Below are positions 1 through 64,000 of a stretch of DNA of 64,000 nt, in pieces. Every line of letters starts with the position of its first letter. Position 1 is the first letter of the stretch. A program made the translations under genes and the position numbers. Origin of the DNA: Mycoplasma wenyonii (GTDB taxonomy: Bacteria > Bacillota_I > Bacilli_A > Mycoplasmatales > Mycoplasmoidaceae); assembly GCF_003265155.1 (NCBI RefSeq), contig NZ_QKVO01000002.1, positions 24,001-88,000 of the forward strand. Reading direction: 5' to 3'. The notes below the pieces were generated by a model. That model saw nothing but the letters and a program-made list of their open reading frames with translations, was not told the origin of the DNA and made no database searches.

Positions 1-1383
1 TCTTCGGAACCAAAACTCAACTATGTATTTAATTGCAAAAGAATCAAATCTAAATTTGAGCGAAAGTAAGCAAACTAAAAAATAACTTTCATAATTTCAA
101 GCTATATGTTTAGAGAAATTAAAGTCTAGGAATTTAATTCCTTTAGATCAAAATCTTTTTCTGAGATTCTTGGTTTCTAAATGAGTTCTAGAGATAATAG
201 CTATTTGATTTAAGTTAATTCCCTTCGATTCCATATTTCTAATAATGGAATATAGTTGTTTAGTAACTCCTCCTTGCTTGTCATTAATTAACCATCGAAC
301 TTTATCACCTATCTCATTCTTAGTGTGCATCTCATTAAAGATGTCTTTTTGATTGTTCTTGGAAATTAATTTTTGAGATAACTCCAAGATATTTTGAGTT
401 GACCTATAGTTCTGAGAGAGATTAAAGAATTTAGTAGATAGGTCTATATTGGTCTTGAAATAGTTAAAGATTTCTGGATAAGCTCCTTGGAAACCATATA
501 TAGCTTGGTTTGGGTCTCCTACAAAAAAGATATTCTTCTTAGAGCCGGAGATCTGAGCAATAATTATGAGTTGAAGGAAGTTCATATCTTGAAACTCATC
601 AACTAGTATCTTTTCAAATTTAGATTGGATTAATTGTTTTTTGTCTGGATTGTGATCCAGAATATAGTGAAAATAAATAATTAAGTCGTCAAAGTCAAAC
701 ATCTCTTTTCTATCCAAATAGTCTTGATAGAACTGAAAGACATTTCTAAGTACTCTAATAACTTTGTCTTTCTGGAAACCAGTTAACTTTTCTGTTTTCT
801 TATTAAGTCTTGAAGAAAATCAATCATACTTCAAAACTTTTAGCTGAAAGTTATTAGATAAATAGTTTTCTATCTTGTTTCTAGAAATAGAATTTTCAGT
901 CTCTTCTAAAACTATCTCGTGAATATATTGCTTAAATAAGTTATCAATGTCATCCCCGCAAACTATCTCTACTTGTTTTCTTATCTCTTCCTCAAGAAAA
1001 AAGAATCTCTCTCTGCCTTCTAATATAGATAGTCTGTTAATTTCTTGCTTTAAGAGCTTGGAAAGATCTTTCTTTAACTCTGTTTCTAAAAACTTCTTGC
1101 AGATAGAATGAAGGGTTCCAGCATATTCAAACTCTCTTTTTGCCTTTACAAACTTGTTAATTCTTTTTTTTATCTCAATAATTCCCCTATTTGTATAAGT
1201 AACTAAAAGTATCTTTCTTGGTTCTATCTTTTGAGAGAGATAAAAACCAATTTTCTCGATAATTACAAAAGTTTTGCCGGAACCTGGTCCTGCAATTATT
1301 CCTACATTCTTCTTTTCATTGAATTTGATTGCATTTAACTGTTGTTTGTTGGGGGTTTGTTGTGAAATTAAATTAAAAGACAC
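1..1383 (-). CDS. uvrD: UvrD/PcrA-type superfamily 1 DNA helicase (3' part cut by window edge)
   Basis: ATP-dependent 3'-5' DNA helicase of the UvrD/PcrA/Rep family, acting in repair and in clearing replication forks. Visible motifs in order: a Q-motif (TPNKQQLNAI), Walker A GPGSGKT near residue 34, the 2B-region DFDDL, Walker B VDEFQD, motif III GDPNQAIYGFQGA and motif IV QNYRST. The reading frame passes through TGA (Trp) codons and is open to base 1, so the C-terminal half with motifs V and VI lies outside. Start chosen at GTG (1381-1383), preceded by AGGAG about 12 bases upstream. It is divergent from the gene at 1415 with only about 30 bases between them. Family assignment is firm; UvrD versus PcrA cannot be separated here. 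Confidence 0.93.
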
Positions 1384-1414
1384 TATTTAATCTTTCTCCT
1401 GTAATAGCTTTTAA

Positions 1415-2557
1415 ATGTTTTATCTAAACGAGAAGAACATTAAGGAATATACAGTAGTTGGTTATCTAGTCTCTGAGAAATTTAAGACTCAAGTAAGACC
1501 TAAGTTACTCCAACTAATTAAAGATAAATGAATTGAGCAAGGAAGTTTAACTTCATTGTTTTTAACAGGTACAAAAATAGTAGAGCCATTAAGTTCTAAG
1601 TTGGACCCAGAAGCCTTACAAAAAATAACTAAGTATTCTAGCTATTTAGGAAAATGAAGTGAATTCTTTTTGGAGAGATTAGTAGATCTTTGAAAAAAGA
1701 AAAAATACACTCACTGAGAAAAAATTGAGCTTAAGGAAAACTGAGAAATAGTTAAGCATGCCACTGAAGAGAGTAGAAAATACTTTGCTTCCAAAAAAAG
1801 TAAATCAACTAATTGGGTTTGATTCTGAGAGTTAAGTAATCTATCTGCAGACTATAAGTACTCATTCTTTTTTGAACAAGAAGAGTTCAAGAACAATGAA
1901 GACTTTGAACTTTTCACAGTTATCATGAATCACTTTAAGTCTTTTTTGCCCCATTTTGAAAGTTGCATAAGCTGAAATAAATTCACTAAGTTACATAGAC
2001 TCAAGAGCTCAGAGGAACACAAACAAGAATGTGAGATCACTAGATGAGAATTTGACTTCTTTGGGCTAGAAAATCAAGAGCTTGTAGAGCTTAAATTTCA
2101 CAAAAAAACTTGAGATATTAATTGAGTATGGCAAGTTTTAATTTACTCTTATCTCTTAGACTTCTATTACGACATTAGGGTCAAAAGTATAAGAATTATT
2201 AATACCTTCACTGGAGAACAACTTTCTTTTTCTCTTTCTGATCTTTTTATAGAAGGTGGAGAGGAAGCTTTCTATAAAATGATGAAACTTGAAATCTCTG
2301 ATTACGAAAAACTCAAATTTATGAACAGAATACTAGCTTGCTTTAAGGATTGAACTGAAAATCCTAATTTAAAAGAGATAATCTCCAATAACTTCTTTTG
2401 TGAGCTTGAAGACCTAAATATCCCTAAATACCACCAATTCATCACTCAACTAAATGAAAATAGATCGAAAGCTGACTTCTTATCTAATATTCACTCTCCG
2501 AAGTGAGTTTGAGAAGAATGAACTAAGTTTTCAACTCAAAAGCAGCAGAAAATTTAG
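1415..2557 (+). CDS. Uncharacterised 380-residue protein with a PD-(D/E)XK nuclease-like core
   Basis: The ORF is visible only when TGA is read as Trp; it has about twenty TGA codons and is Trp-rich. Start ATG at 1415, stop TAG at 2555-2557, overlapping the 3' end of alaS on the other strand by 35 bases. No named family was recognised with certainty. The C-terminal half carries the pattern of a PD-(D/E)XK nuclease: an aspartate in EFDFFG, then ELVELKFHKK (E-x-K) about ten residues on, then a Q...Y helix (WQVLIYSYLL) and a strand ending in INTFTGEQ. This is the usual nuclease core order. No signal peptide or membrane segment is seen. Its divergent neighbour is a UvrD-type helicase, so a helicase-nuclease partnership is conceivable, but that is inference. 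Confidence 0.75.
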
Positions 2558-3854
2558 TATTCTTTGATTTTTGAGAGTGTTGTTCCATTAATTCTTTAAA
2601 TATTTCCTCTGAGAATTTCACTTGCTTTTCTCCCAATATCTTCTTAATAACTGGAAGAGGAGCCCCTTCCCTTTCAACTAAAGTAAAGAGTTGTTCTTCT
2701 AAATTATCAGTGCTTTTAGAGAGAATTAAATTTATTTGCTTTTGAGTTCTGTTCAATACTTTTTGAAAAGAAGAACCTTCCTTTAATAACTCTGACAACA
2801 TCTCTGGATATTTTGGTTTTAGATAGGAATAGAGTTCAGAAACTAAATCTAAAGCTTTTCAAAGTAACTTAGCTAATGCTATCTCTAAATCTTTGATGTC
2901 CAGTAGATAGAGGGAGACAAATACTCTTCTCATTAACTTTCTGAGAACATAACCTCTCCCTTTGCCCGAAGGAGTTAAGCCCTCTCCTAATAGTATTGTT
3001 AAAGTTCTTAGGTGGTCTGAGACTATTTGAAATTGTGCGCTAGTCTCAATTGCTTCAGTGTTGTATTTCTTGCGAGAAAGACTTTCAATTTCCCTAATTA
3101 TTGGATAAAACAAAGAGCTGTAAAAGACATTTTTAGAGCCCTCGAGAATAGAAATAACTCTTTCAAGTCCAGCCCCAGTATCTATATTCTTATTCTTTAG
3201 CTCTATATACTGACCTTTTTCTGCTCAATATTGACTGAATACAATGTTTCAAATCTCTATATATCTTTCATTATCTATAGATTCTTGAAGTAACTTTAAG
3301 CCTTGGCTTTTAGGATCAAATTCAATTCCTCTATCGAAATAAATTTCTGTACAAGGACCACAAGGACCCTCTCCAACTTCCCAGAAATTAGCCTTATCTA
3401 GTCTCAAAATCCTAGTTTCTTGTCCCAATAGTTCTCTTCAGATGGCCTCGCTTTCCTGATCATCCTTGTGAACAGTAATAACTAATTTACTTAAATCAAG
3501 ATTCAAAACTTGATCTAGAAACTCTACAGCATATCCAATTGCCTCTTTCTTAAAGTAAGAACCCACTGAAAAGTTTCCCATCATTTCAAAATAAGTGCTA
3601 TGTCATCCATCTTTCTCAATACTCTCTATATCTACTGTTCTTATTACCTTTTGAACACTAGTAAAAGACTCACAAACTCTCTCTTCTCCCTTAGAAATAA
3701 AAGCTTTCTTAAGAACACATAGACCTGCATTTACAAATAAAGTAGATTTGTCTTCTTCTGGAGGAATTACTGAATGTGACTCAATTACCTTATGTCCTTT
3801 AGACTCAAAAAATTGAATCCAACTATCTCTTAAGCTTTTTGCTGTTAACTTCAA
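2523..3854 (-). CDS. alaS: Alanyl-tRNA synthetase, catalytic half only
   Basis: Class II synthetase charging tRNA-Ala. The N-terminus matches AlaRS ([14 protein letters not shown], then [18 protein letters not shown]), and [15 protein letters not shown] matches the conserved segment near residue 300. The ORF ends with TAG after 443 residues, just after the region that in full-length enzymes (about 870 residues) closes the aminoacylation and tRNA-recognition part. The editing domain, with its HxxxH...CxxxH zinc site, and the C-Ala domain are absent. The next bases belong to the opposite-strand gene. Start is TTG (3852-3854), overlapping the context of the mnmA stop, so the two form an operon with mnmA upstream. 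Isolated N-terminal AlaRS fragments are known to be active, so this is probably functional but unable to clear Ser or Gly mischarging. Confidence 0.92.
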
Positions 3855-3856
3855 GG

Positions 3857-4981
<1,125 letters not shown>

Positions 4982-5014
4982 TTAATTAATTATTAAAGGC
5001 TTTTTTATTAATAC

Positions 5015-7018
5015 ATGGAAGAGAAAGAGCAACTAAAGAAATTTAAGGAACTAATAAAGAGCCAGGAAGAAGCCTACTACAAGGGAGAAGAAACTATACC
5101 AGATGAGCTATACGACTTCAAGCTAAGAAAGCTAAAAGCTCTAGGAGTTGATACAGCTAATCTTCCGATTGGACAGGTTCACTCTGAAAAATCCCACCTT
5201 AAGCATACTCACTTATTCCCAATGCTCTCTCTTGATAATGCTTTTAATGAGGCAGAACTCAATAAATTCTTTGAGAATCACCTAAAAGAATTAGGGGACT
5301 CTTGCTCTCTTGAATACTTTATTGAACCTAAGGTAGATGGAGTTAGTATCAGCTTACATTACAAAAATGGTCAGTTGGTTGAAGCTTTGAGTAGGGGTGA
5401 TGGGAAAATGGGAGAGAGTCTCATTGGACATATCAGAGAGATGAGCTCCATCCCTAAGACTATTGATTATTCCTCAGAACTCTTAGTTAGAGGGGAAATA
5501 TTCATTACTGACTCAGACTTTAGGGAAATACAAGCCTCAACTCAAGAGAATCAAAGACAGTTCATTAGTTCCAGAAACTATGTTGCAGGAGCCTTAAGGC
5601 TCAAGGAAACTCAATTAATTAGTGAGAAAAAACTCTCCTTCTGTGGTTATCAAGTTTTATTCCCTGACAACAACACTTCCTTAGCAAAACAATCTGATGC
5701 AATTGAATTACTTAGATCCCTTCACATTCCGACCCACCAAAAAGAACTAACTCTTATCAGCTCTAATATGTCTGAGATCTGAATTTTCCTTAAAAGCTTT
5801 GGGGAAAAGAGAGAAAACTTGGAATTACCAAATGATGGCTTAGTACTTAAGTTAAATCCAACCTCCTTTTACTCCAAGATAGGAAGTACATCTAAATTTC
5901 CTAAATGAGCTATAGCTTACAAATATCCTAGCCTGATTAAGGAAACTATATTAGAAAAAATAGAAGTTACTGTAGGTAGAAGTGGAAGAATTACCTATCT
6001 AGGTAAATTAACTCCTGTATTCATTAATGGAAGTTGAATAAATTATGTTTCTCTACATAACTTTGACAACATTAAGAAACTAGGACTTAAGGAGGGAATG
6101 AAAGTTCAAGTTTATAAATCTGGTGAAGTAATTCCTCAGATACTAGGAAAAGCTAAAGATACTTCATCAGAATTCGAAGGAAAAGAGTTTCAATTAATAG
6201 AACATTGTCCTTGTTGCAATTCTCTTCTAATCTTTAAAGAAGGTAACAAGTTGCAATACTGTCTAAATCCAAATTGTGAGCAAAAAGAGATTTGTAAGAT
6301 CTGTCATTTTGCCTCAAAAGCCGGACTTGATATCGAAGGCCTATCAGAAAAAACTATCACTAAATTATTTAAGGAAGGGATTTTGAAGAATATACTAGAT
6401 ATCTACTCTTTACACCAACACAAAGAAAGAATATTCCAAGTTGAATCTTTAAACATTAAAGATAAATCCTTTAATAACTTAATTACCTCCATAGAAAATA
6501 GCAAGAAAGTAACTCCCAACAAATTGTTATCTGGATTAGGGTTAGAACATCTGGGCCCAGAAGTTATTAAGTTACTTCTTAATAAATTCCAATCTATAGA
6601 TAAGATATTCGAAGCTCCTGAATATGAACTCACAAAAATTGTTGGAATAGGTCCTAAAGTTTCATGCTCTCTAAAAGAGTGAATCTCTAAGGAGGAAAAT
6701 GTGTTTATTCTTTCAGAGCTTAAGAAGTTAGGTTTCCAATTTGAACTATCTAACCCTGAAACTGCAATCTCCCTAGAAAACAAAAATCACTATTTATACG
6801 GCAAAACTGTGTTAATAACAGGAAGCTTTAGTGTAAGTAGATCTCAGCTCCAAGAACAATTAACTAAAAAATTCAATCTGAAATTCAAATCTAGTTTTTC
6901 TAATGAGATTAACTATTTATTGGCTGGAGAAAGTCCAGGCTCTAAACTCCAACAAGCAATAAATGCTAATATTCCAATAATTTACAGCTCAGAAATTGAA
7001 AGCTTATTAACCCCTTAA
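5015..7018 (+). CDS. ligA: NAD-dependent DNA ligase LigA
   Basis: Seals nicks in replication and repair using NAD+. Domains in order over 667 residues: N-terminal Ia domain, adenylation domain with the active-site lysine in EPKVDGVSISL, an OB fold, a four-cysteine zinc finger (CPCC ... CLNPNC), helix-hairpin-helix repeats (GLGLEHLGP ..., IVGIGPKVS), and a C-terminal BRCT domain (LYGKTVLITGSF). Start is ATG at 5015. The asnS start follows one base after the stop, so they share a transcript. Nothing is missing relative to the family. Confidence 0.97.
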
Positions 7019-7019
7019 G

Positions 7020-8363
7020 TTGAAGAACTTAAAAAGTTCTATTAGTGCTTTTCTAGAAGATTCAGATAATCTAGACCTAGCTCAACTGTATTCTCTTAAA
7101 GGTTGAGTGAGATCTATTCAAAAATTCAACTCAATTGGTTTTGTCTCTCTCAATGATGGAAGTAATCTAAGTGGAATACAATTGGTTTCTTCTCCTGAGC
7201 TAATTCAAGAAAAAGACTTAGCTCTTGGAGATGCTATTCAAGTTGTTGGTTATCTCAAGAAATCTCGTGGAAAAGAACAGGAATGAGAATTCAAAGTAGA
7301 ACAACTGGAAGTTCTCAAAAAAAGTGATAAAGATTTTCCTATTATTCCCACCAAGCTTTCTCTAGATTTCTTAAGAACGCAACAATTAGTTAGACATAGA
7401 ACTTCAATATTTCAAGCAGTATCAATAATTAGGAAAGAATTAGTTCAATCAATTCATACATTTTTGTATGAAAATCACTTCTTTCCTTGCTTTGCCCCTA
7501 TCTTAAGTACTAACTCTTGTGAAGGAGGCGCTGAATTATTTAAGTTAGATTCTGATGGTGCCGATTTCTTTAAAAAAGACGAGATTCTATTGAGTGTTAG
7601 TGGTCAATTTTACTGCGAAACTATCTCAAATGGTCTAGGAAGAAGTTATTCTTTTGGTCCTACTTTTAGATCAGAAAAGTCTAATAGTAGTGCTCACCTT
7701 GCAGAATTCTGAATGATAGAGTTGGAAATGGCTTTTACTAACCTACTTCAACTAATTGAGTTGGTATACAACTTCTTTATCTATCTAATTAAGAAAGTAC
7801 TTCATAACTGTAAAGATTGTCTAGAAGAGCTATCTAATAAATTATTAGGAGATCGACAACTACTTATTGAAAAATTAGAAGGAATTGCTTCTAGTAAATA
7901 TATAACTCTTAGTTACTCTGAAGCAATAGAGATATTAAGTCAAACTAAAGATATCTCTTGAGGATATGAGATAAGCAAGGAAGATGAAAACTTTTTACTT
8001 TCTAAGTTAAATACAAAGATTTTGTTTGTAACTAACTATCCTTCAAGTCAAAAGCCTTTTTATATGAAAATGTCTGAAGATAAAAAGATTACCTATTCTT
8101 TTGATATGCTGGTCTCAGAGGTTGGGGAATTAGCAGGTGGTTCTGAAAGAGAAGATAGTCTAGAGATACTAAATCAAAAAATTAAAGAACAAGGTTTAAA
8201 TCCTAAAGAGTTAGAGTGATATTTAAGCCTAAGAAAGTTTGGATATGCTTCTTCTGCGGGAATGGGAATGGGGTTTGAAAGACTCTTAATGTTTGTGACT
8301 GGACTAAAGAATATAAAAGATTCTTCTGTATTCCCTAGATCCTATTCGCAACTATCTATTTAA
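7020..8363 (+). CDS. asnS: Asparaginyl-tRNA synthetase
   Basis: Class IIb synthetase of 447 residues. The N-terminal OB anticodon-binding domain contains LKGWVRSIQKFNSIGFVSLNDG. The catalytic core has motif 2 (FGPTFRSEKSNSSAHLAEFW) and motif 3 (GMGMGFERLLM). The LAEFWMIE segment with Glu-rich continuation favours AsnRS over AspRS, and a separate aspS lies at 48436. Start is TTG at 7020-7022, directly behind the ligA stop. The stop at 8361-8363 overlaps that of nrdE on the other strand. Confidence 0.94.
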
Positions 8364-10489
8364 GCTTGGCAAGCTGTACATTCTGTTGGTTGTAGGTTCT
8401 TAGTTCTAACATAGTACAGAGACTTAAGCCCTTTATGGTGAGCATAAAGATACAACTTAACTAAATCTCTGGTGGTTGAGTTATTAGTTACATATAAGAC
8501 AGTAGAAATTCCTTGATCCACATGTTCTTGGATGGTAGCGGACAAATCAATTAATTTCTTTTGATCTATAAGATAAGCAGACTTATATAGGTGATAGTTG
8601 TCTTTATTTAAGAATGGCATTGGGAAATAAGTGATAGAGCTTCCATACATTCTTGTTTCGATGGGAGAAATAATTGGTTGAATTGAGGCAGTGGCTCCTT
8701 GGAGGTAGCTAATGCTTTGAGTTGGGGCTACTGCTAACCTATAGGCATTGTAAAGTCCATTTTGCTTTACTTTCTCCTTTAATTTGGCTCAATCTTTTTT
8801 TGTAGGTAATTTCATATTTTTAAACATTTCTATAACTTTTGGGCTTTTAGGTAAATAGGATCTGGTGATGTATTTCTCGAAATATGCTCCTGTATAGTAA
8901 TCAGTATTTTCAAATTCCTTGAAACTAATCTTTTTTTCCTTAGCTATTCTAGAGCTAGCTAATAAAGAGTAATAATTAAGAGCTGCGAAAAAGACATTAG
9001 CAATTTCCTGTGTTTCTGGAGAGTCATATTCCAATCCATTCTTGAGTAAAAGTCCAGTAAAGTTAAGAACTCCTAATCCTACTGACTTGAATTCCTCATT
9101 AGCTTTTCTAATGCTAGGAGCATTGGTAATAGAAGTGAGATCACTGACTGCACTTAAAGCTCTCATAGACAAATCAGCAATTTCTTCTAGATTCCCGTGT
9201 TCAAAAACATTAACCAAGTTCAAAGAGGCTAAATTACAAGACACATCATTTCTGATGATGTCTCCTAATCCATAATCTCCTATAGTTGAGCTCTCTTGAT
9301 TTTGGAAAATCTCTGTACAAAGGTTACTCATCTTGATTTTTCCTATATTTTTTAGGGGATTCTTTCTATTGGCATTGTCAATAAAGATTACATAAGGATA
9401 TCCTGATTCAAATTGAATCTGAGCTATCTTAGTTAAAACAGCCCTAGCAGACAATTCTTTCTTTAAAAGTGAGTCATCATTAGCTAAGATATCGTACCAA
9501 TAATTAAAGTCCAGATCTGGTAAGGAGAGTCTATATTTCTGATAGATAGTATTGGGTTCAAAAATAAAGAAGTTCTTATTCTCAGTGGCTAATTGAAGAA
9601 ACTTATCAGGAACAATTAATCCGATTGATAGAGTTTGAATTCTTGACTTTTCATCAGCATTAATCTTCTTGCAGTCTATGAAATCAATTAAGTCATAGTG
9701 AAAGATATTTAGATATACAGCACCGCTCCCTCTTCTCATTCCCAATTGATCCGCATAATCAAACACATTCTCAAGTATCTTTAGAACAGGAAAGATTCCT
9801 GAAGCTGTACTGTCAATTTGTTTAATAGCCGCCCCTCTTCCCCTTAGCTTACTTAAATTGATTGCAACTCCTCCTCCTATCTTGGAAAGTTGCATAGATG
9901 TAGAGATTATGTAATTAATAGAGTTAATGGAGTCTTCTGCCTCGAGCAAAAAACAAGAAACTAACATTCCTGATCTTTTTTTTCCAGCATTTGAGAAAGT
10001 TGGAGTGGCTGGTTGATAAATCTGTTTAATAATTAAATCTGCTATTCTTTGAGCTAGTTGAAAATTTCCATCAGCTAAAAAAAGTGATGTTGCAATAACT
10101 CTATCTTCATAACTTTCTAGTATGTATTTTCCGCAATTGCTTTTGAGCGCAAAACTCTCAAAGAACTTAGAAATTGAAATATAGCTTTTTCACTGAAAAC
10201 CAACTTCATAAACCTGTTCAGTTAGCCGATTTATTTCATCCTCACTATATTTCTCTATTAACTGAGAGAGATAGTATTCAGTCTCAATTAATCACTTAAT
10301 TCGCTCATATCCCCTCTTCTTGTGAGAATACTTTTCATGCTCAGCAATGTATTTCTGATACTCTTGGATAGCAAGATTATCTTTTTCAAGGCAAAAGAAT
10401 CCATCTTCTCCTTGAAGAGTTACTTGATTATTAAAGATCAAAGAGTTATAGTAGGAAGGGTTTGTGATTTTTTGAGATTTGTTAATCAA
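8360..10489 (-). CDS. nrdE: Class Ib ribonucleoside-diphosphate reductase, alpha subunit
   Basis: Large subunit of the manganese/iron class Ib enzyme that makes deoxynucleotides. Length 709 residues, as usual for NrdE and without the ATP cone of NrdA. Seen: KIGGGVAINLSKLRGRGA, the radical-site segment SNLCTEI with catalytic Cys and Glu, DVSCNLASLNL, and the C-terminal redox cysteines (ECTACQA). The start is a TTG at 10487-10489, 14 bases after the nrdI stop; no better start exists before the in-frame stop at 10535-10537. It is transcribed after nrdI and away from nrdF. Confidence 0.95.
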
Positions 10490-10503
10490 GGTTGAGCTTT
10501 TAC

Positions 10504-10872
10504 TTAATGAAGATTTAGATTTTTCAGTGTCTCCTTAAATTCTGAAATTAACTGTTTGTTTCCTCCAAGGTCAAACTTTTGAAGGATAGGTACATTGTAT
10601 TTTTGACTAATTAGAGTTACTGCATTGCAGAAATTCTTTCCAAAGTTTATATTTCCGCTTCCTGCCACACCTACTAATAAATTGTGATTATTTGAAAGAA
10701 AGCTTTCTACAATAGAAGGAACTTGCCCATAACCATCTGTGTAAGTGAAGATAACAAATTGTTTTGTAGCTATCTCTTCCCCAGTTAATAATTTATGTAC
10801 GTCTTTAAATCCTAATTTGGAAACTATTTGTTCTACTCTTCCAGTTCTGCTGGCATATCAAAGTTCAATCAA
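10504..10872 (-). CDS. nrdI: NrdI flavodoxin-like protein
   Basis: Small flavodoxin that supplies oxidant for assembling the metal-tyrosyl cofactor in NrdF. The ORF is interrupted by TGA=Trp. Its 122 residues include the flavin phosphate loop YASRTGRV near the N-terminus, FTYTDGYGQVP, and GVAGSGNINFGKNFCNA, the 50s-loop/90s-loop pattern of NrdI. Start TTG at 10870-10872 is the first start after an in-frame TAA. It stands upstream of nrdE, so the minus-strand operon is nrdI-nrdE, with nrdF divergent. Confidence 0.9.
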
Positions 10873-11014
10873 AAAAGCTTAAATTTTTGAGATTTATTTT
10901 GAGTTTTTTATAGGCTTTTTAGGCTAAATTTGTCAAGCAGTAAACTAAATTTTAGCTTGGTTTTCAGCCCCAAAAAACTACCCAAAAAAGCTTATAAAAT
11001 CATTCTAGTTTAGT
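10873..11014. promoter_or_regulatory. Divergent nrdI-nrdE / nrdF control region
   Basis: This 142-base AT-rich gap must hold both promoters of the ribonucleotide reductase locus. An 11-base direct repeat AAAAAAGCTTA lies at each end, at 10871-10881 (overlapping the first codons of nrdI) and at 10985-10995, about 20 bases before the nrdF ATG. The right copy runs into TATAAAAT, which resembles a -10 element for nrdF. The symmetric placement suggests a shared operator, but only two copies are seen and AAAAAAGCTT is compositionally cheap here. Confidence 0.4.
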
Positions 11015-12013
11015 ATGGACAGAATCTGCAAAAACCTTAGTTCTATAGACTGCTGAGAGGGGGTAAATTGGAATGAAATTAGTTGCAAATTTAACAAAGA
11101 ATTTTGAGATCAAAATGTGAGACAATTTTGAGTTGATGAAGAAATCCCTTTGAGTGGAGATAAGTTAATCTGACAATCTAAGTTATCTAAAGATGAAAAA
11201 GATGTTTATATAAAGGTTCTGGGTTCACTGACTCTCTTAGACACTCATCAAGGGGCAATTGGGATGAATCGAATCTGTCTAGCAGTACCTGATTTACCTA
11301 CCAAGGCTGTTCTTCAATTTATGGGGATGATGGAACAAATGCACGCGAAGAGTTATTCCTCTATCTTCTGTACCTTATTAAGTACTGAAGAAATTAATGA
11401 ACTATTTGATTGGGTCAAGAAGGAACCGACTCTTCAAAAAAAAATCAAGATTGTTGTTGAATACTACGAAAGTATTAAAGATGCGAAGAGTCTTTATATG
11501 GCAATGGTTGCTTCAGTATTCTTGGAATCTTTCCTTTTCTATTCAGGATTCTTCTATATGCTTTATCTTTCTTCCCAAGGGTTAATGATTAACAGTGGTG
11601 AAATCATTAATTTAATAATCAGGGATGAAGCGATTCACGGTCTATATGTTGGTAATTTAGCCTCTAAGCTTTTTGAAACTTTTGACTTAAGTGAGCAAGA
11701 GAGTCTCAAAGAAGAAGTCTACAAATTACTAGATGTCTTAATGGAGAATGAGATCAAATATACCCAAAAGATCTATAAGGCTTTAAATCTAGTGGATGAA
11801 GTTCTTAAATTCCTTGAATACAATGCCAATAAAGCATTGCAAAATCTAAATCTTGATGACAAATATGAGGTAACTGAAAAAGACATTAATCCAATGATTT
11901 TCAATGGATTAAATACTTCTACTAAGAATCATGACTTTTTCTCCACTAAAGGCAATGGTTATATCAAAACTACTCAAGTTGAAATGATTCAAGATGAAGA
12001 CTTTATTTTTTAG
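11015..12013 (+). CDS. nrdF: Class Ib ribonucleotide reductase, beta subunit
   Basis: Radical-generating small subunit, 332 residues. Metal ligands can be placed: Asp in LLDTHQ, Glu and His in MEQMHAKSY, Glu in FLESFLFYSGF, and Glu and His in RDEAIHG. The N-terminus INWNE...FWDQNVRQFWVDEEIPLSGD is typical NrdF, and the C-terminus ends in acidic residues and a Phe (DEDFIF), as needed for docking to NrdE. Start ATG at 11015. It stands alone on the plus strand, convergent with the small membrane protein gene at 12044. Confidence 0.96.
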
Positions 12014-12043
12014 CCCTTATTACTTAAGTACTAGTTAAATTTT

Positions 12044-12256
12044 TTAGCGAAATACAGCGAATATTATGAAGATAGCTAGTCCAACAGCAATGAAGAAAGT
12101 GAATCAAATCTTATAAAGATCTCTAGACCCTTTTTTATCTACTACTTTTCTATATAAATAAGCATCTACTCTATATTTCTTAAATAAAACAGAAAATTTC
12201 TTGAACTTGTCTTCTATGTAGGGATTAAAAAATCTTCTTATTTCTGTATTGACCAC
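12044..12256 (-). CDS. Small tail-anchored membrane protein, SecE candidate
   Basis: A 70-residue ORF overlapping the 3' end of rpmF by 32 bases. It has a basic N-terminal half (KFKKFSVLFKKYRVDAYLYRKVV), then a single C-terminal membrane segment (WFTFFIAVGLAIFIIFAVF) ending in Arg. Size, single C-terminal transmembrane helix and ribosomal-protein neighbourhood fit the SecE subunit of the protein translocase, but SecE is too short and variable for certainty by eye. GTG at 12254-12256 is the likely start. Alternative: an unrelated small membrane protein. Confidence 0.5.
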
Positions 12257-12392
12257 ACTTACAAATTCTATGTAATCTAACTTGCTCTGCGCACTTTGGA
12301 CACTTCATTAACGGAGCTAAAGAATAGATGCCAGCATGAGAATTTCTCATACCTTTTCTAGACTTTGAAACCCGTCTTGGAGATACTGCCAT
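12225..12392 (-). CDS. rpmF: Ribosomal protein L32
   Basis: A 55-residue zinc-ribbon ribosomal protein of the large subunit. It starts MAVSPRRVSKSRKGMRNSH, the standard basic L32 head, followed by a four-cysteine ribbon (KCPKC ... RICKC). Start ATG at 12390-12392 lies three bases after the stop of the surface-protein gene upstream, so it is probably co-transcribed with it. Retention of all four cysteines means the zinc-bound form. Confidence 0.93.
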   Translation of the reverse strand: MAVSPRRVSKSRKGMRNSHAGIYSLAPLMKCPKCAEQVRLHRICKCGQYRNKKIF

Positions 12393-12395
12393 TTC

Positions 12396-14834
12396 CTACG
12401 ATGAAGAAATTTTAAATTTTTTAAAGAGTAGAGAGCCTGCGCCGGCAATTACTCCTGCGCCGGCCCCCACACCACTAATAATTACCGGAAGGAAAGAATT
12501 AGAGTTCATTCAACTTACCTCAGAATCTTTTGAAGATAAGAAGGAAGAGCTGGATGAAGATGAATAATATCTAGAAGATCTTCTATTATCTCTTCAACTA
12601 TCAGAATCTCCAGACCCAGAAGTATTACTCTTATTTCACTTAAATTTTGTCTTGCCAACTAATGAAACTCCTTCGTAAGTTTTGTCTGAGGCTTGAACTT
12701 GTTTAATTTTTTGATCTCCTTTGTATTCCACTTCAATTTCTAGTGCATTATTGTCTTCAAATACTTTGGTAAATGTGAAGTCAGATAGTGAAATGCCTAC
12801 TTTTTCCTTTCCAACATTAGAGATATTAAATAGATTAGGGTATTCGCTGTAGGGAGTTGACTTACCTCAATTGTGTTTGAAGTTTTGAACTAGATAGTTT
12901 TCTTTAACTCCTTGAACAGTTATTTCTGTAGTTCTGTAGTAATCTAATCAGTCCGATGGTACTGAACTTTTTAGCTTCTTTGGTTTCAAGATATACTTTT
13001 CAGTTCCACTAAATAGGTCTTTTTCTTTAAGTTCAAGTTGCATATTCTCTCAGAAATACTTACCAATCTTGTGAGAATTTTGTTCACTAATTACCTTTTC
13101 AATAGGAGTCGTAAGATCTTTTCTGGTGTATTTTTCTTTCTTAAACAAAGGTAATTTCAATAAATTAGATAGTTCTACTTTTTTGGTTTTTCCTTCAAGA
13201 AAGTCAAAGTATTCTACAGTGGCTGATTCACTAAGATCTGTTCCCGTAATCTTAAGCTCCAATAATTGATTGAATTCTTCGGGTAGATTGATTAGCTTGG
13301 TTTCAGGATCACTCTCTTTCTTGCTAACTAAAAAAAAGAATTTTTGTAGAAGTTCTTTGTTTTTTAGCTCTGAATAGTAAAAGTTATGTAGATCTTCTTG
13401 GTCCAACAATAATCCATATAACAAGCTAAATCTTGAGGCAACTATTGAAAGATTTACTTTATAGGTGAATTCTTTCTTGCCTGTTGAGGAATTCAGCTTA
13501 ATATCTGGATTGTCTGAGTAAACTGCTAGTTCGAAGTTTGAGAATGTACCTACATCTGCTGATCTAAAACCTAGGTCTTCTTGGAACTCAAATTTTTCTG
13601 ATCTCAAAACATCTCCAATTGTGAAGGCTTGCTCATATTTCTTATCTCTGTACTTAAATTTCATCTTGAACTTTAATTTGGTACTGATCTTGAAAAAAGC
13701 TTCAATATTCTTTACTTTTTGATAGTCTATGTAGAAAGAAAGTTGGAATTTCTTTTTTGCAAATCTATCTCTGTGAGTATCCTCTATTAACTTAATTTCA
13801 GGGACAAATAGGTTGTCATAGTCCACATATCACAAATTCTTTTCTTCACTAGCTTTATTTACTTGATATTTGGCCGGTCTATCTAAAGTTCAATCACCAA
13901 GAGAATAGAAGTAATAATGAGTAGTTCAAGCATCAGGATATTTGTATTTATACCCAACTAATCCAGAGGAATAAATTCTTCTGTTTTGATGTCTATAAAA
14001 GTAGGAACCAAAATTCAATAAATCAATTCTGTTACATTGAGAGTCAAAGCCCTCTTCTACTGCTCTTCTCGCTACTCTTAATTCATCATCTTCACTTTCT
14101 CCAAGTTGAGAACAATTCTTGTGCTTTCCTCTTTCATAGTGATATACATCACTTCATCTAACAAAATTAGGTTTCAGATTTCCATATACCACTTGAGAAA
14201 TTACATTATTAGACTTCTTCAGTTCCCCGTTCTTTCAATAGCCTGAATAGATAGAAATAATAGGACTCATTAGAAAGGCTAAGTCTAGTTCAATTCTCTT
14301 GTTGTGCATTTCAAAAGAATTTTCAATATTCTTTGGAAGATCTAGATTCAGAATATTTCTTAATGTATGTGAAGAGCCTCCTCCATTTATTCAGTTGATA
14401 TGCAAAGATTCATCTTTCTGCGGATATTTATAGACAGAAGTTCAAAGATATTTGTAGTGCTTTGAGTGAGTTAGATTATTAAGTCAATTTTCCTTGTAAC
14501 TTCCTTCTTTACTCTCTTTCTCGAAGTTATAGTCTCTCTTATCAAAAACTAATATCTCTTCGTCATATTCATATTTGTCTAGATATTTTCACTCAGAAAT
14601 TCTCTTATAGTATTGGTCAAAAATTATTAAGTCAACTGGAAGTGATAGTTCCTTTTTAGGTTGAGAGATTAATCTTTCAGGGGAGTGGGAAGAAAGTCCA
14701 TAAGTCTCTATGTGTTTTTGATTTTTAGCTTGATTCTCTTCAACAATCTTGTTGTAGTCAACAGTTAATTCTCCTGCTGGCTTGATTGCGGCCATCATAG
14801 CCGCTTGAAGACCATAAAAAGTCTTTGTACCCAT
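12396..14834 (-). CDS. 812-residue predicted surface protein with C-terminal membrane anchor
   Basis: One continuous frame with UGA=Trp. The N-terminus MGTKTFYGLQAAMMAAIKPA is only weakly hydrophobic. The bulk is rich in Tyr, Lys, Glu, Asn and Trp with no recognised domain. A Ser/Asp/Arg-rich stretch (about residues 745-775) precedes one strong membrane helix (LPVIISGVGAGAGVIAGAG) and a short basic tail KKFK. This layout suggests an ectodomain held by a C-terminal helix. No lipobox cysteine is present. Start ATG at 14832-14834 directly follows an in-frame TAA, with AAAGG just upstream. Not recognised as any named family; lineage-specific host-interaction protein is an inference. Confidence 0.75.
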
Positions 14835-14905
14835 AACCTTTTAAGGTATTGATTGCTAAATGCATTAACTTAATTGGCTCTGGTCCTGAAAATAGCATAA
14901 ATTCA

Positions 14906-15487
14906 CTACTTTTTGAGATAATTGATAGGGTCTTTTAGCTCTTTTTCACTAAGTCAAATAAACCTCTTAACCAAATGGAGAATGGACTCAAAGAGTGGTA
15001 AGAGGGATCTTCTTTCGCTGGAAGAAAACTCTTCCATCACATAGTCTCTTATTACCAAACCTGAACTAACAGATTGTGGTCTAATTCCCACCTTCAACTT
15101 GAGACACTCAGAAAAAGGAAAAGCTAACTCTATATCTCTAACTCCTAAGTGTTTAATTTTCTCTTCTTTTCTCTTAATTAGCTTATATTTGCCAAACTCA
15201 ATATCTAGTTCATCGTAAATAAGTAATACATTTTCAAACTCAAAATTTAATGTCTGTAAGGTCTTCTTTAAGGTCTTTCCAGAATTATTCATATATTCAA
15301 AAGGCTTACAGAGAAGAAAAACATTTCCTCCTAAAGCATTATTCTTAGAGACTAAGGAACCGTTAACTAGATTAAATGAAGAACAGTCTAATTCTGTTCG
15401 TAAATAATCTATTATTAGAAAACCAAGATTATGTCTAGTGTTTTCATACTTGCTAGTTGGATTGCCCAGTCCTACTATTATTTTCAC
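14906..15487 (-). CDS. pth: Peptidyl-tRNA hydrolase
   Basis: Releases peptides from peptidyl-tRNA dropped by ribosomes, including those needing tmRNA (encoded at 28368). 193 residues. Catalytic features are GLGNPTSKYENTRHNLGF (catalytic His in RHN), KPFEYMNNSGK and IYDELDIEFGKYKL. The family's usual GGHNG loop is replaced by a charged segment (KRKEEKIKHLGVRDIE), so that loop is altered. The reading frame continues through one TGA near the end to a TAG at 14906-14908. It overlaps the exonuclease gene upstream by 35 bases, as in a tight operon. Confidence 0.9.
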
Positions 15488-16286
15488 TAGATAAAGCTAG
15501 GTCTGACAAGCTATATTTAAATTTAATTTCGGTCTGGATAGTAGCCAATTGCAAGAACTTATCTAAATCTTTGATATTCTCTTGTAAAGATTTCTTTATC
15601 TTTCCTTCCTGTAGTTGATTCAAAGAAGATACCAATCTTTCTTTAGTTGGATAGTCTTTAATTAACTTCATTGCATTTTTGGGACCTATACTGGGAATTC
15701 CAGAGTAATTATCACTAGAATCTCCAGATAAAGCTTTAAATAAGGGAATTTGAAAAGGCAATAATCCTTCATTTAACTCTGAAAAATTCATATGATTATT
15801 GATTTCTAGGTTAAAAGAGCTTTTTATTCTGATCACAGAGATTAAGTAATCTACTAGTTGAAGTAAATCTCTATCAGAAGTGACAATATCCACTCTAAAG
15901 TCTGCTTTAGCTAGTTGCTTAGAAATAGTTCCTATTAGATCATCTGCTTCATAACCTTTTGGGGCAAATATAGGATTAATTCCTATTTCCCTTGCCTTAG
16001 AAAGTATCTCTGGAAATCAATCCAATAGTTCTTTGGGCATTGGAGGCCTGTCTTGTTTATAGCTAGAAAGGATCTCAGTTCTAAAACTCTTCCTATCAAT
16101 ATCAAACAGTACGGCACCAAATCCATATCTATTCAAGCTGAGTCACTTTCTTACCTGAAAAGAAAACAAGCTAAAAAAATTCTCCTTAAATCTTTCTGGG
16201 GATGTGTCTGCATTCTTGGCACTAATAGAGTGAAAACAACGATATATCAAAGAACTTCCATCTATTAGCAATACTCTCTTAATCAA
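15453..16286 (-). CDS. 5'-3' exonuclease (stand-alone Pol I exonuclease domain)
   Basis: Removes RNA primers and flaps. The 277-residue length corresponds to only the N-terminal domain of DNA polymerase I, the usual arrangement in mollicutes. Motifs: LLIDGSSLIYRCF at the N-terminus, YKQDRPPMPKEL, YEADDLIG, IVTSDRDLLQLV, and LSGDSSDNYSGIPSIGPKNA with metal-binding aspartates and the helix-hairpin-helix. A TTG at 16284-16286, behind AGGAAA, is the likely start, five bases after the dnaE stop; a second TTG at 16271 is possible. The 3' end overlaps pth. Confidence 0.93.
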
Positions 16287-16290
16287 TTTC

Positions 16291-18801
16291 CTAAGTAAGT
16301 AAATTAAAAGTTCTTAAATCTATTTTCAAAGACTCCAGTTGTCTTTTCAAAAATAACTCTTTCTCTTCAGAAGTGAAATTTATTTTCAATAAGCTAGGGT
16401 TGTATCCGGAACCAAATAGTCACTCATCATAAAAAATATCTAAGTTGTAGTGAAGATATCTTTGAGACTCTTCAGACTTAAATACTTTTCTGAATCAATT
16501 GAGATAATTCAAGATTAAAAGTTCAGACTTAGAAAATCCTTCTTCAAACAAAAAGAAAATAATCTCTCTTAAATCTCTTAACTCTTCTTGTTCTATTATT
16601 TTGGAGGCCGACTTTTGAACCTTTTCAAAGAATTCAGGATTGATATTTTTCAAGACATTAAGACCTATTTGAAAAACCCTTTGGTCTTTAGAGAAACTGC
16701 CTCAATAAGCCCCTTGACCTAGTAATTCAGGAAGTTCCAACTGAAATCCCATTTTCAACAATTCTTTCAAAATCTGTTCAGTAATACCTTCTTTTTCTAG
16801 TAAAGTTAGGAAGAACTCTTCACTGAAATTGGCTTTTAAATAGGCTGCTTGGTAGGCTGAGAGTGCATAACCTACTGCATGTGCTTTGTTAAAGCTATAT
16901 TCCCCAAAAGACTTAATGAACTCTCAAATTCTTGTTTGTTCTTTCCTTGGTAATCCAGTGCCAGAAATAATATTGAAAAACTCCTTCTCTAATTCTGTTA
17001 ATTTAGATAGGTCTTTTTTCTGTAAGGCTACTCTATATTTATCTGTTAAATACAGGGGAATATCTAAAACAAGAGAGATAATAGACATTATTTGCTCTTG
17101 ATAAAGTATGATTCCCCTAGTTTCAGAGAGAATTTCATTTAATTTAGGAATAGAAAATTGTTGTTTCTTTGGGTCATAGTTAACAAACTTAGAAATATGT
17201 CTGTTAATTCCAGGTCTTATGACTGAAATTAATTGGGCTAAATCAGAGATAGATTGTGGTTCAAATTGTTTCAAAACTTTCTTAATTAACTCATTGTCTA
17301 GATGGAAAAGAGAATAAGTGGCGCCAGAACCAATTAACTTGTAGGTATTTAAGTCTTTTAAGTCTAGGTTTTCAAACTTTAAATCTATCTTTTTAATCTC
17401 TTTTATCTTTCTTAGTATCTCAGCAATGAAATCTAAATAAGGAGAAGAAAGGAGGTCAAACTTCTGTAATAAGAAATAAGAAGAAAGATTGTATTCTAGA
17501 AAGGCTACTGGAAAAGATAATTCATACTCTTCAGTGATGTGTAGTAAGGGGGGGTTCTCTTGATCTATAGGAATTAAAGAAGATACATGGGGTTGGTAAA
17601 GAAAAGGTAGATTAATCAATTTAGAAATTAATTGTTTATTTGCAGGTTCTAGAAAATTAGGCATAGATCTAGTTAAAGTTGCATGGATCAAATTAATGTT
17701 TTTTATCTTCTTTGGAACTAGTGGGATTACAAAGTTATCTCTTCCGAAACATTGACCTAAATAATCTAATAGTTCTTGTTTTTTAAGACTTTCGATATCA
17801 AGGTCTAAGTCAGGGACTCTCTCGGAAGATAGATTCAGGAATCTATCTAGCAATAGTCCATATTTCAAAGGATCAACCTTAGAGATTCCTAATAAGAAAA
17901 TAATTAGGCTACTGGAAGCAGAACCTCTTCCGGCACTAGTAAGAATTTCTTTTTCCCTAATATACTGGAGTAATTTAAAGAAAATGAATAGATAATTTCA
18001 ATATTCTTTGAGATCAAATAACTTTATTTCCAACTTAAGTCTTTCTGAATAAGGTGTCTTATCTTCGATGTCTTTTAAATATCTAGTTAGTCTAGACTTA
18101 CAAAACTTAATTATTTCTGCCCTTTCAGCTTCTTGAGAGGGCTTGTCTGTGGCTAATATATTTATCTCGCTTGTGGGATAAAACTCACAGCTCTTAAGTA
18201 TCTTCAGAAGGTTCTTGACTCAATGAGGTCTTGCTTTAGCCGAAAAGTCTTCTTGAAGAAGGAAATTACTCTTTAGATGGGAATTGAATTCTAGTTCTGA
18301 TTCATAAAGAGATTCATTTTTGATTGCAGTAACAAGTGCAAAAGCTTCATAATCTTCCGCTCTTAAAAAAAGATTCTCTCTAATATACACTCCATCTTCT
18401 GAGTCAGAATTAGCAAGATAGTATTCTTGCTCTCCTCAAGGAGTCTCTTGACTCTCCCCAGAGAGGAATATCTTGATAATGTTCTTTCAACTGAATTGTT
18501 CAATTTTTCTTCCATTAGTAAACCTAACTAAAGACTTATAGCCTTCAAAGTTCTTAGGAATTAACAATCACTCTGAAGAATTGTTCCAAATGTAGTGAAG
18601 AGAAAGAACTGGTATTAACTTCTTTTGGCTTGCTTTGTAATGAAAAGAGGGAAAATGTCTTATATACTGTGACTCGGAAAAAACAGAATGTCTATGTTGA
18701 TTGGCTAAGCTGAATTCAATAATCTCATCTATTGAAATTATTGACTCAAATACTGAATTACTAGATCTAATGAAGAGTTGGGGAAGTTTTAATCCCCTTA
18801 T
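16291..18801 (-). CDS. dnaE: DNA polymerase III alpha subunit, DnaE-type, shortened
   Basis: C-family replicative polymerase. The palm has PDLDLDI (two catalytic aspartates), the fingers have GINRHISKFV and ILYQEQIMSI, and SFNKAHAVGYALSAYQAAYLKA is diagnostic. About 836 residues, shorter than the 1100-1160 of full DnaE. The N-terminal PHP domain keeps its length but has lost the metal-binding His residues (LFIRSSNS where HLHVHS is expected). The C-terminus stops before the OB fold. No ATG, GTG or TTG exists at the N-terminus: the frame opens directly behind the lysS stop TAG in the same frame. ATA at 18799-18801 is used here only as an estimate. Confidence 0.88.
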
Positions 18802-18810
18802 TTTGAAAGA

Positions 18811-20271
18811 CTAGCCCTTAAGATACGGAAAAGAAATCACCTCTTTAATAGATTTACTATCTAACAAAAACATTATTAATCTATCTAGTCCAATTCCAAC
18901 TCCACCGGTTGGAGGCAAACCATATTCTAAAGCAGAAAGATAGTCTTGGTCTAATTTCAACTCAAACTCAGTTTCTGAACTTATTTGCTTCTTAAATTGT
19001 TCTTCTTGCCTGAACGGATCATTCTGCTCCGAAAAACCATTTGCAATCTCCTTGCCTCCAATATATAACTCAAATCTCTGTGCGAAGAAATTATTAGCAC
19101 TATCTTCTTTGGCTAGTGGAGAACATTCAGAACTAAATCCATAGACAAATGTGGGCCTCTCTAATTCGCCAGAAATAAGCTCCTCAAAGAACTTTTCATA
19201 AACTCTCGCTAAGCTCTGCTTTTCCTCTTCTGTCAACTCCAATCCCAGCTCTACAGCCTTCTTAACAGCTATTGGCAAAGAAGGAGAATTATTGTAAAAG
19301 TCTAATCCCGTTTTTTCTTTTACTAATTCCCACATCGGTTTTCTCTCAAATTTTTGAAGTGAGTTCTTTCTTTCTGGGGGCAAAAACTTCTCAAATAAAT
19401 TAATAATTAACTTTTCTGTTAAATCTATAGTCTCCTCAAGCCCAAAATAGGTACTATATATCTCTATAGAGCTAAATTCAGGATTATGAAAGTTGTCTAT
19501 TCCTTCATTCCTGAAAGATTTACCAATCTCATAGACCTTAGTTCATCCTGAAACTATTAATCTCTTTAGATATAGTTCAGGGGCAATTCTTAAATATAGG
19601 TCTTCTTTTAAGGTGTTGTGGTGGGTCTTAAAGGGTCTGGCTGAAGCTCCTCCGGGAATCTTGTGTAGTATAGGAGTTTCAAACTCTAGATAGCCTAATT
19701 CCCCTAAATATCTTCTCAGTTCACTAATAATTTGGGATCTCAAGCTCAAATTATGAAATAACTCTTCATTAAGTAGAAGATTCCCAACTCTATTTCTAAC
19801 AGCTAATTCTGGACTTTGAATTCCTGCTCACTTTTCTGGTAAAGGTTTTAATGCTTTAGAAATTATCTTTAATTGCTGAGCTCTAATACTTAAAGTTCCT
19901 TTATGAGTCCTAAATAAAGGGCCGGCAACACATACATAATCTCCTATATCTACATATTTTTCGAAATAGTTATGTATATATTTAAGAGTCTCTTCTTTTA
20001 AATCTATATAAGCCTGTAATTTACTATTATTCTCTTTAATTACAAAGAAGGGTCCCCTTACAGTAATAACTCTTCCTCCTAAGACTAACTGCTGTTCTAA
20101 ATACCTATCTGGATAGCTTGTAACCTCCTTAACGGAGTGACTAGGAACTAAGTCCTTAGAGGAGTAGGCGTCTTCCCCTAACTCTTTAAGTCCTAGTAGT
20201 TTTTTTCTTCTAACTTCTTCTTGGTCATTTAGTTTTCTCTTAGTATTTTGTTCTTTTTCTTGGTCTAACAA
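18811..20271 (-). CDS. lysS: Lysyl-tRNA synthetase, class II
   Basis: 486 residues. The N-terminal OB fold ([19 protein letters not shown] ...) is followed by motif 1 ([18 protein letters not shown]), motif 2 ([32 protein letters not shown]) and motif 3 ([15 protein letters not shown]), all typical of class II LysRS. Start is TTG at 20269-20271, the first codon after an in-frame TAA. It is divergent from the first giant surface gene across 14 bases. The stop TAG is followed in the same frame by dnaE, so the two are co-transcribed. Confidence 0.95.
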
Positions 20272-20285
20272 TTATCTAAGAGGCA

Positions 20286-23200
20286 ATGCTAACCCTCTTC
20301 ACAATCAAGAAGATTTTATTTTTTGGTACCCTAGGGGCTGGTATTTTTGGCCCCATTATAGGCACTTCTCCTTTAATTAGAGAATTTGCTTGGAGCTCAG
20401 ATGTCTCTCCCTTGAAGGAAGGCTTGTACAACTTAGGTCTTGTAGATATATATGAAGGAGAGAGTATTCCTAAATTCTTTAAGAAAGCTCTACTCTTAAA
20501 GGAAGGGCAGGAAGGTCTAATTGAATCCATTGCTCAAGAATTAGCTAGAAAGTGATATTTCTCTCAACCTAGTCATTGAACCCATAAACAAAAAGAAGCT
20601 TGAAGAAAATTACAAGAAGAACAATTCAAAGAAGCTTGAGAGAAACTAAAGCCTATCAATGTTCAAAGAGACTTTTGAGACAACTACTGGGGCTCCAGAG
20701 AGAATATGAACTCCTTTTGACTTAGACACAATAGTTACAGATTAGTCAAAGAGTTTTTAACTAATTTCAGCAAATCTGATTTCACCCTAAATAGTGGCTT
20801 TACAAAGAAAGATGAAGGATACAAAAACTCAGGAGATTTACAAACTGTATTTGCCAAAAGTCATTCTATCTCAGAAACTGAATTAGAGAAAGCTGAGAAT
20901 TGAGACAAGATTGGATTCTTCCCTTCAGCTTCAAAAGCTGAAAGTCAAAGTGAGGAATGAAAACAATTTGTGTGAGGAAAATATGAATTTATCAACTGAT
21001 GTTACAAATATTGATTCAATAAGAATCTCCCAACATACTTCTGAAAAATAAGTTGACACTATAACAAGGATGCAACCTCTTCAGATCTAGCTAAAGAATA
21101 TAGCAAAGAAACCTTAAAGGGAGATTTTCCTGAAAAAACTAATTATGGTTTTCCAATATTTTCCCCATCAACCACTAAGAAATTCCAAGACTTTATGAAA
21201 AAGATTGCAAATATCCAGAATGGAACAGTCGGAAACTCAAATGGCAATAGTCAGAGCTTACAACTAGACAAATACCATGTTGAAGGTTGACATGGAGATC
21301 AAGTACATTCATCTACTTTACTTGAAGTTTTTAACTCTTTTGAAACTGTTTCCCCAGAATATGCCTCTGTTACTTCTTATCTAATTAATAAGGTCTTAAG
21401 TGGCACAACTGGAACTCAACCCTCTACATCTGGCACTAGTTCCACTTCCGGCAAAATAAATGCACTAAAGCTAGAGAGCTGAAAGAATGGGAGTGGTGGA
21501 AATGGAGGCTCTGGAAGAACCACTAATGGTGATAAAAAACCTATATCCATCTTTTTTGATGACAATGGCACAACAAATTCAGGAACTGAAACCCAAAACA
21601 ATCAACAAGTAATTGCCTTTGATTCAAAAATTCTTGTAAATGGAAATGGTAGTGGTTCTAAGAAACATATTTATGACTTAAGAGAAACAGATTCCAGTAA
21701 TTGAATATTCTTTAGGGATGAACAAGGAGTTCATGCAATAACTCTAGATGGGTATCTTTATCTTCTGAATGGCAAACCCAATAATGGGGCCACAAAAGAC
21801 TCAAAAGAAAAGTTACTCAATTGATTTAATTTCCGAAACCTTCAATTAAATGGCTCTAGAAGACATTTCTCTGTTAAGAAATATCTTCAAGTATCTGAAG
21901 ATTGATTCGCAAAGTTCAAAGAATATTTCTCTAAATACTTTGATAGGTTATTGGTTGAATACTACCTAAAAGAAGGGGAAAAGAGTCTTTTATTCCTTCA
22001 TCTAAAAGAAAAAGAGTATTTCAATAATTTCAAAGAATTATTAACTAACTTATTTACCTTAATAGAAGAAAGTGAATTAAATTTCAAACTCTTTACCTTA
22101 AGAAAAAAAATTATTGAACAATATAGTTCTCGGGAGTGAACTCTCACAGGTACTGATAAAAAAGAACCTCAATCAGAATCTAAACAAGGTCTAGTTTCTC
22201 CTTGACCCTATGAAATTAACTTGTCTGATAATGACAAAGAGAAAGGAAGATTCCCTCAACAAGAGAATGTTTTCAATAAATTCCTAAAGTCAGACAACAA
22301 ATCAACTCAAACTGCTACAGTAGCTGTACAAGTTAACTCAACTGAACCTGCACAGACTCCAAAAGAATCTGAATATGACAAATTATTTTCTAAATATCAC
22401 CAATCAGTTAATTCTTTATTAGAAAACAAAAAAATAAATCTAAATATCAGAAGTAATGGTTTTGACTTCCAAAGTAGTCAAAGATTATTTATTTTTGACT
22501 CAATCTTTGACTATCTACTAGACAAGTTATTTGGCAATAAAGACTTGCTCAATTATCAAGTAAAGGAAGAAAAGTTATTAACAAGCAACTTATTTGGAAG
22601 TAATGGGTTACTTAAAGAAAAAAAAGATCAAAAGGAAGACAATCTTCCTTGAAATGCTCCTATTAGTGCTGAAATGAAACTAGATCAATTACTATCACAA
22701 AACCTAATGGCAATAACTAAAGTGTCTGAAGAAACCAAACCATCTTCTACTCAAGATAATGGCAAGTGTTGATCTTGTGAATCTTCTATTCTTGGCGATG
22801 AAACAAAAAATAAAGAAAGTCGAAGATCTCTTTTGAATGCCCTCCTAAAAGTCTATTTCTTTAGAAGTTATCTCAAGAAAATTGGTGAGCGTTACTTCAA
22901 CTTCTTAGGGGATTTCCCGAACACTAAAAAGTCAACTGATCAACAACAAAGTCAAATTCAAACTGAAGAAAGAGGGGCTACTCACAGATTCTCTTTCTTA
23001 ACTAGTGACCTATTTAATCACTGAAGACAGTCTTATCTAAGAGATATCAAAGAGCGAGAAAATTTCTTAGATTTCTTAATTACCCTTAACTTCTTAACTA
23101 AAAATAACTTTGCTGAATTAAAAAAGGCACTAGAAACTGAATTAGCAGTAACTACTAAATATCACTATCTATTCTTTGACTCAGTTACAGGAACAACAAG

Positions 23201-24146
23201 CGGGGAGGAAGGAAAGAATAAAAGGATTCATCCCTTTCTATCGGGCAAAAAGGAAGGAGTAGACGGCAATGATTTTTTTGAAAATAGAAATAAAGCTTGA
23301 ACCTTTCTAAGAGAAAGTTGAAAGACTCATGGCGAACTATCGCTAAAGACTGAAGGGACTACTTCCGGACAAGCCCAACAACTATCCTCTCCTGACAATA
23401 AAAAAGTAGCTATATTCAAGGAAATGTTTACTGAACATTCCGCTTTACCAAACAAAAAACATAACCTATTTAACTTCACTAATCTAAAGGGACTATTAGA
23501 AACTATTAAGCATATGGCTAGTCCTGCAGATTTTGAAAGATTAGTTTTCTTGTTATCAAAAATCCAAGACACTATTAAGGCTGAGTTCTACAGAGTTGAC
23601 AAAGTCTACTTGACTAATCATCAAGAAAAAAAGATCTTTCTAGAAGAAAAGAAAAGACTATTAGCCTATCAACTACTAAACACCAATGAAGGAGCCTTTT
23701 ACAGTTCCACAGTTTTTGACAATAACAAAGAAAACAAGATTTTCAAAAAGTCCTTGGATGATTTCATTACTGAACTAGATAAAAAAGAAAATGGAAAGCC
23801 TTCTTCTACTACTGGTGCCACAACTCCAGTTGCAACTTCAGCCCCAGCCCCTCAAACTAATGGAACAAACCATCATTTAGATAAGAAACATTTTGAAAGA
23901 GAGATGGGAGAAATGCCTGGAGGTTACTTTATTCAAGTCTCAGCGAAAGACTGAAACGATGATACAAGCATCTGTAATTTCTTTAACTTACTACCTATGG
24001 ACTTACTTGCAGATTTCCTTGCAATTCAAACTGACAAGCCTTTAAATAAAGAGAATGCCAAAAACAATTTCTTTGAGAAAACTCTTAGATTAAAGCCGAG
24101 AGATATGAAATTTAAGAATCACATAGATAGTAAACACTTGGAATAG
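20286..24146 (+). CDS. Giant secreted/membrane protein of 1286 residues, function unknown
   Basis: One uninterrupted frame when UGA is Trp. The N-terminus (KKILFFGTLGAGIFGPIIG) is a signal or anchor segment without lipobox cysteine. No other membrane helix was noticed. The body alternates Lys/Phe/Leu/Trp-rich helical blocks with low-complexity linkers rich in Gly, Asn, Ser and Thr, for example near residues 378-420 and 1170-1200 (SSTTGATTPVATSAPAPQT). No catalytic motif was recognised. The next gene begins two bases after the stop and has the same architecture, including a GAGI..P signal segment, so they form an operon and are probably distant paralogues. Exposure on the cell surface is inference. 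Start ATG at 20286. Confidence 0.8.
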
Positions 24147-24148
24147 AA

Positions 24149-27100
24149 ATGCTTCTCCTTAAGAAATTATTGATAGCCAATGTCTTAGGGGCTGGAATCA
24201 TAACCCCTATTGTTAAGTACACAAGACATCAAACACCCATAGAAGAATTAGAGCTTGAAAACACCCTTAAAAAGTGAAAACAACTCTTTAGCAAGATCTC
24301 GGGAGACACAGACTTTGAGAAACTCTCCAGCTTATTCAGTAGAAACTTAACTTCTTTTTCTAAGTCAGCCATTGTTAATGCTGTTAAGCAATTGCTAATG
24401 AAATGGGTCATTGATATCTGAGAGAATCAAGAAGCTTTCTTTCCAATCTCTCAAAGACTCAATAAGTTCTTCTTTTACTATCACATTCACCATTGAAAGA
24501 TGAAGAATGAAGTAGAAGAGCTTTCTTGAGAGTTAATCAAGAAATTCTTTATTGACTTCTTCTTTAAAGAAAAGGGTTGATTCCTTCTATCTAAATTCGG
24601 TGACTTTAGCTCTTTTGTGCTGAAAGAATGAGAAAGAAAAGAAAAACCAATGAAGATACATGAGTGAACTCTTAAGTACTCTAATGCAGGAGAGAATAAA
24701 CAAGTCTCATCTGAAGAAGAAAGTCTTTACAGTAGAGAAACTATGGAAAAAGTCAAGAATAGAATCCCTTTCCTTTTCCCCGAGATCAAGGGAAGTGAAG
24801 GATATTCCAGTTTCATTTCCAAATTAACTCATAAGGGGGAAGTTGAATTAAGTAAGTTCAAGAAGAGATGAGTTACTCTTTCTGAATTAACCAAACTTAC
24901 TGATGGATATAAACTAGGGGCCTTAATTCATCTTTATCAACAACAAGCTACTGATTCTGAGTTTTCATTAGAACTAGATTCTTCAACAAATGGTTCTGTC
25001 CCAACTCTTCAACTGAAGAAAAATGGTAATGGTCAAGATTCTTGAGATTCGGCAAGTAACCCTCTTTATCTGTTTCTAGATAAAAAACCAAATGGAGATT
25101 GTTTACTACTGCATAACTCACTATTTAATAAAGAAGTTACAAAGAAACTCAAAAAAAATAGCTCTTCTTGTCTTTACAGTGCTAGATGACTAAGTAGTGG
25201 GAATGGAGATGACAACAATGGAAAAAAGAATCAAAAGGTCTTAGCATCTCGAGAGCAAGAAGGAATTAGTTTCTACTATCTTTCTAGAGACTCTGGCCTT
25301 CAAGGTAAAGGAGGCAAGAAAACTATAGATGAACAAGATACTGAAGTTGTTGAAAAAGTAACTAAATATCTAACAGAAAATTTTGAAACCATATTCTTTC
25401 AATATTTACTGTCTAAAGGTGAGAGCGATACCTCAGAATTCAGTGGAGACTTTACTCCATTTGCCCTACAGCCAATTAATAAAAATTCATCGTTAAAGAT
25501 AAAAGAATGGAGCTTTTCTGAATTTCTTAAAAAACACTTAGAGATTCTTTTAGCTTCATCAAGTTACCTAGAGTCTTTATATTGAGCTCAAACTCTAAAA
25601 ACTCTTCAAACTATTTTGTTAAGTGTGTACAAGAATGTTCCCTCAACAATTGAACTTAAAAAATCAAATGGTGGCTCTGGCGATGGGGGGGGCGGTGAAG
25701 AGGATATAGTTGGCAGCACAAAAATTCAATTGCAAGATACTGCGGGCCTCTTTAGTCCTCTGGCCTACAAGCGACCTAACAGTCAAGAAGAACACAGAGA
25801 ACTTGATTTCTTTGAACTTAGAAATCAACAAAATGGAGGCGATGATGAAAATGGCAAGAACAATAAAAATTGATTCTTTGATGAACTAACTGATTTCTTA
25901 TTCGGGAAAGAAGAAAAGGGCAAGAAGCTATTTTCTCTAGAACAAAAAGCTAATGAGCTTAAAAAATTGTTGTTAAGAAAGGGTAGTGATAGTATATTTA
26001 AAAATTCTTCCTCTTCCCTGCAAGATTTCTTTTCTAAGAACTTATTCTTGAGAGCTCAATTAGAAGATCTTTCAGGAGCAGACAATTCTAAAAGTATTCC
26101 TTCAATCTTTGCATTAAAGGCTGAAAAAATAATATTCCCAAAGAATAAAAATGAAGGGCTAACAGACACTAGTTTCTCTGATTTACTAGATAGTTACATA
26201 AATTCTTTAAAGAAACAGGAAGAAGGGGGGGGAAAAACAACAGAAGATAAATCTACTTGAAGAGACTTAATTAATGAAAGTATTTTTCTAGAACCTTTCC
26301 TGAAAAGTGCCACTGAGAAAAAAATACTCTATGGAACTCTAGATATTGCAAGTACTCAATCGGAATCTAAAGATACAGAACAAAATGGAGAAGATTCTGA
26401 TAATAAGAAAAGACTTACTACTAGAGCAAGAAATCATTGACTATTAAATAACTACTACTTCAGTGATTCCGCTTATGAAAGCTCTTCTGAAGAATACAAA
26501 GAATTCTTGTCTTATCTTCTTGCAGTTAAGTGAATGGTTGAAAACAATTATTCCAATCTACCTTACTTAGTAAATCGAATTTTTAAGAAGAACAAGAACA
26601 AAAATGCCTATCTACTGTGATACAAAGAAATAAATGAAAAGGAAAAAGATAAATTAGCTGAAAGTACAGGTACTTCTGCTCCATCTTTAACATCGGAAGA
26701 TGCAAGTAACTCAACTGTATCACAAAAATCTGCCCCTGAACAACTTAAAGAATTCCTTCAAGAAAAGTTCTCTGAAGATATTTCAAATCCCTTACTTAAA
26801 GGAGAATTTATTACAGATTCCGATGAAGGGGAAGCGCAGGGATCTGGGGGCGGTGATGGAGATCAACAACCGAAAACAAAAGACTATTCTTTGAAAAACA
26901 CAATGTACAATGTTGATGCCTATAAAGACAAAAATGGAAAACAACAAGTGAATACAAGTGAAATAACCAAATTAAGTGGTTTTGCGGGCCTAATTACAGA
27001 ATCTTTCACAACTAGAGATATCCCTAAATCATTAAGGGACTATATATTTAAGAATTTCTTAAGTTCCAACTCTTCAAAAAACACTAATTATTCTGTAGAA

Positions 27101-27718
27101 AATTCATCTTCAACCCCTAAAGAGCCTAGCGAGACATCCTTTATTGAAGGGGCCTTCTTTCAAAATAACACAAAAAGAAATCTAAAGAGTAACGAAGAAC
27201 TCCTAAGCCTATTGAAAAACATCACCAAAAAAGAAATACTACTTCAGTTCCTAGATAGTAAATCTATTAATTCCCTAAAAATTGCTCTCGACAACCAAGG
27301 AGAAGAAGAAATCAATAACCTAACCCTAAAACAACTAAAAGATGAGCTAACTAAATCTTTGAGTCAATCTAACACTTTAGCCTCAGATACAACTGAAAAT
27401 TCTCAAGATTCAAGACTAATAAAAGAGCTTTACAGACTCTTTAATAGATTCTCAGGTTATCTATATGTTTCAGATGAAAAAGAAAAGTCTCCCCATGTAT
27501 TCACTGAAACTAAAGAAAACTCTTCTGAAAAGAAATACTATATTGGATTCCTATATCAAGTCAATCAATTTGACTTTGATAAAGAAGGAATTGAGGCATT
27601 AAAGAAATCTCTTTCTGAGAAAGCCCTACATACCCTGATTTCTTTACTAGCTTCTAATAAGGAGATTAGAGAATGAATATATGAGGGAGTATTAACTAGA
27701 CAGTTGTTTCTGAGTTAA
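24149..27718 (+). CDS. Giant secreted/membrane protein of 1189 residues, paralogue-like partner
   Basis: Start ATG at 24149, two bases behind the previous stop. The N-terminus KKLLIANVLGAGIITPIV is a signal or anchor helix resembling its neighbour. The long body is rich in Lys, Glu, Ser, Asn and Phe with Gly/Asn linkers. Two linkers are encoded by runs of eight G (25685-25692, giving DGGGGE, and 26225-26232, giving EEGGGK). In the present sequence both runs are in frame and the gene is open to TAA at 27716-27718. A length change of one would truncate the protein. No known domain. The 3' end overlaps the opposite-strand DJ-1 gene by 23 bases. Confidence 0.8.
25685..25692 (+). repeat. G8 homopolymer in giant surface gene
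   Basis: Eight consecutive G inside the gene at 24149, encoding part of a Gly run. It is currently in frame. Runs of eight G or C in this window occur only in predicted membrane or secreted genes. Confidence 0.85.
26225..26232 (+). repeat. Second G8 homopolymer in giant surface gene
   Basis: Eight consecutive G, in frame (Glu-Glu-Gly-Gly-Gly-Lys), about 540 bases after the first run in the same gene. Slippage by one base would truncate the C-terminal 500 residues. Confidence 0.85.
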
Positions 27719-28340
27719 GAGGGGAAACATAGTCATAGAGCATAGATTTAGCTAATCTCTCAGCCTCTTCTTTTCCGCTAAACAACTCTACTACTAAAAA
27801 AGCTAACTGTAGAGAACAAGCCGCTGCTTGTGCTGTAATAAACTTCTTCTTTAGGTCCACATAAACTGGGGTGTCTACTCATAACTTGTCATAGTCTCCA
27901 ATAAATCTTGGATCTTTATAACAAGTGAACTTAACATCAGGCTCTCAATCTTTTTCTATTACAGACATCACATAAGATGGGGCTGCACATATTGCCACTA
28001 ATCATTTATTGTCATCCTTATAAAACTTTCTAACAGCAGTATTTAACTTAGAGGCACCAAATTCCTTAGCGGTTGAAGGGGGAGAGAAATAAGTTGTGTG
28101 TCCAGGACCTCCTGGAAAGAATAACAAGTCATAGTGTTCTAAGTTAGTGTGTTTTAACTTGCAATTGGTGGTAAATTTGATGTCTGTGTAATTTAAAGAG
28201 GCAATATTCTTAACTTCACAGGAGATCGTTTCCACCATAAACTTTGCCCTTCTTCAGATATCAAAGGGAATAATGAACTCCATATCTTCAATATTGTTGG
28301 CAACAATAATCCCAATTCTTACGATTCTGCTCGGCTTCAT
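27696..28340 (-). CDS. DJ-1/PfpI family protein
   Basis: 214-residue member of the DJ-1/ThiJ/PfpI superfamily, whose members act as deglycases, glyoxalases or redox-sensing chaperones. The nucleophile elbow is intact: Cys in VAICAAPSYVM. The conserved Glu that activates it lies in NIEDMEF near residue 19, and the GGPG loop (FFPGGPGHTTY) is present. The start is ATG at 28338-28340 and the frame crosses several TGA Trp codons. It overlaps the giant gene at its 3' end and lies about 28 bases beyond the tmRNA. No membrane segment. Substrate unknown. Confidence 0.88.
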
Positions 28341-28367
28341 TCAATCTATTGACTAACAACTATATAT

Positions 28368-28611
28368 TGGTGGAAGTAATGGGTTATGCTCCCATCTCCG
28401 TTAGAGACTCCTATTTACCTTACTCCTTTAGTGCGACTAAGTTGTCCCTCTGCCTAAAAGTTAATTAAAAAACTAAACCGCTAAAACGTTTAGCTGTGTT
28501 CCTCTTCCGACTAAGTTAATTAAGTTTTTTGGATTTTTTTTGCAGTTCAGGGCACTGCTAGGCCCGTCGCGGAGTAAGTTGAGCCTCTTCGTCTATCGTA
28601 TAAATACTCCC
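28368..28611 (-). ncRNA. ssrA: tmRNA (ssrA), compact form of about 244 nt with encoded CCA
   Basis: Rescues stalled ribosomes by acting as tRNA-Ala and then as messenger for a degradation tag. The 5' GGGAGTA (28605-28611) pairs over 7 bp with 3' TACTTCC (28372-28378), including the G3-U70 wobble that defines alanine identity, followed by A and encoded CCA. Helix P2 is clear: AGAGGCTC with GAGTCTCT, then TTACTCC with GGAGTAA. PK1 is a textbook H-type pseudoknot (GGGC/GCCC with GCAGT/ACTGC, about 28542-28566). A tag frame follows and ends in VLAV then TAG at 28473-28475, just behind the hairpin GCTAAA-CGT-TTTAGC. Odd points: length well below the usual 350-400, few later pseudoknots, and a T-arm (ATGGG/CCCAT) whose loop AGCATAA lacks the TTCRA pattern. 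Confidence 0.8.
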
Positions 28612-28640
28612 ATAATAAATTTAAAGAAATTAAGACTGTC

Positions 28641-29735
28641 TTATATTCTTACCAAAACAATGAATAAGACTGTGAAATTATGCAAAAAGTGTGCAAATAT
28701 ACTAATTCAGATATTCCTAAATTTCTTGTAACTTCATCCAAAGACTAAACCTCCCATAAAGTATGGAATGATGTGAAATATAGTCTCCTTAGTAACTTCT
28801 AGGTGGGCCATTCCAAAGATTAAAGCGGAGGAGAACAATACAGAAGTGTGAAAGTTTGTAATTTTCAACATAGATCTTCTGTAGATTAATTCCTCAAATA
28901 CAGGAGCAAAAATTAACACAGAAATAATTGTTAAGAATGCTGTGGCTCCCCTTAAGCTCTCTTGAATTTGTTTCTCATTTTCACTCTGTTGTGGACCATC
29001 TTTGGGAATAATCAACTTGATAATTTGGGATAAAGCAATGGTTGCAAGCATCTCTGCCAAGAAAACAAAACCTACTTTCTTTCCATAGAACTTAAATCTC
29101 TCTCAAGAAAACTCATTGGACTCATTTCAAAATATGAGCCTAAAGTGAGCTCCTAATGTAGACAATGACTTCTTGATGTAGAGATAGATAGAGCCAAAGA
29201 ACACAATCTGTGAAGCCAATCCTATTAATTGAGAAAAATCTTCATATTCTTTCTTAAGGCTGGAAGAACAAATTCTCAACACAGGAATAAATATTGAGCT
29301 AAAAAATCACAATTTATGTTCAGGTAGAAATGCAGGTTCTTGGGGCTTATCACTTTCTATTATTTGGGTCTTAAAAAACTTAGAGTAGGCGAGAAATAAA
29401 GCTCCGGTAAAAAATCTCCAACCTAAATTAAGGTAATTGAAATAACTGGCTTGAAATCATTTCTCGGAAGCTTGTTTAGTAGTCTTAGAAGTCTGAAGTG
29501 TACTAAAAAAATTAGGAATTAAAGAGTCAAAGAAATAGGAACTAGCTGAGCTAACAGTGGCTGATTGAGTTGATGTACTACCTGAGTTAGACCCCCTTGA
29601 AGATAAAAAAGAAACAGTGGAACATATTAAAAGAAAGAACTCAATAGCAAATGGGAGTAAAAAGAATACTTGTAACTCCCATAAACTGAATCTTGATTTA
29701 CTTAAGGGGGGGGCGCTTTTCTCTTTATCTAATAT
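28641..29735 (-). CDS. CPBP family intramembrane metalloprotease (CAAX/Abi type)
   Basis: Multi-pass membrane protein of about 364 residues carrying the three CPBP motifs: EELIYRR (EExxxR), FGMAHL, and HFLHN (HxxxN) in the last helix. These form the di-glutamate/histidine metal site of the family. Substrate unknown. The frame ends at TAA (28641-28643), 30 bases before the tmRNA 5' end, so the two may share a transcript. The N-terminus has no ATG, GTG or TTG in frame; ATA at 29733-29735 is an estimate. A run of eight C (G8 on the plus strand, 29706-29713) lies about ten codons from that start and encodes Pro-Pro; changing its length would break the link to the upstream codons. Confidence 0.82.
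29706..29713 (+). repeat. G8 homopolymer near the start of the CPBP protease gene
   Basis: It reads as C8 in the minus-strand gene, within codons for Ala-Pro-Pro near the N-terminus. It is of the same length and position type as the runs in the 41-47 kb array. Confidence 0.8.
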
Positions 29736-29912
29736 GGGAAAGAATTAATTAAATTTACTTATATTGGGTAAAAAAGGTTATATCTACGTAAACTTCCTTG
29801 TGAAAGCACACAGATACCTACTATTAATAATTATTTAATTAAAAATCAAAAATACTAAATCTTCGAGACTTTCTCCCTTTTCCTAAAAACCCAAAACGTG
29901 ATCTAGATCTTA

Positions 29913-29957
29913 GTCTAGGATTAGAAGCCCTCTACCCGAGGGTCTTTCTAATGTGAC
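29913..29957 (+). promoter_or_regulatory. Hairpin masking Shine-Dalgarno and start codon of the MFS gene
   Basis: ATTAGAA (29920-29926) pairs with TTCTAAT (29946-29952), and CCCTC (29928-29932) pairs with GAGGG (29938-29942) around loop TACCC; outer GTC and GAC may extend the stem. GAGGG is the Shine-Dalgarno, eight bases before the ATG at 29951, and the start codon itself sits in the 3' arm. A smaller stem (CTAGA...TCTAG) lies just upstream at about 29903-29917. This is the layout of a translational switch: riboswitch, thermosensor or protein-bound leader. No known riboswitch class was recognised. Confidence 0.55.
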
Positions 29958-31294
29958 TATCTCTTTTTCTTGGATACTGTATTTTCTGTGCTAACTGACT
30001 AATTTTCTCTAAGTTAAAGGGTTCAAATGGAGAGTCAGGATCTAGTGGTAATGGTGAGGGATGAGGTAAAACACACTCAACAATTTCTACAGGGGTAGCT
30101 GAAGAAGCAGTTAACTACTCAGTAACTCTGGCTAGAGGGATATTCACTATCCCAGCCTCTATGATACTAGTCAAGTTAGGTTATAAAAGGGCTTGTATCT
30201 TAGCTTTTGGACTTGCAACGGTAGCTTTACCACTTATATTTAGTCCTCACTGAACAGTTTTGATTCTAGGAAGACTAATTATGGCCGCTGGAGGTACTCT
30301 AACAATTATCTACATTTCCCCTTTATTAGCTAAATTAGCTCCTCCAGAAAAGAAAAAGAAATTAGCCACTCTTAATGGATTTACCTATGCAATTTCAGGT
30401 TTAGTTGTCAATGTGTTATTCATGATTCAGGACATTTCTAAATTTCTAATCTCCAACTGAAAATGAGTTGCTGCTATTGTAGCTATATTCTCTTTCCTTC
30501 CTTTAATACTTTTCTATATATTTGGAGAAAACTTTGAAATTGTTTCTATCTCAGAAAAGTTAAGAGTTAATGTTCCTGACAGTTACTCAACTTTATTAAG
30601 AGACAGAGAGGCTTGAACTTGAATTCTGGCTTACACTGGGATGCTAGTAGTATCTATTCTCTGTTCCAGTTTTGCTCCAAAAATAATGGTAGAGCTTGTT
30701 GATAAATTGAAAAGCTCTATGAGTGGAGTGGAATGGACCTCTCTATATACAGTTATCTTCTTCTTAGGAACTTGTTCTGGACTTTACTTCTTGGGTAGAT
30801 TCAACTCCAAAGAGGTTCAAAGAACTAGCATAGTCAAATTCTCTATTTCTTCAGTGGTAGTGTTGTGGGCTTTTATGGCTTTAGTTGCTCTAATGGCTCA
30901 TTTAATTCAGAACAATGCCTTTGCAATAGTAGCTAATGTCTTTATATTTATTGCTGCTTTTTTCTTCGCTTGTTTTGGTCTGGGTATTCAATCAGTATTT
31001 CTATATATTCCTCTTGAGTACAAAGACTATAGCCCTCAAAAAACCTCTATCTTCTTTAGCTGTCTTTGAGGAGTTGGGTATATTATTCTGACTGGATTCT
31101 ATGTACTTTCTTCAGTAATCAAAACTTATATTGGAAAAGGGGCCGCTCTAGCATTCATCTCTTGCCTATTAATTGCTTACTATGTGATGGTTACAAAACT
31201 AAGAGAATCTAGACCAGAATATCCTAGCTTAAGAGAGTGGATTCAGAGGAATTGAGCCCCTCAAACAAATAACAGTGGCACTATAGAGTCTTAA
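29951..31294 (+). CDS. Major facilitator superfamily transporter
   Basis: 447-residue polytopic membrane protein with about 12 hydrophobic segments. The MFS-like loop after an early helix reads KLGYKRACILAFG, followed by GRLIMAAGGTLTIIYISPLLAKLAPPEKKKKLATLNGF, a region resembling motif A and B surroundings. Mollicute MFS proteins of this kind move sugars, nucleosides or other metabolites; the substrate cannot be read here. After the first helix is an unusual Gly/Ser/Asn/Glu loop (GSNGESGSSGNGEG). Start ATG at 29951 has a GAGGG Shine-Dalgarno within a hairpin. The stop overlaps that of nadD, with which it is convergent. Confidence 0.85.
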
Positions 31295-31878
31295 CTCAAC
31301 TGATTTTTCAAATATCTTTTAACCCTTTTGTGTAACAGTCTATATTTCTTTTGTTCTCTAATAGCTGTTGAGGAATGAGGAAACAACTGATTTTGGAGGA
31401 AGATAACTTTCTTCAATACTTCTTTATCTAGGTGTTTCAAGGAATCTAATTCAGTTGAACTACCTTTTCTCTTGAAAATGACTGGAGTGGTTACTTGAAA
31501 AATCTCTTCTATCCCATCTCAACTATTTAAAGTTGAACAATGATCTGCGCCAATCAAAAAATAAAGTTCATCATCAGGAAATCTTTTCCTAAAGTGTCTA
31601 ACTGTGACAATAGACTCTACAGGTTCTTTTAAGTTCAGCTCGAAAGTAGAAATAACACTTAGATATTTGGTCTTAGAAAGAGAGAGCATGTAAGCTCTTT
31701 CTTCTCCTTCTAAGTAGTCTTGTTCCAGCTTATCTACTGATTTAAAGCTAGGAATAAAAATTAAAAGGTCTAACTTTAATTGTTTAATTGCAAATTGTGC
31801 TAGTAAAGTGTGGGCCATATGTGGGGGATTAAAAGAGCCTCCAAATAGTCCAATCTTTCAATTCTTAGAGGGATACAT
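31291..31878 (-). CDS. nadD: Nicotinate-nucleotide adenylyltransferase
   Basis: Makes deamido-NAD from nicotinate mononucleotide and ATP. 195 residues. It has the nucleotidyltransferase signature [14 protein letters not shown], with the HxGH-like site as PPHMAH, plus FLIGADH and a C-terminal STAIRE segment (ISSTxIR type). Start ATG at 31876-31878 lies directly upstream of (on this strand, just after) the stop of the coiled-coil gene, so the two are one transcript. No HD phosphohydrolase fusion, which many mollicutes carry. Confidence 0.92.
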
Positions 31879-33738
31879 CTAAAGCTCTGTGTCTTCTGAA
31901 ACTGGTAAAGCTATTACCTCTTCTGGTTCCGAGAAACTAAGATTCAATGTTTTCCATTCCCCTCAAAGAGTAGTGTTTTTATCTTTAACGTGCTTAAGAG
32001 CCTTTTCAGATTTAAGAAGTTTGTTTTTGGCTTGCTTGAATTTTCTTTCTAGATCCTCAAAGAACTTCTCTACAACTTTAAGTATTGTGAAAGAAGCTCC
32101 TTCCGCCTCTGCAGTCATATTATGGCAATCTCTAATAAAGTCAGCAATCTTTTGATCTAATTTCTCAATAGGCTCTTCCTCACTAACTATATTGACTTGT
32201 CTAGAGGTTGGAGCTAATCAAAACATTAAATAAAACATCCTAATTCACTTGAAAGAGGCTTCTGGAGTCATAATTGCAATAATAGGCTCTCCTTCAGATC
32301 TTCCGGATCCCAATCCAAATCTTCCATAGTCCCTATCTGAAACCACCCAAATTGTCTCGCTCTTTATATACTCTTCTAACTCAAATTCTCTATTAGTCAC
32401 TAAAAAAATGAAGTGATATGGTTCCGAACTATATTTGGCTACTTCTAAAGCTTTTCTTAGATCTGATTTAGTATTACTGAATTGTTGTTCTAGACTAATA
32501 TCTCCAAAAGAATATTTCAGCTCTACCATAATTCTGAAGCTATTAGTAGAACTTTGTTTGTTTCTACTATTTCTAAAGACTAATTTGAAATCTCCTTTAT
32601 CCCCCTTGGAGCTTGTAGGTTGCTCTTCTAGTTCAATGTAGTCTAGCTCTTCAGAATTAAATAATTGATTTATTCTCTCTCCTCAATTACCCTCATAGAT
32701 TTTTCCGGCCTTGATCCTATTTTTTTCTAGGTCTAATTTAAGATTTAACTCTTCAATTTTCTGAAAATTCTCTCTGTAAAAATCTTGATATTTAACCAGA
32801 TTATCTAGTTCTGTATCTAAACCTCTACTGAGAAAGTTTTCATAGAACCTTGCATAGTTTATGGATACTTCTTGTAGTTTTTTAGCCCCCTCAGACTCTA
32901 TTAGTAGTTGGTTATTGGTTTTTTCAAGTTCTTCAATCTTTCTCTTAGAGCTCTCTGAATCGACTAATTGGTTGGTTTTTTCTTCTTCTAATTGTTGTAT
33001 TCTCTGGTTTTTTTCAGCAAGTTTGATAGATAAATCTTTATTGAGAAATTCCAGTTGTTGAAGTTTTTGGAAGCAACTCTCGGCCCTTATTAATAATTCT
33101 TTGTTAGTTGTTTCAAAAGACTGAAGTCTTTGGCTATCACCTTCAACCTTTATTGATAGTTCTTTGTTATAAGATACAAGCTCCTCTTGTTTCTGTTTGT
33201 ATTCTTTTAGCTCAGTAAATCTTTTTTGTTGGTCTTCCTCTAGTTGTTGAATTCTTTGGTTTTTTTCAGCAAGTTGAATAGATAGTTCTTTATTAAGGAG
33301 TTCTAGTTGTTGGGTTTTTTGAAAATAACTCTCAGCCCTTATTAATAATTCTTTATTGGTAATCTCAAGAGATTGGAGTCTCTGATTATCTCTTTCAGTT
33401 CTTATTAATAAATCTTTATTAAAGGTTTCTAATTCCTCTAACTTCTGCTTATAGTCTTCTAGCTCGGTAAGTCTTCTTTGATTCTCTTCCTCAAGTTGTT
33501 GAAGTTTTTGGGTACTAAGCTCCAGCTTATTAAGGGTTTCAGACTCTCTTTTTTTGAACTCATCAATAGTAGCTAAGAGACTTTCTATCTTTTGGTTTAG
33601 CTCTGACTCTTTACTTTCTTTAACCTTCTTTTCTTCTCTACCCTTTAGGAATAAGTGAGTGCTTAATGCAACAGTGAGAAAACAAACTAAACCTAAAGAG
33701 ACATAACCAACCATATCACCAGTATAAAACCAGAACAT
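31879..33738 (-). CDS. Membrane-anchored coiled-coil protein with RmuC-like layout
   Basis: 619 residues. One N-terminal membrane helix (VGYVSLGLVCFLTVALSTHLF) is followed by about 300 residues of unbroken heptad coiled coil, then a C-terminal globular part of about 270 residues. The coiled coil contains a tandem duplication of 84 residues (12 heptads), residues 93-176 and 177-260. The globular part has MVELKYSFGDI, a possible E-x-K of a PD-(D/E)XK fold, and FIFLVTNREFELEEY. Helix, coiled coil and nuclease-like domain in this order resemble RmuC, but the sequence match is weak and a structural or surface role is also possible. It shares a transcript with nadD. Start ATG at 33736-33738. Confidence 0.7.
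32959..33462 (-). repeat. Tandem 252-bp intragenic duplication in coiled coil
   Basis: Two copies of an 84-residue unit (DNA 33211-33462 and 32959-33210). Shared text includes TNKELLIRAES and LAEKNQRIQQLEE. The unit is exactly 12 heptads, so unequal crossing-over would lengthen or shorten the rod without breaking register. Confidence 0.8.
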
Positions 33739-33776
33739 AGTACTATAGGGTCGTAAAATCCCCTTATAGTATTTAT

Positions 33777-33805
33777 TTGTTTTAATTTAAGTTTGAGTGT
33801 AAAAT
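33777..33805 (+). promoter_or_regulatory. Promoter of rpsB
   Basis: TTGTTT (33777-33782), a 17-base spacer, then TAAAAT (33800-33805). The expected start of transcription, about seven bases on, gives a leader of some 27 bases with AAGGA six to seven bases before the rpsB ATG. Predicted by pattern only. Confidence 0.5.
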
Positions 33806-33838
33806 TGGTCTAAATTCTCGAAAGATAAGGAATTTTTT

Positions 33839-34633
33839 ATGGATAAACAATTGGTTTCTCTGGAAAAAATGATTGAATTTGATCTGCACTTAGGGGCTAA
33901 TACTAGACTCTGGAATCCTAAGATGTCTCCTTACTTACTGAAGGAGGGATACAAGAGAAGACATGTCATAAATCTAGAAAAGACAGCTAGACACTTAAAA
34001 GACGTATACTCCTATCTCTTTGATCTCTCCAGATCTGGACTAGAAATAATGTTTGTTTCTTCAAAGAACAAAGTTATCTCTGAAATAGTTAAAGAATCTG
34101 CCAAAAGAGTTAATGCGTTCTATATCACTCAAAGATGATTAGGTGGTTTACTTACTAATTTCAAACAAGTAAACAAAACTCTAAAGATACTTACTCAACT
34201 AGATGAAATGCTAGAACAAGACAATATAAACCAACAGTTAACTAAGAAAGAAATACTTCAACTAAGAAAGAAGAAGGCGAAGATAGAAAAGAACTATGAC
34301 GGCATCAAGGGCTTAACCAAACTACCTAATGTATTAATAGTCTTCAATCCCATTAATGACCTAATTCCTATTCTTGAAGCTCAAAAGATGAATATTCCAG
34401 TAGTTGGAATAGTCAATAGTAACAACAATCCAGATCTAATTAACTTTTCTATTCCTGCCAATAACTACTCTCCTAAATCTGTATATCTATTAGCTAATCT
34501 ATTGTGCGATGCTATCGCAGAGGCTGTAGGACAAGATACCTTGATTGCTTACAAGGAAGATAGTCTAATTAACTTACCTGAACATCTAGAAATACTAAGT
34601 ACAAATACTTATACTCCAAAACAATCTACTTAG
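33839..34633 (+). CDS. rpsB: Ribosomal protein S2
   Basis: Small-subunit protein of 264 residues. It shows the S2 head (MIEFDLHLGANTRLWNPKMSPYL), WLGGLLTNF (GGxLTNF), and LPNVLIVFNPINDLIPILEAQKMNIPVVGIVNSN, matching the D/N-rich IVD....AV.EA..L.IPV.GI.DTN block. Start ATG 33839 with a good Shine-Dalgarno. First gene of a plus-strand block; nusB follows after seven bases. Confidence 0.95.
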
Positions 34634-34640
34634 TGTCTCT

Positions 34641-35081
34641 GTGGAAGAGCCTAAGAAACTCTCTAGACACAGAAAGCGTATTTCTATCTGTGAAGCTATC
34701 TACTCTAATCTAGTATTAAGAGAGCTAAAAAGCCCTTTAAACTCAAATAATACTAAATTTCTAGAAAGTGGCTTTGAAAAAAAAATATATGAGAAATACA
34801 TTGAACAGAGGGATCTCTATCTCTCAGAGATTAACCAATTACTAAAAAGTGGTTGAGATGTTGAAAGACTTAATCTCAGTATTCTTGCCATCCTTTTAGC
34901 AATACTTACTGAATATGAAGTATTTAAGACAGCCCCAGCAGTCTTAATACATCAAGCAGTAGAGTTAGCTAAGAAATACGGTGAAGATGAATATAAACTG
35001 GTTCACGCCTTAATAGATAACTACCTTAAAAAATTCAAGAGTCAACAGAACCAACCACAAGCCCAAAGCCCCAACAATTAG
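34641..35081 (+). CDS. nusB: Transcription antitermination factor NusB
   Basis: All-helical 146-residue protein. The N-terminus is basic (KKLSRHRKRISICEAIYSNLV), like the RNA-binding RRxAR..A...LY head of NusB. The C-terminal half has LSILAILLAILTEYEVFKTAPAVLIHQAVELAKKYGEDEYKLVHALIDNYLKK, matching the P..V.INE.VELAK.Y......FVNG.LD block. Start GTG at 34641. In other bacteria it joins NusA (35595) in antitermination complexes, so the neighbourhood agrees. Confidence 0.85.
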
Positions 35082-35590
35082 TACTTAGATGAAGACATAA
35101 GTACTGATACTATCTAATCTTTAGTATTTTTGGTCCTGCTATCACTCTTGCAATTGTTATTGCTTTAAAAACTAAATCCAAGTTTACTGAAAATGGAACA
35201 GAATCTTGAGCAACACTGAGTATTAGTGGTCCTGTCTTTCTAACTTCTTTCTTTACCTATGTATATAAGTCTTTTAAAGAGAATGCATCCTGTAGAGACT
35301 GTATTAAACCAACTAGAATGAAATATTTTCAATCTGGATTACTATGTGCTTTCATACTATTTAGCCTTTATTTAATACTTTGAGTGATTGGATATAGAGT
35401 ACAAAAACCAGGTCTTTTCTATGCCGCTCTCCCAACAGTAATGATCTTTGGACTAGCAACCATTATCTATCTCTCCCTATATGAATTCTGCATCTCTTTT
35501 GATGTCTTTTACAGTAAAAATAAAGAACAGTTAGTACATAATTTCTTAGAAAGAGTTTCAGGCAAAAAACTAAAAATAGTTAATGATTAA
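35078..35590 (+). CDS. Small polytopic membrane protein, unknown
   Basis: About 170 residues with four predicted membrane helices (YYLIFSIFGPAITLAIVIAL; LSISGPVFLTSFFTYVY; LLCAFILFSLYLILWVIGY; ALPTVMIFGLATIIYLSLY) and a basic C-terminus. One C-x2-C pair (SCRDC) lies in a loop. No family recognised. The frame is open from 35030 and has no ATG, GTG or TTG before the first helix; TTA at 35078, overlapping the nusB stop, is used as an estimate, and ATT at 35033 is another possibility. It sits between nusB and nusA, with four bases to nusA. Confidence 0.65.
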
Positions 35591-35594
35591 TTAA

Positions 35595-36875
35595 ATGGCT
35601 AAAGCGAAACAATCAATTAACCATAAACACTTCTTAGATGCTATCTCTAAGCTATCTGAACAGTATTCTCTAAGTACTTCTAAGATTGCTTCATTTCTAG
35701 AAGAATCTTTTAAGTCTGTATTTGAAAAAGAAAATGCAGAAACAAAACTAAAAACAGAGATTGACCTAGAAAAGTGTTCCATTAATCTCTGAAAAGAACT
35801 AAAAGTAGTTAGTGATGATTACTTCTATGGAGAAGGTATGGAAGATGCTGGTTGTTTTATTCCCTCTTCAGCTTTAACTACTAAAGAGAAAAAACAATTT
35901 AAAGAAGGAGACACCTATCTAGAAGAGATTCACTTAAACCAATTAGATACCAGAATAGTCAAAAACATACTATTCCAGTTTCAAAAGTTAACTCTAGAAA
36001 CTGCCAACAAAAAGATATATGACAAGTGAATTGAGAGAAAGGGAGAAGTCTTTGAGGGTATGGTGGAAAAAGTCTTTGAAACCAAAGAAAAATTACCTAG
36101 AGAAGCTATTGTTTCCCTAATTGATCCAGAAAACGAACAGGACAACACTAGAGGAGTAGTATACAGAATTGACTTTGTTCAAACTCTTTCAAATGCTGGT
36201 TACAGAATTTATGAAAGTCTAGTGCCAGGGAAAATCTATCAATTCCAAATTAAAGATGTTTTAGAGGAATCGGCGGGGTATCCTATCATATTGTCCAGAA
36301 CTAGTCCTGAAATAGTTAAATACCTAATGAAAAAACATATTTCTGAAATTCATGATGGCTTAGTTGAGATCAAAGCTATTTCTCGTGTCTCTGGAATTAA
36401 GAGTAAGCTATTAGTTAGTACCAAAAACAACAACATAGACCCTGTTGGTTGCTGTATTGGCCCTAAAGGTAATAGACTCAAGATTGTTTCTGCTCAACTC
36501 CTTAATGAAAGAATTGATGTTATTCTCTGAAACTCAGATCCAATAAGAAATATTGTTAATGGATTTGCTGGGGCACAAATACTTGGTTACAAGATACTGG
36601 AAAGTGAAGTGGAAGGGGAAAACTCCATACTACTAATTGCTACTCTAGAAAATCTACTACTAGCTATTGGTAGAAGAGGTATTAATGTAAAGCTGGTCTC
36701 CATGCTTACTGGTTGAAAGATCTTTATCAAAACTATTCAGGAGGCCAAAGAAGAAAGAATTGAATATACAACTATAGATGAAAACTGAGATGCTAAAACT
36801 TCAGATGTTTCAGGAAGACTTTACAAATTCCACAAGTTCAAGTTTGAAGAAGAAACCAACTCTCAAAATAGTTAA
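35595..36875 (+). CDS. nusA: Transcription termination/antitermination factor NusA
   Basis: 426 residues. The N-terminal polymerase-binding domain starts MAKAKQSINHKHFLDAISKLSEQYSL, an S1 domain follows (GEVFEGMVEKVFE), then two KH domains: DPVGCCIGPKGNRLK with NERIDVILW, and AIGRRGINVKLVSMLTGWKI. No acidic C-terminal repeats, as expected in mollicutes. Start ATG 35595. It stands upstream of infB in the order common to many bacteria (nusA-infB-rbfA). Confidence 0.95.
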
Positions 36876-36906
36876 CTTAATTTCTTACTTAGTCTATAGA
36901 TAATTA

Positions 36907-38631
36907 ATGGATAGTTTTCAATACAACAACAAAGCAGTTTCAGTTAAGTTCTTTTCAAATCAAACCAAGATCCCGGCAGTAGAGATCATCAAATACTTTT
37001 TTCTCAGGGGAGTTGAGATGAAAATCAACTCTTGATTAGACGAAAAATACTGCAGAGAGCTCTGTGAAGAATTTGGATTTAAGTTTTTAAAGGCTGAGCA
37101 GTCTCAAAGGAAGAATCTTTATTCCGAAGAGTTTCTATCAAAAGATAGTGGAAATCAAGAATGGGTCAAGAAATATCCTGTGATTGCTGTGATGGGCCAT
37201 GTAAACCACGGAAAAACCACCTTACTGGACAAGATAAGAAAAACAAATGTTGCTGAACACGAGTATTCCAATATCACTCAACATATCTCTTCTTATCAAG
37301 TAAAGTTTCAAGACAATTTCATTACCTTCCTAGACACTCCAGGCCATGAGATCTTTCAGAAACTCAGAGAGCTAGGTGGTGTTATTGCAGACATTATTGT
37401 TTTGGTGATCTCTGTAGAGGATGGAATTCAATCCCAAACAAAAGAGGTAATCCAATACTTTAAGCAAAACAACTTAAAACTAATTATCTTTGTTAACAAG
37501 ATTGACAGGGGAGAGTCTGGTTTAGGGGCTCTGAAGGAGGGATTAACTCAAGAAGGAATTGAACTAGAAGAATATGGAGGAGATGTAATTCTAGTTAAAG
37601 GATCTGCCAGATCAGGATTAGGTATTCCTGAATTGCTAGAAACAATTACAGTAATCTCAGAGGTTGAAAATTACTGCACAACTTTAGAGCCCCCGGCTAT
37701 AGGAATAATCTTGGAATCTCGGGTTGAGAAGGGGCTTGGTCCCGTTGCAGAGATTATCACTATTAGAGGAACTCTCAATTCTGGAGACTACATCGCGGGA
37801 GAAAAGATCTTCTGCAAGCTCAAAACTATTCAAGGTGAAAAGAAAGAAAAGCTATCTAAATTAATTCCTGCGACTCCAGCGACTATTGCAGGATTTGATC
37901 AACTACCGATTCCTGGAACTAGGTTCTTTTCTTTTTCTGATAAAAATGAGGCTCAAAAACACTACCAAACTCAAACACAAAAGTTACAAGAGGGATTTGA
38001 TTTCAAAGATGATTTAGCTATTGCAGAAACAGATAACCCAACTCACTTCTCTTTTATTATTAAGAGCAAAGTTCTAGGTTCCTCTGAGGCCATTAGGTCT
38101 TTTCTTTCTAAATTCAAATACTCCATACTATCTATTGGTTCTGGGGAGTTAACTGAAGCTGATCTAAAAGAAGCTTCAGTAAAAAAATCCATCATTATCA
38201 ACTTTGAACAAAAAGTACCAAAAAAGCTGGAACCACAAATAGAATTTCTAAATATTCCTATTTGATCTATTAGGTCAGTCTATGAACTAGAAGAAAGAAT
38301 ACTAGACCATATAGAGAAAAACAGAATTATTGAAAAGATTGAAAAGGTTGTTGGAAGATGCAAAGTCATCAGACTCTGAACTCACTCCAAAATTGGTACC
38401 ATTGCAGGTTGTTCAGTGATTTTTGGTACTGTCAAAATAGAAAATAAAATCAAGCTCATTAGGGAGGGGAACCTCCTAACTAAGACTTCCATTAAATCCT
38501 TTAAGACAGAGAATTTTGAGATTAAAGTTGCTGAAGAAGGAAAAGAGTGTGGTATTGTTCTAAATAACTGAAACAATATAGAGATTGATGACATCATAGA
38601 AAGTTATGAAGTTATAGAAAGAAAGGTCTAA
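36907..38631 (+). CDS. infB: Translation initiation factor IF-2
   Basis: GTPase placing fMet-tRNA on the ribosome. 574 residues, with a short N-terminal region. G1 is GHVNHGKTTL near residue 95, then DTPGHE (G3), NKID (G4) and GSARSGLGI (G5). Domains II to IV follow, including AIGIILESRVEKGLGPVAEIITIRGTL and a C2 domain ending in ...NNWNNIEIDDIIESYE. Start ATG 36907. rbfA starts four bases beyond its stop. Confidence 0.96.
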
Positions 38632-38635
38632 TGAG

Positions 38636-38986
38636 ATGTCCATACTAAATGAAAGGCTCTCTAAAGAAATATATGTTGTTTTAAAAAAAATTTGACTTAC
38701 TGAATTAGACGATAAGCTCTTTTCTTTTATTGGAATTAACCACATAAGACTTAGTAAAAACCTAACTAATATAACTGTTTTTGTTGAATTAGAGTTACTC
38801 AAGCAAAAGTATCAAAAATCAGAGATATTTTCTAAATTAGAAAAGCTCACTCCTTTCTTTAAAAGAGAATTAGTTAATAAGTTAAATCTTCCGCCTCACT
38901 TAAAACTCAGTTTCAGAGAAGACCTATTCATTCAAAAAGCTAAAAGAGTTGAGGAGTTAATTAATGACTCTTTGAGTGCTAAATAG
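38636..38986 (+). CDS. rbfA: Ribosome-binding factor A
   Basis: 116-residue 30S maturation factor, here found only when TGA is read as Trp. The family pattern is visible: MSILNERLSKEIYVVLKKIW, then the strand IRLSKNLTNITVFVE (V.vS.Dl..a.Vyv) and the C-terminal PPHLKLSFREDLFIQKAKRVEELI (.P.L.F..D.S...a.ri..ll). The infB-rbfA order supports it. A three-codon ORF (ATG at 38631) overlaps the infB stop just before it. Confidence 0.88.
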
Positions 38987-38991
38987 CTAAC

Positions 38992-39846
38992 TTGGCAGAG
39001 GAAAAGAGAACTCTAGAACAAATAGAAGACAATGAGCTGGCTAGGTTATTTCTCTACAAAAATCAAGAGGCTCAAAGTAGTAATCAAGTCTCAATCTCAG
39101 ATATCTTTGTAAGCTCTCGGGAGGAATTCTTTCAAAATAATCCGGCGCCAAACCCAGAATTACATGCAAGGCTTGAGAAAGAAAGCTCTGAAGCCACTAT
39201 TACTGCTAGTATTGAGAAGGTAATAAGAAGCTATCACAATAGACAAAAGTTTCTCCAAAAACTATCAGAGATCTTTAGCCTAAGAGTTAGAAAAAAAGGA
39301 GAGCTGATGAAAATGAATATTCCTTTTCTTGGGGCTGATTACAGATATTTCTATACCTATCTAGAAAACCAAAAAAAGTCAATTAAGAATGCTTGAATGG
39401 AGTTCAATAGCTTTATTGAAATACTTTTTAAGGCCCCAGGAAACTTTGCTAAGTTAAAGAAGTTTGAGCTAAAAACTGCTGGAATTTTACTCGGGCTTCT
39501 GTTTTTTCTCTTAATAGCTAGAGCATTTCTAAACAATTGAGACAATGTAAAGAATGTCAGCCAACACTCTAAGTTCTTTGCTGATTGACTTAGCTCTATT
39601 GTTATTATCTGCTCAGTTGCCTGTATAGCAGTAGTATTTCCCTATATAGTACTAGGAATTTTCTACTTCATAAACATTAACTATCTCTATCAGACTAAAT
39701 ATTTTCATTATTTCTTATTGGCTTGTACATTCTTAGCTACAGTATTGTTTTCTGTTGCTTTCTGCAACTTCATAATCTATCAAGCTACTCAGCTATTTGG
39801 TGGTTGAGGAATAGTAAACATCCAAATAGTAGATGAAAGGAAATAG
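38992..39846 (+). CDS. Membrane protein with cytoplasmic N-terminal half, unknown
   Basis: 284 residues. Roughly the first 150 are hydrophilic and Glu/Lys/Gln-rich. After them come three to four membrane helices (ELKTAGILLGLLFFLLIARAF; IVIICSVACIAVVFPYIVLGIFYFI; YFLLACTFLATVLFSVAFCNFII). No motif recognised. Start TTG at 38992, five bases after rbfA; four bases separate its stop from the Obg-like gene, so it belongs to the same operon. Confidence 0.7.
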
Positions 39847-39849
39847 CTA

Positions 39850-40953
39850 ATGAACTATATAAGACTGGCGCTAAAGGCTGGCAGGGGAGGAGATGGAATT
39901 ATCTCCTGAGCTAAGACTAAATACAATTCTAGATTGGGTCCGGCGGGAGGAAGTGGTGGAGATGGAGGTAGTATTTACCTAGTTGTGGATTCCAAATACT
40001 CTGATTTCTCGCACTTAAAGAATGTAGAGAAAAAGGCTCCAAATGGAACTAATGGTCAGAAAGATAAAAAATCAGGAAGTTCTGGCACAGACATCTACCT
40101 TAAGGTACCTGAAAACGCAGAACTTTATGACCTAAATAAAAAAATAAGAATATCAACTTTAAAGGCAGAAGAGAAGTTACTTATTTGCAAAGGAGGAAGA
40201 GGTGGAAGGGGTAATTCTTCTTTCAAAAATGCTCAGTTCCAAGCCCCTTGACTCTATGAGTTGGGAGAAAGAGGGGAAAGTCTAGATCTCTTGTTAATAA
40301 AAGAAGGAATTAATTATGTTGGGATTATCTCTCTTTCTGAAGAAAATCTCTCTGATAACTTAATTGAAGAGTTTCAAGAAATATCTTCCGTGGGAGATCA
40401 AGTTCATTTCTTTTCTTTTCCTCTGTCAATTTTCGAAAAAAAGTCTATTAAGCCTTTTCATCTAAAAGATTTGGAACTTTGCAAAGCAATTATCTTAGTG
40501 TCTGAGCCGAAAAACGAGAATTACAACAAAAAACAAGAGTGGTTGACTCCAATGCTCAAAGATTTAGGTTTTTATTCTTTTATCTCTGTTGTCCTTGGTA
40601 CAAAAGATTTACAAGAAATCTATAAAGAATTAATTAAAGATCTAAAGAAAACAACTCAATTGCCTTGCTTTAAACCTAAAGGTTCAACACCAGACGATGA
40701 CTACATTGAATACTCTGATGATCTTTTACCTGATAAAGAAGACTATCAGATAATTAAAGTTCCTGAGGGTTGAGAGGTTAATTCCAAGAGACTAAGTTAC
40801 TGAAGCTCTAGAATTCCCCAAACAACCTTACACAATATAGAGAGGTTAAAGGCAAAGTTAAAAGTAGAAGAAATTATTAAACAAATTAAGAAATCTGGAG
40901 GACTTAAAGGAGAAACCTTAAAAATATGTAATTACACCACTAGCATTTACTAA
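39850..40953 (+). CDS. obgE: Obg/CgtA homologue with degenerate GTPase domain
   Basis: 367 residues. The N-terminal Obg fold is well kept: glycine-rich turns AGRGGDGIISW, LGPAGGSGGDGGSIYLVVD, KGGRGGRGNSSFKNA. The next domain aligns in order with the Obg G domain (FHLKDLELCKAIILV where HLRHIERCRVLLHVI is usual), but the P-loop GxxxxGKS is absent (GIISLSEENLSD near residues 157-168), no DxPG is seen, and the NKxD motif reads GTKD (250-253). The C-terminal OCT-like part ends the protein. It probably binds ribosomes without hydrolysing GTP. Start ATG 39850. A functional Obg elsewhere cannot be excluded. Confidence 0.82.
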
Positions 40954-40984
40954 ATGGAAAATGAAACTTTAAATTTAAGATAGT

Positions 40985-41892
40985 TTGGCCTCTCCTCTAG
41001 TGGCGAGTGTGTTTGGCTTTTTAGGGGCTGTTGCCCTATCTCCTCTCTACTTATCCTCTATAGGATTTAGTGCCCCCCCCGGCTAAATGAACAAAAAGAA
41101 AAATTAAAGCTAGTTAAGGTTAAGTTAGACTCCTCGATTCACTTAGACAATTCAATTGAAAGAAATCCGCAAGTCTTAAGCAATTCTGCTTCACAACCTA
41201 GTAATTACTTAAGGGCAGAAAGGGTTCGAAGAGAAATTCAACAGGCCCCTCAACAAATAAAAGGAAAAATAGAACTCAAGTCTATTTCTCCTCAAGAATA
41301 TCTCTCAAATTTCTATGAAAAAGCAACAATTAACGACAAAGATAATCCATTAACCATTGTTGTGAAATATGAAAACTACTATTTCAAAATAGTTCAGTGA
41401 GATCCAGATTGCATGTGTTTCAAACAATTACCTAAAGATCTGGGCCTATGAAACAATGATTCAGGTTCCTTTATTGTCTTGAGAAAAAACTATACTGCTT
41501 TGAGCAATAAACGAACAAGAGAAAATGCTCAATGTAAAGCTTGAACTACTTTTTGATGACAAGAATGAGATATCTACGATAAATTCATTAACTGAATAAA
41601 GTTACCAAAAAAGCAAATAGGAAAAAATAAAGAAGTTCAATCTAATTGCTATACCAATCCAGTAGTACTGTTAGACTCTGAATTTGAGTTAGTTTACTTT
41701 CCTAACCAAGCTAATTTAAGTCCTGAAACAAAATTGGCTAACTCTAAAGAAGTTTACTGATCACCAACTTTATCTAAATTTGTGGATAAATCCTATCTAA
41801 AAAACACTGCTGGTCTAATAAAGATAAATAATTATTCAGATTACTTAAAAATATTGGGTCTACAAATGGTTAGAGAATCAGATCTCAATTAA
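40985..41892 (+). CDS. Secreted protein gene, out of frame at a C8 tract (phase-off)
   Basis: A signal-peptide frame starts at TTG 40985 (LASPLVASVFGFLGAVALSP, then SSIGFSAPP) and reaches C8 at 41073-41080. With eight C it hits TAA at 41084-41086. With nine (or six) it would run into the 268-codon frame starting RLNEQKEK and ending at TAA 41890-41892. That frame has no start of its own: a TAG lies just before the tract in the downstream phase. The body is rich in Asn, Lys and Trp, contains four or more Cys, and has no recognised domain. The gene thus appears switched off by one missing C, as do the 46456 gene and its kin. A sequencing error in the tract is the alternative. Confidence 0.72.
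41073..41080 (+). repeat. C8 tract, out-of-frame state
   Basis: Eight C at the junction of signal peptide and body of the 40985 gene. The coding phase upstream and downstream differs by one base, so nine C would restore the gene. Confidence 0.85.
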
Positions 41893-42041
41893 CTTTCAAG
41901 AAATAATGTACCAATAAATTAAGTCTCAAAATTAATTAATAAAAATCGGAGTTAAAGAATGAAAATTTACAAGATTTAAAAGAACCTAAAAGAGAACAAC
42001 AAAACAATCTTAAAAGCAATTAATTTAATCTAAATAAAGAT

Positions 42042-43640
42042 ATGAAAATTATTTTTCTCACTGGAGGGGTGTATTCCTCCTTGGGAAAAGGAGTTATTCT
42101 CTCTTCTATTGGAAAAGTCTTGCAATTTGAAGGATATGAGTGCAATGTTCTCAAATTTGACCCATATCTGAATTACAACTCTAAGTTTCTCTCTCCATTA
42201 CAACATGGAGAAGTCTTTGTAACTAAAGATGGGGAAGAGACTGACTTGGATCTAGGGCACTACGAAAGATTTTTAGGAATAGAGCTTGACTCTAATTCTT
42301 GTTACACGACAGGAAAGATATTTCACAAATTACTCGAGAAAGAAAGGAAAGGAGCATATGATGGTAAAACTGTTCAAATAGTTCCACATTTAGTCAATGA
42401 AATACTCTTGACTTTAGAACATTTCAGACAATCTGGAACCCAAATTCTTTTAATTGAGTTAGGAGGGACTGTCTTTGATCTTGAACAAAAACCCTTTATA
42501 TTAGCCGCTTCGCAACTAAAACAGAAAAAAGATGATGATTTAGTCTTTATTCATTTAGCTCCTTTATTACACCTAAGTCACAATAATGAAAAGAAAACAA
42601 AACCTATTCAACATTCTCTAGCCTTACTGGCTCAACTAAGTATCGTTCCTGAAATCCTTATCTTGAAAGGGGGGGAAGAAATCAGTGAGGCAGAACTATC
42701 CAAAATAAGCTTTAATTTCCCTGCTATTCCCAAAGAACATATACTATCTGCACCATACAAACTAGATATCTATGAAATCCCTTTGCAACTTTATATCTCT
42801 GAGAAATTATTTGAAAAGATCTCTCCTATCTTGAAGTTAGATACCATCCCTAGAGATATTGAGAGTGGAAAAAAATATCTCAAAGAATGAACAGACTTTA
42901 ATGAACAAATCAAAGCTATTAAGAAACATCAAGTAAAAATAGCGATTGTAGGTAAATACTCTAACTCTCCTGAGTCTTATTACTCCATCATTCAGTCCCT
43001 TAAATTTGCAGGATACAAACTATCTGCAGATGTTTCTATCAAGATAATTCAATCTACCGATCTAACTTCAGAAAAACAACTAGAAGGCTTTCATGCCATC
43101 TGCGTTCCTCCTGGGTTTGGTAGCAAATCTCTTAAAGGCATACTCTTAGCTATTAAATATGCAAGAGAGAAGAAGATACCTTTCCTTGGTATCTGCTTTG
43201 GAATGCAATTGGCTGTAATTGAGTACTTTAGAAATGTGCTGGATTTAATTGGGGCTGACAGTGTTGAGTTGAATCCCAACACAACTTGTCCTGTATTTAC
43301 TGCCTGGAATGAAAAACAAGAAATGAGACTAGGAAATAGAAAGGTTAGATTTGAAGTAGGAAGTAAGATTGCTCAGGTTTATGGAATTCTTGAGAAAGAA
43401 GCTAGACATAGAAATAAGTTTGTGCTTAACTGATCTTTAGCTAGAGAGAAGTTGACTGAAGACAAAGAGTTAGTCTTCTCTGCCTTTGAAGGAGAGATTG
43501 TTGAAGCTATTGAATTAAAGAGCCATCCTTTCTTTGTTGGAGTTCAGTATCATCCAGAATTCAACTCTAAGCCTAATGATCCTGAAAAGTTATTTCTTGC
43601 TTTAGTGGCTAAAGCAATTGACAAGATTATTGTTTGTTAG
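42042..43640 (+). CDS. pyrG: CTP synthase
   Basis: Glutamine-dependent UTP-to-CTP conversion. 532 residues: an N-terminal synthase domain (IIFLTGGVYSSLGKGVILSSIG; KFDPYLNYN; HGEVFVTKDGEETDLDLGHYERF) and a C-terminal class I glutaminase with nucleophile Cys in FLGICFGMQLAV and the His-Glu pair in YHPEFNS. A G7 run (42669-42675) lies in KGGEE and is in frame. Start ATG 42042, with AAAGA just before it. It is a single housekeeping gene within the surface-paralogue array. Confidence 0.96.
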
Positions 43641-43784
43641 TTTTGGCTACGCCCTGCAACAATCTGTTTGATGGGGGTTACAAAAGATCTTTAATAAATA
43701 ATCTAGTTACTTTGTCCCAAGACTAACAAAAAACTTAAGGATTGTTAAGATGTATATACTCCAAAACAAGTCATAGATTCTAAT

Positions 43785-43802
43785 TAGTTAATGATTAGAA
43801 AA
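43785..43802 (+). repeat. 18-bp repeat upstream of the 43835 gene (copy 1)
   Basis: An 18-base segment beginning TAGTTAATGATTAG occurs here, about 33 bases before the ATG at 43835, and again without change at 44724-44741. Each copy is followed by a pyrimidine-rich TTxTCTCTTT stretch. This suggests a duplicated promoter or leader of the paralogue family. Confidence 0.6.
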
Positions 43803-43834
43803 TTGATTTCTTGTCTCTTTAATAGGTTTCTTTA

Positions 43835-44626
43835 ATGGGATTAAAGTTACTGTGGCCTTTAGCTGGCTTTACTGGAGTAGTGGGTAGTATTGCGGGGGTT
43901 TCAGGATTTTCTATTTTTAGCTTACGTTCTCAAAAATCTGCAAATACAAAGCCAACTCATAAATGAAGTAATATAGCTCTCCCAAGCAAAATAAGTGCCA
44001 AACTAAATTGTGGGGGAGAAGTATGGAATCCGAGACCAACAAATCAAGGAGGTGGTTATTTCGAACAAGTTAAAGCGGATGTTAATTGGGACTTAGATTT
44101 AGATAGTAAAGACGGAGAACTATTGAAAAAAAAGGGAGAAATTCTAAAAGAAATAAAGGATTTTAGTATTACTCGAGAAGGAAGTAATGATGGAAAATTG
44201 TGACCTATTTTGAATAGGGACAATACGAATTATGAAAATTTAAGGGTTTGAGTTTACCCAGAACAAAAAAGTTTACAGATCAAAATGAATTCTTTTAGAA
44301 CACCATCAACAAGTTATGGAGGAGTTTATTACTCTTCACAAATATACGACTTAGCTAAAAAATTTAGTTGTTCAATTGATAGCTCTCAAATTTTGAAAAA
44401 CGGCGATGGGGGGGGCATTATTTTTGGACAAGATAAACAAGTGTGACAAAATAGACATCGAAGAATTAATACAACAGAAAAGTTATATGTTTCAATTGCC
44501 TTGGGGGACTGTAAGATCGGGGAAGGAAAGCAGAATTTACAGTGTCCCCTAAAAGTAATTAGCAAGAATTCTTTTGATTGAAGTAAGAATGTTGATCAAG
44601 TAGCTACAGTTACATTGTCTCAGTAA
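43835..44626 (+). CDS. Secreted paralogue family A, member 1 (263 residues)
   Basis: The signal or anchor is LLWPLAGFTGVVGSIAGVSGF, without lipobox. The body matches the gene at 45006: ISAKLNCGGEVWNPR versus ISAEINCRGNIWNQN, KLWPILN...ENLRVWVYPEQ versus NWWPVKK...ESLWVFVKPQT, and an end block of LxCPLKV...DWSxxVDxxATVTL. Two to four cysteines are conserved between them. G8 (44408-44415) encodes GDGGGI in the middle of the gene and is in frame now. No known domain. Start ATG 43835. Function unknown; surface display is inferred from the signal and family behaviour. Confidence 0.78.
44408..44415 (+). repeat. G8 tract in family A member 1, in frame
   Basis: Eight G within codons for Asp-Gly-Gly-Gly. 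The frame is open on both sides, so the gene is in the on state for this tract. Confidence 0.85.
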
Positions 44627-44723
44627 AGCTTTCAAGAACAATTAATTTTTTAGATTAAAACTCTTTCAACATCAATAAAGGAATATGTTTGTATTTATGG
44701 AAAATTCTCGAAACTAACTAGAC

Positions 44724-44741
44724 TAGTTAATGATTAGAAAA
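44724..44741 (+). repeat. 18-bp repeat (copy 2) before a decayed paralogue
   Basis: Identical to 43785-43802. It lies in the 379-base gap 44627-45005, ahead of the gene remnant at 44835, as if a promoter survived after its gene was deleted. Apart from these two elements nothing coding was seen in this gap. Confidence 0.6.
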
Positions 44742-44834
44742 CTTATCTCTTTTGCAGTACTTACAGAAAATAACTTTTCTTATTTTTTTATCTAGGCCAT
44801 CTGAAAAATCAATAAGGTTAACTTAATTCAGTAA

Positions 44835-44936
44835 AGGGATTTCAACTTAACTGAAACCATCCAAACACCCTACAACCTAACGGGCTATAACACAGAAATT
44901 CAAAGTGGAATTCAGCTGGAAAATAAATACAGGTAA
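44835..44936 (+). pseudogene. 3' remnant of a family B secreted paralogue
   Basis: A short frame ending TAA at 44934-44936 reads ...TPYNLTGYNTEIQSGIQLEN. It aligns with the C-terminus of the 46456 gene, ...VTYTLNCKNHDVQTGIQLEK, in both order and spacing to the stop. Upstream the frame closes at TAA 44832. The N-terminal four-fifths of the gene are gone, so this is debris from recombination in the array. Confidence 0.6.
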
Positions 44937-45005
44937 TAGTCTGTTTTTGCTAGTTAGATTCTTGGGTGTCCTAAAATAAAATCTACAATTAACCATTTTT
45001 AATTA

Positions 45006-45758
45006 ATGGCGTTGAAAGCACTATTTCCAGCATTCAGTATTTCAGGAATTGTTGGAGGTATTGCTGGTACGGTTGGATTTTCCTTCTCTAGCCCCCCCCG
45101 AGAAACAACACCTAAATACAAAATAGAAATGCCTGACCAAATAAGTGCAGAAATTAACTGTAGGGGAAATATTTGAAATCAAAATGATCGACATAATAGA
45201 AACGACGAACATGTTGAGGTTGCTTTGGGTTGACAAGTGAAATTAAATGAAGGCGAAAGAGAAGCTTTAAGAAACGGTCAACAAGTTTCAAAAGAAGCAA
45301 CTGTTTCTATCAAGAGAGTTAATGGTAATCAAAACTGATGACCAGTTAAGAAGGGAGAAGATATTGAAAGTCTATGAGTCTTTGTAAAACCACAAACAGA
45401 ACAATTAGGTATTTATCTAAGGAGAGTGCAAGAATCTAAAGGTGAATGACGAGGAAGAAGCTATGTGTTTGTAACTCATGGAGGGACTTACAATAGAAGC
45501 CTGAGCTGTGATAAGCCAGACTTGTTAAGTAAGTCTGGAAATGAAAGAAAAATTTATGAGAAATCCACAAGAAGAGGGTATCGTGGCAAATACGATAAGC
45601 AAGACACTACAACTCCTTTGAAAGTAAATGTTTCATTAGAGAAATGTGAACCTAAAGAAAAAGGCAAGCCGACTGAATGTCTTCTAAAGGTATTAACTGG
45701 AACTGATCTTGATTGAAGTTCTAAAGTCGACAAAAAAGCAACAATAACACTTGAATAA
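45006..45758 (+). CDS. Secreted paralogue family A, member 2 (250 residues)
   Basis: The signal helix is ALFPAFSISGIVGGIAGTVGF, immediately followed by C8 (45092-45099) encoding Ser-Pro-Pro-Arg. Here the run is in frame and the gene is open to TAA 45756-45758. The body is homologous to the 43835 gene (shared N-x-C-x-G-x-x-W-N and DWSxKVDxxATITL segments) but charged and Arg/Lys-rich. No domain recognised. Start ATG 45006. Confidence 0.78.
45092..45099 (+). repeat. C8 tract just after signal helix, on state
   Basis: Eight C at the end of the signal segment of the 45006 gene, same position type as the tracts at 41073, 45932 and 46576. In frame. Confidence 0.85.
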
Positions 45759-45822
45759 ATACCACAAATTACTAAAAGATCATCTCTTAAAACACTAAAA
45801 TAGAAAATTTACAACAAATAAA

Positions 45823-46386
45823 ATGCCTTCTGCATTAGGTTGATTTACCGGTATCTTTAGCTCAGGTGTTCTTGTTTCTTGCCCTATTACTTTTGCACAT
45901 GTAAATGGTAAAAGAAATTTGTCGAGAGTGTCCCCCCCCAGTACACCTGTAGTTAAAGTAGTAGAACCAAAAGTAGAAAAGGAAAGTAAGCCCGCACCTA
46001 CAGTACAGGAAGTAATGCAAGAGATGATAAAGGAAAACAACTACTTAGGTTGTGGTCTTCTATCTGGATTTAGAGACAGAAAAACCATTTGATATGTCTG
46101 TTCTAGCCAAGATGGTTTAAATACACCTACTTTCTATAACTACGACAAGTCTAAGCCAGCAGAATCAAGAAATAGACAAATGGTTTCTATTTCTTCTTCC
46201 CGAAAAGCAGTTACATTCACTAAAGGAGTTACAGAAAGCTTAGCTCTTCCTTTCTGGATGAGTAAATTTCAAGGAAAAGATCTAGAACCAGAAAAGAATT
46301 GCAAATTTATACAACAAGGGACAAGAACAACATCTTACAACTTGAAATGTCATGAACAAACATTGCCTCATGCTGTTGAGTTCTAG
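45823..46386 (+). CDS. Secreted paralogue family B, member 1 (187 residues), on state
   Basis: Near-identical at its 5' end to the next gene (MPSALGWFTGIFSSGVLV, then SCPITFAHVNG). After the signal helix C8 (45932-45939) encodes Ser-Pro-Pro and is in frame. A Pro/Lys/Glu linker precedes the conserved body: GCGLL...TIWYVCS, PTFYNYD, VSISSSRKAVTF, a Cys-x-F..QGT..TSYNLKC end. Four Cys suggest two disulphides outside the cell. Start ATG 45823. Function unknown. Confidence 0.78.
45932..45939 (+). repeat. C8 tract in family B member 1, on state
   Basis: Eight C, in frame between the signal region and the linker of the 45823 gene. Confidence 0.85.
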
Positions 46387-46455
46387 TAACTGAATTATTG
46401 TTAAGGATTTATTTACTTGTCTAAAATTTCGGATAATATAGGTAATACATAGGTA

Positions 46456-47042
46456 ATGCCTTCAGCATTAGGTTGATTTACAGGTATCTTTAGTTCAGGG
46501 GTTCTTGTTACTTGTCCAATCACATTTGCACATGTGAATGGACAGAAAAACTTATCAAAATTAGGTTCAGGAACGCCCCCCCCGTTGTAAAACAGCCAGC
46601 GCCAGAAGAAGTTAAAAAAACAATACAACCTGCTGAATCTCCACAAAAATTAATGGAAGAAATAATAAAGAAAGAACAATACGATGGTTGTTCTCTTCTA
46701 ACCTCTAGAAGAAATACTTGATGATACGTATGCTCTAAGAAAGAAAATTCACACAAACCTACTTTCTATAACTACAACAAATTTAGAAAAGCACCTCACT
46801 CAAAAGTTATGAAAGTAGTTTCTTTCTCTTCAAAAGAAATGACATTTGAAGATAGAAGTACTGAAGACTTAAAATTTTCTCCTTTCTATTGAATGGGTAA
46901 ATTTGGAGGAGGAACCTTAACTCCAGAAACAGAATGTAGTTTCAAGGAAATTGGAACTGGGAATCAAGTTACCTACACTCTAAATTGCAAAAATCATGAT
47001 GTTCAAACAGGAATTCAACTTGAAAAAATTAAGAGTCAATAA
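46456..47042 (+). CDS. Secreted paralogue family B, member 2, out of frame at C8 (phase-off)
   Basis: Tandem duplicate of the 45823 gene. ATG 46456 opens MPSALGWFTGIFSSGVLV..., but C8 (46576-46583) leads to CCG-TTG-TAA, ending at 46590 after 44 codons. The body continues in another phase (PVVKQPAPEEVKKT ... GIQLEKIKSQ) to TAA 47040-47042, and one extra C would join them into a protein of about 195 residues. The sibling with the same tract length is in frame because its flanking bases differ. Body features match the sibling (GCSLL, WWYVCS, PTFYNYN, C-terminal Cys). Confidence 0.75.
46576..46583 (+). repeat. C8 tract in family B member 2, off state
   Basis: Eight C between signal region and body of the 46456 gene, where nine or six would be needed for one open frame. 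Confidence 0.85.
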
Positions 47043-47139
47043 TCCTTTAAATAATCAATATCTTTAGAAGAAAATAAGACTGATAGAAATCTTTTATTAA
47101 ATAATTATTAGTTAAGCAAATTCACTTTAGCTATCTAAC

Positions 47140-48426
47140 TTGAAAGAGGAAACAACCAAGATACTTAAAGGGCCTAAGGGAACTAGAACTTTATTTGAAG
47201 AAGAGCTAAATAGAAGGGAGTTTATTGTCCAACAATTAAGTTCTTGGGCCCGTTCTTTTGGTTTCAGTAAGATTCAGACTCCTACTTTTGAGAGAAGCTC
47301 TTTGTTTGTTGACTCCGTAAATCCAGAAAGTGAAATACTAAAAAAAGAACTATTTTTCTTAAGGGGTGAGAGTTATGCCCTAAAGCCTGAAGAGACTGCT
47401 GCAGTTGCCAGAACAATAGCTACTGAAAAATTACTTTTTAGTGAGTCAACTCCCCTTAAATTCTTTTATGCCTCTCAGTGTTTCAGGCACGAAAGACCTC
47501 AAAGACAACGATTTAGAGAATTCACTCAATTTGGAATAGAGATAGTGAAAGCCAGCTCTCTTCTTTATGAAGTTGAACTTATCTACATGCTTGATTCTTT
47601 TTTCAGAGAGTCACTCAAGCTAAATCTACTGAAATTAAGAGTTAATTACCTCTCAAATAGAAAGACTAGAAGGAAGTGATCTGAAGAGTTAACTAAATAT
47701 TTTCAAGAGAATAATGAAGGCTTAAGTGATAAGTCTCTACAAAGAATTACAGTAAATCCAATAAGAATATTGGATGATGACAAAGACTCTTGACTAGAGA
47801 TAGTTCAAAAGGCTCCTAAGATCCAACAATTCTTAAGCCAAGAAGAACTTGAAAGAGTAACTAAGATCAAGAATCTTCTAGATGAACTAAGAATTAACTA
47901 CATCTGAGATGAAACGCTGGTCAGAGGTCTGGATTATTACACAGGCATAGTGTTTGAGTGGAACTATAGAGGATTAGGGGTTGCTGGAGGGGGGAGATAT
48001 GATGAACTCTTTGACAAATTTAGCTCTCATTCTAGGGAGCTAAAGAACATTCCCTGTGTTGGATTAGCTGTTGGGCTCGAAAGATTAATGCACACTTTAG
48101 AAAAAACTGAATTTCAGTGACCAACTAAACCAAACAGAAAAGTTTATTTCTGTAATTTACTAACTGAAATAGAACCCAAGTTACTCAGAATACTTAAGGA
48201 ATTAAGAGATAGTGGATTTGATGTGGAATCTAATTGAGAACTTAAAGACTTAAAAACTCACTTTAAATTCTCAGAAAGGCTCAATATTAAATGGCTATTG
48301 ATTTATGGTGCGAAGGAACAAGAAAAAAATGAGATTATCTTAAAGGAACAAAATAAAAGCTTTCAAATAAGCTTCTCTTTGGATCAAGTTGGGGAATTAA
48401 TTAGGGAATTGCATCGTTTAATTTAA
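47140..48426 (+). CDS. hisS: Histidyl-tRNA synthetase
   Basis: Class IIa synthetase, 428 residues. Motif 1 surroundings (FSKIQTPTFERSSLF), LKPEETAAVAR, motif 2 (QCFRHERPQRQRFREFTQFGIE), the His-specific segments LVRGLDYYTGIVFEW and GGGRYDEL, and motif 3 (GLAVGLERLMH). A C-terminal anticodon-binding domain follows. Start TTG 47140; ten bases separate it from aspS. About 97 bases before it are AT-rich and must hold the promoter. Confidence 0.95.
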
Positions 48427-48435
48427 CTTGAATAG

Positions 48436-50043
48436 GTGTTTTCTCAAAGGGTTTTAATCTCTCAACTAACTAAAAAACTACACTCACAGAAAGTTGTAAT
48501 TGCTGGCTTTATTGAGAGAATCAAGAAATTTAAGAACTTAACTATATTAGTAGTTAGAGACTGTAGTGGTTCAATCTCAGTGAATTTTTCTTTAGATAAA
48601 CTGGAGCCTAGTTTAGTAACTCGAGAAAGTGTAGTTCTCATTCAAGGTACTCTCAAGTTCTTAGAGGAAAAGAACTTATTAGAGCTGGAAGGAGAAAACT
48701 TAGATCTACTATCTAAAGCTAAACCAATCCCAATTGACCTAAATGAAGAACAAGTCAGTGAGGAAAAATACAGAATGCGTTACAGATACCTTGACTTAAG
48801 GAGAAAGCCTCTACAACAAAATCTGCTTTTTTACTCTAAAGCTAAACTATTAGCCTCTGAATATTTGAGTTCTTTGGGCTTCGCAGAAATCAACACTCCT
48901 ATACTCTCCTTCCCTACTAAAGAGGGGGCAAATACCTTCTCTACCTTGATTGATGATCAAGTCAAAGAAAGCTTTACCTTGGCCCAATCACCTCAGCTTT
49001 ATAAACAGCTGTTAATGATTGCTGGCTTTGAATCTTACTTCCAGTTCTCAAGAAATTTCAGAGCCGAAAAGCTAAGAGAAGATAGACAATATGAATTCAC
49101 TCAATTAGATATTGAGCTATCTTTTTCCTCGCCTCAAAAACTATTTGAGATAATTGAAGACTTATTGTTACTACTTATTGATAAATTATTAGGAGTTAAA
49201 TTGGAGAGACAAGATTTTCCCAGAATGAGTTTTCAAGAAGCTTTTCAAAAATATGGAACAGATAAACCTGACTTACGAAATCCCTTAGTTATTCAATACT
49301 GAGAGTCTCGGGGGCCCGCTCAAGAAGCTTATCATTATATAGTGCTCCGTGGGGTAAAACTTGAACAATCCCAACTCTTATCTCTCTTGGGAAAGAAATA
49401 TAAATGTATATACAGTGACGGAGATAACGAATGAATAGGAGATTTAGATGAATTAATTGATGATTTCATAAAGTCTTTGGAATTTAAATCAAATACTTAT
49501 GTGTTTTATAGAAAAAGTACTGACCAACTAGATAAGAAATCTCTATACACTTTAGGGGCTTTAAGAGATGAGCTCTTTAGATTAGGGCTTGTTCAGCCAA
49601 AAGACAGTAAACCTTATAAATTTGTCTGAATAACTGATTGAAATTATTTTGAAAAGAACAAGGAAGGAGAATTAGCTACTACTCATCATCCCTTTACCTT
49701 ACCACTTAAGACTTCAGAAAACATCTTGGATTGAAAATCTACTGGTTATGACTTAGTTCTAAATGGGGCTGAAATTGCCTCTGGCTCTATGAGAATCACA
49801 GATTCTCAATTACAGAGAGAAATATTTAAGCTACTTGGTTACTCAGATGAATTAATTAATAAAGAGTTTGGTTGATTCCTTCAAGCCCTAGAGTTTGGTG
49901 TCCCCCCTCACTTAGGAATTGCGATGGGCTGAGAGAGACTAGTAAAAGAATTATTGGGATTGCAAAGTATCAGAGAAGTAATTGCCTTCCCTAAGAACTC
50001 TCATGGTAGTTGCTCAATGTCATCTCAAAAGCCTTTTTCTTAA
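48436..50043 (+). CDS. aspS: Aspartyl-tRNA synthetase
   Basis: 535 residues with the bacterial layout: N-terminal OB fold (VVIAGFIERIKKFKNLTILVVRDCSG), RMRYRYLDLRR, motif 2 (FSRNFRAEKLREDRQYEFTQLDIE), the GAD insertion of bacterial AspRS and motif 3 (GIAMGWERLV). The frame crosses many TGA codons. Start GTG 48436. leuS follows in the same frame 33 bases after its stop. Confidence 0.95.
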
Positions 50044-50076
50044 TCTTCTTTAATACTCATTACTAGACCTAAGGAT

Positions 50077-52314
50077 TTGGATTTCTCCTCCTTCTCTCCT
50101 TTAGACAAAAAAAAATTTTTTAAAGAGATAGAGAAAAAATGAATAGAAAAGTGAAAAAAAGAAAAGACCTATTCCTTCAAAGATGATTTATCCAAACCTA
50201 AATACTATATATTGGACATGTTTCCCTACCCTTCTGGGGCGGGATTGCATATTGGACATGTTAAGGGTTATCTTGCCACAGACATTATTGCTAGATACAA
50301 GAAAATGAAGGGATTTTCTGTCCTTCATCCAATTGGTTGAGATGCTTTCGGGCTGCCAGCAGAACAATTTGCAAATCTAAATAAGAAACCTCCACAACAA
50401 TTCACTCAACAGAATATCAACAACTTCAGAAGAGAATTGAACTCCCTCTTCTTTAGCTATGATCCTGATTTAGAAATTAACAGTACAGATCCAGAGTACT
50501 ACAAAATCACTCAGTGAATTTTCATTCAACTATATAAACAAGGCTTAGCAAGTCTTGAAAAAAGAGAAGTTAACTGAGTTGATGAACTACAAACTGTTTT
50601 AGCTAATGAAGAAATTTATCAAGGGCCAGATGGGCAATTTTACTCTGAAAGAGGGGATCACCTAGTTCAGAAAAAGAAATTAACTCAATGGGTCTTAAAG
50701 ATTACTGCCTACGCAGAAGAACTCAATAGAACTCTAGATAGTCTACAATGGCCAGAAAAAATCAAAGCTATTCAGTCTGAGTGAATAGGAGAGCAAGAAG
50801 TTTATCAAATTGAACTAAAGATCAAAGATAAAGTTTTCTATCACTATGAATCTGAACTAGACAAACTAAAAGCTATTTCTGGCTTTTTAATAGACAAAGA
50901 GTCAGAGATCTATAGTCTTCTGGAGTTAAGACAAGAGCCAAAAGAAGAAGAGATCCTCTTCTATTACAACGACACTTACACTATTCAAAAACTTCCATTT
51001 AAATTCACAACTAAGAAACTTTCTAATAATTCCCAACTAGAACCTATTTATGAAGACTTAATTGGAGATAAAAGAATTCCTTCCTTTTTAAACTGAAAGC
51101 TTCTCCCTAAAGTTAAGAAATTCAGACTACAAGATTGAGTTTTCTCTAGACAAAGATATTGAGGGGAACCCATTCCCATCTACTATGACTCATCCAACAA
51201 TTTCTACATAGAAGAGCAACTGCCTCTAAAGCTACCAGAATATAAGCCAATAACTCAAAAATCCTCAGGAAAAACAACCCCTTTAGAGTACTATGATGAC
51301 TGACTCTATGAAAAAGAAGGATTTAGAAGGGATGCAAACACAATGCCCAATTGAGCCGCTTCTTCCTGATACTATCTTGCCTATCTAATTAAGCAAAAAG
51401 AGGGCTATCTCCCCCTAGATAGTCAGGAAGCTAAGAAAAAAATAGAAAGATGAATGCCAGTAGATCTCTATATTGGTGGTCAAGAACACGCAACTATGCA
51501 TCTACTTTATGCTAGATTCTGATACAAAGTTCTTTACTCAGTTTTAGGCTTGAAGACTGATCTTGGGGCTGAACCTTTTTACACTCTTAAGAATCAGGGA
51601 ATGATTCTGGGAGAAAATGGAAAGAAAATGTCTAAATCCAAAAACAACTATGTCTCTATCTCTTCCCTTTTACAAGAATATGGTGGAGATGTCATTAGAC
51701 TTAGTGTTGCATTCCTTGGCCCTCTGGAATTAACTCAATATTGAGATAGCAGACAGCTTCCTGTCTTCCAACAATGAATCGAAAAGCTTTATAAATACTT
51801 CCTAGAATTCAAAGAGGCTTTCCAGTCAAAAGAATCTAAACCAACCAAAGAACTATTTCAATTCCTATCTAAGATTGAATACAACATTCAAGCTTTCAAA
51901 TTCAATGTATTAGTCTCTGAATTAATGGTTTTCTTGAAATATCTTCAAAGAGTCCGAGAAAAAAATTGACTAGAACATTCTTGCTTGCTTCAAATGGTGA
52001 GTTTGGTGGCTCCAGGGATTGCAGAGGAAATTTGAAGAGAGATTTTGGGACAACCCAATTCTCTTTTCAACTCCAATTGACCAACTATCTCTTCAGAATC
52101 TTTCTCTGAAGAAACTCTTAATTACTCCATTCAACTAAATGGAAAACACAAATTAATGGTTAAGTTACCATCTTCCTTGAAATCTGAACAAGAGATCTTT
52201 AACCATTTCAGTTCTCTTCCAGAATACTCTCAAGTCTTAAGGGAAAATAAATTAGAAAAGTATGTGATTGTCCTAGGAAAAGTAATTAACTTGATTACCT
52301 ATAAAGCTTCTTAG
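50077..52314 (+). CDS. leuS: Leucyl-tRNA synthetase with reduced CP1 editing domain
   Basis: Class I synthetase, 745 residues. HIGH is at 58-61 (GLHIGH), KMSKS at about 517-521, and [12 protein letters not shown] and RLQDWVFSRQRYWGEPIP are diagnostic. The CP1 insertion between EWIG (about 236) and RLQDW (about 350) is some 110 residues instead of about 190-200. It lacks the threonine-rich TTRPDT motif and the GTGAVMAVPGHD motif that carries the editing aspartate. Synthesis should work, post-transfer editing should not. Mycoplasma mobile LeuRS is a known extreme of this loss. Start TTG 50077, with AAGGA close by. Confidence 0.93.
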
Positions 52315-52316
52315 AC

Positions 52317-53180
52317 TTGAAATTTAAGAACTATTCCTATCCTGAAGACTTTTATTTTGCCAATAATCAAATATTCCTAACTAAATTGGGAAGACAAAAG
52401 TCTGTTAAATATAGAAGAAAAATTACTGGCTCTAGAATGGCTGCAGTAATAGGTAGAAATAAATATAAGTCTCCTTTTCAGTGTTGATGCGAGATGTTAG
52501 GTTTTGTAGAGATTGAGATTGAACCTTTCTTTGCGGAGGCTGGAGTAGTTATTGAAAAAACCTTACTTAAATACGCTGAAAAAGAACTAAATAAAAACTT
52601 TACCTCCTATAACAGCAAAGAAGTAGGATATGACATCTTTCAAGATACAGAAATATTTGGTGGTATTCCAGATGGAGAAGAGTTCTCTGGTAACTCAGTC
52701 CAATCCATTATTGAAATTAAGACCACTCCTTTGGACAAATATTGCTATACCTTTGAAGACAATGAACTAAAACTGGTCAGAGATAGTTTTGGCAAGCCAA
52801 TAATTAAAGAGTTAAAGGGAAATCTACACAAATGATTCTCTCTGGAGTCCAAAGAATTAAAGATACCTGAAGAGTACCAGTTTCAATTAGCTCTATATCT
52901 TTACCTTAGAAAGATAGAAAAAGGTTATTTCTGTATAGCTTTCTTAAATAAAAACCACTACTTAAAACCTGAAAGTTTTGAACCTAAAGCCAAAGAACAA
53001 TGAGCAAAAGAGGAACCACAGATGATAATAATTGATGAAATGAAAATTAATTTAAATGCTTTTCAAAGAGTCATTGACTATGCAAAGGAATGATACCAAA
53101 AATATATTGTTAGAGGGATTAGTCCCCCACTAACTCCTCAGGATTTAAACTGAATTAGATTTGGTTTTCCTTCTCTTTAA
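52317..53180 (+). CDS. YqaJ/MAGa7180-like putative nuclease
   Basis: 287 residues of the lambda-exonuclease-like PD-(D/E)XK group. Motifs in order: GSRMAAVIGRNKYKSPFQCW (the S..a.i.G.n.y.s....W head), EAGVVIEKTL (E in the G..E motif), GIPDGEEF (D), and SIIEIKTT (E-x-K) followed by YQFQLALYLYL (Q...Y). The resemblance to the mollicute MAGa7180 family is from memory. Start TTG 52317, three bases after leuS; nrnA follows directly. Likely role: exonuclease in recombination or nucleotide scavenging. Confidence 0.8.
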
Positions 53181-53183
53181 CTT

Positions 53184-54305
53184 ATCTCTCAATTAATAGA
53201 AGAAAAGAGTAATAATAAAGCATTAGAGGATTTTGGAGAAATCTTTCTCCAAAAGATTCAACAATACCAAACTATCTCTCTGTTTTTACATTTAAAACCA
53301 GACTTTGATGCTTATGCCTCTGTCTTTACTCTCTATCAGTGGATTAGTCTTAATTTCCCGACAAAAGAAGTTATTGCTTGAATTGATCCTGACTCCCTAA
53401 CTGATAAGGAAGAAAAACTATTTGACTTATTAGAAGAAAAGATAAAAACAGAGCTAACAACAGAAGAATTAAAGACTGGTTTAGGAATAGTCTTAGACAC
53501 TCCTAATGAAGAGAGAATACTGACCCAACAACATGTTTTCTGTCAAGAATTAATCATTATGGACCACCATCCCAAGATCAATTCCTTTGCTCAATTGGAA
53601 TTCATTAATCATCTTTATTCCTCTACTTCTGAGATACTAGTGGAGTTACTTCTTTACTTTGAAACCAACTATGGTTATGCCTTTACTACTCAAATGGCAC
53701 AATATCTTTACTCAGGAATCATCACTGACAGTAATCATTTAAGAGCTCATGTAACCCCTTCAACTTATTACCTACTCTGAAAGCTTTTAGGAAAAGGCAT
53801 CAATAGAAAAGCTATTAATGAACTAATTGTTGAAAACAGCTTTAATCAAAAGCTTTTTGACCAAGAAGTAGTTAGAAATATAAAGGTAACTCCTAATGGT
53901 CTTGCCTTTTCAATAGTTAGTGCCAAACTACTAAGGAAATATGAAATTCGAGAATATGTCTCTGCAATATCTAATCTTGAAAACATTGCAGGAATAGAGA
54001 TCTGAGTTATCTTTATTGAGGATGAGTTCCTAAAAAAATGAAAGTGTTCTATTAGATCTAAGAGACTTCCAATAGACAAAATAGCTACTCAACTGGGGGG
54101 AGGGGGACATAAACTTATTGCCTCAACTCTATTAAATAAAAAGAGAGAGTTTTGGTCTCTCTTGTTTCTATTAGATAGCTATTTAATTAAGTTTGGTTTT
54201 TCTAGTTGTTCTGACTGCGGTAAATTAGGAAAATCAAGAATGCTAACCATATATAAATGGTGAAGGGGAAAGAAGGAAGTTAAACAGCTAGATAATATAA
54301 AATAG
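53184..54305 (+). CDS. nrnA: DHH/DHHA1 phosphoesterase (NrnA/MgpA-like)
   Basis: Degrades short oligonucleotides and may act on pAp or cyclic dinucleotide products. DHH-domain motifs: LHLKPDFDAYAS (usual HxxPDxDAxGS with the first His kept), LDTPN, IMDHHPK, then DHHA1 with QLGGGGHKLIAS. About 373 residues. There is a C-terminal extension with CSDCGK. The frame opens immediately behind the upstream stop in the same phase and has no ATG, GTG or TTG; ATC at 53184 is an estimate, and ATA 53196 is another option. Confidence 0.88.
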
Positions 54306-54314
54306 TGGGTTCTT

Positions 54315-54408
54315 GGAATAGTACTCAAGTGATTTAAGAGGGCAGCTTGGAGAGCTGTTAGATAGAGTCTTTCTCTATGCGGAGGTTTGAATCCTCTCTA
54401 TTCCGCCA
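54315..54408 (+). tRNA. tRNA-Ser (anticodon GGA)
   Basis: Acceptor GGAATAG pairs with CTATTCC, then G and encoded CCA. The anticodon arm GCAGC-TTGGAGA-GCTGT gives GGA at 54349-54351. A long variable arm (AGATAGAG...CTCTAT) marks a class II tRNA, and the T arm has loop TTTGAAT. Follows nrnA by nine bases. Confidence 0.93.
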
Positions 54409-54454
54409 TTGTATTTAGCATTTAAATTTAGTTAGTGGTCCTCCCTATTTATTT

Positions 54455-54530
54455 GGGGGTGTAGTTCAATTGGCAGAACAGCAGTCTTCAAAACTGCGTG
54501 TTGTGGGTTCGAGTCCTGCCACCCCCGCCA
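54455..54530 (+). tRNA. tRNA-Trp (anticodon UCA), reads UGA
   Basis: Acceptor GGGGGTG pairs with CACCCCC, then G and encoded CCA. Anticodon arm GCAGT-CTTCAAA-ACTGC gives TCA (54488-54490). T arm GTGGG-TTCGAGT-CCTGC. It decodes UGA as Trp, in agreement with the in-frame TGA codons throughout. Confidence 0.96.
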
Positions 54531-55598
54531 TAATAACGTAACCTGTCAACTTCTCTCAAAGAAGACCCCTTCATATTACTATTCTTCTTTTTAGTAACTG
54601 GTGCAGGAGTACTTACTCTATCTTTCCTATTCTCTGAATCTATCAAAGGTGTACTTAATAGATTCAATCTATCTGAAAAATTTGTAGGTTCTAGTTTATT
54701 AGCTACAGGGACTTCGTTCCCTGAAGTTATTAATGCTATTACTGCTGGGTTTTATGACAGAGAAAGTAGTCAAAAATACAAATACTCTATTGATTCCTTC
54801 TACAACTTAACAGGAGCTAGTTTAATTCAAATAATCTTCCTTTCTGGATTAGGAATTGTTTTATATCACCTAACTAAGAAAAAGAAATTTGCTCAATCAG
54901 AATACAGAGGATTTATTACCTCTACTTTTCAAAACAAAACTTTCTTGTGATTTCTATTTACTGCTGAGTTAGTTCTTCTCTTAATTGCTGTCTCTTTTCC
55001 TAGTTTTTCTCAAAAAATAGGAATTGGTTCCGTTAGCTTTCTTCCTTTTTTATTCTTGGTTATTTGAGCTTGTTACCTAGTCTTCTCTAGGAAAGATAAA
55101 GAAGACTTTAAGAGTTATTCAAACATATTTGATCAACTTAGTAACTTTAAATTCTTAGGCATATTTGGATTTATTTTTATCTGTTTTTCAGGCTTATCTT
55201 TTCTCAACTTCAATATTGTGACTATGTTTGAAAAAACATTTCGCATTCCAAGAAATATAGGGCTAGGAACAATATTGAGTCTAGTAACTTCTTTTCCTGA
55301 ATTCTCTTCATTCTTCTTTTTGTTTAAGTCGAGGCATTTTGGCTTAGCTAGTGCTGGTATTTTTGGTTCCGCCCTATTTAATCTCTTCTTGCCCTCTTTA
55401 ACCCAATCTATAAAAGTAGGATGATTTTTGTCTGAATTAGTAACTAACTCTAATTTACAGGCTTCTCTAATTGGTTGATTAGGTCTTGCTGTGGCTTTAA
55501 ATGTAATCTTCTTAATTGCTTTTTATAAGAACAAAAAAGGTAATTACATCTTGAACTTCAACTATCCTAGATGAAATGTGTTTTGAAGTTGAGTCCTG

Positions 55599-58364
<2,766 letters not shown>

Positions 58365-58405
58365 GAGAAAAGATTTAATTTTTTAAATTAAATATAAAAA
58401 TTAAA

Positions 58406-58438
58406 ATGCCCCTTATTCTCTTAATGTTTACTAATTAA
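58406..58438 (+). other. Ten-codon leader ORF abutting gmk
   Basis: ATG CCC CTT ... AAT TAA, with its stop directly against the TTG start of gmk in the same frame. It may couple translation to gmk or be chance. The same arrangement occurs at 61551-61586 before the second FecCD permease. Confidence 0.35.
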
Positions 58439-59017
58439 TTGAGGTATAAGAACAAAATTTTTATTGTTTGCGGTCCAAGTGGAGTGGGAAAAAAAACACT
58501 ATTATCGGAACTAGTAAAGATTGAGAAATTTAATTTAGCTGTCAATATCTCTTACACCACTAGAACTCCAAGAGAAGGAGAAGAGAATGGAAAAGACTAT
58601 TACTTTATTTCTAAACCTAGATTTGAAGACTTAATCAAGAGAGAAAGCTTTCTAGAATATGCTCACTTTTTTGGGCAATACTATGGAACTCTCTGAAAAT
58701 CTCTAGAGAAGTTAATAGAGGCAGGAAAAAACATTATCCTAGAGATTGAGACTGATGGTTTCAATCAACTCAGAAAAAAACTAAGTAGTTTTGTATCTAT
58801 CTTTATCTATCCTCCTTCTATGGATAACTTAAAAACTAGATTAGAAGCTAGGGAAACAGAAAAAGAACAGGAAATCAAAGATAGGTTAGAGAAAGGAAAG
58901 CAAGAAATGCAAGAACTTCCCAATTTTCAATATAAAGTTTTAAATGACTCTATAGAAAGAAGTTTGACTGAATTAACTGAGATCTTTAACAAAGAGCTAG
59001 GATTTGCAGAAAAATAG
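58439..59017 (+). CDS. gmk: Guanylate kinase
   Basis: Phosphorylates GMP to GDP. 192 residues with P-loop GPSGVGKKT (usual GKGT or GKST), the GMP-binding block SYTTRTPREGEENGKDYYFI, and FLEYAHFFGQYYGT. The lid segment has R..RETEKEQEIKDRL. Start TTG 58439, directly behind the leader ORF stop. It precedes the HAD gene by 58 bases. Confidence 0.94.
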
Positions 59018-59075
59018 TTAAAACAAGTTAGTTAACTTACCTAACTATAACTAGATCTTGACTTTGAAGATAACT

Positions 59076-59936
59076 ATGGGGCCAGAAATAAAAGTGATTT
59101 ATTCAGACTTAGATGGAACTCTATTATCTCCTAAGAAATATTCTTGAAAAAAAGTACATACATACACTCTATCTACTTTGAGCGCTTTTCTAGAGAACAC
59201 CAATAACCAATTTATTTTGGCTACTGGAAGAAATCTAGTAAGGGCTAAGTCTATTTCTAGTTGACTGGAAGATAGATTGGGGGGTTACAAGATTCCTTAT
59301 CTTATTTGCTTAAATGGAGGGTTACTCTTTGACAATAGAAATGAACAAGTGATTTACTCACAAGTTTTTCAAACTACCCAATTACTTAAATTACTAAGTT
59401 TTCTAAGAAGACATTTTTGTGTAGTCTTTTTGGTAGTTGATAGTGAAAATCAAGTGTTCACAGAAGATAACTGAATCTCAAGAATAATTGCTAAGAAATT
59501 CACTAAAAAATACAATGCAACCTTAAAAATCAACACTCCGGAAAATTACAAAAATGGTTGAGAGAATATTCAAAAAGTAATTCTCTTTACCTTTCATAAA
59601 AACTCTGCAAAACTAAGGGTACTCATTGAATCTAAATTTTCTGAGTTTTATGTCTCTATTCATGGTGACTGACTACTGGAAGTTATAGATAAGAAAGTTA
59701 ATAAATTCTTTGCTATTCAAAAAATTAACGAAATAGAAAATTGACAATTAAGTCAATGTTGTGCAATTGGAAATGAACACAATGATTTATTAATGATTGA
59801 GAAGTGTGGGTTTGGAGTCGCAGTTGATTTTTCTCCTAAGCACACAACCTTTAACTATGACCCTAACTTAATTAATCTACATACTACTAATAAAAAGGGG
59901 ATAGCTGTAGCTAATGCCATTAATCACTTTTCTTAG
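59076..59936 (+). CDS. Cof-type HAD-IIB phosphatase
   Basis: 286 residues. Motif I DLDGTLL with nucleophile Asp, motif II ATGRN, a lysine region, and motif IV GNEHNDLLMI (GDxxND type) at the end, with a cap domain in between. Family members dephosphorylate sugar phosphates and flavin or thiamine intermediates; the substrate cannot be read. Start ATG 59076. Mollicutes carry several of these. Confidence 0.9.
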
Positions 59937-59948
59937 TTTTTTGGGACC

Positions 59949-60428
59949 TTGCTAAAGAAATTAATTATTTGCGGAAGTAATAGTAAAAAGTCTAGAAGTG
60001 TTACTTTAGCTGAGCAACTTTCTAGAGAGCTTTCTATTTGAGCTATCTATCTCAATGTTTCTGAGAATATTCCACTATTAAACAATGATTTAACTGCAAA
60101 GAAGGAATTTCCCCCAACCATAACTTTCTTGGTTGAAAAGATTAGGGAGCATGACGCCATCATACTAGTATTTCCCCAATACAACTACAACTTTTCAGGC
60201 TTTCTTAAAAATGTCTTAGATTGATGTAGTCTTGTCTCTAGAAAAATATTTCACTCAAAGATATTGGTTTTATTGGGAGTTAGTCTAACAGAGTCTGGGA
60301 GCGATGAATTCAAACAAGTTACTTCTTTTACCTGCAATGCTTTAGGGGCAGACAAAATAGTTTTTCTTAACTGAACTCCCAATACTAGATTCGAAGAGCT
60401 GATCAAGAACATCAAGAGATATGTCTAG
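59949..60428 (+). CDS. NAD(P)H-dependent FMN reductase family flavoprotein
   Basis: 159 residues of flavodoxin fold. FMN phosphate loop GSNSKKSRS near the N-terminus (GSxRxxSxN type), and the isoalloxazine-binding FPQYNYNFSGFLKNVLDW, matching PxYNxSxPGxLKNxLDW. Start TTG 59949. It stands five bases ahead of the FecCD permease gene, so reduced flavin may serve to reduce the imported metal or haem complex; that link is inference. Confidence 0.87.
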
Positions 60429-60432
60429 CTTT

Positions 60433-61551
60433 TTGCAGGCCTATTACAGGCCTGCTAGCTACATACATAATTTCAATTCCTCCCCAGACTCTAACTTCAA
60501 AAGATTCAACTGAAACTCTCTTCTATCCAATAAAAAGTTCTTACTTGTTTCTCTTTCTCTTGTTTCTCTTTTCTTAATAGGACTGAATCTTTATAGAAAG
60601 ATAGAAGGGTGGGATCTAGAGCAAATTCTCTCTCCATTATTTGGTTTCAGAGCCCCGGCACAAAAGGGTCAGGAGGTAAAGGGGATCAACTTCCTACCAT
60701 ATCAAAGAATTACCTGAATTATTTTGGCTTCTTTGATGGCTGCGACTCTCTTGGCCATCTCTGGAAATATCTCTCAATCTCTTCTGCAAAATCCTCTAGC
60801 AGACAGCTCAACCTTAGGAATGATGGATGGTGCCGCTTTAGGATTAATTGTTCTTAAAGCTTTTTTAGGTTCTAGTATTGGAAGTTACTACTGAGCTCAC
60901 TTTGTTGTTTCCTTCTTCTTTTCCTTTATTGTTTTTTCTTTAATTCTCTTCCTATTTAACAGAAGGGCTACGTGAGAGAGACAAAATCTATGCACTATGT
61001 TAATTCTTTTTGGATTAATGTTGAATATCTTTTTTAGAACAGCCATTCACTTAATAAAAGAATACAGTGAGGTTTCGCTAAAGACTTCCTTTGCTTTAGC
61101 TATTGGTGGTGCAGAGAATATCTATGAATTATTTCCTTTTCAATTCCCATTGATTCAAATTGCTTTTCCAATAGTAATAGTCCTATTACTAGTTACTAGA
61201 TTACTTTCTAAAAACCTAAATCTTGCAGAACTGGGATTTGATCAAGCTCATTCTCTGGGAGTAAATGTAAAGCTATTGCAATTCTTTGGCTATCTGATTA
61301 TCTTGTGTTGCAATACTCTAACGATTAACTTAGTTGGAAATATAGCTTTTTTAGGACTAATCAGCACTCATATAGCGAGAAAACTTTTAAAGACCAGAAA
61401 ATATGAAAACATCCTTCCTGTTTCTGCAATTATTTCTATTTGTTTATTGCTCACAGCAATAACAATTAACTCCTATCTAACCTATATCTCTAGCTCTAAT
61501 CTAATTGTTGCTTTGGGTGCTGTTTCCCTTCTATTCCTAAACAAAAAGTAA
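60433..61551 (+). CDS. FecCD-type ABC transporter permease 1
   Basis: Membrane subunit of the type II importers that take up iron-siderophore, haem or cobalamin. 372 residues. Diagnostic segment GNISQSLLQNPLADSSTLGMMDGAALG (Q...NPLA.P..LG...GA), later LGFDQAHSLGVNV (the coupling helix region) and NIAFLGLISTHIARKL. Eight to nine membrane helices. Start TTG 60433, which lies in front of a 7-bp hairpin; no ATG is available. First of a three-gene transporter unit. Confidence 0.88.
60435..60455 (+). promoter_or_regulatory. Perfect hairpin at the start of the FecCD operon
   Basis: GCAGGCC-TATTACA-GGCCTGC, a 7-bp GC-rich stem with 7-base loop, four bases after the reductase stop. There is no T-run behind it, so it is not a simple terminator. 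It covers the first codons of permease 1 if TTG 60433 is the start. Possible regulatory or RNA-processing element. Confidence 0.5.
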
Positions 61552-61586
61552 TGAACAACAACTACTTTTCTAGTTTCTCAGCCTAA
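61551..61586 (+). other. Eleven-codon leader ORF before permease 2
   Basis: ATG at 61551 overlaps the permease 1 stop (TAATG) and reads MNNNYFSSFSA then TAA, followed at once, in frame, by the TTG start of permease 2. It looks either like a leader peptide or like the true N-terminus of permease 2 broken by a stop codon. Confidence 0.45.
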
Positions 61587-62609
61587 TTGAGCAGAGCTAG
61601 CTCTCTGCAAATTAGAGCACAAAATGAGCCTTCTAAGTGAATTTGTTTAGCTCTAGTTCTACTATCTTCTTCTTTTTTTGCTTTATTCACTTTCAATTGA
61701 GAGTATGACTTCTCCTATAAAGCTCTAAATCCTAGATTATGGCAGTATTTCTTAGCCATATTCAGTGGAGGGGCTTTAGGAGTTGCGGGATTAATGCTTC
61801 AAAAACTAACCAAGAATCCTTTAGCAGATATTTCTCTGTTAGGTATTGGATCCCTAAATATTATTGCCATAAGTGTTTTTATCTTTCTGAACTTTGACGG
61901 AGAGAAAGCTTCCCTTCCATTCTTAAAGGCTGTATTGCCAATAATTTCTTTACTGGCATCTCTGCTTGGTACCACAATTGTTTATCTCTTAACTAAAAAG
62001 AAGAAATCAACTCAATCTCTTGTAATCTCTGGAATTGCATTTCAATTCCTTTGTGAGGCAATCAGTGTCACTATCTTAAATTTCATCTCTAATGATCAAG
62101 ACAGCTCTAGACAAATATTTGTTGAAATCTCTAACTACAGCTATGGAAAGTTACCTGATATTGCTACTGTTTCTTTATTTCCTGAATGAAGAATTACAAC
62201 CATAGTTTCTTTCCTGTTAATTGCAGTTATTGCAATAGCTATTTGGGTATTCAGAAGAGATTTGGAGTTAATGGAGATTGGAGAGGATTATGCAATTTCT
62301 CAGGGAATCAAAGTAAAGAAATTGAGACTGATTTTGTTTGGTGCAATCGCATTGTTGGCGGGGATTGAGAGTGCATTAGTAGGAACTATTTCTCTATTGG
62401 GAATAATTGCTCCACATATTTCTAAATTTTTGTTTGGAAATAAAGCCTCATCAAATGTAATAGCTAGTTTTATTGTTGGAGCATTATTAGTTGTTTTAGC
62501 TACCTTCTTCTCTGTTAACTTGGCCCAGAATATCCCTATTGGAATCTTCTCAACAGCAATAATTACCCCTATCTTTCTATTCTTATTACTTAAAAATAAG
62601 AATCTCTAA
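61587..62609 (+). CDS. FecCD-type ABC transporter permease 2
   Basis: Second membrane subunit, 340 residues from TTG 61587. Core GALGVAGLMLQKLTKNPLADISLLGIGS, coupling region GEDYAISQGIKVKKLRL, and GTISLLGIIAPHISKFLFG match FecCD proteins and align with permease 1, so the transporter is a heterodimer. The N-terminus is uncertain because of the in-frame TAA at 61584-61586. Its stop overlaps the ATG of the next gene by one base. Confidence 0.88.
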
Positions 62610-64000
62610 TGAGATACTTGGCTCTCTCTATTTGTGCTCTTAGTTGTGCATGCTTTGGAATTGGTTTAGGGGTTATTAACAAACAAATTACTTCTTGCTT
62701 TCAAGAGCTTAAGCAAGATACATTTGTCAAAGAGAATAATCAAGTAACTCAAGGCCCAAACTTTAATGCTTGGAATCTAATCTACTCTTCTGGAAGTATC
62801 TCATATTTAAGACAACTTATTGACCAAATTCAAATAGGTTCAGATTCGGGCTTAAAACAAGTAGACACTGATTCAGGGGCTATGACAGTCTCTTCAACCT
62901 CTTATCTACCTAGACTCAAAAATCTTTTGAATTCCTTCCTTAAAGACTTAAGTTGAGAAACTTTGATAGCTAACCATGAAAAGGTGTCTCCGCCAAGTGA
63001 CCAGAATCAAACTCAATCTATTTCCACTAGCTTTTATCCATTTAAAACAAAATTCTTTTCCTTTAGTAATTGAGTTGAACTAGGAGTCATTGTCTTAGTT
63101 ATTGAAGCAATATTTTTACTTTCCCTAATTGTCTCAATAGCTTTAATCTCTCTGGATTGAAAGCTCAAAAGAGCAGAGAAGATTAAGTGAATACTCTACT
63201 ACTTATTCACTAATCTTTTGGGTTGGGTATATCTAAATTACCTGAAAAACAAGTCTGGAAAGAAAGCTTGAATACCTAAAAGAACTAGAAAAGATAATGA
63301 TTATCAATTACTAGATTATTCGGGTAATAAGTCAGCGATTGTTTTGTCTGATGTATGTTTTTCCCAAGATGATTACAAGATTCTAAAAGGGATTAATTTA
63401 GCGTTACAGAGAAATGAATTCTATGCTATTATCGGGCCTAATGGGGCGGGAAAAACCACTCTATTAAAGAATATTGGAGGGATTCTTAAATCTAGCTCTG
63501 GAAAGGTTGAAATAGGAGGAACAAATCTCTTATCAATTCCTAAAAAATCACTCTGGAAAAAGATTGTCTATATTCCTCAAGAGTTAGAGATCCAACCAGA
63601 TACACCGGTATATGACTTCTTACTTTATTCCAGGTATATCTTTCTCCCTAGAACTCAAAAAGCTACTCCGGAAGATCATTTAAAAGTATTGGAAGCAATT
63701 AAGAAATGTGGATTGGAGAGTTTCAGATATTCTAGGATGGGTGAGCTTTCTGGAGGTCAAAGACAAAAAGTTATCTTGGCAAGTATTATGGTCAAAGATG
63801 CAGAGATCATTCTTTTAGATGAGCCCACAACCCATCTAGATATTGAAAATAGAATGTTTTTGATCTCTTTCTTTAAAGAGTTAAAGAATTCTAAGAAGAT
63901 TGTGGTAGCTAATCTACATAACTTTGCAGAAATAGCTCAACTATCCTCCAAGATAATTGCCATCAAAAATGGAGTATTGCAAAAAATCTCAGGAACTACA
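62609..64000 (+). CDS. Membrane/extracellular domain fused to FecE-type ABC ATPase (C-terminus beyond window)
   Basis: One frame of at least 464 codons. Residues 1-25 form a signal helix (LALSICALSCACFGIGLGVI), about 26-154 a Ser/Gln/Asp-rich segment probably outside the cell, 155-182 and 194-212 two membrane helices. A short basic stretch leads into an ABC ATPase: Walker A GPNGAGKTT (276), Q-loop PQELEIQ, signature LSGGQRQ (380), Walker B ILLDEPTTHLD (404), H-loop NLHN. The ATPase is of the FecE/FhuC/BtuD kind. Such ATPases are normally soluble; the fused domain is unusual and might anchor the complex or replace a binding protein. Start ATG 62609 overlaps the previous stop. Confidence 0.85.

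Follow-up and report, generated by a model that had tools for sequence, protein, structure and literature searches.

Type II ABC importers are usually taken to need a substrate-binding protein (SBP) and to use loose, identical nucleotide-binding domains (NBDs). At the end of a stretch of 64,000 nucleotides of the Mycoplasma wenyonii genome (the window, contig bases 24001-88000 of an assembly of 596,665 bases in 37 contigs), a FecE-type ATPase is preceded in the same frame by membrane helices and a predicted exported segment, and no binding-protein gene lies ahead of the neighbouring permeases in the window, as the initial annotation had stated. Is this fusion real and, if so, what kind of importer does it belong to? 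The fused protein (ATPase A) is a genuine single-frame protein and a lineage-specific redesign, not a sequencing artefact. The importer is a redesign of a known machine, in which both ATPases stand on anchors of their own and no capture protein of the usual kind lies beside the importer. A clade with two different tethered NBDs and no recognisable SBP is a natural test of both rules for type II importers. It is also relevant to a long-standing question, that of the 'lost' mycoplasma binding proteins (Saurin and Dassa 1996, cited by PMC3091866).

Structure of the operon

The operon consists of an NADPH-dependent FMN reductase-like gene (59949-60428, + strand; Pfam FMN_red, E = 7.6e-25), FecCD permease 1 (60421-61551, + strand; 376 aa), FecCD permease 2 (61587-62609, + strand; 340 aa), ATPase A (from 62609, + strand) and ATPase B (64077-65348, just beyond the window), in this order. 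Each pair of neighbours overlaps except the two permease genes, which are 35 bases apart: the first gene overlaps permease 1 by 8 bases, the stop codon of permease 2 overlaps the ATG of ATPase A, and ATPase B overlaps ATPase A by 23 bases. Both permeases have the FecCD fold (Pfam FecCD, E = 3.1e-41 and 1.9e-53 for permeases 1 and 2) and match the HmuU, FhuB, BhuU and BtuC chains, the E values against HmuU (4g1u_A) being 5.9e-21 for permease 1 and, as a profile match, 3.1e-27 for permease 2.

The FMN reductase-like gene occupies the same place in the other six genomes of the window's genus, and a similar gene lies upstream of the operon in M. fastidiosum. As a neighbour it is only suggestive of import of an iron complex, haem or cobalamin. 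In the M. haemofelis group, the place of the reductase ahead of the permeases is taken by two small multi-helix membrane proteins (L039:3704-4524), one of them with a weak PQ-loop match.

ATPase A as a single protein

With translation table 4, the frame of ATPase A is open from 62609 to 64000 and on to 64099 past the window, giving 496 aa (the first 464 within the window) with six TGA codons; with table 11 it is broken at the TGA codons. Comparison with five intact homologues from the genus shows Trp, always encoded by TGA, at two of the TGA-coded positions, W116 and W155, and the read-through is therefore correct.

It is conceivable that the fusion arose from a frameshift in the assembly, or that an internal start produces two separate proteins. 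The INIFAP02 assembly is a draft with a coverage of ~7x (PMC6256526), TTG codons occur at residues 204 and 246, and M. suis Illinois (L033:6329-7917) has its NBD in another frame than the membrane part, the switch falling in an A-rich run. However, intact full-length homologues with the whole architecture, in the same single frame, are present in nine other genomes, namely M. ovis, M. wenyonii Massachusetts, 'Ca. M. haemolamae', M. parvum, 'Ca. M. haemominutum', M. haemofelis, M. haemocanis, 'Ca. M. haematobovis' and Mycoplasmoides fastidiosum. No conserved internal start was found across the homologues. In two of them, including M. wenyonii Massachusetts, the 90 codons ahead of the P-loop contain no ATG, GTG or TTG, and the fused frame is thus almost the only conceivable source of the NBD in the Massachusetts strain. 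M. suis likewise has no ATG, GTG or TTG start upstream of the P-loop in its NBD frame, and a separate NBD gene there would have no usable start; this therefore looks like a frameshift rather than two genes. An artefact or a pair of genes is thus largely refuted by the nine intact homologues and is extremely improbable. The single-frame fusion of a membrane and extracellular part to a FecE-type ATPase, which the initial annotation proposed, holds as one table 4 frame conserved in 11 genomes, and neither the frameshift nor the pair of separate genes that would have spoken against it was found.

Domains and topology of ATPase A

ATPase A is composed of a TM helix, a loop of ~136 residues, a strong TM helix, a weak amphipathic segment and a complete FecE-type NBD. 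The first TM helix (residues 5-23, 62621-62677, + strand) follows a short positive N-terminus, predicted to be inside, and has a hydropathy of 2.2. The loop (residues 24-159, 62678-63085, + strand), predicted to be outside, is rich in Ser, Thr, Asn and Gln, is of low conservation, and contains no Cys between residues 31 and 150. The second TM helix (residues 160-178, 63086-63142, + strand), with a mean hydropathy of 2.9, is followed by a Lys/Arg-rich stretch that is predicted to be cytosolic. AF2 models, based on an alignment of 7 sequences and with mean pLDDT values of 68 (the part of the protein held in the window) and 71 (the N-terminal part), show a helix at 2-35 (block pLDDT 76-91), small helices in the loop, a long helix at 136-182 and, with lower confidence, a helix at 188-216.

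This last helix covers a third, weakly hydrophobic segment (residues 194-212, 63188-63244, + strand) with a hydropathy of 1.0 and lysines on both sides. Of the 'two more membrane helices' claimed earlier, the one at 160-178 stands, but the one at 194-212 is probably an in-plane amphipathic helix and not a membrane span, because the NBD would lie outside if this were a third span and the loop were exported. Alternatively, there might be three true spans with the N-terminus outside, in which case the middle domain would be cytosolic and not exported. The hydropathy of the third segment, which reaches 1.8-1.9 in M. haemofelis and M. fastidiosum, is in keeping with such an arrangement, whereas the Lys/Arg-rich stretch straight after the second TM helix, the positive N-terminus and the weakness of the third segment in the window's genus make it very unlikely.

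The NBD (residues 242-474, 63332-64000, + strand, ending past the window; Pfam ABC_tran, E = 2.2e-31) is intact, as the initial annotation had it, with GPNGAGKTT, LSGGQ, ILLDEP and the H-loop all present. The Walker A and B, LSGG, Q-loop and H-loop elements of a FecE-like NBD are found, and the ATPase motifs are conserved in both NBDs of the operon. Foldseek matches for ATPase A include the NBD of HmuUV. The best NCBIfam model is FecE with 157.7 bits, below the cut-off of 375 bits of the equivalog NF008409; the protein is accordingly called FecE-type, with no claim that it is FecE itself.

A second tethered ATPase

ATPase B is a second membrane-tethered FecE-type ATPase. Hydropathy analysis gives both ATPases an anchor of two robust TM helices with a positive N-terminus and predicts the NBD to be inside, the loop of ATPase B being only 10-18 aa long in the window's genus. 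The P-loop lies after the two TM helices, at residue 267-319 in ATPase A and at about 219-301 in ATPase B, compared with 37-93 in conventional mollicute loci. Because its ATPases are not the separate soluble subunits of a FecCD-type importer, the importer is described here as a variant working like that class and not as an ordinary member.

In a tree of NBDs, the tethered A and B domains form one clade (96/89), which adjoins the soluble ATPases of Ureaplasma (94/92), and therefore the tethered ATPases had a soluble ancestor. The tree indicates that a soluble FecE-type ATPase was duplicated and that both copies now bear anchors. No homology between the A and B anchors is detectable (hhalign probability 0.5%), which requires either two acquisitions or very fast divergence.

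The P-loop of ATPase B in the M. haemofelis group (L039:8287-9690) reads GCNGSSKTT, with Ser for the usual Gly before Lys (compared with GxNGxGK), and its signature reads LSGGE, while ATPase A of the same group is canonical. In view of this P-loop, the full catalytic competence of ATPase B in these species is not certain, and judging from the sequences the two NBDs of the group may be catalytically unequal.

Distribution

The search of relatives that had been suggested recovered the same fusion. In the family, 11 of 95 genomes are matched by a profile of the ATPase A anchor. They fall into three genera and include all of their members: seven in the window's genus, three in the M. haemofelis group and one in the group of M. 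fastidiosum, a non-haemotrophic relative. The profile has no match in the other genera among these 95 genomes, and no further convincing match to the fused N-terminus came from the 298 genomes sampled from the order or the 395 sampled from the class. The order permease-permease-ATPase A-ATPase B is kept in 11/11 genomes, with ATPase A frameshifted in M. suis.

The earlier association of the fusion with life on red cells loses weight, since the fusion is also carried by M. fastidiosum, which has been described as apathogenic and cultivable (PMC11895434); it therefore appears to be independent of life on red cells. The same properties of M. fastidiosum make the redesign testable.

Comparison with known transporters

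Like HmuUV, BtuCD-F, FhuCDB and BhuUV-T, the present system has FecCD permeases and FecE-scoring NBDs with the catalytic motifs kept. In those importers, however, the NBDs are normally separate and soluble, whereas here two different NBDs each sit on a two-TM anchor and no SBP is recognised nearby. In the FhuCDB structure, for example, FhuB is served by a pair of FhuC copies, with FhuD as the binding protein (PMC8660799). The closest permeases, and in the tree the closest soluble ATPases, belong to conventional mollicute FecCD loci (Ureaplasma canigenitalium and other genera). Unlike the fused operons, these loci have a single ATPase of the soluble type, where one is in the locus, and usually an exported neighbour.

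The MacB-type transporters resemble ATPase A in joining an NBD, TM helices and an exported part in one chain. In MacB, the NBD comes first in the chain and the protein is its own transmembrane subunit; in ATPase A, in contrast, the NBD is C-terminal and separate FecCD permeases are present. In OpuA, an extracytoplasmic part is also covalently joined to the transporter. OpuA is, however, a type I importer with true substrate-binding domains (PMC11065425), whereas here the extracytoplasmic part is a small helical loop, carried by the NBD subunit of a FecCD-type system. A direct literature search for tethered importer NBDs gave no match, which is weak evidence, since subscription papers were mostly outside its coverage.

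It is fairly probable that the operon encodes a FecCD-type importer (type II, BtuCD/HmuUV-like) with two different NBDs, each permanently membrane-anchored by an N-terminal two-helix module. Each ATPase would run from an inside N-terminus through TM1, an outside loop, TM2 and an amphipathic helix to the NBD. Permeases 1 and 2 would form the pathway and ATPases A and B the motor of a fixed 1:1:1:1 complex, working presumably in the direction of import. The anchors would most likely pack beside the permeases, holding the NBDs in place and in register, and would bring the loop of ATPase A to the outer surface, where it may act as a shield or gate at the entrance.

By analogy with the class, for which it is the default, the substrate would be an iron complex. 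From annotation alone, the haemoplasma system has been called a ferrichrome system (PMC3146833), and a cobalamin transporter has been listed (PMC3196708, PMC3091866); the passages found in these three papers do not mention the fusion.

Is there a binding protein?

FecCD permeases are present in 33 of the 298 order genomes. An exported protein of 300-720 aa adjoins the permeases in 18 of 19 other FecCD loci sampled, compared with none of the 11 fused operons. An SBP-like lipoprotein family (A7), derived from conventional loci, occurs in G008, G016 and G017, all with conventional operons, and is absent from the ten fused genomes searched. The fused clade represents one evolutionary event, which limits the weight of this comparison.

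The search beyond 64000, which was to look for a conventional SBP, encountered the second tethered ATPase, then tsf on the minus strand, and then an exported PstS-like protein of the PBP superfamily (window-equivalent 66311-67204), located between tsf and infC, apart from pstB, which lies on contig C2. No other PBP_like_2 protein was found in the M. wenyonii genome. As a cognate binding protein the PstS-like protein is disfavoured, and it is better explained as PstS, part of a tsf-infC block: it resembles PstS, and in M. wenyonii Massachusetts it stays with tsf/infC while the FecCD operon is elsewhere. M. parvum has three copies of such a protein and M. suis more than one. In M. fastidiosum, a lipoprotein is encoded downstream of ATPase B (L041:5901-7271); it has no Pfam match and by eye (MWNIANYE...) resembles a lipoprotein of the endonuclease/exonuclease type, and was rejected as a binding protein.

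A conventional binding protein may nevertheless be encoded elsewhere, too diverged to be recognised, with the anchors as a neutral elaboration. As regards the NBD anchors, such a protein is compatible with the importer proposed above. PF01497 is above its cut-off in none of 39 order genomes, including those with SBP-like lipoproteins; its absence should thus be taken as weak evidence, because conventional mollicutes also fail and the profile cannot show absence in mollicutes. In addition, haemoplasmas encode many exported proteins without a known function, and in M. suis and M. parvum a PBP-superfamily protein directly follows ATPase B. Against this, the candidate at 66311-67204 has the PstS-like character and the tsf/infC linkage just described, and a hidden SBP is considered somewhat unlikely. 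Arg residues (the RLPR motif and R295) are thought to dock the binding protein on BtuC/HmuU-type permeases. These residues are incomplete or absent in the haemoplasma permeases, and equally so in other mollicute FecCD permeases, and the comparison is uninformative.

Possible role of the exported loop

The loop of ATPase A, with that of ATPase B, could have replaced the missing SBP as a tethered receptor or lid, holding substrate at the permease mouth. The contrast in exported neighbours, the distribution of the A7 family, and the conservation of G62 and F110 (invariant) and S61 (nearly so) in an alignment of 11 sequences are in line with such a role. However, the loop is short, with 136-157 aa in the window's genus, about 106 in M. 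fastidiosum and about 83-97 in the M. haemofelis group, and within the genus its identity is 32-55%, compared with 55-81% for the NBD. It has 0-1 Cys and few His or Met, no conserved set of His/Met/Tyr ligands was found across the homologues, and neither sequence nor fold searches of the PDB matched the loop or the N-terminal part (best E = 0.64). The B loop is very short in the window's genus, and the tether and the loss of the SBP appear together in a single clade, which makes the link between them a single event. A replacement of the SBP by the loops is therefore unlikely. That this is a binding-protein-independent type II importer, in which anchors and extracellular loops grafted onto a heterodimeric NBD pair took over the role of a lost SBP, is quite unlikely.

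Since the loop is short, variable, poor in Cys, His and Met, and without a PDB match, a structural or gating role is favoured over that of a metal or haem receptor. The receptor for iron, haem or cobalamin that the initial annotation envisaged is thus not supported, while the loop may still act as the lid that it offered as the alternative.

Start codons and the genetic code

ORF calling with ATG, GTG and TTG only shortens ATPase B in M. suis, M. parvum, 'Ca. M. haemolamae' and 'Ca. M. haemominutum'. In these cases, the missing part of the membrane region can be read upstream in the same open frame, which offers candidate starts of the ATT/ATA type. Such gene calling thus cuts the partner ATPase short in several haemoplasmas. 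Within the window, ARAGORN called a tRNA-SeC with anticodon TCA at 54455-54530; given that TGA encodes Trp, it is more likely a tRNA-Trp reading UGA.
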